Program-made: the position numbers and the translations under genes
The notes under the pieces: model-generated
Told to the model about the DNA's origin: nothing
Seen by the model: the letters and a program-made list of their open reading frames with translations, nothing else
Databases searched by the model: none
Shown: positions 1 through 50,255 of the stretch, one piece after another
Position numbering within the stretch: position 1 is the stretch's first letter
Layout of the letters: each line of letters starts with the position of its first letter
From: an uncultured Hyphomicrobiales bacterium
Lineage (GTDB): Bacteria > Pseudomonadota > Alphaproteobacteria > Rhizobiales > Xanthobacteraceae
Assembly: GCA_903839845.1 (NCBI GenBank)
Contig: CAIMEA010000018.1
Location: 1-50,255, forward strand
DNA length: 50,255 nucleotides
Direction of reading: 5' to 3'

Positions 1-194
1 TAGGAGGTGACCGACTTGCCGGAGCCGGATTCGCCGACGATGCCGAGCGTCTCGCCCTTGGCGAGCGAGATGTTGACGCTTTTCACCGCCTGCACGATGC
101 CGCGCCGCGTGGCGAATTCGACGGTGAGGTCGCGCACATCAAGCAGCGGCAGCGCTGTGCCGACGTTCACTTCCGGTGGCGGAGCCTTAAGCAT
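1..194 (-). CDS. Dipeptide/oligopeptide ABC transporter ATP-binding protein (partial, N-terminal end)
   Basis: Only the first 64 codons lie in the window; the gene runs off the left edge. The translation starts [10 protein letters not shown] and reaches a Walker A motif, GESGSGKS, at about residues 54-61, in the context typical of DppD/OppD ATPases ([10 protein letters not shown] near the N-terminus). The ATG at 194 overlaps the TGA of the preceding permease gene, and AGGAGG lies just upstream inside that gene, which fixes the start and indicates translational coupling. It should energise the two permeases encoded before it. The Walker B, signature and C-terminal peptide-transporter domain are outside the window, so DppD cannot be told from a DppDF fusion. 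Confidence 0.9.
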
Positions 195-1087
195 CAGGTC
201 CTCCTTTGCGGATCGACCAGATCGCGCAAGCCGTCGCCGAGCAGGTTGAAAGTGAACACCGCGATCATCAGCGCCGCGCCGGGAAACAGCGCGATCCACC
301 ATTCGCCCGAGATGATGTTGGCGGCTCCCTCGGCGACCATGATGCCCCACTCCGGCGTCGGCGGTTTGACGCCGAGGCCGATGAACGACAGGCCGGCGGC
401 GTTGAGGATCGCGTAGCCCATGGTCAGCGAGATCTGCACCATCATGATCGGCATGATGTTCGGTAGGATGTGGGCCAGCAGAATGCGGAAATCGCCATTG
501 CCGGACAGCCGCGCCGCCTGCACGAACCCGGCGTCGCGCCGCACATTGGCTTCGGCGCGCGCGACGCGGACATAAAGCGGGAAGTTGATGATCGCGGTGG
601 CGATGACGATGTTGGTCACCGTATTGCCCAATGCGGCGACAATGCCCATCGCCAGCACGAACAGCGGGAAGGCCATGATGGTGTCGGCGATGCGGCTGAC
701 CACGCGGTCGGTCCAGCCGCCGAAAAAGCCGGCGGCGATGCCGGCAATGCCGCCCATGACGAACACCAGCGCCACCGAGGTGATGGCGATGACGAAATCG
801 AGGCGGGTGGCGACGATGACGCGGCTGAAGATATCGCGGCCGAGTTGGTCGGTGCCGAACCAGTGTTTCCACGATGGCGCCTGCAGCGCCGCCGCGGTGT
901 CGCTGGCTAGCGGATCGTGCGGCACGATATAGGGGCCGATCAGCGCGCACAGCGCGATCAGCGCGAACAGGCCGAAAGCGAGGCCGGTGACCGGGTTTTC
1001 CGCCACCACGTAACGGGCGTGGCTGAAGATCGAGTTGGAATGCGCCTTGGGCGTTGCCGCCGGAACGATGCTGACGGTTTCGGTCAT
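194..1087 (-). CDS. Dipeptide/oligopeptide ABC transporter permease (DppC/OppC family)
   Basis: 297 residues, usual DppC length. Hydrophobic segments include [18 protein letters not shown] near residues 35-55 and several further helices. The binding-protein-dependent permease (EAA) region is seen around [20 protein letters not shown], and [17 protein letters not shown] matches the N-terminal DppC signature. It is an inner-membrane subunit that pairs with the upstream DppB-type permease. Its ATG overlaps the stop of that gene by 4 bp (1084-1087), and its own stop overlaps the ATPase start, so the genes form one operon. The substrate (peptide, nickel, opine or other) cannot be read from the permease. 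Confidence 0.93.
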
Positions 1088-2097
1088 CCTTCAAGCCTCA
1101 CGCGCGGGTCGATGACGCCGTAGAGAATGTCGATGAGCAGGTTGAGCGCGACATACATAACCGCCATGGTCAGCACGAAGCCCTGCACCGGCGCGAAATC
1201 CGATTGCAGCAGCGCTTCCACCGCGTAGGAGCCGATGCCGGGCCAGGCGAAGACTTTCTCGACCAGCACATTGGCCCCGAGCAGAAACGAGAACACCATG
1301 CCGAGCGTGGTGACGACCGGCAGCATGGCGTTGCGGAAGGCGTAAGTTATGATGACGGTGCGGTTGTCGAGGCCGGAGGCGCGCGCGGTCCTTACAAACT
1401 CCGAGGCCAGCACGGCGAGCATCGAGGCGCGCGTCATGCGTGCGATCGGCGCCAGCGAGAAAATGCCGAGCGTGAAGGCCGGCAGGATCAACTGGCTGAG
1501 CGAGGCGCGGAAGGTCTCGACATTGCCGGTCAGCAGCGTGTCGATCGTATAGAAGCCGGTGATGTTCGGCGGAACGCTGGAAAAAGCATCCAGCCGGCCG
1601 ATCGGCGCCGGCCACCAGCCGAGAATGTAATAGAAGACGTAAACCAGCAGCAGGCCGGTGAAGAATACCGGCAGCGATACGCCGGCGGTGGCGACGACGC
1701 GGCAGGTGTGGTCGATCCATGAGCCCTGCTTGACCGCGGCGAGAATACCGAGCGGCACGGCGATCACCATCGACAGGATCAGGCCGAGCAATGTCAGTTC
1801 GGCGGAAGCGGGCAGGCGGCTGGCGATTTCGGTGACCACAGGGCGGCCGGTCGATAATGAATTGCCGAGATTGCCGTGCACCAGATCGTTGACGTAACGC
1901 ACGAACTGGATCGGCAGCGGTTTGTCGAGGCCGAGGCTGACGCGCACCTGCTCGACCGCTTCCTTGGTCGCCGCCGGTCCTGCGAAATAAGCGGCCGGAT
2001 CGCCGGGCAGCGCCCGCGTCAGAAGAAAAGTGACGATGATGACGCCGATCAAGGTCGGGATCACCGTTATCAGTCTTTTGCCGAGCGTCGCGAGCAT
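1084..2097 (-). CDS. Dipeptide/oligopeptide ABC transporter permease (DppB/OppB family)
   Basis: 337 residues. It starts [18 protein letters not shown] and continues with the DppB hallmarks [17 protein letters not shown] and [15 protein letters not shown], followed by about six membrane helices and an EAA-type loop ([18 protein letters not shown]). It is an inner-membrane subunit of a peptide-type importer. It lies 102 bp downstream of the binding-protein gene, separated from it by a strong intercistronic hairpin (2142-2177), and overlaps the next permease by 4 bp. Confidence 0.93.
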
Positions 2098-2141
2098 GGT
2101 GACTTACTCTGTTGTCGAAGCGCGCAATTCCCCGGGGAAGT

Positions 2142-2177
2142 CGGCGCGGCACACGGGGATCGATTGGTGCCGCGCCG
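2142..2177 (-). other. Intercistronic hairpin between binding-protein gene and permease gene
   Basis: CGGCGCGGCAC at 2142-2152 is the exact reverse complement of GTGCCGCGCCG at 2167-2177, giving an 11-bp GC-rich stem with a 14-nt loop in the 102-bp gap. No U-run follows it in the direction of transcription. In ABC importer operons such hairpins are known to stabilise the upstream binding-protein mRNA or to attenuate read-through into the permeases; that role is inferred here. Confidence 0.55.
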
Positions 2178-2199
2178 TCTTTCCTCGGAACGTCGGTCG

Positions 2200-3816
2200 T
2201 TAGCCCTTGACGAGGGTGCGGTAGTCGAGACGCCGGTGGAACCAGTACTGGTAGCCGGAGACGTTCTTCTGCATCGCGACGTTGACGTAGGGCTGATAGA
2301 GCGGGATGCGCGGCATGTCGGCATAGGCCGTATCGACCATGCCCTTCACATCCTTTTCGTATGTCGCCTTGTCGCCATTCGCCGCCGCGGTCACGGCGCC
2401 GTCGATGAGGTCGTCCATGGTCTTGGACTGATAGCTCATCGTGTTGAAGATCGAATTCTTGCCGTGATAGCACCAGATGAAGAAGTATTCCGGGTAGTCG
2501 AGCCAGCCCGAGAACACGTTGGTGTAAAGCGGCAGCACCTTCTTGTTCAGCTCGGTGCGCCAGTTGGCGCCCGGGATCTTGTTGATGGTCGCCTTGATGC
2601 CGATCTGGGCCAGGCTTTCCTGCACCAGCACGCAGATCGGTTCGTTGACGCCGGCAAAACCGAGGTCGAATGAGATCGTGGTCTCGAAGCCGTTCGGGAA
2701 GCCGGCATCCGAGAGCAGGGCTTTCGCCTTGGCGATGTCGATGCTGTAGCCGTGCGGCTGCGGCCAGGCGACCTGCGTCGGCGAACCGGCCGGCGCGCCG
2801 TACATCGGTTTGGCGAGACCGAACAGCACCGCGTCCATGATTTTCTGATACGGAATGGCGTAGGCAACCGCCTGCCGCACTTTCGGATTGTCGAACGGCG
2901 GAATTTTCACGTTCATGCCTATGTACTGGATGCCGTTCGAGTACGGCGTCGAGACGATGTCGAGCTTGCCGGCGCTCTTGAGTTCGACGAAATCCTTGTT
3001 CGGCAGATCGTAGGAGATGTCGGCGTCGCCGCGCTCGAGCAAGGCGCGGCGGTTGCCGGCCGATGGCACGATGCGCCAGATGATCTTCTTGGTTTCCGGC
3101 AGCTTGCCACCGACCCAGGCGTCGTTGCGCTCCATGATGACTTCCGTGCCGGGCACCCAGCTCGTCACTTTATAGGCGCCGCTGCCGGCGGTGTTCTGCT
3201 TGGTGTATTCGAGACCCCACGGATCCTTCTCGGTGGCGTTCTTCTGCACCAGGCCGGAATTCATGACGCAGGGCACGATCACGGCGAGATCGGGAATGGT
3301 GAGCCGATCCTTGCGCGCGAAGTCGACGCGGAAGGTGTTGTCGTCGACGACGACGAACTGTTCCTTCTTGGTCAGCGAGCCGGCGCCCATCTGGAAGGTC
3401 GGGAAGCCACCGACGCTGACGGCGCGATCGAGTGACCACTTGACGTCCTTGGCGGTGACCGGCGTGCCGTCCTGGAAGGTCGCCTTCTTCTTCAGCTTGA
3501 AGGTAACCGACATGTCGCCGACATTCATATCCTCGGCCAGTTCCATCTTGAACTTGTCGCGATCGTAATACGGCTTGCCATCGACCGACTTCATCTCGTG
3601 GCTGATGAGGCGGTCGTAGCAATTCCACGACACCTCATAGCCGGGCACGTTGGTGCCGACGCCATGGATGTCGATGTTGTTGGGGCCGCTTTCGGACACG
3701 ATCAGCATCGTCTCCTTGCGCGATTGCGCCTTGGCCGAAGATATGACCGACGGACCTGACACGGCGGCGGTGGCGGCGGCCGCGCCCGCTGATTTGAGAA
3801 ATTCACGACGCTTCAT
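2200..3816 (-). CDS. Extracellular solute-binding protein, family 5 (peptide-type ABC importer)
   Basis: 538 residues, normal for family 5 (DppA/OppA-like). The N-terminus MKRREFLKSAGAAAATAAVS carries a perfect twin-arginine motif (RREFLK), so it is probably exported folded by Tat. Family features include TFKLKKKATFQDGTPVTAKD near residues 105-125 and VRQAVAYAIPYQKIMDAVL in the middle. It captures the solute in the periplasm for the permeases encoded downstream. It is the first gene of the operon and is divergent from the decarboxylase genes across a 321-bp AT-richer region. The ligand is unknown; the linked decarboxylase might hint at an organic acid derivative, but that is only a guess. Confidence 0.93.
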   Translation of the reverse strand: MKRREFLKSAGAAAATAAVSGPSVISSAKAQSRKETMLIVSESGPNNIDIHGVGTNVPGYEVSWNCYDRLISHEMKSVDGKPYYDRDKFKMELAEDMNVGDMSVTFKLKKKATFQDGTPVTAKDVKWSLDRAVSVGGFPTFQMGAGSLTKKEQFVVVDDNTFRVDFARKDRLTIPDLAVIVPCVMNSGLVQKNATEKDPWGLEYTKQNTAGSGAYKVTSWVPGTEVIMERNDAWVGGKLPETKKIIWRIVPSAGNRRALLERGDADISYDLPNKDFVELKSAGKLDIVSTPYSNGIQYIGMNVKIPPFDNPKVRQAVAYAIPYQKIMDAVLFGLAKPMYGAPAGSPTQVAWPQPHGYSIDIAKAKALLSDAGFPNGFETTISFDLGFAGVNEPICVLVQESLAQIGIKATINKIPGANWRTELNKKVLPLYTNVFSGWLDYPEYFFIWCYHGKNSIFNTMSYQSKTMDDLIDGAVTAAANGDKATYEKDVKGMVDTAYADMPRIPLYQPYVNVAMQKNVSGYQYWFHRRLDYRTLVKG

Positions 3817-4137
3817 GACAAACCTCCCGATGGAACTACCGGGCTTATCCGCAAAGGTCGTGCCAATCGTCCACGCGGGCCGTTAAGCGGCTTAAGAGCC
3901 TGATACGACGTCGAAAGCCGTCACCGGCCAAGATTTAGGCAGGCGGCAAACCTTGAGCTATTGCATACAGTAGACACATATTTGCCTAAATATTCGGCAT
4001 AAAATAGATGCTGCATAAAGTTAGGCGATTGGCGCGTGACGCTCGGTACGCCGCGCCACGGGTCGCTTGCGGGAAAAATCTCCTGCGTCATAGTCGCCTT
4101 TCCGGCGGCGAACGCGCCGCAGAATACCGGTCCGAGA
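3817..4137. promoter_or_regulatory. Divergent intergenic region with inverted 9-bp repeat
   Basis: 321 bp between the divergent binding-protein and decarboxylase genes, with an AT-rich stretch at about 3960-4025. ATTTAGGCA at 3933-3941 recurs exactly in inverted orientation at 3983-3991 (TGCCTAAAT), and a related GTTAGGC lies at 4020-4026. GCC-N9-GGC at 3984-3998 overlaps the second copy. I see no small gene here. The layout fits a shared control region with operators for one regulator, but no regulator is identified. Confidence 0.4.
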
Positions 4138-4680
4138 ATGAGCCAAACCACCGCCGCGCCTGCCGACAAACCGTGGCACGAGATCGTGCTGGCGATACTC
4201 AAAGCCAACGACGTCAAACTGATCGTCTATGTGCCGGACCGCGTCCTAACCAAATTGATCGCGGCGCTGCATGTCGACTCTTTCTTCACGGTCTTCGCTG
4301 CGACGCGCGAGGAGGAAGCCGTCGGCGTCGTCTCCGGCGCCTATATGGCCGGCTTGCGCGGCGCGGTGCTGATGCAAACCTCGGGCTTTGCCACGCTGCC
4401 GAACGCGCTCGCCTCGCTGGTGGCGCCGTCGCAGATTCCGGCGCTGCTGTTCGTGTCGGAACGCGGCACGCTCGGCGAATTCAATCTCGGCCAGGCTCTG
4501 GTCGCCAAGACGATGCGGCCGGTGCTCGATGCACTGGCCATTGAAAATCACACCATCACCCGGCACGACGAACTGGCCTTCATCGTCGATCGTTCGATCA
4601 AGCAGGCTTATGCGACGCAGGCGCCGGTGGTGTTCATCCTGTCGCCCTTGTTGACCGGCGGAAAGGTGTTCGCGGCATGA
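4138..4680 (+). CDS. Thiamine-diphosphate decarboxylase, alpha (PYR) subunit, sulfopyruvate/phosphonopyruvate decarboxylase type
   Basis: 180 residues from the ATG at 4138 (MSQTTAAPADKPWHE); the frame is open upstream to 4036, but the conserved part begins here. The protein matches the N-terminal PYR half of ThDP decarboxylases: VKLIVYVPDRVLTKLI, then TREEEAVGVVSGAYMAG with the Glu that activates ThDP, then QTSGFATLPNALASL. The length and the split into two genes resemble ComD/ComE sulfopyruvate decarboxylase, and the phosphonopyruvate decarboxylase family is close. It overlaps the beta-subunit gene by 4 bp, and the two should form one enzyme decarboxylating a 2-oxo acid in the cytoplasm. The actual substrate is not shown by the sequence. 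No phosphoenolpyruvate mutase or sulfolactate genes are nearby. Confidence 0.8.
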   Translation: MSQTTAAPADKPWHEIVLAILKANDVKLIVYVPDRVLTKLIAALHVDSFFTVFAATREEEAVGVVSGAYMAGLRGAVLMQTSGFATLPNALASLVAPSQIPALLFVSERGTLGEFNLGQALVAKTMRPVLDALAIENHTITRHDELAFIVDRSIKQAYATQAPVVFILSPLLTGGKVFAA

Positions 4681-5273
4681 GCAGCGCCTTTCATAATCTT
4701 AATGTGATGAGCCGCCTCGATCTGACGCGGCGGCTGGTGGCGCTGCTCAAACGTGACGAGGCGGTAATCGGCGGCATCGGCAATGCCAATTTCGATCTGT
4801 GGGAGACCGGCCAGCGGCCGCAGAATTTTTACATGCTCGGCAGCATGGGGCTGACGATCCCGATCGCGCTCGGCGTCGCCATCGCCCAGCCGAAACGCCA
4901 TGTCGTCGCGCTCGAAGGCGACGGGTCGCTGCTGATGCAGCTCGGCTGTCTGACGACGGTGGCGATGCAGGCGCCAAAGAACCTGACGATAGTGGTGTGG
5001 GACAACGGCATCTATCAGATCACCGGTTCGCAGCCGACCGCGAGCCAATCGACCGCCGATATCGTCGCCATCGCGCGCGGCGCCGGCATCGCCAACAGCG
5101 CCTGGGCCGCCGAAGAAGGCGAGTTCGAAAAGCTGATGGCGGGCGCGCTTGACGGCGGCGGGCCGAGCCTGATCGCCGCGCGCATCGATGGCGAACCCGG
5201 TGTCGGCAAGACCGAGCGCGATCCGGTCGCCATCCGCGCCAGCTTCATGCGCGGGATCGGCGGCAAGAAGTAG
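4677..5273 (+). CDS. Thiamine-diphosphate decarboxylase, beta (PP) subunit
   Basis: 198 residues, starting in the ATGA overlap with the alpha gene; MSRLDLTRRL at 4707 is an alternative start. It carries the ThDP/Mg-binding motif: GDGS at about residues 81-84, then about 25 residues later VVWDNGIYQITGSQ, where the usual NN is DN. LGSMGLTIPIALGVAIAQ precedes it, as in ComE and the C-terminal half of acetolactate-synthase-like enzymes. It supplies the pyrophosphate-binding half of the split decarboxylase. Both genes are divergent from the peptide-type importer, so transport and decarboxylation may be linked; this is inference. Confidence 0.82.
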   Translation: MSSAFHNLNVMSRLDLTRRLVALLKRDEAVIGGIGNANFDLWETGQRPQNFYMLGSMGLTIPIALGVAIAQPKRHVVALEGDGSLLMQLGCLTTVAMQAPKNLTIVVWDNGIYQITGSQPTASQSTADIVAIARGAGIANSAWAAEEGEFEKLMAGALDGGGPSLIAARIDGEPGVGKTERDPVAIRASFMRGIGGKK

Positions 5274-5382
5274 CCCGCGGCATTTCCCTCCGGACACGGC
5301 CCGAACTAAACGGCATCGCACAAAGGCCTTGCGGTCGCATCGGTTGCTGCATTAGGGTGCAACTTATAGGTGTTCATTTTTA

Positions 5383-5410
5383 TTGGACAACTAACGACTC
5401 TGGCTAGGTT
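5383..5410 (+). promoter_or_regulatory. Candidate promoter for the patatin-like gene
   Basis: TTGGAC at 5383-5388 and TAGGTT at 5405-5410 are separated by 16 bp, in the 167-bp gap before the GTG at 5441. The match to a housekeeping promoter is moderate, and it was picked by eye. Confidence 0.25.
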
Positions 5411-5440
5411 ACGCGTGAACGGGACGGTGGGGAGGGGATC

Positions 5441-8389
5441 GTGGAGCCGTTATCGATCGAGCAGGTGCTGGCCGCCGAAGCCGAGGCCATTCACGACCTG
5501 ACCAATCCCGAGACCAAGACGATCGTCGATGAACTGAAACGGCTCGCCGCCGGCCAGGAGCACGAAAGCAACCGGTACGACAAGGACGCCGACCGACGCA
5601 GCGGCAAGAACGAAGAGCGGAATTGGGTCGCCAACCGCAAGGCGTTCTATTGCCAACTCGGCAAACTGCGCAGCGCGGCTTTGTGCTGCTCCGGCGGCGG
5701 CATTCGTAGCGCCACTTTCTGTCTCGGCATTATCCAGGCGCTGGCCAAGGAAACTTTGGCGCCGCTGCCGAAACAGCCGACGACTTTGCCCGACCCCGAC
5801 ACGACCGATTTGCCGCGCCTGCTCGAGCAGGAAGCCAATTTGTCGTTCCTCAGCCGCTTTCATTATCTATCGACTGTATCCGGTGGCGGCTATATCGGCT
5901 CGTGGCTATCAGCCTGGCGCCATCGCGACGATTTCCCCACCGTCTGGCAGAACCTGCGCAGCCGTCCCGATGGTCCCGACGTCGAACCGCCGGAATTGTC
6001 CTGGCTGCGCTCCTACAGCAATTTCCTGACGCCGCGCGTCGGCCTGCTGTCGGCGGATACCTGGACCGGCATCGCCATCTATCTGCGCAACCTGCTGCTC
6101 AACTGGCTGGTGATCATTCCGGCCATCGCGGTGGTTCTGCTGGTGCTGAAATTCGTCATCACCGGCGCGGTCGAGGTGGCGCGCCTCGACACGATCTGGT
6201 GGCCGCAATTCGTTGGCGCGCTCATCGGCGTTGCCTGCCTGCTTCTCGCGCAGGCTTTCACCACCAGCCGCCGGCCGACTCGCCGGCCGCCGCCGCCACC
6301 CGATTGCGCCAAGACGGATGACCCCTACAACGCCACGCAGACGCAGTTTCAATTCAACGATCTGATCTGGAGCGGCCTGTCGGCGTTTTTCGTGACCGGC
6401 GCGCTGACGTCGAAAAGCGGCGCAATGCTGGCCGGCCATGCGTCGGCGTTCGCGGCGATTTTAGTCGGCGCGGCCGTGGCGCTGCCGATCTTTGCCGCCG
6501 GTTGGCTGGCCGGCCGGCCGTCGCACGCGACGCTACGGGATTTTCTCGCCTGGACCGCGTCGGGATTGATTTACGGCGGCCTTGTCGGCCTCGGCGCACA
6601 TCTCTTCACGCTGATGATGCCCTATTCTGATATGCACGCTCCGTCGATCTGGACCATTCTGGTGCCGGTGATTTTCGGCGTGCCGTGGGTTCTGCTGGCG
6701 CAATTGTTCGCCGAAATGATTTTCGTCGGCCTGGTCAGCTACGAAACCAATTCTGACGCGGACCGCGAATGGCTCGGCCGCGCCGCCGGCTGGGTGATGG
6801 CCTCCGGCGTGATCTGGATGCTGACGACCTTCATCAGCTTCGCTGGCGGTTATGTTCTGATCGACCTGGCGCCGGCCTGGGTGTCGCAGATTGTCGCCGG
6901 CGTCGGCGGCGTATCCGGCATTCTGACCGCGTTGATCGGCAAATCCGGCTCGGCCGCGAAGTCGAAGCCCGGCGAGAAGGGCGAAGGCTCGCCGTGGGCG
7001 AAGATCGGCATGGCCATCGCCGGGCCGCTGTTCGCCGCCGTGCTTGTCGTCGGCATTTCAATCACGCTCGATCTCGTGTTGCTCGGCGACTCGCTGATGA
7101 AGGGGCTCACCGACGAGCTATGGACCTATGGCTATATTTACTTGTGGCTCGGCATCGGTTTTTTCGCGGCTCTATTCGTGGCGACGCTCGCCTCGCGCAA
7201 GATCAATATCAACCGGTTCTCGATTCACGCCCTTTATCGCAACCGGCTGGTGCGCGCCTATCTCGGCGCCTCGCGTCAGGAGCGCTGCCCCGACCAGTTC
7301 ACCGGCTTCGACGGCAAAGACAATCTGAAAGCCCACCAGCTTTGGCCGCCGAAGCCTTACGAGCCGACCGGCCGCAACACGTTCTGTCTGTTCCATGTCG
7401 TCAACATCACGCTCAATGTCGTGAAAGCGACGCGGCTGGCCTGGCAGCAACGCAAGGCCGAATCCTTCACCGTCAGCCCGCTGCATTCCGGGGCGGCTTT
7501 TAAAGGCTATCGCTTGAGCACGGAATATGGCGGCGACACGCCGCCTTGCGGCATCTCGCTCGGCACCGCGATGGCGATCTCCGGCGCCGCTGCCAGTCCG
7601 AACATGGGCTATCACTCGACGACGTCGACGGCGATCCTGCTGGCGCTGTTCAACGTGCGGCTCGGCTGGTGGCTCGGCAATCCCGGCAAGGAAGGCAACG
7701 ACACCTATAAAGAGGAAGGCCCGTCGACCGCGATCCGTCCGTTTGTCGAGGAAACCTTCGGCCTGACCACCGACACCAAGCCGTGGGTCTATTTGTCCGA
7801 CGGCGGCCATTTCGAAAATCTCGGCATCTACGAAATGGTGCGGCGGCGCTGCCGCTTCATTCTCGCCATCGACGCCGGCTGCGATCCGGATTTCCAGTAT
7901 GAAGATCTCGGCAATGCCTTGCGCAAGACCTACATCGATCTCGGCGTGCGCATCGAATTTCCCGACCTCGGCGACCTCAAGAACCGTCCGAAAGCCAAAG
8001 AGCTGCAGAGCGCGATCGACAAATGCAACGCGTTGCACCAGGAGGTGCGGCCACGTTCGCCGATTCCGTATTATGCCATCGGCACCATCGATTATCGCAG
8101 CGCCGACGGCGATGACTGCGACAACGGCGTCATCCTTTACATCAAGCCGGCCTATCACGGCACCAGCTGGGTCGAGGGTGCCGGCGTGCGCAGCTATGCC
8201 GACGCCAATCCGGCGTTCCCGCATGAGCCGACCGCCGACCAATGGTTCAGCGAGTCGCAGTTCGAGAGCTACCGCTCGCTGGCGCTGGATATCGCCAGCA
8301 CGTTCATGAAAGGCGACAAAATTTTCCCGGGCGCGCAGGCGACCCTAGCCGACATGCTGCGGTCGATGCGGCCGACGGCACGGCCGTGA
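5441..8389 (+). CDS. Membrane-embedded patatin-like phospholipase with split catalytic motifs
   Basis: 982 residues from a GTG preceded by a G-rich ribosome-binding site. The N-terminal cytosolic part has the oxyanion-loop motif CSGGGIRSA (residues 83-91) and a nucleophile elbow STVSGGGYIGS with probable Ser147. Residues about 205-590 hold around eight or nine hydrophobic helices (for example LLLNWLVIIPAIAVVLLVL and IGMAIAGPLFAAVLVVGI). The C-terminal part carries the patatin Asp motif, YLSDGGHFENLGIY, with Asp787. The catalytic dyad is thus about 640 residues apart in sequence, with the membrane domain between. Patatins hydrolyse acyl ester bonds of membrane lipids. The gene heads a three-gene set with a cytochrome c lipoprotein and a GMC-catalase fusion, suggesting lipid turnover linked to oxidation. 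The membrane arrangement is read from hydrophobicity only. Confidence 0.82.
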   Translation: MEPLSIEQVLAAEAEAIHDLTNPETKTIVDELKRLAAGQEHESNRYDKDADRRSGKNEERNWVANRKAFYCQLGKLRSAALCCSGGGIRSATFCLGIIQALAKETLAPLPKQPTTLPDPDTTDLPRLLEQEANLSFLSRFHYLSTVSGGGYIGSWLSAWRHRDDFPTVWQNLRSRPDGPDVEPPELSWLRSYSNFLTPRVGLLSADTWTGIAIYLRNLLLNWLVIIPAIAVVLLVLKFVITGAVEVARLDTIWWPQFVGALIGVACLLLAQAFTTSRRPTRRPPPPPDCAKTDDPYNATQTQFQFNDLIWSGLSAFFVTGALTSKSGAMLAGHASAFAAILVGAAVALPIFAAGWLAGRPSHATLRDFLAWTASGLIYGGLVGLGAHLFTLMMPYSDMHAPSIWTILVPVIFGVPWVLLAQLFAEMIFVGLVSYETNSDADREWLGRAAGWVMASGVIWMLTTFISFAGGYVLIDLAPAWVSQIVAGVGGVSGILTALIGKSGSAAKSKPGEKGEGSPWAKIGMAIAGPLFAAVLVVGISITLDLVLLGDSLMKGLTDELWTYGYIYLWLGIGFFAALFVATLASRKININRFSIHALYRNRLVRAYLGASRQERCPDQFTGFDGKDNLKAHQLWPPKPYEPTGRNTFCLFHVVNITLNVVKATRLAWQQRKAESFTVSPLHSGAAFKGYRLSTEYGGDTPPCGISLGTAMAISGAAASPNMGYHSTTSTAILLALFNVRLGWWLGNPGKEGNDTYKEEGPSTAIRPFVEETFGLTTDTKPWVYLSDGGHFENLGIYEMVRRRCRFILAIDAGCDPDFQYEDLGNALRKTYIDLGVRIEFPDLGDLKNRPKAKELQSAIDKCNALHQEVRPRSPIPYYAIGTIDYRSADGDDCDNGVILYIKPAYHGTSWVEGAGVRSYADANPAFPHEPTADQWFSESQFESYRSLALDIASTFMKGDKIFPGAQATLADMLRSMRPTARP

Positions 8390-8396
8390 GTGTCGA

Positions 8397-8421
8397 CCGG
8401 CGCGGGAAGGCCGCGCGCCGG
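8397..8421 (+). terminator. GC-rich hairpin after the patatin-like gene
   Basis: CCGGCGCG at 8397-8404 pairs with CGCGCCGG at 8414-8421 across a 9-nt loop, about 8 bp after the stop codon. It is followed by GGAATCTTT rather than a clean U-run, so it may be a weak terminator or an mRNA-stabilising structure. Confidence 0.4.
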
Positions 8422-8452
8422 GGAATCTTTAGTTGCACGGCATAAGAGTTTG

Positions 8453-8458
8453 TATAAT
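8453..8458 (+). promoter_or_regulatory. Perfect TATAAT hexamer upstream of the cytochrome c lipoprotein gene
   Basis: TATAAT lies 95 bp before the ATG at 8553 and after the hairpin at 8397-8421. TTGCAC at 8433-8438 is only 14 bp upstream, which is short for a normal -35, so this is a candidate -10 element only. Confidence 0.3.
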
Positions 8459-8552
8459 TATAGACCATCTCAGGTTGTAGTCCGTCCGCCTCGATTGAAT
8501 GGCTTCGCAGATCGCCGTCCGGGTGAAGCGAGCAGATAAGTGGGGGGTTCCA

Positions 8553-11141
8553 ATGGCTTTCCGCCGCTTTGTTATCGGTTTGGCCGCTGTCGCGGCGATC
8601 CTCACTTTGGCCGGTTGCGGCAAGGAGCCCGAGCCCGGCACGGTCCTCGACGAAGCGATGGCGAATGGCCGCGACGCCGACAGTTTCCCCGCCGCCAACG
8701 AAGATTATTTCGCCGACATGGACGGTGGCTACAAGCGCGCCAGCGATCCGTCCGTCGTGCTCACCGAAAACGAGGTGAAGGGCCGCAACAACTGGATCGT
8801 CTGGAGCGGTGGCAATGATCGCTTCTGGGACTACATGGCCAACAATACCTTCGGCGTCTTCGATCTGCTCAAGATCATTTCGTCGTCGCCGCGCATCGGC
8901 TACTGCGTCGGGCCGGACGGCAAGGACTATACGACGTCGGAGTTCGCCTCGCTGACCTTCGAGCAGTGCCAGGAAAAGATAAAGACCGACTCCAAATATT
9001 CCTGGTTCACGCCAAACCGCAGCAACCGTTTCAAATGGTACGGGCTGATTAACGAGCCCTGCTTCACGCAACCCACCAAGCCGGACAAATACGGCCTTTG
9101 GCTCGACATCCGCAACGGCACCGGGCCGGGTTGCGACAAGCCCGATCCCTATGCCGACGAAAAGAAGTATCCCGGCGTTAAATTCGGTTCGCGCGGCAAG
9201 AATATGCCGGTCGGCTCGTTCTATGGCGAGCCCACCGGTGTCGTCGGCCTGCGACTGTTTCCCAACCCGGCTTTCGACGAGAAAGCGGAAAAGAAATGGT
9301 TGGAGGCGATCAAGAAAAATCCCGACGCCTTTTATGCCGACAAGGAATTCTACAACAACAAGGACCTCGTGCGTCCCTATCGCGTCGGCATGTCCTGCGG
9401 CTTTTGCCATGTCGGGCCGGCGCCGACCAACGCGCCGAAGGATCCTGAAAATCCGCAATGGGCCAATCTTAATTCCAATCCCGGCGCGCAGTATTTCTGG
9501 GTCGACCGCATCTTCGTGTGGAATCCGGTCGATGTGAAATCGAACTTCATCTTCCAGCTGTTCCATACGTCGCAGCCCGGCGCGCTCGATACTTCTTTCG
9601 TGTCGACCGACAACATCAACAATCCGCGCACCATGAACGCGGTCTATAACGTGATGCCGCGACTCATCGCCGGTGAGGCCTGGAAAGAAAAGCTGGCCGG
9701 CGGCGGTCTCAACAACAAGCAATTCGACGACTACCCGCAGACCAAGGCGGCGACCAAAGACCTGACTCCGCCGGGCCTGTTCATCCCGAAGGAAACGGTG
9801 TTCACGCCGCGGGTTCTCAAGGACGGATCGGATTCGGTCGGCGCGCTGGGTGCGCTCAACCGCGTTTATCTCAACATCGGCCTGTTCAGCGAGGAATGGC
9901 TGCTGCACTTCAATCCGCTGGTCGGCGGCAAACGCATCACGCCGATTCCGATCGCCACCAACGAAAAGAACTCGTCCTACTGGAAGACGACCGAGAATCA
10001 GACCGCCGATCTGGCGCTGTTCTTCGTCAAGACCGCGCGGCCGGACAAACTCGCCGACACGCCGGAAGGCAAGGCCAATCCGCCGGACGCCGGCAGGCTC
10101 GACCAGGGCAAGACAATATTCGCGGAAAACTGCGCGCGTTGCCATTCGTCGAAGCAGCCGCCGAACGTCTGTCTGTTCGGGCAACCGTGCAAGGCCGGGC
10201 AGATCATCGAGAATACGGGCGCCTATTTCGACTGGATGCGCGCCGAGGTGAAGAAGCCGGATTTCCTCGACAATAATTTTCTGTCGACCGACCGCCGCGT
10301 CTCGATTCAGGAGATCGGCATCAATGCCTGTTCGCCGCTGGCGACCAATGCGATCCGCGACAATATCTGGGACAATTTCTCGTCCGAGACCTACAAGACG
10401 CTGCCGGCGACCGGCAAGGTCACGTTCTATAATCCGATCGATGGCACGCCGTTCGACTACGACATGCCGGGCGGCGGGCGTGGCTATGTGCGCCCCGCGT
10501 CTCTCGTGAGCGTGTGGTCGTCGGCGCCATTTCTGCAGAACAATTCGGTCGGCGATTTCAACGGCGACCCCAGCGTCGCCGGCCGGCTGAAAGCCTTCGA
10601 TCAGGCGATCGAGCAGATGTTGTGGCCGGAAAAACGCGCCAGGGATCCGATCATCGGCAACCAGGTGCCGGGGCCGAGCCATATCCTGCGCACCACCGCG
10701 ACCAGCTGGCTGAAAGTGCCGGCCGGCTATCTGCCGGGCGACCTTAGTTACTTCGCCGGCACCTGGGGCGCGTGGCTGCATTATCTGGCGCCCTGGCTGT
10801 TCACCACCGCCGGCGACCTCGAGATCGGACCGATCCCGAAGGGCACGCCGGTCAACCTGCTCGCCAATCTCAACCCGCTTTCGGAGAGCACCGACCCGAA
10901 AGATCGCATCGCGCACACCAAGAAATTGATCGATCTGGTGCTCAAGCTCAAACACGACCTCAAGTCGTTGCCGCCGAATGCGACCGACGCGCAGGCGACC
11001 GAGGTCTTCGTCAAGCGCGTGCCGGAATTGCTGTCGCTGAACAAGTGTCCCGACTTCATCGTCAACAAGGGACACTATTTCGGCAGCAATCTCGCCGACG
11101 GCGACAAGCGGGCGCTGATCGAGTTTCTCAAGACCATGTAA
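8553..11141 (+). CDS. Large two-haem c-type cytochrome lipoprotein
   Basis: 862 residues from the ATG at 8553, preceded by a G-rich site; the frame is open 18 codons further up, but the signal sequence begins here. MAFRRFVIGLAAVAAIL leads to a lipobox, LAGC, so the mature protein should be a lipid-anchored periplasmic protein. Two haem c sites are visible: CGFCH at residues 282-286 and CARCH at 527-531. The size is far above ordinary mono- or dihaem cytochromes. Conserved-looking stretches between the sites (for example NNPRTMNAVYNVMPRL) resemble nothing I can name with certainty; the dihaem peroxidase/RoxA-type oxygenase group is a possible comparison. Its neighbours, a membrane lipase and a GMC oxidoreductase 40 bp downstream, suggest that it accepts electrons from the GMC enzyme or acts on an oxidised lipid. 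Confidence 0.8.
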   Translation: MAFRRFVIGLAAVAAILTLAGCGKEPEPGTVLDEAMANGRDADSFPAANEDYFADMDGGYKRASDPSVVLTENEVKGRNNWIVWSGGNDRFWDYMANNTFGVFDLLKIISSSPRIGYCVGPDGKDYTTSEFASLTFEQCQEKIKTDSKYSWFTPNRSNRFKWYGLINEPCFTQPTKPDKYGLWLDIRNGTGPGCDKPDPYADEKKYPGVKFGSRGKNMPVGSFYGEPTGVVGLRLFPNPAFDEKAEKKWLEAIKKNPDAFYADKEFYNNKDLVRPYRVGMSCGFCHVGPAPTNAPKDPENPQWANLNSNPGAQYFWVDRIFVWNPVDVKSNFIFQLFHTSQPGALDTSFVSTDNINNPRTMNAVYNVMPRLIAGEAWKEKLAGGGLNNKQFDDYPQTKAATKDLTPPGLFIPKETVFTPRVLKDGSDSVGALGALNRVYLNIGLFSEEWLLHFNPLVGGKRITPIPIATNEKNSSYWKTTENQTADLALFFVKTARPDKLADTPEGKANPPDAGRLDQGKTIFAENCARCHSSKQPPNVCLFGQPCKAGQIIENTGAYFDWMRAEVKKPDFLDNNFLSTDRRVSIQEIGINACSPLATNAIRDNIWDNFSSETYKTLPATGKVTFYNPIDGTPFDYDMPGGGRGYVRPASLVSVWSSAPFLQNNSVGDFNGDPSVAGRLKAFDQAIEQMLWPEKRARDPIIGNQVPGPSHILRTTATSWLKVPAGYLPGDLSYFAGTWGAWLHYLAPWLFTTAGDLEIGPIPKGTPVNLLANLNPLSESTDPKDRIAHTKKLIDLVLKLKHDLKSLPPNATDAQATEVFVKRVPELLSLNKCPDFIVNKGHYFGSNLADGDKRALIEFLKTM

Positions 11142-11181
11142 GGCAGAACCGACACTCGGATAGGGTCGGGGGGAGAGGGCC

Positions 11182-14100
11182 GTGAACGCGCAATCACCTG
11201 GATACGACTATATCGTCGTCGGTTCCGGCGCTGGCGGCGGCGTCGTCGCCGCGCGTCTGGCCGAGGCCGGCCACACCGTGTTGCTGTTAGAGGCGGGCGG
11301 CGATCCGAAACTGCTGCAAGGCGACGGGCCGGTGAGCAAGGATCGGCTGCCGGCTGACTATGAAGTGCCGACCTTCCACCCGATGGCGTCGGAAAACGAG
11401 GCGATGAAGTGGGACTTCTTCGTCCGCCATTACGCCGACACCGTGCAGCAGGAGCGCGACGACAAATTCGTCAAGGCGAAGGACGGCGTCTTGTATCCGC
11501 GCGCCGGCACGCTCGGCGGCTGCACCGCGCACAACGCGATGATCATGATCTATCCCAACAACGAGGATTGGGACCACGTCGCGCAATTAATGGACGATCC
11601 GTCCTGGGGCGCCAAGCCGATGCGGCGCTATTTCCAGCGGCTGGAAAACTTCCATCATCGCTTCCTGATGCGGTGGCTGTATAAGTTGACCGGTCTCAAT
11701 CCGAGCCGGCACGGCTTTTCCGGCTGGCTGCAAACCGAGAAAGCAATTCCGAAAGCGGCGATCCGCGACCACGAACTGGTCGACATCATCACCAAATCGG
11801 TGTGGACGGTGGTCTGGGAATTGTCCGGCCTGTGGGAGCGCATCACCTGGTTCTTCAAGGGCAAGGGCGATCCCAACGACTGGCGGCTGGTCAAGAAGAA
11901 TGCCTTTGGCGTTCATTACCCGCCACTGACCACGCGCGGCCACGCCCGCAACGGCACGCGCGAATTCGTGCTCGACGTCGCGCGCCGCCATCCCGACCGG
12001 CTTAAAATCGAACTGAATGCGCTGGCGACAGAGGTGCTGTTCGACGAGCGCAATTGCGCCATCGGCGTCGCCTATCTCAAAGGCGCCAGGCTGTATCGCG
12101 CCGCCTACGATCCGTCGAAGACCGCCGGCACGGCGCAGAAGGCCTATGCCGCGCGCGAAGTCATCCTCTCGGGCGGCGCCTTCAACACGCCGCAACTTCT
12201 GATGCTGTCCGGCATCGGGCCGAAGGAGGAAATGGAAGCGCTCGGCATCAAGACGCGGGTCAATCTGCAGGGCGTCGGCAAGAATTTGCAGGATCGCTAC
12301 GAGGTCGGCGTCGTCAGCCGGCTGAAGCAGCCGTGGACCGTGCTGAAAGGCGCGACTTTCACCACCAGCGACCCGCAGTACAAGCACTGGAATCACTGGT
12401 GGCGCAAAGGCGTCTACACCACCAATGGCGCGGCGATCGCGGTCATCAACCGCTCGCAGGTGTCGCGGCCGGTGCCGGACCTGTTCATGTTCGCGCTGCT
12501 CGGCAAGTTCAGGGGCTATTTCCCTGGCTACTCCAAACTGATCGCCGACAATCTCGATGTGATGACCTGGTGCATTCTCAAGGCGCACACGGAAAATCAC
12601 GGCGGCACCGTCAAGCTGCGCACGAACGATCCGCTCGATCCGCCGGCGATCAACTTTCATTATTTCCAGGAGGGCACCGACAAGGACGGTGAGGATCTCG
12701 ACTCGGTCGTCGATGGCGTCAAGTTCGTGCGCACGTTGACCGCGCCGATCGCCGACCTGATCGCGGAAGAGCAAATTCCCGGCAAGGCGGTCCAGACCCG
12801 CGAGCAGATCGGCCAATTCGTCAAGGACAATGCCTGGGGCCATCACGCCTCCTGCACCTGCGCCATCGGCCCGCGCAGCGACCCGCTGGCCGTGCTCGAC
12901 TCGAACTTCCGCGTTTACGGCACCAGCAATCTGCGCGTCGTCGATGCGTCGGCGTTCCCGAAAATTCCCGGCATGTTCATCGTCTCGGCGGTTTACATGA
13001 TCGCCGAGAAGGCCGCCGACGCGATCCTGGCCGCGGCCGGCCACGGCAAACTGCCGAAATGCGTCTATGGCGAAGGCTTCTGGTGCAAGGTTCGCAACGC
13101 GCTGTGCTGTGTCGCCGGCTTTCTCGGCTGCATTGCGCATTTTCTGGCACCGGCCGCCAAGTCGCTGCTCGCCGTCATCGGCGGGGTCGTGGCGGCGCTG
13201 GTCGTCATCGTGCTGGCGAACTGGCTTTATTTCGAGGTGCCGCCGGTCAAGCCTGATAACGCCCGCGAGCAGGCGGCCATCGATGGTCTCGTCAAGCTCG
13301 CGGTCGCGCAGCAACAGGCGATCGACAAAACGCAAGGCGCGGCGGCTTCCGCCGCCAATGCCTGCGTCAAGGCCGATGTAACGGTCAATGCGTTTCTGTC
13401 GCCGCGGCTCAATGTCGGCGTTTTCGCCGGCACTCCCGGCGTCGAGAAGAAATACAAAGCGTGGGTGCGCTTCGCCAACGCGCGCGATACGCCGGGCGAC
13501 GACCGCACGCCCGACTTTCGCAGCATGGCGATTAAGCTGATTGGCGTCAGAGGCGAACGCAACGCGCTGCCGACCGACGAAGGCAATACGCAGGACCTGT
13601 TGTTCAACGGCCACGACGCTTTTTTCGCCGGAGACCCGAAGCAGCTTCTGGATTTCCATTCGGCCTGCGGGAAGGCCGGCGGCTGTGACGGGCTCAAAAA
13701 CCCTTTCGTCGCCTGGCACTACATCACCCATCCGCGGGGCGCCTATAATTTGTGGAAGGGCGACAAGGTCTATCCGACCTTGCAAAGCGTCGCCTGGTCG
13801 AGCGTAACGCCGTTCGCGCTGGGCGACTCGCAGGTGAAATACGCGGCGACGCCCTGCGACCAGCAGGCGCAATATGGCGGGCCGGGCGGTTCATTTTATT
13901 ATCTGCAGCAACGGTTGCAGGCGCGGCTCGATCCCGCCAACAACAATCACGTCTGCTTCGACCTGCAGGTGCAACTGCGCAACGATCCGCCGCATCAGCC
14001 GATCGACAACGCATTGGTGCGATGGCGCGGCGCGGTCACCGGCTGGCAAAAGGTCGCGCGTATCGACATCTACCCGCAGGGCTTTACGTCACCGGCGCAG

Positions 14101-14283
14101 CAGCAGTTCTGCGAGCGGCTCGCCTTCAATCCGTATCAGGGCCTGAAAGTTCACGCGCCGCTCGGCGGCATCAACCGGGCGCGCGGCGCCGTTCTGTCGG
14201 CCGCGCAGGATGTTCGTTTGCAGGCCAATGGCTGGAAGCGCTTTGCCGCCGGCGAAATTACCGGCGACGAGACCTTCAAATAG
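11182..14283 (+). CDS. GMC oxidoreductase - transmembrane helix - catalase-like fusion protein
   Basis: 1033 residues from a GTG with a GGGGGGAGAGGG leader. Residues 1 to about 620 form a GMC flavoprotein: Rossmann motif VVGSGAGGG (12-20), first GMC signature around LGGCTAHNAMIMIYPNN (about 110-127), second signature GGAFNTPQLLMLSGIGP (about 331-347), active-site pair His554-His555 in WGHHASCTC. A hydrophobic segment at about 659-684 (LLAVIGGVVAALVVIVLANW) should cross the membrane. Residues about 695-1033 match the catalase-like superfamily (YKAWVRFANAR, LFNGHDAFFAGD, and near the end LAFNPYQGLKVHAPLGG followed by INRARGAV). By my alignment from memory, the catalytic distal His of catalases is Ala722. 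The C-terminal GMC Asn/His is also not evident in FPKIPGMFIVSAVY. Flavin oxidation of an alcohol or sterol-like substrate is likely; the role of the second domain is open. Confidence 0.85.
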   Translation: MNAQSPGYDYIVVGSGAGGGVVAARLAEAGHTVLLLEAGGDPKLLQGDGPVSKDRLPADYEVPTFHPMASENEAMKWDFFVRHYADTVQQERDDKFVKAKDGVLYPRAGTLGGCTAHNAMIMIYPNNEDWDHVAQLMDDPSWGAKPMRRYFQRLENFHHRFLMRWLYKLTGLNPSRHGFSGWLQTEKAIPKAAIRDHELVDIITKSVWTVVWELSGLWERITWFFKGKGDPNDWRLVKKNAFGVHYPPLTTRGHARNGTREFVLDVARRHPDRLKIELNALATEVLFDERNCAIGVAYLKGARLYRAAYDPSKTAGTAQKAYAAREVILSGGAFNTPQLLMLSGIGPKEEMEALGIKTRVNLQGVGKNLQDRYEVGVVSRLKQPWTVLKGATFTTSDPQYKHWNHWWRKGVYTTNGAAIAVINRSQVSRPVPDLFMFALLGKFRGYFPGYSKLIADNLDVMTWCILKAHTENHGGTVKLRTNDPLDPPAINFHYFQEGTDKDGEDLDSVVDGVKFVRTLTAPIADLIAEEQIPGKAVQTREQIGQFVKDNAWGHHASCTCAIGPRSDPLAVLDSNFRVYGTSNLRVVDASAFPKIPGMFIVSAVYMIAEKAADAILAAAGHGKLPKCVYGEGFWCKVRNALCCVAGFLGCIAHFLAPAAKSLLAVIGGVVAALVVIVLANWLYFEVPPVKPDNAREQAAIDGLVKLAVAQQQAIDKTQGAAASAANACVKADVTVNAFLSPRLNVGVFAGTPGVEKKYKAWVRFANARDTPGDDRTPDFRSMAIKLIGVRGERNALPTDEGNTQDLLFNGHDAFFAGDPKQLLDFHSACGKAGGCDGLKNPFVAWHYITHPRGAYNLWKGDKVYPTLQSVAWSSVTPFALGDSQVKYAATPCDQQAQYGGPGGSFYYLQQRLQARLDPANNNHVCFDLQVQLRNDPPHQPIDNALVRWRGAVTGWQKVARIDIYPQGFTSPAQQQFCERLAFNPYQGLKVHAPLGGINRARGAVLSAAQDVRLQANGWKRFAAGEITGDETFK

Positions 14284-14304
14284 CGCGCACACGGCTTCCC
14301 GCCG

Positions 14305-14354
14305 CCAGAGCCCCGGGTTTGATGGAATCAAAGCCGGGGCTCTGGTCTTTTGTT
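14305..14354 (+). terminator. Rho-independent terminator after the GMC-catalase gene
   Basis: CCAGAGCCCCGG at 14305-14316 pairs perfectly with CCGGGGCTCTGG at 14334-14345, the stem is extended by TTTGAT/ATCAAA inside, and TCTTTTGTTT follows. It lies 21 bp after the stop codon and closes the three-gene set. Confidence 0.85.
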
Positions 14355-14358
14355 TGTA

Positions 14359-14402
14359 GCGTTTTCTTCACGCGAACCGGTATCCACTTCGCTCGAAAAC
14401 GC
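14359..14402. repeat. Dispersed short palindromic-ended repeat next to fixJ stop
   Basis: GCGTTTTC at 14359-14366 is inverted as GAAAACGC at 14395-14402, enclosing ACGCGAACCGGTATCC. From memory this sequence type occurs in many intergenic regions of Bradyrhizobium-like genomes. It abuts the fixJ stop codon. Confidence 0.55.
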
Positions 14403-14403
14403 G

Positions 14404-15027
14404 CTAGTCCATAATATCGGCCAGCATCGCCATGCGCACCAGATCGGACAGGCTGTTGGCCGCCATCTTGGTCATGACATTGGCGCGGTAGATTTCGACC
14501 GTACGCGGACTGATGCCGAGGTCGAAAGCAATTGATTTGTTGGCCTTGCCGGCGACCAGACCATCGAGCACCTGGCGTTCGCGGTTCGACAGTTCCGCCA
14601 GCTTCTCCGTAATCTCGCCAAGCTCGGCCTTGCGCTTGACGACGCCGGCATCGCGGTTGAGCGCGGCGCGCACCGCGGCGATCAACTGGTCGTCGTCGAA
14701 CGGTTTTTCCAGGAAATCGATCGCGCCAATTTTCATGGCCTCAACCGCCAGCGATATGTCGCCGTGCCCGGTAATGACGATCACCGGCAGTTCCGGGTTG
14801 GTGTCTTTCAGGCTGCGCAGCAGATCGATGCCGCTCATTCCCGGCATGCGCACATCGGTGATGACGCAGCCGTGCTCGACCCGTGGCAGGATGTCGAGAA
14901 AGGCCTTGGCGTGCTCGAAGCCGCGCACCGTCATCCCGGCCGTCTTCAGCAGGAATTCCAGCGACTGCCGCACGGCGTCGTCGTCATCGATCACATAAAT
15001 GATCGGCTCAGGCTGCATCGTCGACAT
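14404..15027 (-). CDS. fixJ: Two-component response regulator FixJ
   Basis: 207 residues, standard FixJ length. The receiver domain has the acidic pocket DDDD (14-17), phospho-acceptor Asp58 in [10 protein letters not shown] and Lys108 in LEKPF. The LuxR/FixJ-type helix-turn-helix follows at about 140-200 ([20 protein letters not shown], then [15 protein letters not shown]). Phosphorylated by FixL at low oxygen, it should activate fixK. The start overlaps the fixL 3' end by 20 bp, a translational coupling typical of fixLJ operons. The stop is followed by a dispersed repeat that separates it from the convergent GMC-catalase gene. Confidence 0.95.
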
Positions 15028-16513
15028 CCCCTTCCTCTACGGCGGCGAGCGTGAAATGGAAAGTCGTTCCGCCGCCGGGATTGGCTTTCGCCCAGATTCG
15101 CCCGCCATGCGCCTCGATAATGGTGCGGGAAATCGACAGGCCGACGCCCATGCCCTGTCGCTTGGTGGTGATGAATGGCTGGAATAGCTGCTCGGTGATT
15201 TCCGGGGCGATGCCGGAGCCGCTGTCGGAGACGCTGACGCGGATCTGACTGCCTCCGTCCGGAACCACTGCGATGGTTAGTTCGCGCACGGCTGCGCTCT
15301 CCATGGCGTCCATGGCGTTGCGGATCAGGTTGAGCAGCACCTGCTGAATCTGGACGCGGTCGGCTAGAACCAAATCGACGGTCGGGTCGAATTGAAACTG
15401 GACGCGAATGCGGCGGTCCTTGACGCCGACCAGCGCCAGCGCGCTTGCCTCTTCGACGAGCTTGATGATGTTTTCCACCCGCCGCTCGCTTTCGCCGCGC
15501 GAGACAAAGTCACGCAGGCGGCGGATGATCTGCCCGGCGCGCATGGCCTGATCGGCGGCTTTGCCGAGCGCGTCGTTTAATGTCGCCGATTTTTCATCGC
15601 CGGCGCCTTCGAGCATGCGCTGCGAACCCTTGAGATAATTCGAGATCGCCGCCAGCGGCTGGTTGAGTTCGTGCGCCAAAGTCGAGGCCATCTCGCCCAT
15701 CGCCGTCAGCCGTGAAATGTGCACCAGTTCGGACTGCAATTCCTGCAACCGCGCTTCGGTCTGTTGCCGTTCGGTCAGGTCGCGAATAAAGCCGGTGAAA
15801 AAACGCTGTGTGCCGGATTTCATCTCGCCGACCGCCAGTTCCATCGGAAAGGTCGAGCCGTTCATGCGCTTGCCGACGACGACGCGGCCGATGCCGATGA
15901 TGCGGCGTTCGCCTGTGGACATATAGCGGTTCAGGTAGCCATCGTGGTTTTCGCGATAGGGCTCCGGCATCAGAATTCGCACGTTCTGCCCGATCGCCTT
16001 GCTGGCGGGACAGCCGAACAGCCGCTCGGCGGCCGAACTGAATGACTGGATGATGCCGTGATCGTCGATGACGATCATCGCTTCCGGGACGGTATCGAGA
16101 ATCGATTGCAAATGCGCTTCGCGCGCCAGGGCATTGCGGGTCATGATTTTGGCGCGCATCTGACTTCGGTGTACCTGTTCGCCGCCCCAGGAGACGCCGA
16201 TGGCCAGCACCAGAAAAGTGGCCCCGCTGACGATTGACACCGTGGAAAAGTCGGCGAGGTCGGGCGTCAGCGCATAGGCGGCGGCAAGGCTGAGGGCGGT
16301 TGCCAGCAGCCCGGGCCCGCGACCGCCGATTCCGGCGGCGATCAAAACCGGCGGCAGAAAATAGAGAAACAGCGAGTCGGTATGCAGAATCGGCAACAGC
16401 AGCGCCCGCGCCGCCAGCGCCAGCGCCACGGCGGTCGGCGCCGCGCCGTAGCGCCACAATTGGTGACCCTCGTCCTTGGCAAAAACCCTAGATGAATCAA
16501 TGGTATATGGCAT
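15008..16513 (-). CDS. fixL: Oxygen-sensing haem PAS histidine kinase FixL
   Basis: 501 residues. Residues about 24-110 contain four hydrophobic segments, so it is a membrane-bound FixL like that of Sinorhizobium. The PAS domain (about 135-250) has the FixL haem pocket: axial His190 in [10 protein letters not shown], Arg196, and IIGIGR ending at Arg210, matching His200, Arg206 and Arg220 of Bradyrhizobium FixL. The phospho-accepting His281 is in [11 protein letters not shown], and the ATPase domain has [10 protein letters not shown] and [10 protein letters not shown]. Oxygen release from the haem switches the kinase on, and the phosphate passes to FixJ. The gene is divergent from fixK across 147 bp. 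Confidence 0.95.
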
Positions 16514-16567
16514 GAGCCCGAAGGGTGCGAGGCGGCTGGCGGGCGCGCCCGGGCACGAACCCGGCCG

Positions 16568-16588
16568 CCTATGGGAAACTACCTATGG
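16568..16588 (+). promoter_or_regulatory. Direct repeat CCTATGG-N7-CCTATGG in the fixL-fixK intergenic region; possible FixJ site
   Basis: CCTATGG at 16568-16574 recurs at 16582-16588 with a 14-bp period, ending 72 bp before the fixK ATG. On the minus strand the spacer reads TAGGTAGTTTCCCATA, which looks like the FixJ-binding site of the Sinorhizobium fixK promoter as I remember it. FixJ activation of fixK is established in rhizobia; the site assignment is inference. Confidence 0.4.
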
Positions 16589-16660
16589 TGATTATCTGAA
16601 TTTCGACAGCCTGACGCCAGCGGTATCGAAGACCATCGAATTCATCGAGGGCCAAGCGTC

Positions 16661-17347
16661 ATGCACACCCAGTCCCTGACCCACCGCAATTCCTACCCGC
16701 TGCCGACCGCTCGCGTCGCGCGCAACGTCCCGCCGCCGGCCTTGCTCGGCGAATCGATCGAACTGATGGGCGCGGCCATGCCCTTCGCCCGCAACGGCGA
16801 AATCTACGGCGAGAACGAGCCGGCCGAATATCTCTACAAGGTCATCAGCGGCGCGGTGCGCACTTACAAGGTGCTGAACGACGGCCGCCGCCAGATCGGC
16901 GCCTTCTACCTGCCGGGCGATATTTTCGGTCTTGAAATCGGCGAGGTGCATTCCTTCTCGGCAGAGGCGATCGTCGAATGCAAGGTGATGCTGATCAAGC
17001 GCAGCAGCGTGGTCGCGCTCGCCGGACGCAGCCATGACGTCGCCAACCAGCTCTGGACCATGACGGCGAAGGAATTGCAGCGCGCGCAGGCGCACATCAT
17101 GCTGCTGATCAAGACCGCGCAGGAGCGCGTCGCCGGCTTCCTGCTCGAGATGGCATCGCGCGCCCCGGCCGGCAACACCGTCGAACTGCCGATGTCGCGT
17201 CAGGATATCGCCGATTATCTCGGCCTAACCATCGAAACCGTGTCGCGCACGCTGACGCAGCTGGAAAATTCGGCGGCGATTTCGGTGCCGAGTTCGCGCC
17301 GTATCGTGCTGCGCAACCAGGCCGCGCTCAACCGCTTGAACGCCTGA
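16661..17347 (+). CDS. fixK: Crp/Fnr-family transcriptional regulator FixK
   Basis: 228 residues. The cyclic-nucleotide-like beta-barrel (about 30-140) includes YLYKVISGAVRTYKVLNDG and FYLPGDIFGLEIGE. The C-terminal winged helix has RQDIADYLGLTIETVSRTLT with the Glu-Ser-Arg recognition triplet of FNR/FixK, predicting binding to TTGA-N6-TCAA. Only one Cys is present (in ECKVMLIK), so it cannot carry an FNR-type Fe-S cluster; this is the FixK2-type arrangement where oxygen sensing is delegated to FixLJ. It is divergent from fixL. Matching boxes lie before several genes between 19 and 33 kb. A terminator follows at 17400. Confidence 0.93.
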   Translation: MHTQSLTHRNSYPLPTARVARNVPPPALLGESIELMGAAMPFARNGEIYGENEPAEYLYKVISGAVRTYKVLNDGRRQIGAFYLPGDIFGLEIGEVHSFSAEAIVECKVMLIKRSSVVALAGRSHDVANQLWTMTAKELQRAQAHIMLLIKTAQERVAGFLLEMASRAPAGNTVELPMSRQDIADYLGLTIETVSRTLTQLENSAAISVPSSRRIVLRNQAALNRLNA

Positions 17348-17399
17348 TTTTGGAGTTCTACGCCTGACGTCGTTCTTCCCCGACGTTTTTGGTGAACCT

Positions 17400-17429
17400 G
17401 CCCCGGCTCAATTGGCCGGGGCTTTTTTT
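17400..17429 (+). terminator. Rho-independent terminator after fixK
   Basis: GCCCCGGC (17400-17407) and GCCGGGGC (17415-17422) form an 8-bp stem with a 7-nt loop, followed by seven T residues. Confidence 0.9.
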
Positions 17430-17456
17430 GCGTGAAACGCCGGGCCGTCCTTGGCG

Positions 17457-18908
17457 CTAGCTGAACTTGGCGCGCGCCTTCAACGCCTCGAAAGTGGCGT
17501 TGGTGTCGGCGGCGACTTTCTCATAATCGAGCGCGGTGAATTCGCGCTTGCGCAGCAGAATGCGGCCGTCCGCCACCACGGTGTCGATGTCGGAAGGTTG
17601 CGCCTGCTGCACCAGCGCATCGTAGGGGTCGCCGATCTGCTTCATGTTCGGCGTGCCGGTCTTGACCAGAATGAGGTCGGCGCGCTTGCCCGGCGTCAGC
17701 GAGCCGGTCTTGTCGGCAAGCCCCAGATCGATCGCGCCGTCGATTGTCATCATCTGCACCAGCCTCCGGGTGGTCAGGCTGTATTTGCCGGCAGTGCGGT
17801 GCCGGTTGAGAATCTGCAGCATCTTGGCGCAGGCAAAGCAGTCGCAGCGGTCGGCCGTGACGTTGTCGATGGAGATGCTGACCTTGACGCCGGCCTGCAG
17901 CAGTTCGGCCAGCTGGGTCTCACCGGTGCGGCCGGCCTCGCCGGTCGGCGAGATGCTGTAGCGCACGTCGTGTTTGGCCAGCAGTTCGAAGTCGCCGGCC
18001 GCGAGATTGAGCGGGTGCACCAGTTGCACATCCTTGCCAAGCAGATTGTTGGCGGCGAGCAACTGGATATTGGCGCTGCCATTGGTATGCAGCGTGATCG
18101 GTAGGCCGAGATCGCGCGCCGCGCCCCATTCCTTCTTTGCCATGTCGGCATTGATCGCCCCGCGTGAGGCGTTCGATGCGTCGATATTACGCGAGCAGAC
18201 ACCGAGCCCGATCAGGGCGTCCTTGGCCAGCTCCTTCTTCATGCGCGCCCAGTCGGCAAGATCCATCGGCTGATCGTTCGGCATGCCTTGCGCCGGGCCG
18301 TAGGCGAAGCGACCGCGCAGGCCGCTCTCGCGCATTGCCTTCACCTCTGCGTCGGCATGCGCCGGGCTGCGGACATTGTGCGCCCAGTTGTGCGTGGTGG
18401 TGACGCCGGCGCCGATAGCCTCGGCCAGACTCAGCTTCACGCTTTGATAGCTGTCCTCGGGCGTATAATGCTGGCCGACCGCGGCGGTCACCGGGAAATA
18501 GGTCTTTTTCGGATCGTCGGCGCGCAACGCAGGGCGCAGGAACGTCGTCCAGTGATGCCAATGCGTGTCGATGAGGCCCGGCATGCAGATCATGCCCTTG
18601 CCGTCGATGACTTGCGCGCCGGGAGCGGCGACGCTTGCCGCCACCGCGACGATGGCGCCGTTGCGCACATGCACGTCGCCGGTCGGGAAGTCGCCGATCT
18701 TGTCGTCCATCGACAGCACATGGGCGCCGCGCACCACGAATTCACCGCGCGCCGGCAGCGACGGCGACGCTGGCGAAGCCGTGCTTTGCGCGGTGGCGCG
18801 GCCGGGCCAGATGCTCGCGGCGGCGATCGCCGTCGTCGCGGCCAATAATGTGCGCCGTCCGATCGCGGGCGATGCCGCGGCGGGTTTATTCCGGTTGCTG
18901 TCGCTCAT
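17457..18908 (-). CDS. Tat-exported metal-dependent amidohydrolase
   Basis: 483 residues from the ATG at 18908, chosen because AGGGGAAG lies just upstream and the signal sequence follows; the frame is open further up to 19037. IGRRTLLAATTAIAAASIWP is a twin-arginine-like signal peptide. The amidohydrolase fold shows the metal site GLIDTHWHHW, then THNWAHNV, TLHTNGSANI, LVHPLNL and the Asp in SISIDNVTAD. GSLTPGKRADLILV near the end is the usual C-terminal amidohydrolase motif. It should hydrolyse a C-N bond (deaminase, imidazolonepropionase-like or related) in the periplasm; the substrate is unknown. It is divergent from the CBS-BON gene, and the FixK box between them is 144 bp from this start, so co-control is only possible. 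Confidence 0.85.
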   Translation of the reverse strand: MSDSNRNKPAAASPAIGRRTLLAATTAIAAASIWPGRATAQSTASPASPSLPARGEFVVRGAHVLSMDDKIGDFPTGDVHVRNGAIVAVAASVAAPGAQVIDGKGMICMPGLIDTHWHHWTTFLRPALRADDPKKTYFPVTAAVGQHYTPEDSYQSVKLSLAEAIGAGVTTTHNWAHNVRSPAHADAEVKAMRESGLRGRFAYGPAQGMPNDQPMDLADWARMKKELAKDALIGLGVCSRNIDASNASRGAINADMAKKEWGAARDLGLPITLHTNGSANIQLLAANNLLGKDVQLVHPLNLAAGDFELLAKHDVRYSISPTGEAGRTGETQLAELLQAGVKVSISIDNVTADRCDCFACAKMLQILNRHRTAGKYSLTTRRLVQMMTIDGAIDLGLADKTGSLTPGKRADLILVKTGTPNMKQIGDPYDALVQQAQPSDIDTVVADGRILLRKREFTALDYEKVAADTNATFEALKARAKFS

Positions 18909-19051
18909 GTTTCTTCCCCTTGAACTGCTTTTTATGGCTGCCGGTTCGACGGCCTTGGCGCGGACGCTAACGCCAAATGAATCGGCTGGGCAATTCATTT
19001 TGCGCGTGCTTGCCCACGGTTTTGCCCACCTGGCCAAGGACTTGGCCGCCC

Positions 19052-19065
19052 TTGACCTGCATCAA
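19052..19065 (+). promoter_or_regulatory. FixK/FNR box upstream of the CBS-BON gene
   Basis: TTGACCTGCATCAA is a perfect TTGA-N6-TCAA box ending 54 bp before the ATG at 19119, a distance compatible with class II activation. It lies in the divergent gap with the amidohydrolase gene. Confidence 0.8.
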
Positions 19066-19118
19066 CTGCACGGTCGCGGCGGCGTGGTTTTATCATCTTG
19101 AAAAACAGGAGAAACGCC

Positions 19119-19850
19119 ATGATCGCCAGCGATGTCATGACCCGCAACGTGATTTCGATCGATCCGGAGTCGACCGTGTTGCAGGCGGCCCGGCTGATGC
19201 TGCAGCACCGCATCAGTGGTCTGCCGGTGCTCGACAAGAGCGGCATACTGGTTGGCGTGCTGTCGGAAGGCGACTTTTTGCGCCGTCGCGAAACCAGAAC
19301 CGAGCGCCACCGATCGCGCTGGCTCGAATTTCTCATGGGGCCGGGCCCGGTCGCGACGGAATACGCCCATTCGCACGGCAACAAGGTGTCGGAGGTGATG
19401 ACCACCGATATCAGGACGGTCGATGAAAACGCCTCGCTCGAGGAAATCGTCGAACTGATGGAGAAGCACCGCATCAAGCGCGTGCCGGTGATGTCCGGCA
19501 GCATCCTGGTCGGCATCGTCACGCGCTCGAACCTGATGCACGCGATGGTCAGCATGGCGCGCGTCGCGCCGGATGTGATCCGGTCGAAGGATGATGCCGG
19601 TATTCGCGAGCAGCTGCTTGAGGAAATGAAAAAGGAACATTGGGCGCCGGTGGCGCTGACCAATGTCGTCGTGCATGACGGCGTCGTCGAACTCTGGGGC
19701 GTCGTTGTCGACGATCGCCAGCGCGAGGCGCTGAAGATCGCCGCCGAAAACATTCCCGGCGTCAAGGCCGTGAAGGATCACATGGTCTGGGTCGAGCCAA
19801 TGACCGGCATGGCGCTTGAGGCGCAAGGCGACATGGCGGCGCGCTCTTAA
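19119..19850 (+). CDS. CBS-pair and BON domain protein
   Basis: 243 residues from the ATG at 19119, preceded by AGGAG at 19107-19111; a TTG 21 bp earlier is less likely. Two CBS motifs are visible: MIASDVMTRNVISIDPEST through VGVLSEGDFLRR, and KVSEVMTTDIRTVDENA through VGIVTRSNLMHAM. A C-terminal BON domain (about 165-230) includes VVVHDGVVELWGVV and ENIPGVKAVKDHM. CBS pairs bind adenine nucleotides and BON domains bind membranes or phospholipids. There is no signal peptide or catalytic domain, so it is probably a cytoplasmic nucleotide-sensing regulator. The perfect FixK box suggests microaerobic expression, as for CBS proteins reported in the FixK2 regulon of Bradyrhizobium. Confidence 0.88.
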   Translation: MIASDVMTRNVISIDPESTVLQAARLMLQHRISGLPVLDKSGILVGVLSEGDFLRRRETRTERHRSRWLEFLMGPGPVATEYAHSHGNKVSEVMTTDIRTVDENASLEEIVELMEKHRIKRVPVMSGSILVGIVTRSNLMHAMVSMARVAPDVIRSKDDAGIREQLLEEMKKEHWAPVALTNVVVHDGVVELWGVVVDDRQREALKIAAENIPGVKAVKDHMVWVEPMTGMALEAQGDMAARS

Positions 19851-19864
19851 GTTCAGCGGCGCGA

Positions 19865-21292
19865 TTATGCCGCGCGCAGCCTGACCAGGAACTGATCGAG
19901 CGAATTGGTCAGGTTCGTGGCTTGGGATCGGAGCAGGTTGGCTGCCTGCAGCGAAGCCTGCGCGGCCGATGACGTTCCCATCACGGTTCGGTTGACGTCC
20001 TTGATCTTGTCCAGCACCCCGTCGGTTCCGATCGCCGCCTGGTGCGCGCTGCTGTTTATTTCCCGCGCCGCGCTTTGCTGCTCCTCGACAACCGCCGTCA
20101 CGGCGCCCGACACTTGATCGAACTCGCAAACGATGCTGCTGATCTCCCGGATCGAGGCCACAGTCTTCGCGGTGATCGCTTGCATGTCCGCGACCTGCCT
20201 GGAAATGCTGTCGGTCGCATTGGCCGTCTGGCTGGCAAGCGCCTTCACCTCGTGCGCCACGACGGCAAAGCCGCGTCCGGCCGCACCGGCGCGCGCCGCC
20301 TCGATCGTAGCATTGAGCGCCAGCAGATTCGTTTGCCCGGCGATATCGCCGATCAGCATGACGACTTCGCCCACCTTTTGAGCGGCCAGAGACAGCTGTT
20401 CGACCATCGATTCGGTGTGCCCGGTCATCACGGTCGCTCTGCGGGCAACGGCCGAGGAGTTCAATATCTTGCCGACGATCTCGGCGAATGAGAGATTCAG
20501 CTCTTCCGTCGCGTGCGACATGGTTTGCACGCTCGATATGGCGTATTGCGCGGAACCTGTGAGTTCCTGAGTTTGATTATTCGCGAAACTGACCGATTCT
20601 GCGACGATATTCGACACCTTCTCGGCTTCTTCCGCGGCGGCGGAGACCGCGACCACAATGCCCTTCAAGTCGTGCTCCAGTCGGTCAGCCAGTTCGCTGA
20701 TCTCGTCGCGCCGGTCGATCTCGAGCTTGGCGCGTTGCGCTTCCTGCGCAACTCGCATCTGCTCGATCTCGGCGGTATTGATGTGTATCTGCTCATTGGC
20801 GCGATCGAGAACGCGCAGCGGGAATATGCGAATGGAAAAATACGCCATCGCGCCGAACAGGGTGCCCAGGACCGCTGCCAGAGCAGTGCGGAACATGAGC
20901 GGGCGCGCGCTCGCCGCGACCTCGATGCGGCCGATTTCGTTCCGATCCATGAGGATCGGCGCGCTTCTCGACAGTGTCGGGCCGTCGGCCGATCCCTCTT
21001 CCAGCACCAGTTTGCCTTCCGCGGTCGTGATTCGCTGCTTTACCGATGTGCCGACGCCGGTCGAAATCTCGGTCAGTTCGGCGAGCCTCACCCGATGGAA
21101 TTGCCACATCGCGTCGTGCTGATAGACATAGCGGGAAACACGCGATGCATTGACATCCGCGATCATGGATAAGCGGTCGCCCTCCGCCAGGTATCCGATC
21201 ACCGAATAGCCGAGCGGAATGCTGATCGAAATCAGCGCCGCAACGCAGCCGCCGATCGCAATGATCATCGAGCGCATCGGTACAAAGTTCAT
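19865..21292 (-). CDS. Methyl-accepting chemotaxis protein
   Basis: 475 residues from the ATG at 21292 (MNFVPMRSM); a TTG at 21352 is an alternative. TM1 is at about 8-30 and TM2 at about 128-150, enclosing a small periplasmic domain of about 95 residues. There is no clear HAMP motif after TM2. The highly conserved signalling tip is present: IAGQTNLLALNATIEAARAG then GRGFAVVAHEVKALA. The C-terminus has no CheR-docking pentapeptide. It should signal to a CheA not encoded here. It is divergent from a PstS-like binding protein, suggesting the ligand may be delivered by that protein. It is convergent, with a 14-bp gap, to the CBS-BON gene. Confidence 0.92.
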   Translation of the reverse strand: MNFVPMRSMIIAIGGCVAALISISIPLGYSVIGYLAEGDRLSMIADVNASRVSRYVYQHDAMWQFHRVRLAELTEISTGVGTSVKQRITTAEGKLVLEEGSADGPTLSRSAPILMDRNEIGRIEVAASARPLMFRTALAAVLGTLFGAMAYFSIRIFPLRVLDRANEQIHINTAEIEQMRVAQEAQRAKLEIDRRDEISELADRLEHDLKGIVVAVSAAAEEAEKVSNIVAESVSFANNQTQELTGSAQYAISSVQTMSHATEELNLSFAEIVGKILNSSAVARRATVMTGHTESMVEQLSLAAQKVGEVVMLIGDIAGQTNLLALNATIEAARAGAAGRGFAVVAHEVKALASQTANATDSISRQVADMQAITAKTVASIREISSIVCEFDQVSGAVTAVVEEQQSAAREINSSAHQAAIGTDGVLDKIKDVNRTVMGTSSAAQASLQAANLLRSQATNLTNSLDQFLVRLRAA

Positions 21293-21353
21293 AACTATGA
21301 GGCCCGATCGACTGTTTTTGCCGGGCAAATATGAACGGGCGCGATGAAGCAAC

Positions 21354-21373
21354 GTTTAACTATGACGTTAAAC
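21354..21373. promoter_or_regulatory. Inverted repeat GTTTAAC-N6-GTTAAAC between chemoreceptor and PstS-like gene
   Basis: GTTTAAC at 21354-21360 and its exact complement GTTAAAC at 21367-21373 flank TATGAC in the 204-bp divergent gap. The form is that of a dimeric-regulator operator. I do not recognise the cognate regulator. Confidence 0.45.
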
Positions 21374-21496
21374 CAGTTTGTTGCGGAGACGAGCACAAAT
21401 AGAAGCTGGATTAGACATGCGCCCCGCGGCCGCCGGTAAGTGTTTGTTTCTGGTTTAGCTCTCAGAGTGGCTGGCAATTTCATGCGAGGCGCGCCG

Positions 21497-22315
21497 ATGT
21501 ACCGATTTGTCTTACGGGTTCTTGCCATCGCGGTGCTGCCGGTTGTTGGCTGTGGCGCCGCGGAACTGAAAATTGGCGGCACCGGCGCTTCGTTGGGGCT
21601 TCTGAAGCAACTTGGCGAGGAATTCAGCAAGACATACCCCGGAGACAGGCTCGTGGTCTTCCCGGGCCTGGGCAGCAGTGGCGGCATTCTTGCCGCGGCT
21701 GAAGGCGCGCTCGACTTTGCAATGAGCAGCCGCACTCTGAAAGCCGATGAAAAGGCGAGAGGGCTGGATATTCTGCCTGTCCTCGACACGCCTTTCGTCT
21801 TCATCTCGTCTCATCCGCAGCCGCAAAAGCTGACCCGAAGCGACGTAATCGCCATCTACGACGGCGCTCTCGCGACCTGGCCGGACGGCAAGCACATAAA
21901 GCTCGTTTTGCGGCCGAAGAGCGACAGCACCACGGATTTTCTGAACGCGAATTTTGAAGGCATGCAGAGAGCGCTGGAAAAATTGCGCCAGCGTCCCGAC
22001 CTGCCGGTCGCGGCAACCGATCAGGACAATACCGATGCCGCGGAAGGGATCGCGAATTCGTTTTCCGGCGCGACTTTGCTGCAGTTGCTGACCGAGAAGC
22101 CAAAATTACGCCAGATCACGCTCGATGGCATCGAGGCGTCGACAGCGACGATGGAGAATGGCTCTTATCCGCTTAAGATGCGGCTCTATATCGTGATGAA
22201 ATCTGGCTCTTCGCCGCCCGCGCGGCGCTTTCTCGATTTTCTGAACTCCACACAGGCCGAAAAGATATTTCGTGACAATGGCGCTGCGCGCGTGACGGCG
22301 AGGTCTGCGCTCTAA
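21497..22315 (+). CDS. PstS-like substrate-binding protein
   Basis: 272 residues from the ATG at 21497, with GAGG 8 bp upstream; 21482 is an alternative. MYRFVLRVLAIAVLPVVGC is a signal peptide ending in a possible lipobox (VVGC, Cys18). The fold matches PstS-type phosphate/anion binding proteins: LKIGGTGASLGLLKQLGEEF, FPGLGSSGGILAAAEGALDF, then the SRTLKADEK region. No pstCAB genes follow, so it is an orphan binding protein. Its divergent neighbour is a chemoreceptor, so it may act as a sensing protein rather than a transport protein. The ligand is unproven. Confidence 0.8.
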   Translation: MYRFVLRVLAIAVLPVVGCGAAELKIGGTGASLGLLKQLGEEFSKTYPGDRLVVFPGLGSSGGILAAAEGALDFAMSSRTLKADEKARGLDILPVLDTPFVFISSHPQPQKLTRSDVIAIYDGALATWPDGKHIKLVLRPKSDSTTDFLNANFEGMQRALEKLRQRPDLPVAATDQDNTDAAEGIANSFSGATLLQLLTEKPKLRQITLDGIEASTATMENGSYPLKMRLYIVMKSGSSPPARRFLDFLNSTQAEKIFRDNGAARVTARSAL

Positions 22316-22360
22316 CGGCAGGACGTTTAGAGCAGCTGGCAATTACAGCACTGCGAAGAC

Positions 22361-22374
22361 TTGACCTGAATCAA
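22361..22374 (+). promoter_or_regulatory. FixK/FNR box upstream of hsp20
   Basis: TTGACCTGAATCAA is a perfect box ending 80 bp before the hsp20 ATG. It differs by one base from the boxes at 19052 and 32059. Confidence 0.8.
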
Positions 22375-22454
22375 TGCAAGCCGGCGGCACTGGAATTGAA
22401 TTACCGTTGCCGGGTAAGCCGGCAAATCAAAAAAGATTTCAGCAGGAGGCGTCA

Positions 22455-22940
22455 ATGAACCTCAAATCGCCTGTTCCGGTCGGCCGCGAATATGCCGCGA
22501 CCGTATCGTCGCACCCGCTTGTGTCGCTGCGGCGTGAAGTCGAACGGCTGTTCGATGGTTTCACGCGCGGCTTTCCCGCCCTAACCGATTTCGGCGGCAA
22601 TGGCGGCAAATTGCTGCCGAGCATCGACGTGACCGAGACCGACAAGGAAATCGAGATTACCGCCGAATTGCCGGGTCTCGAAGAGAAGGATGTGCAGATC
22701 AACGTCGCCGACAACGTTCTCACGATCCGCGGCGAGAAGAAGGCGGAAAAGGAAGAGAAGGACAAGAACTACCGGCTGATCGAGCGCAGCTATGGCTCGT
22801 TCGAGCGCAGCCTCGAACTGCCGAACGGCGTCAATGCCGATGCGATCAGGGCCAACATCGCCAAGGGCGTGCTCAAAGTGACGGTTCCTAAACCGGCGCC
22901 GGCCCAGACCAAGAAGATTGAAGTGAAATCCGCTGCCTGA
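22455..22940 (+). CDS. Small heat-shock protein, Hsp20/alpha-crystallin family
   Basis: 161 residues from the ATG at 22455, with AGGAGG at 22444-22449. The alpha-crystallin domain (about 50-150) includes PSIDVTETDKEIEITAELPG, DNVLTIRGEKKAEKEEKDK and the closing FERSLELPNGVNADAI plus GVLKVTVPK. It is an ATP-independent chaperone holding unfolded proteins. Its control by a FixK box rather than a heat-shock element would tie it to oxygen limitation, as reported for some Hsp20 genes in Bradyrhizobium and Rhodopseudomonas. A bidirectional terminator separates it from the convergent response regulator gene. Confidence 0.93.
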   Translation: MNLKSPVPVGREYAATVSSHPLVSLRREVERLFDGFTRGFPALTDFGGNGGKLLPSIDVTETDKEIEITAELPGLEEKDVQINVADNVLTIRGEKKAEKEEKDKNYRLIERSYGSFERSLELPNGVNADAIRANIAKGVLKVTVPKPAPAQTKKIEVKSAA

Positions 22941-22980
22941 GCTGCAGGGGCGCTGAAAAGGCGTGCGGTCATGGCCTTAT

Positions 22981-23004
22981 AAAAGGCGTGGCGCGCGCCT
23001 TTTT
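22981..23004. terminator. Bidirectional terminator between hsp20 and the response regulator
   Basis: AAAAGGCG (22981-22988) pairs with CGCCTTTT (22996-23003), with T-rich ends on both strands, in the gap between convergent genes. Confidence 0.75.
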
Positions 23005-23020
23005 CGTGTAAATTTGACGC

Positions 23021-23458
23021 CTAGAGCGAAAATTCAAGCTGTTTGCTGCCGCGCGCCTCCGCCGCACGCGCCTGCTTGTCGGCGAGAATGGCACGCAGCT
23101 CGATCAGGTCGAGCGGTTTGTGCATGATCTGGGCGTCGAGAGCGAGTCTGCCGGCGACGTCGAGGGTCGTCTGCAGCACCTGTTCGGTGGCGCCGCTGAC
23201 GATGATGACCGGAACAGAATTCTTGGTTTCGATCATGGTGCGCAACAGCAGAATGCCGCTCCTCGGCCCGAGCGACAGGTCGAGCGTGATGCAATCATAC
23301 TGCTCGGCCTGCAACATGGTCTCGGCCTCCTCGAAACTCGACGCTTCCGCTGTCTGAAAGCCGGCCTGGGCGCCGATTTTGGCGATGATCTTGCGCTGCA
23401 CCAGGTCGTCGTCGACGACCAGCAAGCGGGCAAGGGAGTCGGTGGATTCGGATGACAT
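23021..23458 (-). CDS. Single-domain response regulator
   Basis: 145 residues from the ATG at 23458 (GAGG 6 nt upstream); an ATG at 23470, overlapping the kinase stop by 4 bp, is equally possible. It consists of one receiver domain with DDD near the N-terminus, phospho-acceptor Asp in CITLDLSLGPRSG, the Ser/Thr site IIVSGAT and the Lys in MHKPLDL. There is no output domain. It is translationally coupled to the hybrid kinase and is probably the final acceptor of its Hpt phosphate, or a protein-protein regulator. The downstream target is not visible. Confidence 0.9.
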   Translation of the reverse strand: MSSESTDSLARLLVVDDDLVQRKIIAKIGAQAGFQTAEASSFEEAETMLQAEQYDCITLDLSLGPRSGILLLRTMIETKNSVPVIIVSGATEQVLQTTLDVAGRLALDAQIMHKPLDLIELRAILADKQARAAEARGSKQLEFSL

Positions 23459-23466
23459 TTTTGGCC

Positions 23467-26034
23467 TCATACGTGCAGGGGTTCGGAGATTTCAGGCAAC
23501 GTTGGCAGATGTCTGGCGGCTTCCTGCGCGGCGCTGAAACCGCGCTTGATCCCGCTGGTCAAAATTTCGATGTCGGCGAGCGGCAGGTTGCCGATGGCGG
23601 CCTCGAGCGAACGTGCTTCGTCCGACAGCCGCATGAAGCCGATCGACGCCGCCGAGCTTTTCATCGCATGGGCGTCGTTTTTCACCGCGGCAAGATCGCC
23701 GGCGCCGAACGCGCGATCCATCGCCTCGATACGGCGCTCTGTGTCTTCGACAAATGTCGTCACAACGGACCGGGCGTCCTCGGCGCCAAGCGCCTCCGCC
23801 AGCGTCCGATAGACATCGACGTCCAGAACGGCGGCGTCGGGCCGCGGCTGCACCGGCGTCGCGGCGGGAATAGCCGGCATCGTGCCGAACAATTCGGCGA
23901 ATTTCCCGGCCAACTCGGCGCGCGTGAAAGGCTTGCCGATGAAGTCGTCCATGCCGGCGGCGAGACAGATTTTCCGGTCGTGGCTTTGCGTGTTGGCGGT
24001 CAGTGCGATGATGTAAGGATCGCACTGCCATTTCGGCAGCGCGCGGATGGCCCTGGTCGCGGCGATGCCATCCATCTCCGGCATCATCACGTCCATGAAG
24101 ACGAGGTCGTAACTCTGCCGGCGGCATGCGGCGACAGCCTCGATGCCGTTATTGGCGATGTCGATCGAGAAGCCGAGATCCTTGATGAATTTGGTGGCGA
24201 TGATCTGATTGGTCTTGTTGTCCTCGACCAGGAGAATGCGGGTCTCGACGTGCGACATATCCTGTAGCGGCGGAGCGTCCGCGGCATTCAACGTGCCAAG
24301 GTCGCCGTTGACTGGCTCTTTCGCTTTCGCGTAACCGAGCACGAAGCGAAATGTCGTGCCATGACCGATTTTACTGTCGACCGAGATCGTGCCGCCCATC
24401 AGGTCGATCAGGCGTTTGCAGATCGCCAGGCCCAGTCCGGTGCCGCCGAAGCGGCGCGAGATCGTGCTGTCGAGCTGATGGAATTCACGAAACAGGAGCG
24501 GCAGGTCTTCCTTCGGAATGCCAATCCCGGTGTCGGCGACGGCGAAGACCAGCCGGGGCCGCTCGGCGGTCGATTTCGCCTCGACGCTGACGGTGACCGA
24601 AACGCCACCCTGCCTGGTGAATTTCAACCCGTTGCCGGCGAGGTTGAGCAGCAACTGGCGCAAGCGCGCCGGGTCGCCGTTGACGGTGCGCGGAACGTCC
24701 GGACCGATGCCGACAGAGAGAGCGAGTCCGCGTTCCTTGGCCTGTCCGGACAGAAGGCCGACGGAATTGCACACCGCGTCGTGCAGATCGAAGTCGATGT
24801 GCTCGATCTCGATGCCGTCCGCCTCGAGTTTGGAAAAATCGAGGACGTCGTTGATGATGATGAGCAGATGCTGGGCCAACTGGCGTAAAGTTGTGGCGTA
24901 AGGCAACTGCTCGGCGTTAAGCCCGCTGTCGATCAGAATTTCCGACATGCCGATAACGCCGTTCATCGGCGTGCGGATTTCGTGGCTCATCATGGCGAGA
25001 AAGCCGGTGCGTGCGCGCGTGCCTGCTTCGGCGGCGTCCCGCGCCTTGGCGAGAATGCTCTGGTAGCGCATCATCGCATAGGCGGCGGCAAGCAGGAGAA
25101 GCGACAAGACGGCCGAAATCATCAGTTCGAGCCGGTGTTTGCTTTCATAGGCGCTGAAGACGTCGTCATGCGCCAGGCCGATGACGACAAGGAGGGGATA
25201 TTGCGCGACGCCGCGATAGATATAGAGCCGCTTGAGACCGTCGAGCTGGCTGTTGCTTTCGAAGTGTCCGTCCCTGGATCGCGCAAATGCGGCTAGCAGC
25301 GGCCCGCCGACAATGGAAGCGCCGGCCCCGCCGCCGGTTTGCGAGCCGCGCGCCCGGATAATGCCGTCGCTGCCGATCAGCGCCACCGAGCCATGGACGC
25401 CGACGTCGATCGAGCCGTAGAACTGCGATAAATAGTCGGGATCGACCGACACCACGACGACGCCACCGAACGAGCCGTCCGGCATGGTGATGCGGCGGGT
25501 CATTTGCGTCGACCATTTCTTGCTGACGCGGCCAAGCACCGGCTTGCTGACGAACAACTCGTCGATCTCGCGTTCGGCATGGACCTTGAAATGCTCGCGA
25601 TCGCTCAAATCCACTCCCGGCGCCGAACCGGGAATATTGCTGGCGATCATGCGGCCGTCCTTACCGATGACGACGACCTGAAAGGTGATGCCATTGAGAA
25701 ACTCGCTGTTGCGGCTCCACAGCGATATGTCGAAATGCTCGGGATCGCGCGCATAGGTGTCGCGCACATACAGCAAGGTCTGGTCGATGGTGCGGATCGA
25801 GCGGACGATGTGTTCCTCGAAAGCGCGCGCCAGGTTCTCGACGTTGTGAATTGCCGCGCGTTCGGTCTGAACGCGCTCATTATGCGTGTAATACAGCCCA
25901 CCGACCCACAGCAGCAGCACGGCGAGCAAGCCGAACAGCGCGCTGCTATAGGGGCCGATCCGTGCCAGCCAGTTCAAAGCCGGATAGCGCGTGTTCTTGG
26001 CGGGCCCGACGGTGAAATAATTTGTCGTTGGCAT
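23467..26034 (-). CDS. Hybrid sensor histidine kinase with Cache-type sensor, receiver and Hpt domains
   Basis: 855 residues from the ATG at 26034; the frame is open to 26235, but the first membrane helix (SSALFGLLAVLLLWVGGLYY, about 30-49) fits this start. A periplasmic double-Cache-like sensor spans about 50-300, followed by TM2 at about 303-323. HisKA follows with His351 in MSHEIRTPMNGVIGM, then the HATPase domain with DTGIGIPKED and GGTGLGLAICKR, a receiver with LLVEDNKTNQ and LVFMDVMMPEMDG, and a C-terminal Hpt domain with HAMKSSAASIG. It should sense a periplasmic small molecule and relay phosphate through His-Asp-His to the co-encoded receiver protein. Two 19-bp tandem repeats lie directly upstream. 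Confidence 0.92.
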   Translation of the reverse strand: MPTTNYFTVGPAKNTRYPALNWLARIGPYSSALFGLLAVLLLWVGGLYYTHNERVQTERAAIHNVENLARAFEEHIVRSIRTIDQTLLYVRDTYARDPEHFDISLWSRNSEFLNGITFQVVVIGKDGRMIASNIPGSAPGVDLSDREHFKVHAEREIDELFVSKPVLGRVSKKWSTQMTRRITMPDGSFGGVVVVSVDPDYLSQFYGSIDVGVHGSVALIGSDGIIRARGSQTGGGAGASIVGGPLLAAFARSRDGHFESNSQLDGLKRLYIYRGVAQYPLLVVIGLAHDDVFSAYESKHRLELMISAVLSLLLLAAAYAMMRYQSILAKARDAAEAGTRARTGFLAMMSHEIRTPMNGVIGMSEILIDSGLNAEQLPYATTLRQLAQHLLIIINDVLDFSKLEADGIEIEHIDFDLHDAVCNSVGLLSGQAKERGLALSVGIGPDVPRTVNGDPARLRQLLLNLAGNGLKFTRQGGVSVTVSVEAKSTAERPRLVFAVADTGIGIPKEDLPLLFREFHQLDSTISRRFGGTGLGLAICKRLIDLMGGTISVDSKIGHGTTFRFVLGYAKAKEPVNGDLGTLNAADAPPLQDMSHVETRILLVEDNKTNQIIATKFIKDLGFSIDIANNGIEAVAACRRQSYDLVFMDVMMPEMDGIAATRAIRALPKWQCDPYIIALTANTQSHDRKICLAAGMDDFIGKPFTRAELAGKFAELFGTMPAIPAATPVQPRPDAAVLDVDVYRTLAEALGAEDARSVVTTFVEDTERRIEAMDRAFGAGDLAAVKNDAHAMKSSAASIGFMRLSDEARSLEAAIGNLPLADIEILTSGIKRGFSAAQEAARHLPTLPEISEPLHV

Positions 26035-26038
26035 GGAC

Positions 26039-26076
26039 ACTGTGTGACGCAACCAAAACTGTGTGACGCAAACAAA
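26039..26076 (-). repeat. Two tandem 19-bp direct repeats upstream of the hybrid kinase
   Basis: ACTGTGTGACGCAACCAAA at 26039-26057 is followed directly by ACTGTGTGACGCAAACAAA at 26058-26076, differing at one base. They begin 5 bp upstream of the kinase ATG on the minus strand, where a ribosome-binding site would normally lie, so they may bear on kinase expression. Confidence 0.6.
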
Positions 26077-26251
26077 GGCGGACGCGATTGTCCGCACGTT
26101 AGAGCGCGCGAATTTTTTTCCGGTAAAATATTGTGCATTGCGGCGCGTTAAATTGAATTGCGTTAACGGCGCTATCGCCGAACCTCTTGTTAAGCCTGTT
26201 GCGACCGGGCGGTCCGCGGCCGGCCACGGCCACATCTAAATCTTCGTCTTT

Positions 26252-26265
26252 TTGATCTTGCTCAA
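26252..26265 (+). promoter_or_regulatory. FixK/FNR box upstream of the DASS transporter-korAB operon
   Basis: TTGATCTTGCTCAA is a perfect TTGA-N6-TCAA box ending 64 bp before the transporter ATG at 26329. It is 218 bp from the divergent kinase start. Confidence 0.8.
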
Positions 26266-26328
26266 CGTCCGGTGGGCGCAACGGCCGATGATCCAGTCAG
26301 CGGAATACCTCCGCCGGGGGAAAGAGCC

Positions 26329-27843
26329 ATGTCAACTGTCGCACAGCCGGCGCCGGGCGCCGCTGGGACAATCGTCAAGCCGGGCAACTGGTTTGCATCG
26401 AACTGGGGCCTGTTGGCCGCCATCGCCGCACTCATCGTCGTCCTGTTGCTGCCGACGCCCGCCGCTCTGCCGGTCGCCGGGCATCGCATGCTCGCCATTC
26501 TCGTCTTCGCCGTCATCGTCTGGATGACCGAGGCGATCGATTACGCCGTATCGGCCATCGTTATTGCTGCGCTGATGGCCTTCCTGCTCGGGCTGGCGCC
26601 GAACGTCGCCAATCCCAAGGTGCTGTTGGGCACCAGCGCCGCGCTCACTTTGGCTTTCAGCGGCTTCACCTCGACCGGTCTTGTTCTGGTCGCCGCGGCG
26701 CTGTTTCTTGCCGCGGCCATGACCCTGACCGGCCTCGACAAGCGCATCGCGCTCAACATTCTGTCGCGCGTCGGCATCGAGACCCGCAATGTCGTTATCG
26801 GTACGATCCTGGTCGGCATCGTGCTGGCCTTCATGGTGCCGTCGACCACCGCGCGCGTTGCCTGTCTGGTGCCGATTACGTTAGGCATGATCGCCGCCTT
26901 CGGTGTCGATCGCAAAAGCGTGTTCGCCAGTATGCTGATGCTGGTGACAGTGCAGACCGCGAGCATCTGGAACGTCGGTATCAAGACCGCCGCCGCGCAG
27001 AACATGATCGCCATCGGCTTCATCGAGAAGGCCTTCAACCAGAGCATCACCTGGCTGGAGTGGCTGATCGCGGCGGCGCCGTTCGGTATCGCCATGTCGG
27101 TCGCGCTTTATTTCGTGATGACGCGCATGATGAAACCGGAGGTTACGCAGGTCCCCGGCGGCGTCGAGGGCATCAAGAAATCGCTCGCCGCGCTCGGGCC
27201 GATCAAGGCCTCCGAGGTGAAACTCCTGGTCATTTCGCTGACCCTGATCGCGTTCTGGGCCACCGAAGGCGTGCTGCACAGCTTCGACACCAGCACCACC
27301 ACCATCACCGCCGTCGCGCTGATGTTCATGCCCGGCATCGGCATCCTGACCTGGAAAGAAGCGCAGCCGCGCATTCCGTGGGGCACCGTCATCCTCTTCG
27401 GCATCGGTATCAGTCTCGGTACCGCGCTGTTGCAAACTAAGGGCGCGACCTGGCTCGCCGATATCGTCGTCGCCGAGTTCGGCCTGAAGAACGCGACCGC
27501 GATGTTCATTCTCGGCACCATGAGCCTGTTCCTGGTGGTGATCCATCTTGGATTTGCCAGCGCCACCGCGCTTGCTTCCGCCATGATTCCGATCGTTATC
27601 GCTGTGCTCAAAGGTGTGGCGACGCCCGGCATCAACGTCATCGGCATGACCATGCTGCTGCAGTTCGTGGTTTCGTTCGGCTTCATCCTGGTGGTGAATG
27701 CGCCGCAGAACATGGTCGCTTACGGCACCGACACGTTTAGCGCCCGCGACTTCGTCCGCACCGGTCTGGTGCTGACTGTGGTTGCGCTCGCTCTGGTGAT
27801 GCTGCTCGGCGCCACCTACTGGCGTTGGCTCGGCTACGTCTAG
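26329..27843 (+). CDS. DASS-family (SLC13-type) dicarboxylate/anion transporter
   Basis: 504 residues from the ATG at 26329 (GGGGGAAAG upstream). It has about 11-12 hydrophobic helices. DASS features are the early AILVFAVIVWMTEAIDYAVS, the first-half motif VPSTTARVACLVPITLG, NVGIKTAAAQNMIAIGF, and a second-half VIHLGFASATALASAMIPI with VNAPQNMVAYGTDTFSARDF near the C-terminus. The family imports or exchanges di- and tricarboxylates (succinate, malate, 2-oxoglutarate, citrate) or sulfate. Only 10 bp separate it from korA, so it is probably co-transcribed with a 2-oxoacid:ferredoxin oxidoreductase, which favours a 2-oxo acid or dicarboxylate substrate. Confidence 0.87.
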   Translation: MSTVAQPAPGAAGTIVKPGNWFASNWGLLAAIAALIVVLLLPTPAALPVAGHRMLAILVFAVIVWMTEAIDYAVSAIVIAALMAFLLGLAPNVANPKVLLGTSAALTLAFSGFTSTGLVLVAAALFLAAAMTLTGLDKRIALNILSRVGIETRNVVIGTILVGIVLAFMVPSTTARVACLVPITLGMIAAFGVDRKSVFASMLMLVTVQTASIWNVGIKTAAAQNMIAIGFIEKAFNQSITWLEWLIAAAPFGIAMSVALYFVMTRMMKPEVTQVPGGVEGIKKSLAALGPIKASEVKLLVISLTLIAFWATEGVLHSFDTSTTTITAVALMFMPGIGILTWKEAQPRIPWGTVILFGIGISLGTALLQTKGATWLADIVVAEFGLKNATAMFILGTMSLFLVVIHLGFASATALASAMIPIVIAVLKGVATPGINVIGMTMLLQFVVSFGFILVVNAPQNMVAYGTDTFSARDFVRTGLVLTVVALALVMLLGATYWRWLGYV

Positions 27844-27853
27844 GCCGGGAAAC

Positions 27854-29572
27854 GTGGCCCGCACCTCTATCGCCGTTGTATTCGCGGGAAGCGGCGGCTC
27901 TGGCGCGATGACCGCCGGAGCCGTCTTCCTGCGCGCCGCGGCGCATGCCGGCTACTACGGCATGATGACGCAATTGTTCGGCGCGCAAGTGCGTGGCGGC
28001 GAATCGGCCTCGCTGGTCCAGGTGTCGACCACGCCGATCGAAACCCAGCCGGATTGCTACGATCTGTTCGTGGCGCTGGATTGGGACAAGGTGGAGCAAT
28101 TCGCCGCCGAGATCCCGCTCGACGGCAATAGCATCATCCTGGCCGACCCGGCGGAAGGGCCGGTGCCGGCCGGCATCGCCAAATCGAAGGGCTGTGTCAT
28201 TGCGCTGGCAATGAACGATCCGAACGACAACAAGCTCGCCCGCGCGTTGCGCGGCAAGCGCGTCAATATGTTCGCCGCCGGCGCAGTCTGCGCGCTGACC
28301 GGCATCGGCGGCGACGACGTGAAAGCCGCCATCGATAATATCTTCGAGGGCAAGGGCGCCGACCTGATCGCCGCCAATGCGGCGGGCGCGACGCTCGGTG
28401 CACAGGCGGCTCCCGCGCTGGCGCTCGATCTGCGGCTCGATCCGCCACAAAAGGCGGCGCGCTGGCTGATCAACGGCAACCAGGCGGTCGCGTTCGGCGC
28501 GCTGCGTGGCGGCGTGCGCTTCGTCGGCTGCTACCCGATCACACCGGCCACCGATCTGGTCGAATGGCTGGCGCCGCATCTCATCAAGCTCGGCGGCCGA
28601 TTGGTGCTGGGCGAGGATGAACTGGCCTCGGTCAACATGACGCTGGGCGCATCCTATGGCGGCACGCCGGCGATGACGGTCACGTCGGGTCCCGGCTTCT
28701 CGTTGATGATCGAGACATTAGGCTTGGCGGTCGCCGCCGAGATTCCCTTCGTGCTGGTCGATGTCATGCGCGCCGGTCCCTCGACCGGCATCGCCTCGAA
28801 GACCGAGCAGAGCGACATCAATCTCGCGGTTTATGGCGGCCACGGCGACGCGCCACGGATCGTCTTGGCGCCGGTCTCGGTCGCCGACTGCGTCAACACC
28901 GGCGAATACGCCGTCTATGTCGCCGAGTCATTGCAGACGCCGGTCATCGTCCTGTCCGATCAGGCGCTCGGCCAGGCGACCACGGTGATCGATCCATCGT
29001 CCGACCGGCCGGCGCCGCTCAAGCGCCGCGTCAATGGCATCGCACCCGGCAAACCGTTCAAGCGTTACGCGACGGGTGGCGAGCCGGTAACGCCGATGCC
29101 TTTGCCTGGCACCCCGCATCTCGAATGGGTGGCGGAGGGGCTCACCCATAATGAAGCGGGATTGCCTGCCAGTGGCGCCGCCATGCATGTCGCGCAAATC
29201 GAGAAGCGCGCGAAAAAGATTCGCCAGTTCGAACCGGGCGAGCATTGGGGCGAAGTCTGGGGCGAGGGCGATGTGGCCATCATCGCCATCGGCTCGACCA
29301 TCGGACCGGCGCGCGAAGCGGCGGCGCGGCTTGCGGCGAGCGGCCAAAAGGTCCGCGTCATCGCCCTGCGCGTGCTGTCGCCGCTGCCGCTCGCGGCGCT
29401 GGCGCGTGCGCTTGCGGGCGTGCGCCGCATTGTCGTCATCGAACAGAACCACGGCGCGCAGCTCTATCATTATTTGCTCGGCCACAAGGCGATCCCGCCC
29501 GGCGCCGAGAGCGTCGCGCGGCCCGGTCCGGCGCCCTTCCGCCCATCGGAGATCGCCAGTTATGTGGTGTGA
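27854..29572 (+). CDS. korA: 2-oxoacid:ferredoxin oxidoreductase, alpha subunit with fused gamma domain
   Basis: 572 residues from a GTG 10 bp after the transporter stop. The N-terminal about 190 residues are the gamma domain (VVFAGSGGSGAMTAGAVFLR, then GAQVRGGESASLVQVS). The alpha/pyrimidine-binding domain begins near 205 with GNQAVAFGALRGGVRFVGCY and PITPATDLVEWL, followed by MTVTSGPGFSLMIETLGLA. This gamma-alpha fusion is typical of two-subunit KorAB enzymes, which oxidise 2-oxoglutarate (or a related 2-oxo acid) to the acyl-CoA while reducing ferredoxin. It contains no Fe-S motifs of its own. Substrate specificity is assigned from subunit layout and is not certain. Confidence 0.87.
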   Translation: MARTSIAVVFAGSGGSGAMTAGAVFLRAAAHAGYYGMMTQLFGAQVRGGESASLVQVSTTPIETQPDCYDLFVALDWDKVEQFAAEIPLDGNSIILADPAEGPVPAGIAKSKGCVIALAMNDPNDNKLARALRGKRVNMFAAGAVCALTGIGGDDVKAAIDNIFEGKGADLIAANAAGATLGAQAAPALALDLRLDPPQKAARWLINGNQAVAFGALRGGVRFVGCYPITPATDLVEWLAPHLIKLGGRLVLGEDELASVNMTLGASYGGTPAMTVTSGPGFSLMIETLGLAVAAEIPFVLVDVMRAGPSTGIASKTEQSDINLAVYGGHGDAPRIVLAPVSVADCVNTGEYAVYVAESLQTPVIVLSDQALGQATTVIDPSSDRPAPLKRRVNGIAPGKPFKRYATGGEPVTPMPLPGTPHLEWVAEGLTHNEAGLPASGAAMHVAQIEKRAKKIRQFEPGEHWGEVWGEGDVAIIAIGSTIGPAREAAARLAASGQKVRVIALRVLSPLPLAALARALAGVRRIVVIEQNHGAQLYHYLLGHKAIPPGAESVARPGPAPFRPSEIASYVV

Positions 29573-29584
29573 CGGAGAAATATC

Positions 29585-30442
29585 ATGACCGATACCGTCG
29601 TCGCCGCGACCGAGCAGCCGCATTGCGTTTTTGACGCCAAGGATTTCTCCTCCGGCGCGCATCCGGTCTGGTGTCCCGGCTGCGGCGATTACGGCGTGCT
29701 GGCCTCGCTCGAACGCGCGCTCGCCAAGCAGGGCCGGCCGCCGCATGAGGTCGTGCTGGTGTCCGGCATCGGCTGCTCGTCGCGGCTGCCCGGCTACATG
29801 AGTACGTATGGATTTCACGGCGTGCATGGCCGCGCGCTGCCGGTCGCCACCGGGCTGAAACTGACGCGGCCCGATCTCGAGGTCATCGCCGTCGGCGGCG
29901 ATGGCGATGGCTATTCGATCGGCGGCAATCACTTCATCCACGCCTGCCGGCGCAATGTCGACATGCTCTATCTGGTGATGGACAACCGCGTTTACGGCAT
30001 GACCAAGGGCCAGCCGTCGCCGACCACGGAAGCCGATTGGGATTCGGACATCGCACCAGGCGGCATCGGCCTGCGGCCGTTCAATCCACTGGCGGTCGCG
30101 GTTGCCTCCGGCGCCAATTACGTCGCGCGCGGATTTTCCGGCGATCCGAACGGTCTCGCCGATCTGATCGTCGATGCCATTCGTTGGCCGGGCTTTGCCT
30201 TCATCGAGGTCCTGAGCCCCTGCGTCACTTTCCGCCCCGAGCAGCGCGAATGGAAAAAGATGGTGCGGCCGTCGGCGATTTCCATCGAACGGGACAGGGC
30301 TGCCGCCACCGCCCTGGTGCTGGCTGACGACGGCTTCAGCATGGGCGTTCTTTACCGCGGCGATCGCGCCTCGGTCGCGCCGGCGTTGAAACCGGAAATC
30401 ACCGTCGCCGACGTCGAGCGCGAATTTATGGTCGCCGTCTGA
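29585..30442 (+). CDS. korB: 2-oxoacid:ferredoxin oxidoreductase, beta (ThDP-binding) subunit
   Basis: 285 residues, 12 bp after korA. VWCPGCGDYGVLASLERAL carries the first Cys pair of the 4Fe-4S cluster; a further Cys is in VSGIGCSSRLPGY. The ThDP/Mg motif is VGGDGDGYSIGGNH through MDNRVYGMTKGQPSPTT. It binds ThDP and passes electrons to ferredoxin; no ferredoxin gene lies beside it. Such enzymes are often oxygen-sensitive, which fits the FixK box in front of the operon. A further FixK box lies 21 bp after its stop codon and belongs to the next gene. Confidence 0.9.
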   Translation: MTDTVVAATEQPHCVFDAKDFSSGAHPVWCPGCGDYGVLASLERALAKQGRPPHEVVLVSGIGCSSRLPGYMSTYGFHGVHGRALPVATGLKLTRPDLEVIAVGGDGDGYSIGGNHFIHACRRNVDMLYLVMDNRVYGMTKGQPSPTTEADWDSDIAPGGIGLRPFNPLAVAVASGANYVARGFSGDPNGLADLIVDAIRWPGFAFIEVLSPCVTFRPEQREWKKMVRPSAISIERDRAAATALVLADDGFSMGVLYRGDRASVAPALKPEITVADVEREFMVAV

Positions 30443-30462
30443 GCGGCGAAATCAACGCGGCG

Positions 30463-30476
30463 TTGATATGCGTCAA
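30463..30476 (+). promoter_or_regulatory. FixK/FNR box upstream of the LTXXQ-motif gene
   Basis: TTGATATGCGTCAA is a perfect TTGA-N6-TCAA box between korB and the LTXXQ gene, ending 68 bp before the latter's ATG. Confidence 0.78.
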
Positions 30477-30544
30477 TCGCGCCAACGGGCGCGGGTCGTA
30501 TTCTCACTTTGGAATATCTTAACCCCTTTAGCCGGAGAACCGCC

Positions 30545-31072
30545 ATGAAAGCGTTTGCCCTTGCCGCTGCTTCGCTTGCTCTTGCCGGCCTGATTGCCGT
30601 CGCCCCCGCCGCTGCGCAACCGGGTCCGGGTTATGGACCGGGCGGTGGCCCGCGTGGCGGTCCCGGTTGGGGGCCCGGCATGATGATGGGGCCCGGCATG
30701 ATGGGTGGCGGCTTTGGCGGCGGGGCTGGCCTGTGCGATCCGCGCGCCGCCGGAATGGCCGAATGGCGTATGGAGCGAATCGAGCGGCTGATCAAGCCGA
30801 CCGACGCGCAGCGCACCGCGCTTGACGCCTTGCGCGCCGCCTCGACCAAGGCGGCGGAAACCGTGTCCGCCGCCTGCCCCAAGGAATTTCCGGCCGGCGC
30901 GTCGGCGCGCATGGAGGCGATGGAAAAGCGCATGGAGAGCATGCTGGCGGCGATCAAGACCGTGCGTCCGGCCTTCGATGCCTTTTACGCCACGCTCACC
31001 GACGACCAGAAGAAGAAGCTTGATGGCGGCGGGCCGCGCGGCTGGGGCTGGCACGGCTGGCGCAATCGCTGA
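30545..31072 (+). CDS. Periplasmic LTXXQ-motif (Spy/CpxP-like) protein with Met/Gly/Pro-rich segment
   Basis: 175 residues from the ATG at 30545, preceded by GGAGAA. MKAFALAAASLALAGLIAVA ends in APAAAQ, a signal peptide. Residues about 25-65 are rich in Gly, Pro and Met (for example GPGMMMGPGMMGGGFGGGAG). The helical part has two LTXXQ-like motifs, LIKPTDAQRTALDAL and TLTDDQKKKLD. Relatives act as periplasmic chaperones or metal sensors (Spy, CpxP, ZraP). The Met-rich stretch and the FixK box close to a copper oxidase cluster suggest a role in copper or envelope stress under low oxygen; this is inference. Confidence 0.82.
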   Translation: MKAFALAAASLALAGLIAVAPAAAQPGPGYGPGGGPRGGPGWGPGMMMGPGMMGGGFGGGAGLCDPRAAGMAEWRMERIERLIKPTDAQRTALDALRAASTKAAETVSAACPKEFPAGASARMEAMEKRMESMLAAIKTVRPAFDAFYATLTDDQKKKLDGGGPRGWGWHGWRNR

Positions 31073-31092
31073 TCGGCGGTCGATCAAATAAA

Positions 31093-31120
31093 AAAGCCCC
31101 GGCAGCGATGCCGGGGCTTT
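31093..31120. terminator. Bidirectional terminator between LTXXQ gene and ompW
   Basis: AAAGCCCCGGCA (31093-31104) and TGCCGGGGCTTT (31109-31120) form a 12-bp perfect stem with a GCGA loop and A/T tracts on both sides, between convergent genes. Confidence 0.9.
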
Positions 31121-31141
31121 CGTTTGTCTGACTGGCGATAA

Positions 31142-31849
31142 CTAGAACTTGTAGGTGATGCCGGTGCCGATCAGCCACGGATCGAGGTTCACCTTGCCGG
31201 TCAACGCGCCGGCCGTGCTGTTGCCGTCCCAATCCGGACGCAGCCAGAGCTTCTTGACGTCGACGTTGAAGCCCCAGTGCTTGTCGATCATGTAGTCGAA
31301 GCCGATCTGCGCCGCCGGGGCGAAAGAGTTGTGCAGGTGGCTGTTGGTGACGGTCACCAGGCCGTTGCTCACGTTGCCGGCGGTCTGGCTGAAGAACACC
31401 GTGTAGTTCACGCCGGCGCCGATATAGGGCTTGAACGCGCCGAAATCGGTAAAGTGATACTGGAACGTCAAGGTCGGCGGCAGCAGCCAGGCCTTGCCGA
31501 CATCGAGATTGTTGGTCGCCGCGGCGCCGGTGCCGGTCACGTGATGCTTGGTGACGCCGAGGATGAGTTCGGCCGCGAAGTTCTTGGTAAAGAAGTAGGT
31601 GATGTCGAGTTCGGGCACGACAGTGTCGGTCGTCGCGAGGCCCGATCCGACCACCTGATCGACATTACCCGAGTTGCGGGTAACCACGCCGAGCGCGCGG
31701 AAGCGGACCATCCACGGATCGAAGGAATCCGCCATCGGCGCCGCTTTGAAGACCGGCTTTGCCGCGACATCGGCGGCCAGCGTCGGGCTTGCGAAGCCCG
31801 TCAAGATTGTCGCCGCCACGAGTGCCGGCAGTACTGCACGTGAATTCAT
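31142..31849 (-). CDS. ompW: OmpW-family outer-membrane protein
   Basis: 235 residues. The signal peptide runs to about residue 25 (LVAATILTGFASPTLAADVA). The mature protein shows alternating beta strands ending in the aromatic GTGITYKF expected of outer-membrane barrels. OmpW features include VPELDITYFFTKNFAAELIL, LPPTLTFQYHF and FKPYIGAGVNYTVFF. OmpW forms a small eight-stranded channel for hydrophobic compounds, and in E. coli it is FNR-controlled. Here a perfect FixK box lies 86 bp upstream, in the divergent gap shared with fixN. Confidence 0.92.
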   Translation of the reverse strand: MNSRAVLPALVAATILTGFASPTLAADVAAKPVFKAAPMADSFDPWMVRFRALGVVTRNSGNVDQVVGSGLATTDTVVPELDITYFFTKNFAAELILGVTKHHVTGTGAAATNNLDVGKAWLLPPTLTFQYHFTDFGAFKPYIGAGVNYTVFFSQTAGNVSNGLVTVTNSHLHNSFAPAAQIGFDYMIDKHWGFNVDVKKLWLRPDWDGNSTAGALTGKVNLDPWLIGTGITYKF

Positions 31850-31935
31850 TGGTGACCCCTGTTACCCCAGTAGTAAGCGGCGCACGAAATTGGCGCCTTG
31901 GTCCCGCCATCAATAAGCGATGCCAGGCCGCAAAT

Positions 31936-31949
31936 TTGACTTACATCAA
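31936..31949 (-). promoter_or_regulatory. FixK/FNR box upstream of ompW
   Basis: TTGACTTACATCAA, perfect TTGA-N6-TCAA, 86 bp before the ompW ATG on the minus strand. Confidence 0.78.
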
Positions 31950-32058
31950 ACCGCGGAACTTCGCCGCGCATGGCCCCGCTGCATAAGCGCAGGCGATACC
32001 GCAAACGCGGGCGGTATTGGCAAAATCGCCCGGAAAAAGGTTGGGGCCGGCGGATTGA

Positions 32059-32072
32059 TTGACCTGGATCAA
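32059..32072 (+). promoter_or_regulatory. FixK/FNR box upstream of fixNOQP
   Basis: TTGACCTGGATCAA, perfect box, ending 80 bp before the fixN ATG. FixK activation of fixNOQP through such a box is established in rhizobia. Confidence 0.9.
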
Positions 32073-32152
32073 GAATGGCCCGCCGAACTCGTTGGATATT
32101 CCGCGCCAAGGCCCCCCAATTCCCCGGCCAGCCATAAAACGGAACCACTCTC

Positions 32153-33802
32153 ATGGCGAACGCGCTTGCTCCACAAAAACAGATGACTTTCGGCGAAGGC
32201 GGTCTGGTTTTGACCTTCATCGCGCTGGCGGCGCTTTGCATCGTCATCGCCGCCAAGGCCTACACGCCGGAATACGCATTTCATGCCTATCTGTTCACCG
32301 CGGCCAGCATCGCCGCCGTGTTTGCCATCATCAATCGCTACTATGATCGGCCGGCCGAACGCGCGCCGCTGACCATTGATGGCAAGCCCAACTACAATAT
32401 GGGACCGGTCAAGTTCGCGACCGTCGCCGCGATGTTCTGGGGCATTGCCGGCTTTACCGTCGGTCTCATCATCGCCCTGCAGTTGGCCTTCCCGGCGCTC
32501 AACTTCGATCTGCAGTGGATCAGTTTCGGCCGTCTGCGGCCGCTGCACACCTCGGCGGTGATCTTCGCCTTCGGCGGCAACGTGTTGCTTGCCACATCGT
32601 TCTATGTCGTGCAGCGCACGTCGCGCGCGCGGCTGGCCGGCGATCTGGCGCCCTGGTTCGTCATTCTCGGCTACAACTTCTTCATCCTGATCGCCGGCAC
32701 CGGCTATCTGCTCGGCATCACGCAAGGCAAGGAATATGCCGAGCCGGAATGGTATTCGGATCTCTGGCTGACGGTCGTGTGGGTCACTTACCTGCTGGTG
32801 TTCCTGGCGACGCTTTGGCGCCGCACCGAGCCGCACATCTATGTCGCCAACTGGTTCTATCTCGCCTTCATCGTCACCATCGCCGTCCTGCATCTCGGCA
32901 ATAATGCGACGGTGCCGGTATCGATCTTCTCGTCGAAGTCCTACATCGTCTGGTCCGGCGTGCAGGATGCCATGGTGCAATGGTGGTACGGCCATAACGC
33001 GGTCGGCTTCTTCCTCACCGCCGGCTTCCTCGCCATTATGTATTACTTCATCCCGAAGCGTGCCGAGCGCCCGGTCTATTCCTACCGTTTGTCGATCATC
33101 CACTTCTGGGCGCTGATCTTTCTGTACATCTGGGCCGGTCCGCATCATCTGCACTACACGGCGCTGCCGGACTGGGCGCAGACGCTCGGCATGACCTTCT
33201 CGATCATGCTGTGGATGCCCTCATGGGGCGGCATGATCAACGGCATCATGACGCTGTCGGGCGCCTGGGACAAATTGCGCACCGATCCGGTGCTGCGCCT
33301 GATGGTGGTGTCGGTCGCCTTCTACGGCATGTCGACCTTCGAGGGTCCGATGATGTCGATCAAGATCGTCAATTCGCTCAGTCACTACACTGACTGGACC
33401 ATCGGCCACGTTCACTCCGGCGCGCTCGGCTGGGTCGCCTACATCTCGTTCGGCGCGATCTATTGCTTGGTGCCGTGGCTGTGGAACCGGCCGCTGTACT
33501 CTCTCAAGCTGGTCAACTGGCACTTCTGGGTCTCGACCGTCGGCATCGTTTTGTACATCACTGCGATGTGGGTGTCGGGAATTCTGCAAGGCCTGATGTG
33601 GCGCGCTTACACCTCGCTCGGCTTCCTCGAATATTCCTTCGTCGAAACGGTCGAGGCCATGCATCCCTTCTATGTCATTCGCGCACTCGGCGGATTCCTG
33701 TTCCTCTGCGGCGCGCTGATCATGGTCTGGAACCTCTGGAAAACTGTGAACTCGGCCGAGAAGGCCGAGACCGCCGGCCTCGCGCTGGCGCCCGCGGAAT
33801 AG
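32153..33802 (+). CDS. fixN: cbb3-type cytochrome c oxidase subunit I (FixN/CcoN)
   Basis: 549 residues, full-length CcoN, with about 12 membrane helices. Metal ligands and channel residues are recognisable in [18 protein letters not shown] (low-spin haem His), [19 protein letters not shown] (Cu ligand and cross-linked Tyr region), [17 protein letters not shown] (Cu ligand His pair) and [14 protein letters not shown] (haem His ligands). It is the catalytic subunit of the high-affinity oxidase, reducing oxygen at low concentration and pumping protons. First gene of fixNOQP, 12 bp before fixO. Confidence 0.97.
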
Positions 33803-33814
33803 GCGAGAACAACA

Positions 33815-34549
33815 ATGTCACTCTGGCAAAAACACGCGATCTTTGAGAAGAACTCGATCGTCCTGGTGATCGGCATTCTGGTAGTCATCGCCATCGGCGG
33901 CCTGGTCGAAATCGCGCCGCTGTTCTACCTGAAGAACACGATCGAAAAGGTTGACGGCGTGCGGCCCTATACGCCGCTCGAACTGGCCGGCCGCAACATC
34001 TATGTCCGCGAAGGCTGCTATCTCTGCCACTCACAGATGATACGGCCCCTGCGCGACGAGGTCGAGCGCTACGGCCATTACTCGCTCGCCGCCGAGAGCA
34101 TGTACGACCACCCGTTCCAGTGGGGCTCGAAGCGCACCGGTCCGGATCTCGCTCGCGTCGGCGGCAAATATTCGGACGATTGGCATCGCGACCATCTCCG
34201 CGATCCGCGCTCGGTGGTGCCGGGTTCGGTTATGCCGACCTATGGCTTCCTGTTCAAGACCGATCTCGACTTCCAGCACGTCGCCGAGGATCTGAAAGTG
34301 CTGCGGCTCGAAGGCGTGCCTTACAGCCAGGAGATGATCGACAACGCCGCCAAGGACGTCGCCACGCAGGCATCCGCCGACAGCCCCGACGCCGCCGATC
34401 TGGCCAAGCGCTATCCGAAGGTGCAGGCCCGCGAATTCGCCGGAAATAGCGGACGTGTCTCCGAAGCCGACGCGCTGATCGCCTATCTGCAGATGATGGG
34501 CACGCAGGTCGACTTCAGTATTTATGACGACAAAGCCAACATACGGTGA
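33815..34549 (+). CDS. fixO: cbb3 oxidase monohaem subunit II (FixO/CcoO)
   Basis: 244 residues. An N-terminal membrane helix ([20 protein letters not shown], about 11-30) anchors a periplasmic cytochrome c domain with one haem site, CYLCH at residues 68-72. [20 protein letters not shown] and the later [11 protein letters not shown] (probable axial Met) are CcoO signatures. It passes electrons from FixP towards the haem b centre of FixN. It is followed after 5 bp by fixQ. Confidence 0.97.
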
Positions 34550-34554
34550 GCGAT

Positions 34555-34710
34555 ATGGATCCAACCTACAAAGCCGTATCCGAGTTCGCCCAGACCTGGG
34601 GTCTCGTTTACTTCACCGTTATTTTCATAACCGTGCTGCTGTACGCGTTGTGGCCGTCGCGCAAGCAGCAATTCGACGAAGCGGCGCGCATTCCGTTGCG
34701 GGAGGACTGA
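34555..34710 (+). CDS. fixQ: cbb3 oxidase small subunit (FixQ/CcoQ)
   Basis: 51 residues, read directly: MDPTYKAVSEFAQTWGLVYF begins it, followed by one membrane helix (about 16-33) and a short charged tail ending IPLRED. Length, single helix, and position between fixO and fixP are those of CcoQ, which stabilises FixP in the complex. The YALWPSRKQQFDEAAR stretch after the helix is the usual CcoQ motif. The stop lies 3 bp before the fixP GTG. Confidence 0.93.
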   Translation: MDPTYKAVSEFAQTWGLVYFTVIFITVLLYALWPSRKQQFDEAARIPLRED

Positions 34711-34713
34711 CCG

Positions 34714-35586
34714 GTGGCAGACGAACATAAAGACATCGACGCGGTCACCGGGACCGCGACCACCGGCCACGATTGGGACGGCATCCGCGAGCTCAACACG
34801 CCGCTGCCGCGCTGGTGGCTGTGGACCTTCTACATTTGTATCCTCTGGGCGATCGGCTACTGGGTGGTCTACCCCGCCTGGCCGCTGCTGAAAGGCTCGA
34901 CCGAGGGCATCACCGCCTGGCACGCGCGCAGCGCGGTGGTCGAGGACATCGCCGCGCTCAACGTATTGCGCGGCCCGATGGTCGAACGACTGACCAAGGC
35001 ATCGCTCAATGACATCGTTAAGGATCCGCAACTACTCGACTTCGCGCGCGCGCAGGGTCGCCCCGCTTTTGCCGATAACTGTGCGCCATGTCATGGAGCC
35101 GGCGGTGGCGGCGCCAAAGGCTATCCGAACCTGAACGACGACGATTGGCTGTGGGGCGGCAAGCTCAGCGACATTGAGAACTCCATTCGCCACGGCGCTC
35201 GCAACGGAGACAAAGAAGATCACGAGGGCAACATGCCGGCGTTTGCCGGCGTGTTGAAGCCGAATGAAATATCGGCGGTCGCTGATTACGCCCGATCGCT
35301 GTCCGGCCTGCCGGCGGAAGAGGGCGTCGATCTGGCGCTCGGCAAGAAGGTTTTCGCCGACAACTGCGCCGTCTGTCACGGTGAAAACGGCAAGGGAAAT
35401 CACGAACTTGGCTCGGCCAATCTCACCGACCAGATCTGGCTCTATGGCTCCGACAAGGCGACCATCGTCCAGGGCATTCAGAACGGCCGTGGCGGCGTCA
35501 TGCCGGCCTGGAATGGTCGTCTGAGTGAACCAATCATCAAAGCGCTAACGGTTTACGTCTACAGCTTTGGCGGCGGCGAAAAGTGA
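34714..35586 (+). CDS. fixP: cbb3 oxidase dihaem subunit III (FixP/CcoP)
   Basis: 290 residues from a GTG. HDWDGIRELNTPLPRWWLWT and WAIGYWVVYPAWPLL are the CcoP N-terminal signature and anchor helix. Two haem sites follow: CAPCH (123-127) and CAVCH (218-222). Met ligands are probable in GNMPAFAGVL and GVMPAWNGRL. It accepts electrons from soluble cytochrome c for FixO and FixN. A strong terminator follows at 35622, separating it from fixGHIS. Confidence 0.97.
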   Translation: MADEHKDIDAVTGTATTGHDWDGIRELNTPLPRWWLWTFYICILWAIGYWVVYPAWPLLKGSTEGITAWHARSAVVEDIAALNVLRGPMVERLTKASLNDIVKDPQLLDFARAQGRPAFADNCAPCHGAGGGGAKGYPNLNDDDWLWGGKLSDIENSIRHGARNGDKEDHEGNMPAFAGVLKPNEISAVADYARSLSGLPAEEGVDLALGKKVFADNCAVCHGENGKGNHELGSANLTDQIWLYGSDKATIVQGIQNGRGGVMPAWNGRLSEPIIKALTVYVYSFGGGEK

Positions 35587-35621
35587 GCCGATACCGGGTT
35601 GTTAACCAGCTGATAAAGCGT

Positions 35622-35654
35622 GAAAATCCCGGCTTGGCGCCGGGATTTTCTTTT
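35622..35654 (+). terminator. Rho-independent terminator after fixNOQP
   Basis: GAAAATCCCGGC (35622-35633) pairs with GCCGGGATTTTC (35639-35650) across a 5-nt loop and is followed by TTTT. The T-run overlaps the start of the degenerate FixK box. Confidence 0.88.
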
Positions 35655-35666
35655 GCGCCAGATCAA
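35653..35666 (+). promoter_or_regulatory. Degenerate FixK/FNR box upstream of fixG
   Basis: TTGCGCCAGATCAA has one mismatch (TTGC for TTGA) and ends 61 bp before fixG, at the spacing of the other boxes. It overlaps the U-run of the fixNOQP terminator by 2 bp. Confidence 0.5.
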
Positions 35667-35727
35667 GGCAGCCGGAGCCTCTGCAGCCTAGGTTTCCCAG
35701 CTAATCCTGCGGAAGGCAAAACGGCTC

Positions 35728-37245
35728 ATGACGGCCCTCGAAGAACTCGCGAAAAGCGCTGAAGTGCATCCGCCGCATATCGCGGCGGCGCGCGCCGCCG
35801 AAAAGGCGTACGAAGCCGAGGTCGGCGACGACGGTCCACTCTACGCCGCGCCGAAGCGGATTTATCCGCAGAGCGTGCGCGGTCGTTTCCGCACCATCAA
35901 GTGGGTCGTCCTCGCCATTACGCTTGGCATTTATTATCTGCTGCCCTTCGTACGCTGGGATCGCGGCGCCGACGCGCCGTCGCAGGCGGTGTTGATCGAC
36001 TTCCCCGCCCGGCGTTTCTATTTCTTCTTCATCGAGCTGTGGCCGCAGGAAGTCTACTACCTCACCGGCCTGTTGATCCTCGCGGCCATCGGCCTGTTCC
36101 TGATGAACGCGCTCGCCGGCCGGGTCTGGTGCGGCTATCTATGCCCGCAGACGGTGTGGACCGATCTTTTCTTCGCCATCGAGCGGTTGACCGAAGGCGA
36201 TCGCCGCGAACACATGAAGCGGGACGGCCAGGCCTGGACGCTGGAGAAATATGCGCGCAAGGGCGCCAAGCATTTTCTCTGGTTGATGGTGGCGTGGTGG
36301 ACCGGCGGCGCCTGGGTTCTGTATTTCGCCGACGCGCCGACTTTGGTCAAAGAGTTGGCGACCGGCGAAGCGCCCTTCACCGCCTATCTCTGGATCGGCA
36401 TCCTCACGGTTTCGACTTATACTCTCGCCGGCCACATGCGCGAGCAGGTCTGCCTCTATATGTGCCCGTGGCCGCGCATTCAGGCGGCGCTGACCGACGA
36501 ATACGCGCTCAACGTCACCTACCGTTACGATCGCGGCGAGCCGCGCTGCTCGGTCAAGAAGGCCGAGCAGTTGCGCTCGGCGGGTCAGCCGGCCGGCGAC
36601 TGCGTCGATTGTCTGCAATGCGTGCATGTCTGCCCGACCGGCATCGACATTCGCGGCGGCGCCAACCTCGGCTGCATCCAGTGCGGCCTGTGCATCGATG
36701 CCTGCGACCGGGTGATGGAAAAGCTCGCCCGCCCGACCGGGCTGATCGCCTATGACACCGACCTCAATATCCAGGCGCGGCGCGAAGGCCGGCCGATGGT
36801 GTTCAAGCTGATCCGGTGGCGCACGTCGCTTTATGCCGCGATCATTGCGATCGCCGGCGGCATCATGCTCTTCACGCTGGCTACCCGCGACAGCGAAGGC
36901 ATCAGCATCATTCACGACCGCAACCCGATGTTCGTGCGCCTGTCGGACGGCGCCTTGCGCAACGCCTACACCGTCCGCATCGTCAACAAGCAACTCAAGT
37001 CGCGCGAATTCATCCTCAGCGTCGACGGCATTCCGTCGACCTTGATCGACTATGTCGGTCTGCCGCCGCGCGCCGACGGACGCCAGCTGGTCACCGTCGG
37101 CCCCGACCAGACCAAGGAAGTGCGCGTCATGGTCACCGACTACAGCCCGACGCCGCCGGCGCCCTCGACCTCGGTGTTGTTCACGCTCACCGATATCGAC
37201 ACGGGCGCCATCGCCCAGATGCGCGACCATTTCTTCGGACCTTGA
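35728..37245 (+). CDS. fixG: cbb3 oxidase assembly protein FixG/CcoG (membrane 4Fe-4S protein)
   Basis: 505 residues. Membrane helices lie at about 55-75, 105-130 and later; GRVWCGYLCPQTVWTDLFF and CLYMCPWPRIQAAL are CcoG signatures. Two 4Fe-4S clusters are expected from CVDCLQCVHVCP and CIQCGLCIDAC (about 292-330). The C-terminal periplasmic domain has an immunoglobulin-like region. CcoG reduces or handles copper during cbb3 assembly. It is the first gene of fixGHIS. Confidence 0.96.
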   Translation: MTALEELAKSAEVHPPHIAAARAAEKAYEAEVGDDGPLYAAPKRIYPQSVRGRFRTIKWVVLAITLGIYYLLPFVRWDRGADAPSQAVLIDFPARRFYFFFIELWPQEVYYLTGLLILAAIGLFLMNALAGRVWCGYLCPQTVWTDLFFAIERLTEGDRREHMKRDGQAWTLEKYARKGAKHFLWLMVAWWTGGAWVLYFADAPTLVKELATGEAPFTAYLWIGILTVSTYTLAGHMREQVCLYMCPWPRIQAALTDEYALNVTYRYDRGEPRCSVKKAEQLRSAGQPAGDCVDCLQCVHVCPTGIDIRGGANLGCIQCGLCIDACDRVMEKLARPTGLIAYDTDLNIQARREGRPMVFKLIRWRTSLYAAIIAIAGGIMLFTLATRDSEGISIIHDRNPMFVRLSDGALRNAYTVRIVNKQLKSREFILSVDGIPSTLIDYVGLPPRADGRQLVTVGPDQTKEVRVMVTDYSPTPPAPSTSVLFTLTDIDTGAIAQMRDHFFGP

Positions 37246-37255
37246 AGGAGCCACG

Positions 37256-37753
37256 ATGACACCGACTGCGAAAAAGCCGCGCGAGTTGACCGGCCGCGCC
37301 GTGCTGTTCTGGATCCTCGGTTTTTTCGGCCTGGTCTTCGCCGTCAACGGCGTGCTGGTGCAGGCCGCGACCTCGACCTTCGGCGGACTGGAGACCTCAA
37401 GTTCCTACAAGGCCGGGCTGAAGTTCAAGGAGGAAATGGACTCAGCCGAACGTCAGACCGCGCTGCATTGGAAAGTGGACGGCAAACTGACGCGGGACAA
37501 AGCCGGCGAAGCGGTGATCGATGTCACGGTGCACGACGACAAAGGCGCGCCGGTGACCGGGCTTTCCGGCACGGCGCGGCTGGCGCATCCGGCGACATCG
37601 CGGCTCGACCATGACGTGACGCTGAGCGCGCTCGGCGCTGGCGCGCTGCATGGCGCGACCGCGGCGCCGGCCGGTCAATGGGAACTGATCATCGACTTGA
37701 ATCGCGGCGACGACCGCGTGTTTCGTTCACGCAGCCGGGTGACGTTGAAATAG
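37256..37753 (+). CDS. fixH: cbb3 oxidase assembly protein FixH/CcoH
   Basis: 165 residues from the ATG at 37256 (AAGGAG upstream, 10 bp after fixG); the frame is open further up, but that part overlaps fixG. One N-terminal helix (VLFWILGFFGLVFAVNGVLV) is followed by a periplasmic domain containing FGGLETSSSYKAGLKFKEE, the family hallmark. FixH is needed for stable assembly of the oxidase. The stop is 12 bp before fixI. Confidence 0.95.
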   Translation: MTPTAKKPRELTGRAVLFWILGFFGLVFAVNGVLVQAATSTFGGLETSSSYKAGLKFKEEMDSAERQTALHWKVDGKLTRDKAGEAVIDVTVHDDKGAPVTGLSGTARLAHPATSRLDHDVTLSALGAGALHGATAAPAGQWELIIDLNRGDDRVFRSRSRVTLK

Positions 37754-37765
37754 TCCGGAATTGCC

Positions 37766-40054
37766 ATGTCCGCGGTGACCGAAGCCATTGACCTCTCGCT
37801 CTACGCCAAACCGGAATCGGCCGGTACGCTCGGCATGGATGTGGCGGTCGAAGGCATTTCCTGCGGCGCCTGTATCGCCCGCATCGAGGGTGCGGTGAAG
37901 AGCCTGCCCGGCGTCACCGAGGCGCGAGTCAATTACACCAACCGCCGTCTGCATGTCGCCTGGTCGGAGGCATTGACCGAACCGTCGCGCATTTTCCAGA
38001 CGTTGGCGGACAACGGCTATCGCGGCCATCCCTTCGTCGCCTTGCGCGCCGAACAGGAGGAGGCCGCCGAGGCGCGCCGCCTGACCCGCTGCCTCGCGGT
38101 CGCCGGTTTCGCGGCCATGAACATCATGCTGCTGTCGGTGTCGGTGTGGTCCGGTAATGTCACCGACATCACGCCGGAAACCCGCGACTTCTTCCATTGG
38201 GCGTCGGCGCTGATCGCGCTGCCGGCGGCGGCTTATGCCGGGCGGCCGTTCTTTTCCAGCGCGTGGGCCGCGTTGCGCGCCGGCACGCTGAACATGAATG
38301 TGCCGATCTCGCTCGGCGTCATACTGGCGCTGGCCATGTCGGTGGTCGAGACCGCCAACCACGCCGAGCACGCCTATTACGACTCGGCGATCATGCTGCT
38401 GTTCTTTTTGCTGGTCGGCCGCACGCTCGATCACGCGATGCGGCGGCGCACCCGCGCGGTGGCCGGCAATCTTGCCGCGCTGCGAGCCGAGACCGCGCAT
38501 CGCTTCGCCGGCGACGAGCTGGTCAACGTGCCGGCGGCGGCGCTGAAAGCCGGCGACCGCGTGCTGGTGCGCCCCGGCGAACGCGTGCCGGCCGACGGCG
38601 AAGTCATCGGCGGCAATTCGGAAATCGACGACAGCCTGATCACCGGCGAGACCGCGCGGCGCAACGTCGCCGCCGGTGCTGTCGTTTATGCCGGCAGCCT
38701 GAATTATTCCGGCGCGCTGACGATGCGCGTGACAGCGGCCGGCGGCTCCTCGCTGCTCGACGACATCGAACGGCTGTTGGAAAAAGCCGCGAGCGCCAAG
38801 TCGCGCACCCGCAGGCTCGCCGACCGCGCCTCGGCCATTTATGCGCCGGTCGTGCACGCCACCGCGGCGCTGACCTTTGTCGGCTGGTGGCTTTATGGCG
38901 CGCCGCTGCATGACGCGATCATCACCGCCATTGCCGTGCTGATCATCACGTGTCCCTGCGCGCTGGCGCTGGCGATCCCCGCCGTGCAGGTGGTCGCTTC
39001 CGGCGCATTGTTCAAGCGCGGCGTCATTTTGAATTCCGGCGACGCCATCGAGCGCCTCGCCGAGGCCGACACGGTGATTTTCGACAAGACCGGGACTTTG
39101 ACTTTGCCCGAGCCACGCGTCGTCAACGCCGCCGGGATCGGTCCCGCGCTGGCGCAACTCGCGGCGCGGCTGGCGTTGTCGAGCCGGCATCCGCTGGCGA
39201 TCGCGCTGGCACGCGAAACCACATCGCGCGCGCCGTTCGACGGCGCGGTCGAGGAGCCGGGGCAGGGCGTGCGCGTCATGATCGACGGCGTTGAAGCGCG
39301 GCTGGGCAGTGCTGCCTTTTGTTCGGTGTTGCCACATACTCCGCTCATTCCCGCGCAGGCGGGAATCCAGAATCACGAATCGCGCGCTGACAATGTTCAG
39401 CTCTGGACCCCCGCCTTCGCGGGGGTGAGCGGAGACAACGCTGTTTCGTACATCCATTTCACGCACGCCGGCCAGCACGCCACCTTCGCCATCGCCCAGC
39501 GTCTGCGCTCCGATGCCATCGAGACCGTGCAGGCGCTGCGCGATCTTGGCCTCGATCTGCACATTCTCTCCGGTGACCGCGAGAGTGCGGTGCAGCCTGT
39601 CGCTGAAGCGCTCGGCATCGCGCAATGGCAGGGTGGGTTGAAGCCGGCCGACAAGATAGCGGTCATTGAAACGCTGAAGGCGCAAGGCTGCCGCGTTCTG
39701 ATGATCGGCGACGGTCTCAACGACGCGCCGTCGCTTGCCGCTGCGCATGTTTCGCTGTCGCCGATTTCCGCCGCCGATGTGACGCAGGCGCAGGCCGACG
39801 CGGTGTTCCTCGGCGAGCGTCTGGCACCGGTATACGATGCCGTCGCCATCGCCCGCCGCGCCCGCCGCCTGATGCTGCAAAATTTGTGGCTCGCCGCGCT
39901 CTATAATTTGATCGCTGTGCCAGTCGCCATTGCCGGTCTGGTGACGCCGTTGATCGCCGCTTTGGCGATGTCGGGGTCGTCGATGCTGGTGACGGTCAAT
40001 GCCTTGCGCGCCGCGCAGAAAAGCAGGATCATTGGCACAGGTGAACCGTCATGA
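37766..40054 (+). CDS. fixI: Copper-transporting P1B-type ATPase FixI/CcoI, with an in-frame palindromic repeat
   Basis: 762 residues. An N-terminal metal-binding domain carries GISCGACIARIEG (Cys33, Cys36). Membrane copper site Cys396-Pro-Cys398 (ITCPCALALAIP), phosphorylation site Asp440 in FDKTGTLTLPE, and hinge MIGDGLNDAPSLAAAHVSLS (from 646) are all intact. FixI supplies copper for the haem-copper centre of FixN. Unusual: residues about 526-556 (LIPAQAGIQ to WTPAFAGVSG) are encoded by a 92-bp palindromic repeat (39341-39432) inside the nucleotide-binding domain, and the frame stays open through it. The gene overlaps fixS by 4 bp. Confidence 0.95.
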   Translation: MSAVTEAIDLSLYAKPESAGTLGMDVAVEGISCGACIARIEGAVKSLPGVTEARVNYTNRRLHVAWSEALTEPSRIFQTLADNGYRGHPFVALRAEQEEAAEARRLTRCLAVAGFAAMNIMLLSVSVWSGNVTDITPETRDFFHWASALIALPAAAYAGRPFFSSAWAALRAGTLNMNVPISLGVILALAMSVVETANHAEHAYYDSAIMLLFFLLVGRTLDHAMRRRTRAVAGNLAALRAETAHRFAGDELVNVPAAALKAGDRVLVRPGERVPADGEVIGGNSEIDDSLITGETARRNVAAGAVVYAGSLNYSGALTMRVTAAGGSSLLDDIERLLEKAASAKSRTRRLADRASAIYAPVVHATAALTFVGWWLYGAPLHDAIITAIAVLIITCPCALALAIPAVQVVASGALFKRGVILNSGDAIERLAEADTVIFDKTGTLTLPEPRVVNAAGIGPALAQLAARLALSSRHPLAIALARETTSRAPFDGAVEEPGQGVRVMIDGVEARLGSAAFCSVLPHTPLIPAQAGIQNHESRADNVQLWTPAFAGVSGDNAVSYIHFTHAGQHATFAIAQRLRSDAIETVQALRDLGLDLHILSGDRESAVQPVAEALGIAQWQGGLKPADKIAVIETLKAQGCRVLMIGDGLNDAPSLAAAHVSLSPISAADVTQAQADAVFLGERLAPVYDAVAIARRARRLMLQNLWLAALYNLIAVPVAIAGLVTPLIAALAMSGSSMLVTVNALRAAQKSRIIGTGEPS
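39341..39432. repeat. Palindromic repeat element inserted in frame inside fixI
   Basis: The outer ends CCGCTCA and TGAGCGG are perfect inverted copies. Two inner hairpins follow: TTCCCGC/GCGGGAA at the left and CCCCCGC/GCGGGGG at the right, with TCCAG and CTGGA flanking the centre. The first 35 bp nearly match the element at 47381. It is translated as part of FixI. Confidence 0.8.
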
Positions 40055-40200
40055 ATGTGCTGATCTATCTTCTGCCGATGGCGCTGGGCTTGGGCCTTGC
40101 CGGTCTGTTCGGCTTTTTGTGGGCGCTGAAAAGCGGCCAGTACAATGACGTCGAAGGCGCTGCCTTGCGCGTTTTGTCCGACGACGATCTGCCGAAATAG
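40051..40200 (+). CDS. fixS: cbb3 oxidase assembly protein FixS/CcoS
   Basis: 49 residues: MNVLIYLLPMALGLGLAGLF begins it, and one helix is followed by WALKSGQYNDVEGAALRVL, the CcoS motif (W.L.SGQ.DD..G.A.R.L). It is required for incorporation of redox cofactors into cbb3 oxidase. The ATG overlaps the fixI stop. The TAG abuts the stop codon of the convergent cupin gene with no base between them. Confidence 0.95.
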   Translation: MNVLIYLLPMALGLGLAGLFGFLWALKSGQYNDVEGAALRVLSDDDLPK

Positions 40201-40210
40201 CTATTTCGGC
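40191..40210. other. Perfect 20-bp palindrome formed by the abutting fixS and cupin stop codons
   Basis: GCCGAAATAG followed by CTATTTCGGC reads the same on both strands: both genes end ...CCG AAA TAG. It has no loop or U-run, so it is not a standard terminator, but it lies exactly at the convergent junction. Confidence 0.6.
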
Positions 40211-40692
40211 ACGACCACTGTATCGAATTCCGCCGGCAGCACGATCTCCAGCAATTCGCAATCGTCGGAATAGCCGAGCACGGTGTGCTTGATTTTCGGC
40301 GGCTGCAGCCAGCAGGCGCCGGCGTGGAACGTATGCACGCCTTCGCCCTCGAATTCGGTCTTGTACCAGCCCTTGAGCACATAGATCATCTGCAGGTCGA
40401 CGTCATGGAAATGCGGCGTCGACACATCCTCCGCCTTGAATGGCGGGATGAAGCGGATGACATGCGCCTGCACCATGCCGCCGGTCGCGCCGGAAAGGCC
40501 GAGGTCGCGGTATTTGGCGTAAGTGCGCAGGCCCTGGTCGAAGTCGGCCTCGTTATGGTGACTGACGTGGAATTTCTGCTTCGGTTGCTTCTTGGCGCGC
40601 GTCTTGGCCGTCACTGCGCCGCGCACATTGCTCTTGCGCGCCGCCTTGCGCGGCTGGGCTTTCTTGCTTGCCTTCTTGCGTGCCTTGGCCAT
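40201..40692 (-). CDS. Cupin-fold protein with Lys/Arg-rich N-terminal tail
   Basis: 163 residues from the ATG at 40692, preceded by AGGGGG. The first about 42 residues are strongly basic and low in complexity (MAKARKKASKKAQPRKAARK, then more Lys/Arg), like histone H1-like bacterial tails. The rest is a cupin barrel with PHFHDVDLQMIYVLKGWYKT, giving the His ligands of cupin motif 1, and GACWLQPPKIKHTVLGYSDD, with the motif 2 His. It may bind a small ligand or metal; the tail could bind nucleic acid. The stop abuts fixS. Function unknown. Confidence 0.78.
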   Translation of the reverse strand: MAKARKKASKKAQPRKAARKSNVRGAVTAKTRAKKQPKQKFHVSHHNEADFDQGLRTYAKYRDLGLSGATGGMVQAHVIRFIPPFKAEDVSTPHFHDVDLQMIYVLKGWYKTEFEGEGVHTFHAGACWLQPPKIKHTVLGYSDDCELLEIVLPAEFDTVVVPK

Positions 40693-40737
40693 TGATGCCC
40701 CCTGAATTATGTCGATTTGACCACGACGGCCGCACGC

Positions 40738-41217
40738 ATGGAAGACCCTCAGCCGCCCGCCATCCGCATTTTCGTCGATGCCGACGCCTGTCCGGTGAAA
40801 AACGAGGTCTATCGGGTGGCCGAGCGCTATGGCCTGAAGGTTTTTGTCGTCGCCAATTCCTACATGAACGTGCCGCGTTCGGACCTGATCGAGCGGGTGA
40901 TCGTGACGCAAGGGCCGGACATCGCCGACGACTGGATCGTCGAGCGGGCCGGCGAGACCGATATCGTCATCACGTCCGACATTCCACTCGCCGGTCGAAG
41001 CGTCGAGAAAGGCGCCAGCGTGCTGTCGCCGACCGGCAAGGTGTTCGACAACGATGCGATCGGCATGGCGCTGGCGACGCGCGATCTGATGACCGATTTG
41101 CGCTCGGCCGGCGCGGTCACGCGCGGCCCGCCGCCCTTGAGCCGGCAGGACGTGTCGAGGTTTCTTCAGGCGCTCGATCTGGCGGTGACAAGAGTGAAGA
41201 GAAAATTCGGAATATAA
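40738..41217 (+). CDS. YaiI/UPF0178 family protein
   Basis: 159 residues from the ATG at 40738. [20 protein letters not shown] at the N-terminus is the family signature, followed by [10 protein letters not shown], then [13 protein letters not shown] and [15 protein letters not shown]. The fold is PIN/NYN-like with conserved acidic residues, so nuclease activity is suspected, but the family is uncharacterised. It is divergent from the cupin gene (45-bp gap) and convergent with pyrE. Confidence 0.9.
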
Positions 41218-41222
41218 AAATA

Positions 41223-41246
41223 TCGTCCCCGCCTTCGCGGGGACGA
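41223..41246. repeat. Short palindromic repeat, possible terminator between yaiI-like gene and pyrE
   Basis: TCGTCCCCGC (41223-41232) and GCGGGGACGA (41237-41246) form a 10-bp stem with a CTTC loop. GATTTTTT follows on the plus strand, and ATATTTTTATATTCC follows on the minus strand. The core is of the same type as the right hairpin in the fixI element (CCGCCTTCGCGG). Confidence 0.7.
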
Positions 41247-41256
41247 CAGAGATTTT

Positions 41257-41955
41257 TTACTCCGCCGCGCCGGTCGCGCCGCCATGCGCCTTCGACCAGC
41301 CGGCCGGATCGTCGATGAACTTCTCGACCTCGGCCAGCATCTTCGGCTCGAATTTGTCCATTTTCTTGGCGACCGCCAGGACATCGCGCCATGTGGTCAG
41401 CGCGTGCAAGGTGACGCCGAGATCGGACAGGATCTTCTCGCCTTCCTTGTAGATATTATAGAAGAAGACGACGAAACAGTGGTCACACTGCCCGTCGGCA
41501 TCGCGGATCGCCTTGACGAAATTGACCTTGCTACGGCCATCGGTGGCCAGATCCTCGACGAGGAGCACGCGCTCGCCGGGCAGCAGTTGGCCTTCGATCT
41601 GCGCGCCGCGGCCAAAGCCCTTGGCCTTCTTGCGCACATATTGCATCGGCAGGTGCATGCGGTCGGCGACCCAGGCGGCGAACGGAATGCCAGCCGTCTC
41701 GCCACCGGCCACCGCGTCGATATTTGTTCGTCCAATGTCGCGGTCGATGGCGTTGACGGCGTAGCCTATGATCGCCGAACGCACGTCGGGAAACGAGATC
41801 AGCCAGCGCGAGTCGTTATAGACCGGGCTCGCCCAGCCGCTGGTGAAGATGAACGGCTTGTCGGTCATGAACCGCACCGCGCCGGTGTCGAGATACATCC
41901 GCGCGGTCAGTTCGGCGATGGTTTTCTTGTCGAGGAAATGGGCTTCTAAAGTCAT
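41257..41955 (-). CDS. pyrE: Orotate phosphoribosyltransferase
   Basis: 232 residues. PRPP-binding motif VLLVEDLATDGRSK is present, with the OPRT features FIFTSGWASPVYNDSRWLIS, VAGGETAGIPFAAWVADRM and YVRKKAKGFGRGAQIEG. It converts orotate and PRPP to OMP in pyrimidine synthesis. It lies downstream of a repeat-containing gap and the two deacetylase-fold genes on the same strand. Confidence 0.93.
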   Translation of the reverse strand: MTLEAHFLDKKTIAELTARMYLDTGAVRFMTDKPFIFTSGWASPVYNDSRWLISFPDVRSAIIGYAVNAIDRDIGRTNIDAVAGGETAGIPFAAWVADRMHLPMQYVRKKAKGFGRGAQIEGQLLPGERVLLVEDLATDGRSKVNFVKAIRDADGQCDHCFVVFFYNIYKEGEKILSDLGVTLHALTTWRDVLAVAKKMDKFEPKMLAEVEKFIDDPAGWSKAHGGATGAAE

Positions 41956-41974
41956 GACCGGGAAAGCCTCTCCA

Positions 41975-42089
41975 CGTCATGCCCGGACTTGTTCCGGGCA
42001 TCCACGTCTTTCTTCGATAAACAAGACGTGGATGGCCGGGTCAAGAGGGCGTTTACGCCCGTCTTCGCCGGGATATGCCGGCCATGACG
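41975..42089. repeat. Dispersed palindromic repeat between pyrE and the deacetylase-fold gene
   Basis: The element starts CGTCATGCCCGG and ends CCGGCCATGACG; inside, ATCCACGTCTT is matched by AAGACGTGGAT, and GCCCGG/CCGGGC form a hairpin. It is of the kind frequent in Bradyrhizobium-like intergenic DNA. It ends 10 bp before the deacetylase-fold stop codon. Confidence 0.65.
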
Positions 42090-42098
42090 GCGTGTGGG

Positions 42099-43004
42099 CT
42101 AGTCCGCCTTCGGGCCGGCCTTTTTGAACCAGTCGGCGATCTGCGACCCGGTCCAGAAAAGCACGTCCTTCTTCTTCCTGATTTTCTGGAAAATCTGCCG
42201 AAAATACTTGGCCCGGTGCGGCGCGCCCATGATGTAGGGGTGCACCGAAATTGCCATCACCCGGGCACCGTCCTTGGAGTCTTTGTAGATCTGCTCGAAC
42301 TGGTCCATAGCGCGCTCGTAGAATTCGTTCGCCTTGTGGTGCTGGATCAGCATCATGGCGACGTCGTTGCATTCCTGCGTATAGGGAATGTTGAGGATCG
42401 GCTTGTGGCGCGTCTTCATCCACACCGGCTGGTCGTCGAGCACCCAGTCGGCGACATAGTCGTAGCCTTCCTCCGACAGGATATCCGGCGTCTCCCAGGT
42501 TTCGGTCAGCCCAGGCCCGAGCCAGCCGCGCGGCTTGACGCCGGTTGCCTTCAGCAGAACCTCGGCGCTCTTCTTGATGTCGGCGCGTTCGTTCTCGACC
42601 TTCTGCATGTTGCGCTGGGTATAGCCGTGGCCGACGAATTCCCAGTTGCGCTCGACGCAAGCCTTGATCATTTCCGGAAATGCGTTCACGGCGACGCCGT
42701 TAATGTTCATCACGCCGGGAATCTTGAATTCGTCATACACTTGAAGCAGCCGCCAGAAGCCGACGCGGTTGCCGTATTCGTGCCAGCACCAGTTTGGAAT
42801 GTCCGGCATCGGCGAACCGCCGGCCGGCGGAGTCAGCACCGTGCGCGGCATGGTCTGCGTCGGGTCCCATTCCTCAACGTTCGTCACGGTCCACACCACC
42901 ATGCGCGCGCCCTTCGGCAGCTTGAGCGGCTTGCGGTTGATGATCGGCGAATAGGTGAGGCGATCGCCCGGCAGCATGCCGACCGGCGGCTTGGGAAAGT
43001 TCAT
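42099..43004 (-). CDS. Polysaccharide deacetylase-fold hydrolase (PuuE/allantoinase-like), copy 1
   Basis: 301 residues. It matches the PuuE-like branch of the NodB superfamily: MVVWTVTNVEEWDP, WCWHEYGNRVGFWRLLQVYD, NWEFVGHGYTQRNMQ, GWLGPGLTETWETPDIL and ISVHPYIMGAPHRAKYF. These enzymes hydrolyse C-N bonds in polysaccharides or in ureides such as allantoin. It has no signal peptide, so it is cytoplasmic, which favours a small-molecule substrate. The second copy lies 18 bp upstream in the same operon and shares the same motif order. Confidence 0.83.
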   Translation of the reverse strand: MNFPKPPVGMLPGDRLTYSPIINRKPLKLPKGARMVVWTVTNVEEWDPTQTMPRTVLTPPAGGSPMPDIPNWCWHEYGNRVGFWRLLQVYDEFKIPGVMNINGVAVNAFPEMIKACVERNWEFVGHGYTQRNMQKVENERADIKKSAEVLLKATGVKPRGWLGPGLTETWETPDILSEEGYDYVADWVLDDQPVWMKTRHKPILNIPYTQECNDVAMMLIQHHKANEFYERAMDQFEQIYKDSKDGARVMAISVHPYIMGAPHRAKYFRQIFQKIRKKKDVLFWTGSQIADWFKKAGPKAD

Positions 43005-43022
43005 CGGGTGTTTCCTTACGTT

Positions 43023-43901
43023 CTATTTATTGAGACCTTGATACCAATCCAGAATCTGTTCGCCGTTCCAGTGCAGCACGCCCTCGTGGCTGTTCACGTA
43101 ATCGTAAATTGCTTCGAGATATTTGATCCGGTGCGGCTGGCCGCTGATGTAAGGGTGAATGGCGAGCGCGACGAATTTGGCGCGATGTTCGCTCTCGGCA
43201 TAGAGCCGGTCGAACTGGTCCTTCACCAGATTGAGCAAATAATCGCTGTTGTGGTGCTGCACCAGCATCACCGGAATGTCGTTCAATTCGATCGTATAAG
43301 GCAGCGTCACCAGCGGGCCGTTGACGGTGCGGATGGTCGTCGGTTCGTCGTCATAGACCCAGTCGCCGATATATTTGACGCCCGCGGCGGTGAGCAGATC
43401 GGGCGTTTCCAGCGTTTGCGTCAGGCCGGGCCCGAGCCAGCCGACCGGGCGTTTGCCGGTGAACTTTTCCATAATGTCCATGGATCGATTGATCATCGCA
43501 GCCTGGTCCGGCTCCTTGTGGATGGGCCCTTGCTCATAGGCGTGGCCCATGAACTCCCAGCCGGCGTCGCGCGCTTCCGCCGCCACGCGCGGATAGTCCT
43601 CACAGATGCGCGCATTGGCCGAGAGCGTCGGCTTGATGCCGAGCTTCTTGAACAGCTCGAAGAAACGCCAGCAGCCAACGCGCATGCCATATTCGTGAAA
43701 GCCCCAGTGCACCACGTCCGGCATCAGCGGCACGCCGGTCGGCGCCGGCAGTTGCTGGCGCGCCATTGGCTTGGCGATGTCCCAGACCTCGTAATTGACG
43801 ATGGTCCAGAACACGATGCGCGCCTTGCCGGGCAGTTTCAGTGGCGGCCGGTCGACGATGGCCGAATAGTCGGCGCGCTCGCGCGGGATCATGGGCGGCA
43901 T
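43023..43901 (-). CDS. Polysaccharide deacetylase-fold hydrolase (PuuE/allantoinase-like), copy 2
   Basis: 292 residues, a clear paralogue of copy 1: IVFWTIVNYEVWDIAKPM, WGFHEYGMRVGCWRFFELF, GWEFMGHAYEQGPIHKE, GWLGPGLTQTLETPDLL and LAIHPYISGQPHRIKYLE line up one for one. It is cytoplasmic, with no signal peptide. The two copies could form a hetero-oligomer or act on related substrates. With a Liv-type importer 105 bp upstream of the pair, an imported ureide, amide or hydantoin-like compound is a plausible substrate, but this is inference. Confidence 0.83.
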   Translation of the reverse strand: MPPMIPRERADYSAIVDRPPLKLPGKARIVFWTIVNYEVWDIAKPMARQQLPAPTGVPLMPDVVHWGFHEYGMRVGCWRFFELFKKLGIKPTLSANARICEDYPRVAAEARDAGWEFMGHAYEQGPIHKEPDQAAMINRSMDIMEKFTGKRPVGWLGPGLTQTLETPDLLTAAGVKYIGDWVYDDEPTTIRTVNGPLVTLPYTIELNDIPVMLVQHHNSDYLLNLVKDQFDRLYAESEHRAKFVALAIHPYISGQPHRIKYLEAIYDYVNSHEGVLHWNGEQILDWYQGLNK

Positions 43902-44006
43902 GAGGAGAGCTCCTGCACTTCAGGCGTCCAGCATCTCACGCTCGCGCACGTTCGCACAATGCCGGTGTTCAGCATCGGCCATTTCGTGCCGTGAAAATGG
44001 TGCCGA

Positions 44007-44726
44007 CTAGGGCGTCGCGGCGACGCGCAAGCCGACCAGCCGCTCCAGCGTCGCGGTGTCGGTCTGCAAGGCGCCGGATTGGGCGCGATGCACGATGGCG
44101 CCGCGCTCCAGCACCACCGCGTCGGCGGTCAATTCCAGCGCGACTTCGGTGTGTTGCTCGACCAGCACGATGGCGATCTTGCGGCCGGACAGCATCAGTT
44201 TTACCGCCGCGATCAATTCGTCGACGATCACCGGCGCCAGGCCCTCGAACGGCTCGTCCAGCAACAGCAGCGACGGATTGGTCATCAGCGCGCGCGCGGT
44301 CGCCAGCATCTGCTGCTCGCCGCCGGACAATTGATTGCCCATGTTGCGGCGGCGTTCGCTCAGGCGCGGAAACAGATTGTAGATGGTCTCAAGGCTCCAG
44401 TCGCCGGCGCGCGCCGCCACGGTGAGGTTTTCCTCCACCGTCAGCGAGGGAAATATCTCGCGCTCCTGCGCCACCCAGGCGATGCCGTTTGTGGCCCGCC
44501 AGTGCGGCGGCTGTCTGGAAATATCCTGGCCGCGCCAATAGACGTGGCCGGCGCGCATCTGGGTGAAGCCCATGATGGTCAACAGCAGCGTCGATTTGCC
44601 GACGCCGTTGCGACCGAGTACGGCGAGCGAGCCATGCTCCGGCAATTCGAGCGATACGTCGTGCAGCACCACGGCGTCGCCATAACCGGCGGTGACCTGC
44701 TGCAATTTGAGCAAGGCTTCAGCCAT
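44007..44726 (-). CDS. livF: Branched-chain amino acid-type ABC transporter ATP-binding protein (LivF)
   Basis: 239 residues from the ATG at 44726, overlapping the livG stop by 8 bp. Walker A GRNGVGKST, signature LSGGEQQMLATARAL, Walker B LLLLDEPFEGL and the switch His in LVEQHTEVAL are present, with GIAWVAQEREIFPSLTVEEN as in LivF. It is one of the two ATPases powering the LivHM channel. Last gene of the transporter operon. Confidence 0.93.
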   Translation of the reverse strand: MAEALLKLQQVTAGYGDAVVLHDVSLELPEHGSLAVLGRNGVGKSTLLLTIMGFTQMRAGHVYWRGQDISRQPPHWRATNGIAWVAQEREIFPSLTVEENLTVAARAGDWSLETIYNLFPRLSERRRNMGNQLSGGEQQMLATARALMTNPSLLLLDEPFEGLAPVIVDELIAAVKLMLSGRKIAIVLVEQHTEVALELTADAVVLERGAIVHRAQSGALQTDTATLERLVGLRVAATP

Positions 44727-45498
44727 GATGGCGCTTCCCGAGATAGACCTCGCGCACGCCAGGATCGGCGGAAATCTCGGCCGGCGTGCCTTCGGTGAAC
44801 ACGGCGCCGCCGACCAGCACGATAATGTGGGTGGCGAAACGGAACACGACATGCATGTCGTGCTCGATGAACAGCAACGTCAGTTCGTTCGATAGGCCGG
44901 CCACCACCTCGAAAATGTCGCCGGATTCTTCCTGCGGCACGCCGGCCGCCGGTTCGTCGAGCAGCAGCACCTTCGGCTTGGTCGCCAGCGCCAGCGCGAT
45001 TTCCAGCAGCCGCTGGCGGCCGTAGGGCAGTTCGCGCGTCGGCTGATAGCAGACGTCGCCAAGCTTGAGCTTGCTGAGAATCTCGTAGGCTTCCTCGATC
45101 GCGTCCTTGTTGACGGCGACGTTCTGCCAGAAGCGGGCGGCGATGCCGCGCCGTTCGCACACGGCGAGCGTCACCGCTTCGAGCGGGTTGAGATGCGCGA
45201 ACAGCGAATTGATCTGGAAGGTGCGCGCCAGGCCGCGCTTGACGCGCGCCTGCGGCAACAAGGTCGTGATGTCCTCGCCGCCGAGGATGATCTGTCCGTC
45301 ATTGGGCGGCAGCATGCCGGTCATCAGATTGATGAGCGTGGTTTTGCCGGCGCCGTTCGGCCCAATCAGCGCATAGCGGGCGCCGACCGGAAGATTGAGT
45401 TCGATGTCGCGGGCGACGACCAGCGAACCGAACGACCGCGAAAGGCCGCGCGTCGCCAAGGCGATTCCGGCGGAAGCTTTTTTGTCGACCGCGCTCAT
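44719..45498 (-). CDS. livG: Branched-chain amino acid-type ABC transporter ATP-binding protein (LivG)
   Basis: 259 residues from the ATG at 45498 inside the ATGA overlap with livM (GGAG 6 nt upstream); an ATG at 45510 is less likely. Walker A GPNGAGKTT, the variant signature LPYGRQRLLEIALAL normal for LivG, and Walker B VLLLDEPAAGV are present. VKRGLARTFQINSLF is a LivG marker. It is the partner of LivF. Confidence 0.93.
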   Translation of the reverse strand: MSAVDKKASAGIALATRGLSRSFGSLVVARDIELNLPVGARYALIGPNGAGKTTLINLMTGMLPPNDGQIILGGEDITTLLPQARVKRGLARTFQINSLFAHLNPLEAVTLAVCERRGIAARFWQNVAVNKDAIEEAYEILSKLKLGDVCYQPTRELPYGRQRLLEIALALATKPKVLLLDEPAAGVPQEESGDIFEVVAGLSNELTLLFIEHDMHVVFRFATHIIVLVGGAVFTEGTPAEISADPGVREVYLGKRHHG

Positions 45499-46478
45499 TT
45501 GCGGCTCCATCGGCCGACCAGCTTGGACAGGCCGCCGAGGATGCCGTTCGGCAGCAGCATCACCACCGTCACCAGCAGAATGCCGATCCAGAAATACCAG
45601 TATTGCGGCGCGATGCCGGAGAACTGGTCGCGTGCGATCAGGAAGATGGTGGCGCCGACCAGCCCGCCATACAGGCGCCCGGCGCCGCCAAGCACCAGCA
45701 TCACCACGACGTCGGCGGAGCGCTCGAACGAAAGCGCATCGAGCGAAACGGTCTGCGTCGTCTGCGCGATCAGCGCGCCGGCAATGCCGGCCATCGCCGC
45801 CGAGATCGTATAGACCTTGCGGATATGGCTCGGGCTATCGGCGCCGATCGCTGGCATGCGCACCCAGTTATCGCGGATGCCGCGCAGCGCCAGGCCGAAT
45901 GGCGAGTTGATCAGCCGCCGCGCGCACAGAAAGACAACGAACAATGTGCAGAGCGAATAGGCGTAGGCAACCTTGCCGTAAAGATCGAACTTGAACAGGC
46001 CGGCGACTTTCCAGACGCTGATGCCCTGGAAACCGTCGGAGCCGCCGGTCAGCCAGTGCGCGCTGTTGGCCGCCGAATGCAGCAAGAGGCCGAGGCCGAG
46101 CGTGATCATGATCAAGGTGAGATGACGGAAGCGCGCGACGATGAAGCTCGACACATAGCCGAACAACGCCGCCATCAAAGCCGCGACGATCAGGCCGGTG
46201 AATACCTCGCCCCAGACGAATTTGCTGAAAATGCCGGCGGTATAGGCGCCGACGCCGAAGAAGGCGGCGTGGCCGAGCGAGACGATGCCGGCGTAGCCGA
46301 GGATCAGATCGAGCGACAGCGCGAACAGAGCCGCGACCGCGATCTGGTTGGCCAGCGACAGATAATTCGGAAACAGCCAGAACGGCACGAGCGTAACCAG
46401 CCAAAAGGCGATTTCGATCGGCCGCCAGCGTGACAGCGATTGCAGATAGGCTTGCGGCGTGGTCGGGGCGGTGGCCAT
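45495..46478 (-). CDS. livM: Branched-chain amino acid-type ABC transporter permease (LivM)
   Basis: 327 residues, about nine or ten helices. The LivM hallmark SLDLILGYAGIVSLGHAAFF is near residue 55-75, and the cytoplasmic EAA-like loop LRGIRDNWVRMPAIG is near 205-220. LVLGGAGRLYGGLVGATIFL lies near the C-terminus. It forms the channel with LivH. It starts 4 bp after the livH stop and overlaps livG. Confidence 0.94.
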   Translation of the reverse strand: MATAPTTPQAYLQSLSRWRPIEIAFWLVTLVPFWLFPNYLSLANQIAVAALFALSLDLILGYAGIVSLGHAAFFGVGAYTAGIFSKFVWGEVFTGLIVAALMAALFGYVSSFIVARFRHLTLIMITLGLGLLLHSAANSAHWLTGGSDGFQGISVWKVAGLFKFDLYGKVAYAYSLCTLFVVFLCARRLINSPFGLALRGIRDNWVRMPAIGADSPSHIRKVYTISAAMAGIAGALIAQTTQTVSLDALSFERSADVVVMLVLGGAGRLYGGLVGATIFLIARDQFSGIAPQYWYFWIGILLVTVVMLLPNGILGGLSKLVGRWSRK

Positions 46479-46482
46479 TGAC

Positions 46483-47346
46483 TTAGCGCCTCCCGAACAG
46501 GCCGGCGGGCTTCCACATCAGCACCGCGACCATGACGAGATAAATGAGGAAGGCGCCAAGCTCCGGCAGATAATATTTGCCGGCGACGTCGCTAATGCCG
46601 ATTAGGCAGGCGGCGGCGAACGAGCCGAGGATCGAGCCGAGACCGCCGACCGAGACGACGATCAGCACATAGACCAGATAGGTGAAGGCGAAGGACGGAT
46701 CGAGGCCGACGATCTCGATCGCCAGCGCGCCGCCGAGGCCGGCGAGCCCGGAGCCGAGCGCGAAGGTGACGGCGAAGGTGCGGTCGACATCGATGCCGAG
46801 GCCCCGCGCCATGCGCTGGTTGTCGACCGCCGCGCGCACCTGCGCGCCGAAGCGGGTGTGTTCGACGGTCATGATGAGCATCGCCGTGACGGCAACGCCG
46901 ACCGCGACCAGGAACAGCCGATAGACGCCGATATTGAGGCCGAAGAATTGATAGGAGCCGCGTAGATAGGCGGGCATATCGACCGGCTGCTGCTGCGTGG
47001 TGAAGAACCAGGCTGCGATCGCGACCGAGATGAAAGCCAGCCCGATGGTCAGCAGCACCTGGTCGAGATCGCTGGCGCGATAGAGCCGGCGGTACAACGT
47101 GCGCTCGACGACGATGCTGGCCAGAGCGGCGATGAAAAACGCGGCCGGCAGCGTCGCGAAAAACGGCCAATGCAGGTCCTGCATCAGCACGACGGTGGTG
47201 TAGCCGCCGAGCATGGCGAAGGCGCAGTGCGCCAGATTGACGAAATTCATCAGGCCGAGCGTGACCGACAGGCCGACCGACAGCACGAACAGCAGCATCC
47301 CGTAGGCAATGCCGTCGAACAGGACGCCGAAAATGGGAGGAAGCAT
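46483..47346 (-). CDS. livH: Branched-chain amino acid-type ABC transporter permease (LivH)
   Basis: 287 residues from the ATG at 47346 (MLPPIFGVLFDGIAYGM). An upstream ATG at 47388 lies within the repeat element and is rejected. SVGLSVTLGLMNFVNLAHCA is the LivH signature. The cytoplasmic loop TRFGAQVRAAVDNQRMARGL and GLGSILGSFAAACLIG near the end support the call. It is a channel subunit with LivM. It lies 195 bp downstream of the binding-protein gene, with a terminator-like hairpin and a repeat element between. Confidence 0.93.
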   Translation of the reverse strand: MLPPIFGVLFDGIAYGMLLFVLSVGLSVTLGLMNFVNLAHCAFAMLGGYTTVVLMQDLHWPFFATLPAAFFIAALASIVVERTLYRRLYRASDLDQVLLTIGLAFISVAIAAWFFTTQQQPVDMPAYLRGSYQFFGLNIGVYRLFLVAVGVAVTAMLIMTVEHTRFGAQVRAAVDNQRMARGLGIDVDRTFAVTFALGSGLAGLGGALAIEIVGLDPSFAFTYLVYVLIVVSVGGLGSILGSFAAACLIGISDVAGKYYLPELGAFLIYLVMVAVLMWKPAGLFGRR

Positions 47347-47380
47347 GACGGCCTTGCTTGTAGCTTGATCCGCGCTGTTT

Positions 47381-47467
47381 CCGCTCATCCCCGCGCAAGC
47401 GGGGATCCAGAATCAAGACGAGAACTTTGCGACTTTAACCGAACCCCGCATAAGCGGGAACGAGCGG
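47381..47467. repeat. Palindromic repeat element upstream of livH
   Basis: It begins CCGCTCATCCCCGCGCAAGC and ends CGAGCGG. Its first 35 bp match the left end of the fixI element with only a few changes, and its right hairpin (CCCGC ATAA GCGGG) is weaker. Confidence 0.7.
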
Positions 47468-47488
47468 CGTTTGTAGCACAATTTGCAA

Positions 47489-47515
47489 ATGGGGCGACCG
47501 TACCGGCCGCCCCAT
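47489..47515 (-). terminator. Hairpin after the Liv-type binding-protein gene
   Basis: ATGGGGCG (47489-47496) pairs with CGCCCCAT (47508-47515), with CCG/CGG pairing inside. In the direction of transcription (minus) it is followed by TTTGCAAATT. It lies 26 bp after the binding-protein stop and may reduce read-through into livHMGF. Confidence 0.5.
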
Positions 47516-47541
47516 GTCGTAGCAATACGCGGCGCGCCGGC

Positions 47542-48717
47542 TTACTTCCGCCCGTGCGTCGGGTCCTTGACGTTCTCGACCTTGTCGATGTCGACATTGA
47601 CGATGGCGCCGCCGACCTTCTCGACCTTGCGGATATAGACGTTCTGAACGATGTCGCGGGTGTCCGGATCGATCGCGATCGGGCCGCGCGGGCTTTCCCA
47701 CTTCATGCCCTTGGCCGCCGCGATGAGCGAATCGCCGTCGGCCTTGCCGCCGGTCTTCTTCAGCGCTTCATAGATCAGGTGCATGCCGTCATAGCCGCCG
47801 ACCGCGAAGAAATCCGGGTTGCGCTTGAACTCGGCATTGAACGCCTTGACGAAGTCGTCGTTCAGCTTCGACTTGTGGTTATAGTCGTAGTGCCAGGCCG
47901 ACAGCCGGCCGATGGAGACGTCGCCCATCGCCTTGACCGCCTGCTCGTCGACCGCTTCGCCGGTCGAGATGATCTTGATCTTGGCCGGGTCCATGCCGCG
48001 TTCGGCGAAAGCCTTGCCGATCGCCGCCGGCTGGGCGCCGCCCGGCACGAACACGAAGATCGATTCCGGGTTGAGGTCCTTGGCGCGCTGCACGAAAGCC
48101 GAGAAATCCGGATTGGCGACCGGCATGCGCACCGAGCCGATGACTTCGCCGCCCGCCGCCTTGAAGGCGCGCTGGAAGCCGGTCTCGGCGTCGATGCCGG
48201 GGCCGAAGTCGGAAACCATCGTGTAGACCTTCTTGGCGCCGCCCTTGGTCGCAAGCCAGGTGCCGGCGGTCTCCGAGATCTGCGGCAGGGTCAGCGACAC
48301 ACGCACGATGTAGGGTGACTTCTCGGTGACGATCGCGGTCGCCGCGTTCATGTCGACCAGAAGCTTCTTGGCTTCGTCGGCGACGCCGGCGGCGCCGAGC
48401 GCTTCCGGAGTCAGCGTGAAGCCGGCGAGGATATCGACGCCGTCGCGCACGACCAGTTCCTGCGCCAGGCGCTTGGCGACATCGGCGTTCGGACCGCCGG
48501 TGTCCTTGCGGATGACTTCGATTTTCTTGCCGGCGACGGTGTCGCCGTGCTGCTTCATGTACAGCTTGATGCCGTTGTCGATCTGCACGGCGGTGTCGGC
48601 GAACTGGCCGGAATAGGCGCTGATCACGCCGATCTTGACCGTGCCTTGGGCTTGAGCGGCGACCGGCAGCGTGGCGGCGGCCAGCAAGGCCGCAGCGGCA
48701 GTCATCATATGTCTCAT
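47542..48717 (-). CDS. Liv-type ABC transporter substrate-binding protein
   Basis: 391 residues. The signal peptide MRHMMTAAAALLAAATLPVA ends before AQAQGTVKIG. The Leu/Ile/Val-binding fold shows VKIGVISAYSGQFADTAVQI, IRKDTGGPNADVAKRLAQEL, MVSDFGPGIDAETGFQRAFK and FAVGGYDGMHLIYEALKK. It delivers a ligand to LivHM. Relatives bind branched-chain amino acids, urea, amides or aromatic acids, so the ligand is open. First gene of the transporter operon; the promoter is probably in 48718-48790. Confidence 0.92.
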   Translation of the reverse strand: MRHMMTAAAALLAAATLPVAAQAQGTVKIGVISAYSGQFADTAVQIDNGIKLYMKQHGDTVAGKKIEVIRKDTGGPNADVAKRLAQELVVRDGVDILAGFTLTPEALGAAGVADEAKKLLVDMNAATAIVTEKSPYIVRVSLTLPQISETAGTWLATKGGAKKVYTMVSDFGPGIDAETGFQRAFKAAGGEVIGSVRMPVANPDFSAFVQRAKDLNPESIFVFVPGGAQPAAIGKAFAERGMDPAKIKIISTGEAVDEQAVKAMGDVSIGRLSAWHYDYNHKSKLNDDFVKAFNAEFKRNPDFFAVGGYDGMHLIYEALKKTGGKADGDSLIAAAKGMKWESPRGPIAIDPDTRDIVQNVYIRKVEKVGGAIVNVDIDKVENVKDPTHGRK

Positions 48718-48792
48718 GGCAATCCTCCCCTTCGATACCCTGATGCGTATCGTTGGCGAATAGAATGCCTGACCTTGGCGGTAAAGAAAAGC

Positions 48793-48833
48793 GCCGCGAA
48801 CCCCGGGAAGCGATCCCCGGGGCGCGGCATTTT
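48793..48833 (-). terminator. Terminator after the NMT1/THI5-like gene
   Basis: GCCGCG (48793-48798) pairs with CGCGGC (48823-48828), and CCCCGG (48801-48806) with CCGGGG (48817-48822). On the minus strand the hairpin is followed by CTTTTCTTTAC, and on the plus strand by ATTTTC. It isolates the NMT1-like gene from the Liv operon. Confidence 0.7.
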
Positions 48834-48901
48834 CGTAATCGTAGGGCTCCCAATTATGGGACGCCGCCCGGTATTTATCGGCCGAAACGGCCCATGCCGC
48901 C

Positions 48902-49774
48902 TCAAGCGCCCAGGGTCAGGGTCGCTTTCTCGTATTGCCCGTTGCCCATGCCGCCTTCCGGGAAGATGCCGTGGGCGGCGATCCACTCGAAGGATTCCTC
49001 GTAAGTCTCCTTGGTATATGGCTCGAACACCAGCCGTTCGCCCGGGCCCCAGCGCCGCGTGTCCATCATGGCGTGGAAGCGGTCCGGAAATTCGTTCTTG
49101 TAATAGTGCGTATAGAGCTCCGGCCGCAGGTCGATGTCGCGTTGCGCCTTGCGCAGGGCGCGGAAGAATTTGCGCAGGTCTTCCGGGTCCGGATTGCCAT
49201 GGATCATGGTGCCGATCATGAACGTGGTATCGATCACCTTGCGGAAGCCGAGCTGCTCGGCGAGATACATCGGCCCGTTGAACAAATTGCAGGCCGGCGC
49301 CTCGCCATTGAGGAGATGCTCCATGCGCTTGAACAACATGCCGGTCTCGTATTTCAGATTGATCTGCTCCGGCTTGAGGTAGGTCTCGAGCGCCTGCACC
49401 GTCGCGTAATGGCTACCCGACTGGTAGCCGACCGAGATCGGCACTCCGGCGAGATCTTCCGGCGTTTTTATTTTCGAATCGGCCGGTACGAAAATGCCCG
49501 CCTGCGCCACCGAATAGACGTCGGTCATCATGCGCCCGTGGCCGTTCGACGCCGCAACGTTGACGGTCCAGTGACAGGCGCAGGAGACGCTGGCCTGGCG
49601 GCCTTCCTCGAAGGACTGGAACGCGCCTTTCGAGCCCTTGTCGTGCTGTTTGCCGTCGGTCGAGCGCATCAGCTCGCGGAATTCATAGTCCAGACCTTCC
49701 TTGCGGAAATAGTCCTTCTCCTCCGCCACCCATTCCTGCAGACGAAAATGCGGTTCGATGATGAACTTGGCCAT
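48902..49774 (-). CDS. NMT1/THI5-like (type II periplasmic-binding fold) protein without signal peptide
   Basis: 290 residues from the ATG at 49774 (GGGAGA upstream). It begins MAKFIIEPHFRLQEWVAEEK and shows the SsuA/THI5-type layout: FRKEGLDYEFRELM, then GIFVPADSKIKTPEDLAGVP, ISVGYQSGSHYATVQALETY and LGFRKVIDTTFMIGTM. No signal peptide or lipobox is visible, and no permease or ATPase gene is adjacent, so it may act in the cytoplasm or be an enzyme of this fold. It sits 26 bp downstream of a GntR/FCD regulator gene on the same strand. Function unknown. Confidence 0.75.
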   Translation of the reverse strand: MAKFIIEPHFRLQEWVAEEKDYFRKEGLDYEFRELMRSTDGKQHDKGSKGAFQSFEEGRQASVSCACHWTVNVAASNGHGRMMTDVYSVAQAGIFVPADSKIKTPEDLAGVPISVGYQSGSHYATVQALETYLKPEQINLKYETGMLFKRMEHLLNGEAPACNLFNGPMYLAEQLGFRKVIDTTFMIGTMIHGNPDPEDLRKFFRALRKAQRDIDLRPELYTHYYKNEFPDRFHAMMDTRRWGPGERLVFEPYTKETYEESFEWIAAHGIFPEGGMGNGQYEKATLTLGA

Positions 49775-49800
49775 TTGGTTTTCTCCCTGGTGATTATTGT

Positions 49801-50255
49801 TCAGCAGCAGCGTTCGTCGGCATCGTGTGAGTGGCCGTGCTCCGCGACCCTTCGGGCGCGGATCATCTTGACGTGGTCGTCCATCAGCGCGCGGGCGCCG
49901 GCGGCATCGCGCAGTTCGATCAGGTCGGCGAGCTTTGAATGAATTTCGAGAATGTGCGCGGCGAGCTTGCGCGTCGCGGTGATGTTGCGGCGCGGCCATG
50001 ACACATGTTCGAGCGACAGCAATTGCACGACGATGACGCGGTTGTGCGAGGCTTCCGCCACCGCGAGATGGAAATCGCGCGACAGCTTGGTGAAATGATC
50101 GAGGTCGTGCATGGCGCCTTGCGCATCAACCAAAAGCGCGCGCAGACGCGCAATGTCCTCGGCCGTTGCATTCTCCGCGGCAAGCTCCGCGCCGAGCGTC
50201 TCGATCGCGCGCTGAGCATCCATCACTTCGGCCGGCGTCACGCCGGTGAGATCGA
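49801..50255 (-). CDS. GntR-family regulator, FCD domain (partial, C-terminal end)
   Basis: The gene enters from the right edge: the frame is open to 50255 and continues DLTGVTPAEVMDAQRAIETL. About 150 residues of the C-terminal ligand-binding (FCD) domain are visible: LDHFTKLSRDFHLAVAEASH, NRVIVVQLLSLEH and a helical end with HILEIHSKLADLIELRDAAG then DDHVKMIRARR. The His and Asp residues resemble the FCD metal/ligand site. The N-terminal winged helix is outside the window. It probably controls the NMT1/THI5-like gene 26 bp downstream. The tail AEHGHSHDADERCC is His/Cys-rich. Confidence 0.85.
   Translation of the reverse strand, partial: DLTGVTPAEVMDAQRAIETLGAELAAENATAEDIARLRALLVDAQGAMHDLDHFTKLSRDFHLAVAEASHNRVIVVQLLSLEHVSWPRRNITATRKLAAHILEIHSKLADLIELRDAAGARALMDDHVKMIRARRVAEHGHSHDADERCC

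Follow-up and report, generated by a model that had tools for sequence, protein, structure and literature searches.

The window, a stretch of 50,255 nucleotides from an uncultured Hyphomicrobiales bacterium, carries three consecutive genes which we tentatively regard as the form that a modular oxidation cassette takes in this genus. The core of the cassette is an almost obligate pair of a dihaem cytochrome (CYT) and a GMC flavoenzyme (GMC). In the window, it is joined by a split patatin-like membrane protein (PAT) and a catalase-fold domain (CAT) fused to GMC. The cassette probably serves the peroxide- or O2-driven, membrane-associated oxidation of a hydrophobic substrate. No published description of it was found in the literature.

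The three very large genes in a row and the terminator after them, reported in the first-pass annotation, were both confirmed (Table 1). All three open reading frames lie on the forward strand. The middle one extends from 8499 to 11141 in its longest reading, but its start is more likely at 8553, because the lipoprotein signal read off the sequence, MAFRRFVIGLAAVAAILTLAGC, begins there. With this start, CYT is separated from PAT by 163 bp and from GMC::CAT by 40 bp. The terminator hairpin is strong (-36.5 kcal/mol, z -6.15) and is followed by TCTTTTGTTT. A terminator scan, which cannot take in the hairpin at 14304 whole, gave 16 sites versus 10.2 expected; a promoter scan of the locus yielded nothing useful, and an Rfam search no match. 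Of 43 genomes of the same genus that were searched, six carry CYT, and all six, the organism's own genome included, show the order PAT–CYT–GMC::CAT with the fusion, one PAT being cut at a contig end. The arrangement is thus more than a chance association.

Table 1. Features of the three-gene locus; positions are those of the window.
Feature	Position	Strand	Basis or remark
PAT, split patatin-like membrane protein, 982 aa	5441..8389	+	Pfam (below cut-off) and conserved residues
N-terminal portion of the patatin, with oxyanion loop GGGIR and nucleophile Ser147 (Pfam residues 81-190)	5681..6010	+	
Membrane insert with eight hydrophobic segments (residues 218-584)	6092..7192	+	
C-terminal patatin part (Asp787-Gly-Gly)	7538..8281	+	
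CYT, dihaem c-type lipoprotein, 862 aa	8553..11141	+	longest reading from 8499
CYT haem c site 1, CGFCH (residues 282-286)	9396..9410	+	
CYT haem c site 2, CARCH (residues 527-531)	10131..10145	+	
CYT degenerate MauG motif APFLQNNSVG, Gln662 at the RoxA-type His position	10524..10553	+	profile alignment
GMC::CAT fusion, 1033 aa	11182..14283	+	
GMC flavoenzyme domain	11182..13050	+	Pfam GMC_N, GMC_C
Hydrophobic linker of ~40 residues (640-679) with one or two membrane helices	13099..13218	+	
CAT, catalase-fold domain, usual haem ligands absent	13243..14283	+	profile, model, alignment
CAT proximal position, Leu1005	14194-14196	+	
Terminator hairpin	14304..14346	+	T-rich tail to 14356

The distribution of the cassette was followed at 88 CYT loci, namely the window, three of 21 plasmid records, four of 198 family genomes (where other matches were short fragments of cytochromes) and the best 80 of 425 relatives; this sample leans to closer kin, and some of its loci are near neighbours. 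GMC is found within 10 kb of CYT at 79 of the 88 sampled loci, which belong to at least five phyla. The GMC match is full-scoring at 72 of the 79 and partial at seven, five of which run to a contig end and two (L034, L049) do not. Where a sampled locus offers 8 kb on both sides, the pair is present in 44 of 47 cases. Of 398 genomes from the phylum, the same four contain CYT and GMC, adjacent in each case; two other genomes have CYT without such a GMC. The mirror-tree correlation, calculated without rows containing stops or short pieces and uncorrected for shared species history, is 0.49 for CYT–GMC (n=72) and 0.55 for CYT–PAT (n=16), values reached in none of 500 permutations. Three different natural fusions are known: GMC::CAT in the window and its kin, GMC::PAT on a Rhizobium plasmid (L027), and CAT::CYT (L028). 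Together with the near-constant co-occurrence of CYT and GMC, they support a functional linkage. The same-ORF pair DYP/U432 in L082 is not counted as a fusion, as it comes from overlapping reading frames.

Around the core, the modules vary. They comprise the split patatin, CAT, a DyP-like peroxidase, RoxA/FadCcp-like cytochromes and two uncharacterised proteins, S143 and U432, whose profiles have no relative in Pfam, NCBIfam or PDB. At locus L081, a cyclopropane-fatty-acid-synthase-like gene precedes CYT. The proposed neighbourhood of all three window families held for CYT and GMC, whereas PAT is present at only 21 of the 88 sampled loci; no patatin was found in the DNA stretch examined at the other 67. 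Its presence requires at least ten state changes on the CYT tree, and no CYT or GMC was found near nine other patatin loci of the class sample (two of them on contigs of 4.7 and 6.4 kb, and one weak match). PAT is therefore an optional partner of the cassette that stands alone elsewhere. These absences, the stand-alone patatins and the 163 bp gap would also suit a window patatin gene that is transcribed separately as a bystander, leaving CYT–GMC alone as the unit. Such a reading is highly improbable in view of the GMC::PAT fusion on the Rhizobium plasmid, several gains of patatin on the CYT tree and the identical gene order in all six carriers of the genus.

The assignment of PAT as a split membrane patatin stands as regards its catalytic residues, its division and its membrane insert. 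The GGGxR loop, the nucleophile Ser147 and Asp787-Gly are conserved in 15 of 15 aligned rows, the serine being located in SxVSGG and not in the textbook GxSxG. The Pfam patatin cut-off of 27.7 bits is not reached by the window protein (19 bits), but it is exceeded by the homologue in L077 (29.7 bits). With an even count of hydrophobic segments, the two catalytic parts would end up on the same side of the membrane.

CYT belongs to a rare family of proteins of ~850 aa that are usually lipoproteins. Its description as a lipid-anchored two-haem cytochrome agrees with the lipoprotein signal at 8553 and with the presence of exactly two CxxCH motifs at 88 of 88 sampled loci; both Cys and the His of each site are conserved in 41 of 41 aligned rows. 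The MauG-type His has been lost. In a profile-based alignment, its position is occupied by Leu (32), Gln (7), Val (1) or Ala (1), and by His in none of the 41 rows. His841, in contrast, is invariant (41/41) and corresponds to the axial H641 of RoxA (GH...LKT) by motif similarity, not by structure. CYT remains below the curated cut-offs of CytoC_perox (34.7 of 150), RoxC (17.5 of 900 bits) and the Pfam RoxA-like family (12.7 of 26.7). The model (mean pLDDT 78.9) found no significant match in a fold comparison; MauG chains make up the top ten and 16 of the 31 matches listed, the best at an E-value of only 0.73. A sequence-only PDB search with the single protein retrieved just short pieces of cytochrome c552. 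As part of our preferred explanation, and with the same reserve, CYT may be seen as a distant, periplasmic and membrane-anchored relative of the RoxA, FadCcp and MauG enzymes.

With RoxA, RoxB and RoxC, CYT shares the two CxxCH motifs, a C-terminal GH...LxFLKT end and a membrane or secreted location. RoxC is likewise a predicted lipoprotein (PMC10837239). The motif PYxHNGSVP (PMC10837239), which has turned into PFLLNNSVG in CYT, sets CYT apart from the Rox enzymes, as do the sub-threshold matches. PA2077 and PA2078, of the P. aeruginosa oleate-diol synthase operon, are periplasmic dihaem RoxA-like enzymes that act on unsaturated fatty acids, and FadCcp enzymes act in the periplasm as fatty-acid dioxygenase and isomerase (PMC4496055, PMC5155153). 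They are matched in type by a ~500-aa accessory cytochrome pair, a likeness based on the NCBIfam family and not on direct sequence comparison. Such extra dihaem cytochromes are present at 10 of the 88 loci; their profile finds RoxA (4b2n, E 3e-26), and they align with CYT across the MauG motif. The extra cytochrome of L042, L043 and L050 is a second CYT copy. The three-gene set of the window differs from the P. aeruginosa operon in lacking the tandem FadCcp pair, which is present in loci such as L026 and L040, and in its CYT, which is larger, has no MauG His and has a GMC enzyme as its partner.

The GMC domain scores well above the Pfam cut-offs (GMC_N 66.7 of 23 bits, GMC_C 97.5 of 24.6 bits). 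Like choline oxidase and fatty acid photodecarboxylase, it has GMC_N, GMC_C, the FAD motif and the catalytic His (His555, 28/28 rows). It differs from them in its additional membrane linker and catalase-fold domain and in the partner residue of this His: the usual Asn/His partner is absent, and the profile alignment places Phe599 at the position of the catalytic Asn510 of choline oxidase in 28 of 28 rows. A flavin oxidoreductase tethered by a helix to a second fold, as first annotated, was thus recovered. No signal peptide was seen at the start of the window GMC::CAT. Direct coupling of GMC and CYT is left unexplained, because GMC reads as cytoplasmic and CYT as periplasmic.

Pairs of a GMC enzyme and a cytochrome are a known respiratory design, as in the gluconate and FAD-glucose dehydrogenases, which are complexes of a GMC flavoenzyme and a multihaem c-type cytochrome. 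GMC might accordingly be a dehydrogenase for a sugar, a polyol or an alcohol, with CYT merely accepting electrons toward the respiratory chain. The invariance of the CYT–GMC core speaks for this, and the missing MauG-motif His weakens an oxygenase role of CYT. We nevertheless consider it unlikely. Electron-transfer subunits are far smaller than CYT, which is of another cytochrome family; an export signal is not evident in GMC; and among the recurrent neighbour families, as judged from family content, no Tat-exported small subunit was identified. A dehydrogenase would also leave the patatin, catalase-fold, DyP-like and RoxA-like partners, several of them of the peroxidase type, unexplained.

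The second half of the fusion was annotated as a haem-protein fold, and this is correct for the fold. The AlphaFold model of CAT (mean pLDDT 74.7) has its best Foldseek match in 3e4w (E 6.1e-13), and the family profile has its best PDB match in coral allene oxide synthase (1u5u, E 1.2e-7). The haem-ligand residues are missing. The proximal residue is Leu in all five window-clade rows (Met in one further genus member) and Tyr in the 22 others; the distal residue is Ala, Thr or Leu in the window clade, versus Asn in 21 and His in one of the other 22. Stand-alone CAT proteins resemble coral allene oxide synthase and the mini-catalases in fold and in the retained Tyr, with the distal His replaced by Asn, whereas the window domain carries no ligand at either position and has GMC, not a lipoxygenase, as its fusion partner. 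For want of the haem-ligating Tyr and the distal residue, it is probably haem-less, and the suggested transfer of electrons or peroxide to a catalase-type haem of the fused domain is unlikely. Six Cys are conserved in the window-clade CAT. They were discarded as a sign of a periplasmic location, since L028 also has six, two at the same columns, in a domain placed before the membrane helix. Of 11 class loci of the CAT family outside the cassette, four place it beside RoxA-like cytochromes and three have it fused to LodA-type oxidases. LodA enzymes are known H2O2 makers.

The combination of catalase-fold, DyP-like and dihaem proteins looks peroxide-related and could belong to a defence or repair system that rids the membrane of lipid hydroperoxides or H2O2. 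Oxidised acyl chains would be cut out by the patatin, a role that patatin phospholipases fit, and the haem proteins and the flavoenzyme would reduce these chains or oxidise them further. The second FadCcp enzyme of P. aeruginosa suppresses hydroperoxide toxicity (PMC4496055). This explanation is quite unlikely: the Asn that replaces the distal His is foreign to true catalases, GMC is expected to make peroxide and not to remove it, and genes found in so few genomes of the phylum are unlike general defence genes.

In the oxidation cassette that we prefer, PAT would set a lipid or an acyl chain free at the membrane, and CYT would oxygenate or peroxidise the hydrophobic substrate in the periplasm. 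GMC may oxidise an alcohol of the product, make H2O2 that drives the haem partners (catalase-fold, DyP-like and dihaem proteins), or both. CAT modules with the Tyr kept may handle the (hydro)peroxide, and the window-clade CAT may now be a haem-less tether or docking domain on GMC. Gene order, the fusions, the co-occurrence, the conserved residues and the fold are observed; from them we infer the direction of flow, the use of H2O2 or O2 and the role of the tether. A lipid substrate is suggested by the kinship with RoxA/FadCcp, allene oxide synthase and lipases, the first two making lipid oxidation a sensible reading. Of the joint pathway of lipase, GMC and haem proteins first proposed, the CYT–GMC linkage is supported by the gene neighbourhoods, the patatin being optional.

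RoxA-like kinship is also in keeping with a catabolic role, in which soil bacteria would break down a hydrophobic polymer or natural product (isoprenoid, resin, suberin or lignin-like aromatic) and patatin would be the esterase. Among the CYT carriers are many bacteria of soil and fresh water, Rhizobium and Sinorhizobium have plasmid copies, and MFS and alpha/beta hydrolase genes are neighbours at some loci. Such a role is improbable, as the conserved neighbours of the core include no dedicated uptake or ring-cleavage pathway, and the GMC, CAT and DYP families have no recognised secretion signal.

The cassette represents a conserved and repeatedly fused redox set found in no fewer than five bacterial phyla, and its carriers include symbionts of legumes as well as common genera of soil. 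Both core enzymes deviate from their families at a catalytic position, a sign of unfamiliar chemistry. It is conceivable, if somewhat unlikely, that the cassette is an entirely new kind of enzymatic system crossing phyla, in which an obligate pair of a new dihaem oxygenase/peroxidase family and a non-canonical GMC oxidises membrane lipids with plug-in lipase, CAT and DyP modules, and in which a former haem enzyme now serves, in the genus of the window, as a haem-less membrane holder for GMC. Such a pathway would resemble oxylipin formation but would do without lipoxygenase, cyclooxygenase and P450. Should the substrate prove to be a lipid, the oxylipin biology of bacteria, for which the P. aeruginosa diol synthases are at present the main example, would be extended to many environmental bacteria and could be tested in hosts as tractable as Variovorax and Rhizobium.

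The three large genes in a row followed by a terminator, as described in the first-pass annotation, were confirmed, and the window is one complete contig of a 4.04 Mb genome assembly. The genes encode PAT, a split patatin-like protein; CYT, a dihaem c-type protein; and GMC::CAT, a GMC flavoenzyme fused to a catalase-fold domain (CAT). Among the matches listed, the closest named kin belong to Pseudolabrys and to further metagenome-assembled genomes of Rhizobiales; their CYT is 83-87% identical. Within its own genus (43 genomes), the arrangement PAT-CYT-GMC::CAT is kept in all six carriers; since CYT was not found in the other 37 at the threshold used, the locus is patchy. FixJ/FixL-type genes, which lie downstream of the cassette, are syntenic also in three other loci (L033, L035, L079). 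That oxygen-sensing genes (14404-17347) adjoin an oxidative cassette is no more than a hint of a possible connection.

Features of the cassette, its flanks and two related loci
Feature	Position	Strand	Remarks
Split TPP enzyme	4036-5273	+	just upstream of cassette; resembles sulfopyruvate/phosphonopyruvate decarboxylase alpha and beta subunits
Three large genes	5441-14283	+	ORF reading of the window
CYT	from 8553		862 aa; two CxxCH
Terminator hairpin	14304-14346		strong; 3' of the three-gene set
FixJ	14404-15027	-	directly downstream of cassette
FixL	15008-16513	-	PAS domain; downstream of cassette
FixK/Fnr-like regulator	16661-17347	+	downstream of cassette
Cyclopropane-fatty-acid-synthase-like gene	L081:8560-9825		Pyrinomonadaceae genome; directly upstream of CYT
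S143 and U432	L077:14404-16135		Gallionellaceae genome; 143 and 431 aa

A linkage between CYT and GMC is strongly supported by neighbourhood counts, the check in which, by the first-pass annotation, rare co-occurrence would count against the idea. Family profiles were mapped across 88 CYT loci (the window, 3 of 21 plasmid records, 4 of 198 family genomes and the best 80 of 425 relatives), and GMC lies within 10 kb of CYT in 79 of them, including 44 of the 47 with 8 kb on both sides; in 62 of the 88 it is on the same strand and within 300 bp. In a less biased sample of 398 phylum genomes, CYT occurs in four, and this GMC type, defined by a profile built from CYT neighbours, is present in the same four and adjacent in each, an exact agreement with a chance probability of 1e-9. 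Three points count against the linkage: genomes G011 and G075 contain CYT and lack this GMC type, in L046 CYT and patatin occur with no GMC found nearby, and the GMC profile derives from CYT neighbours. Other partners are S143 (42/88) and U432 (33/88), two conserved, uncharacterised proteins that have no relative in Pfam, NCBIfam or PDB, a catalase-fold protein (35/88) and a DyP-like peroxidase, DYP (31/88). The gene order in Variovorax and relatives is CYT-GMC-S143-U432-DYP-CAT; in L077 a patatin precedes this full set, and R. johnstonii plasmid pRL11 carries CCP-CCP-CYT-GMC-patatin, CCP being accessory RoxA/FadCcp-like cytochromes. Natural fusions comprise GMC::CAT, found both in the window and among its kin, GMC::PAT as a single 1537-aa frame adjoining CYT on a complete Rhizobium plasmid, and CAT::CYT as a single 1200-aa frame in one same-family genome, where GMC lies on a separate contig.

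Patatin is less tightly tied to the cassette than CYT and GMC are to each other. It is present in 21 of the 88 loci (19 PAT type, 2 Rhizobium type). A profile search found PAT-type patatin in 10 of 385 class genomes, and neither CYT nor GMC is near it in the nine non-window loci; of these, one matches only weakly and two come from contigs of short length. In a FastTree phylogeny of CYT with some open forks and two long branches joined, patatin presence, scored only where flanks allow, changes state at least ten times. PAT itself (982 aa) is interrupted by a membrane region: eight hydrophobic segments separate an N-terminal part with the oxyanion loop and Ser147 from a C-terminal part with Asp787, both residues being conserved in all 15 aligned homologues. 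If the chain crosses the membrane an even number of times, both parts would lie on the same side, as catalysis requires.

In protein 3, a hydrophobic linker, which could form one or two membrane spans, joins GMC to CAT; no signal peptide is visible on GMC because only 13 residues separate its start from the FAD motif. The GMC family (28 aligned) retains one catalytic histidine but has phenylalanine in 28/28 where choline oxidase has Asn510, the catalytic partner residue. For the fused domain, first read as a haem-protein fold, the fold stands, but the haem-protein reading needs correcting: the haem tyrosine and distal residue are absent in 5/5 window-clade members. The 22 family members outside this clade all retain the tyrosine, and their distal residue is Asn in 21 and His in one. 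For coral allene oxide synthase (cAOS), the ligands given are H67, N137 and Y353 (PMC5617202).

Two CxxCH motifs are present in all 88 CYT family members, and among 86 N-termini 80 have a hydrophobic segment and 61 a lipobox pattern. CYT matches the dihaem peroxidase/RoxA families only weakly, the likeness of its AlphaFold model to MauG is below significance, and the MauG-motif histidine is substituted in 41/41 sequences. In 10 of 88 loci CYT is accompanied by ~500-aa cytochromes that match RoxA (4b2n, E 3e-26) and whose profile aligns (hhalign, 93%) with the part of CYT that holds haem 2 and the MauG motif. Kinship of CYT with these families would run indirectly, through the accompanying cytochromes. 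In three Acidobacteriota loci (L042, L043, L050), a second CYT paralogue, shorter or split, follows the first.

The joint lipid pathway of the first-pass annotation gains its CYT-GMC linkage from the neighbourhood counts; the three-step route itself is plausible, unproven. Two studies of P. aeruginosa describe FadCcp enzymes as periplasmic fatty-acid oxygenases whose hydroperoxide is toxic when the second enzyme is missing (PMC4496055, PMC5155153). FadCcp, the sole biochemical anchor of the lipid reading, would connect to CYT indirectly, via the ~500-aa cytochromes. No paper describing the gene combination was found in the open-licence literature; no mention of GMC or patatin came from a term search of the available portion of an octadecanoid review (PMC11719350) or from passages of a diheme peroxidase network paper (PMC6405878).

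The catalase-fold family occurs in 19 of 372 class genomes. In four of 11 further loci outside the cassette, one of them weak, the gene directly adjoins a RoxA-like or CytoC_perox-type cytochrome (L166, L168, L171, L172, from genomes drawn for a different search), and one of the 11 has a DyP-like gene. Three others, in alphaproteobacterial genomes (L173, L175, L176), encode fusions to LodA-type (L-lysine epsilon oxidase-like) oxidases; LodA is an H2O2-making oxidase. That the fold recurs next to dihaem cytochromes and in fusions with H2O2-making oxidases favours a peroxide-centred logic, in which the oxidase would supply haem partners.
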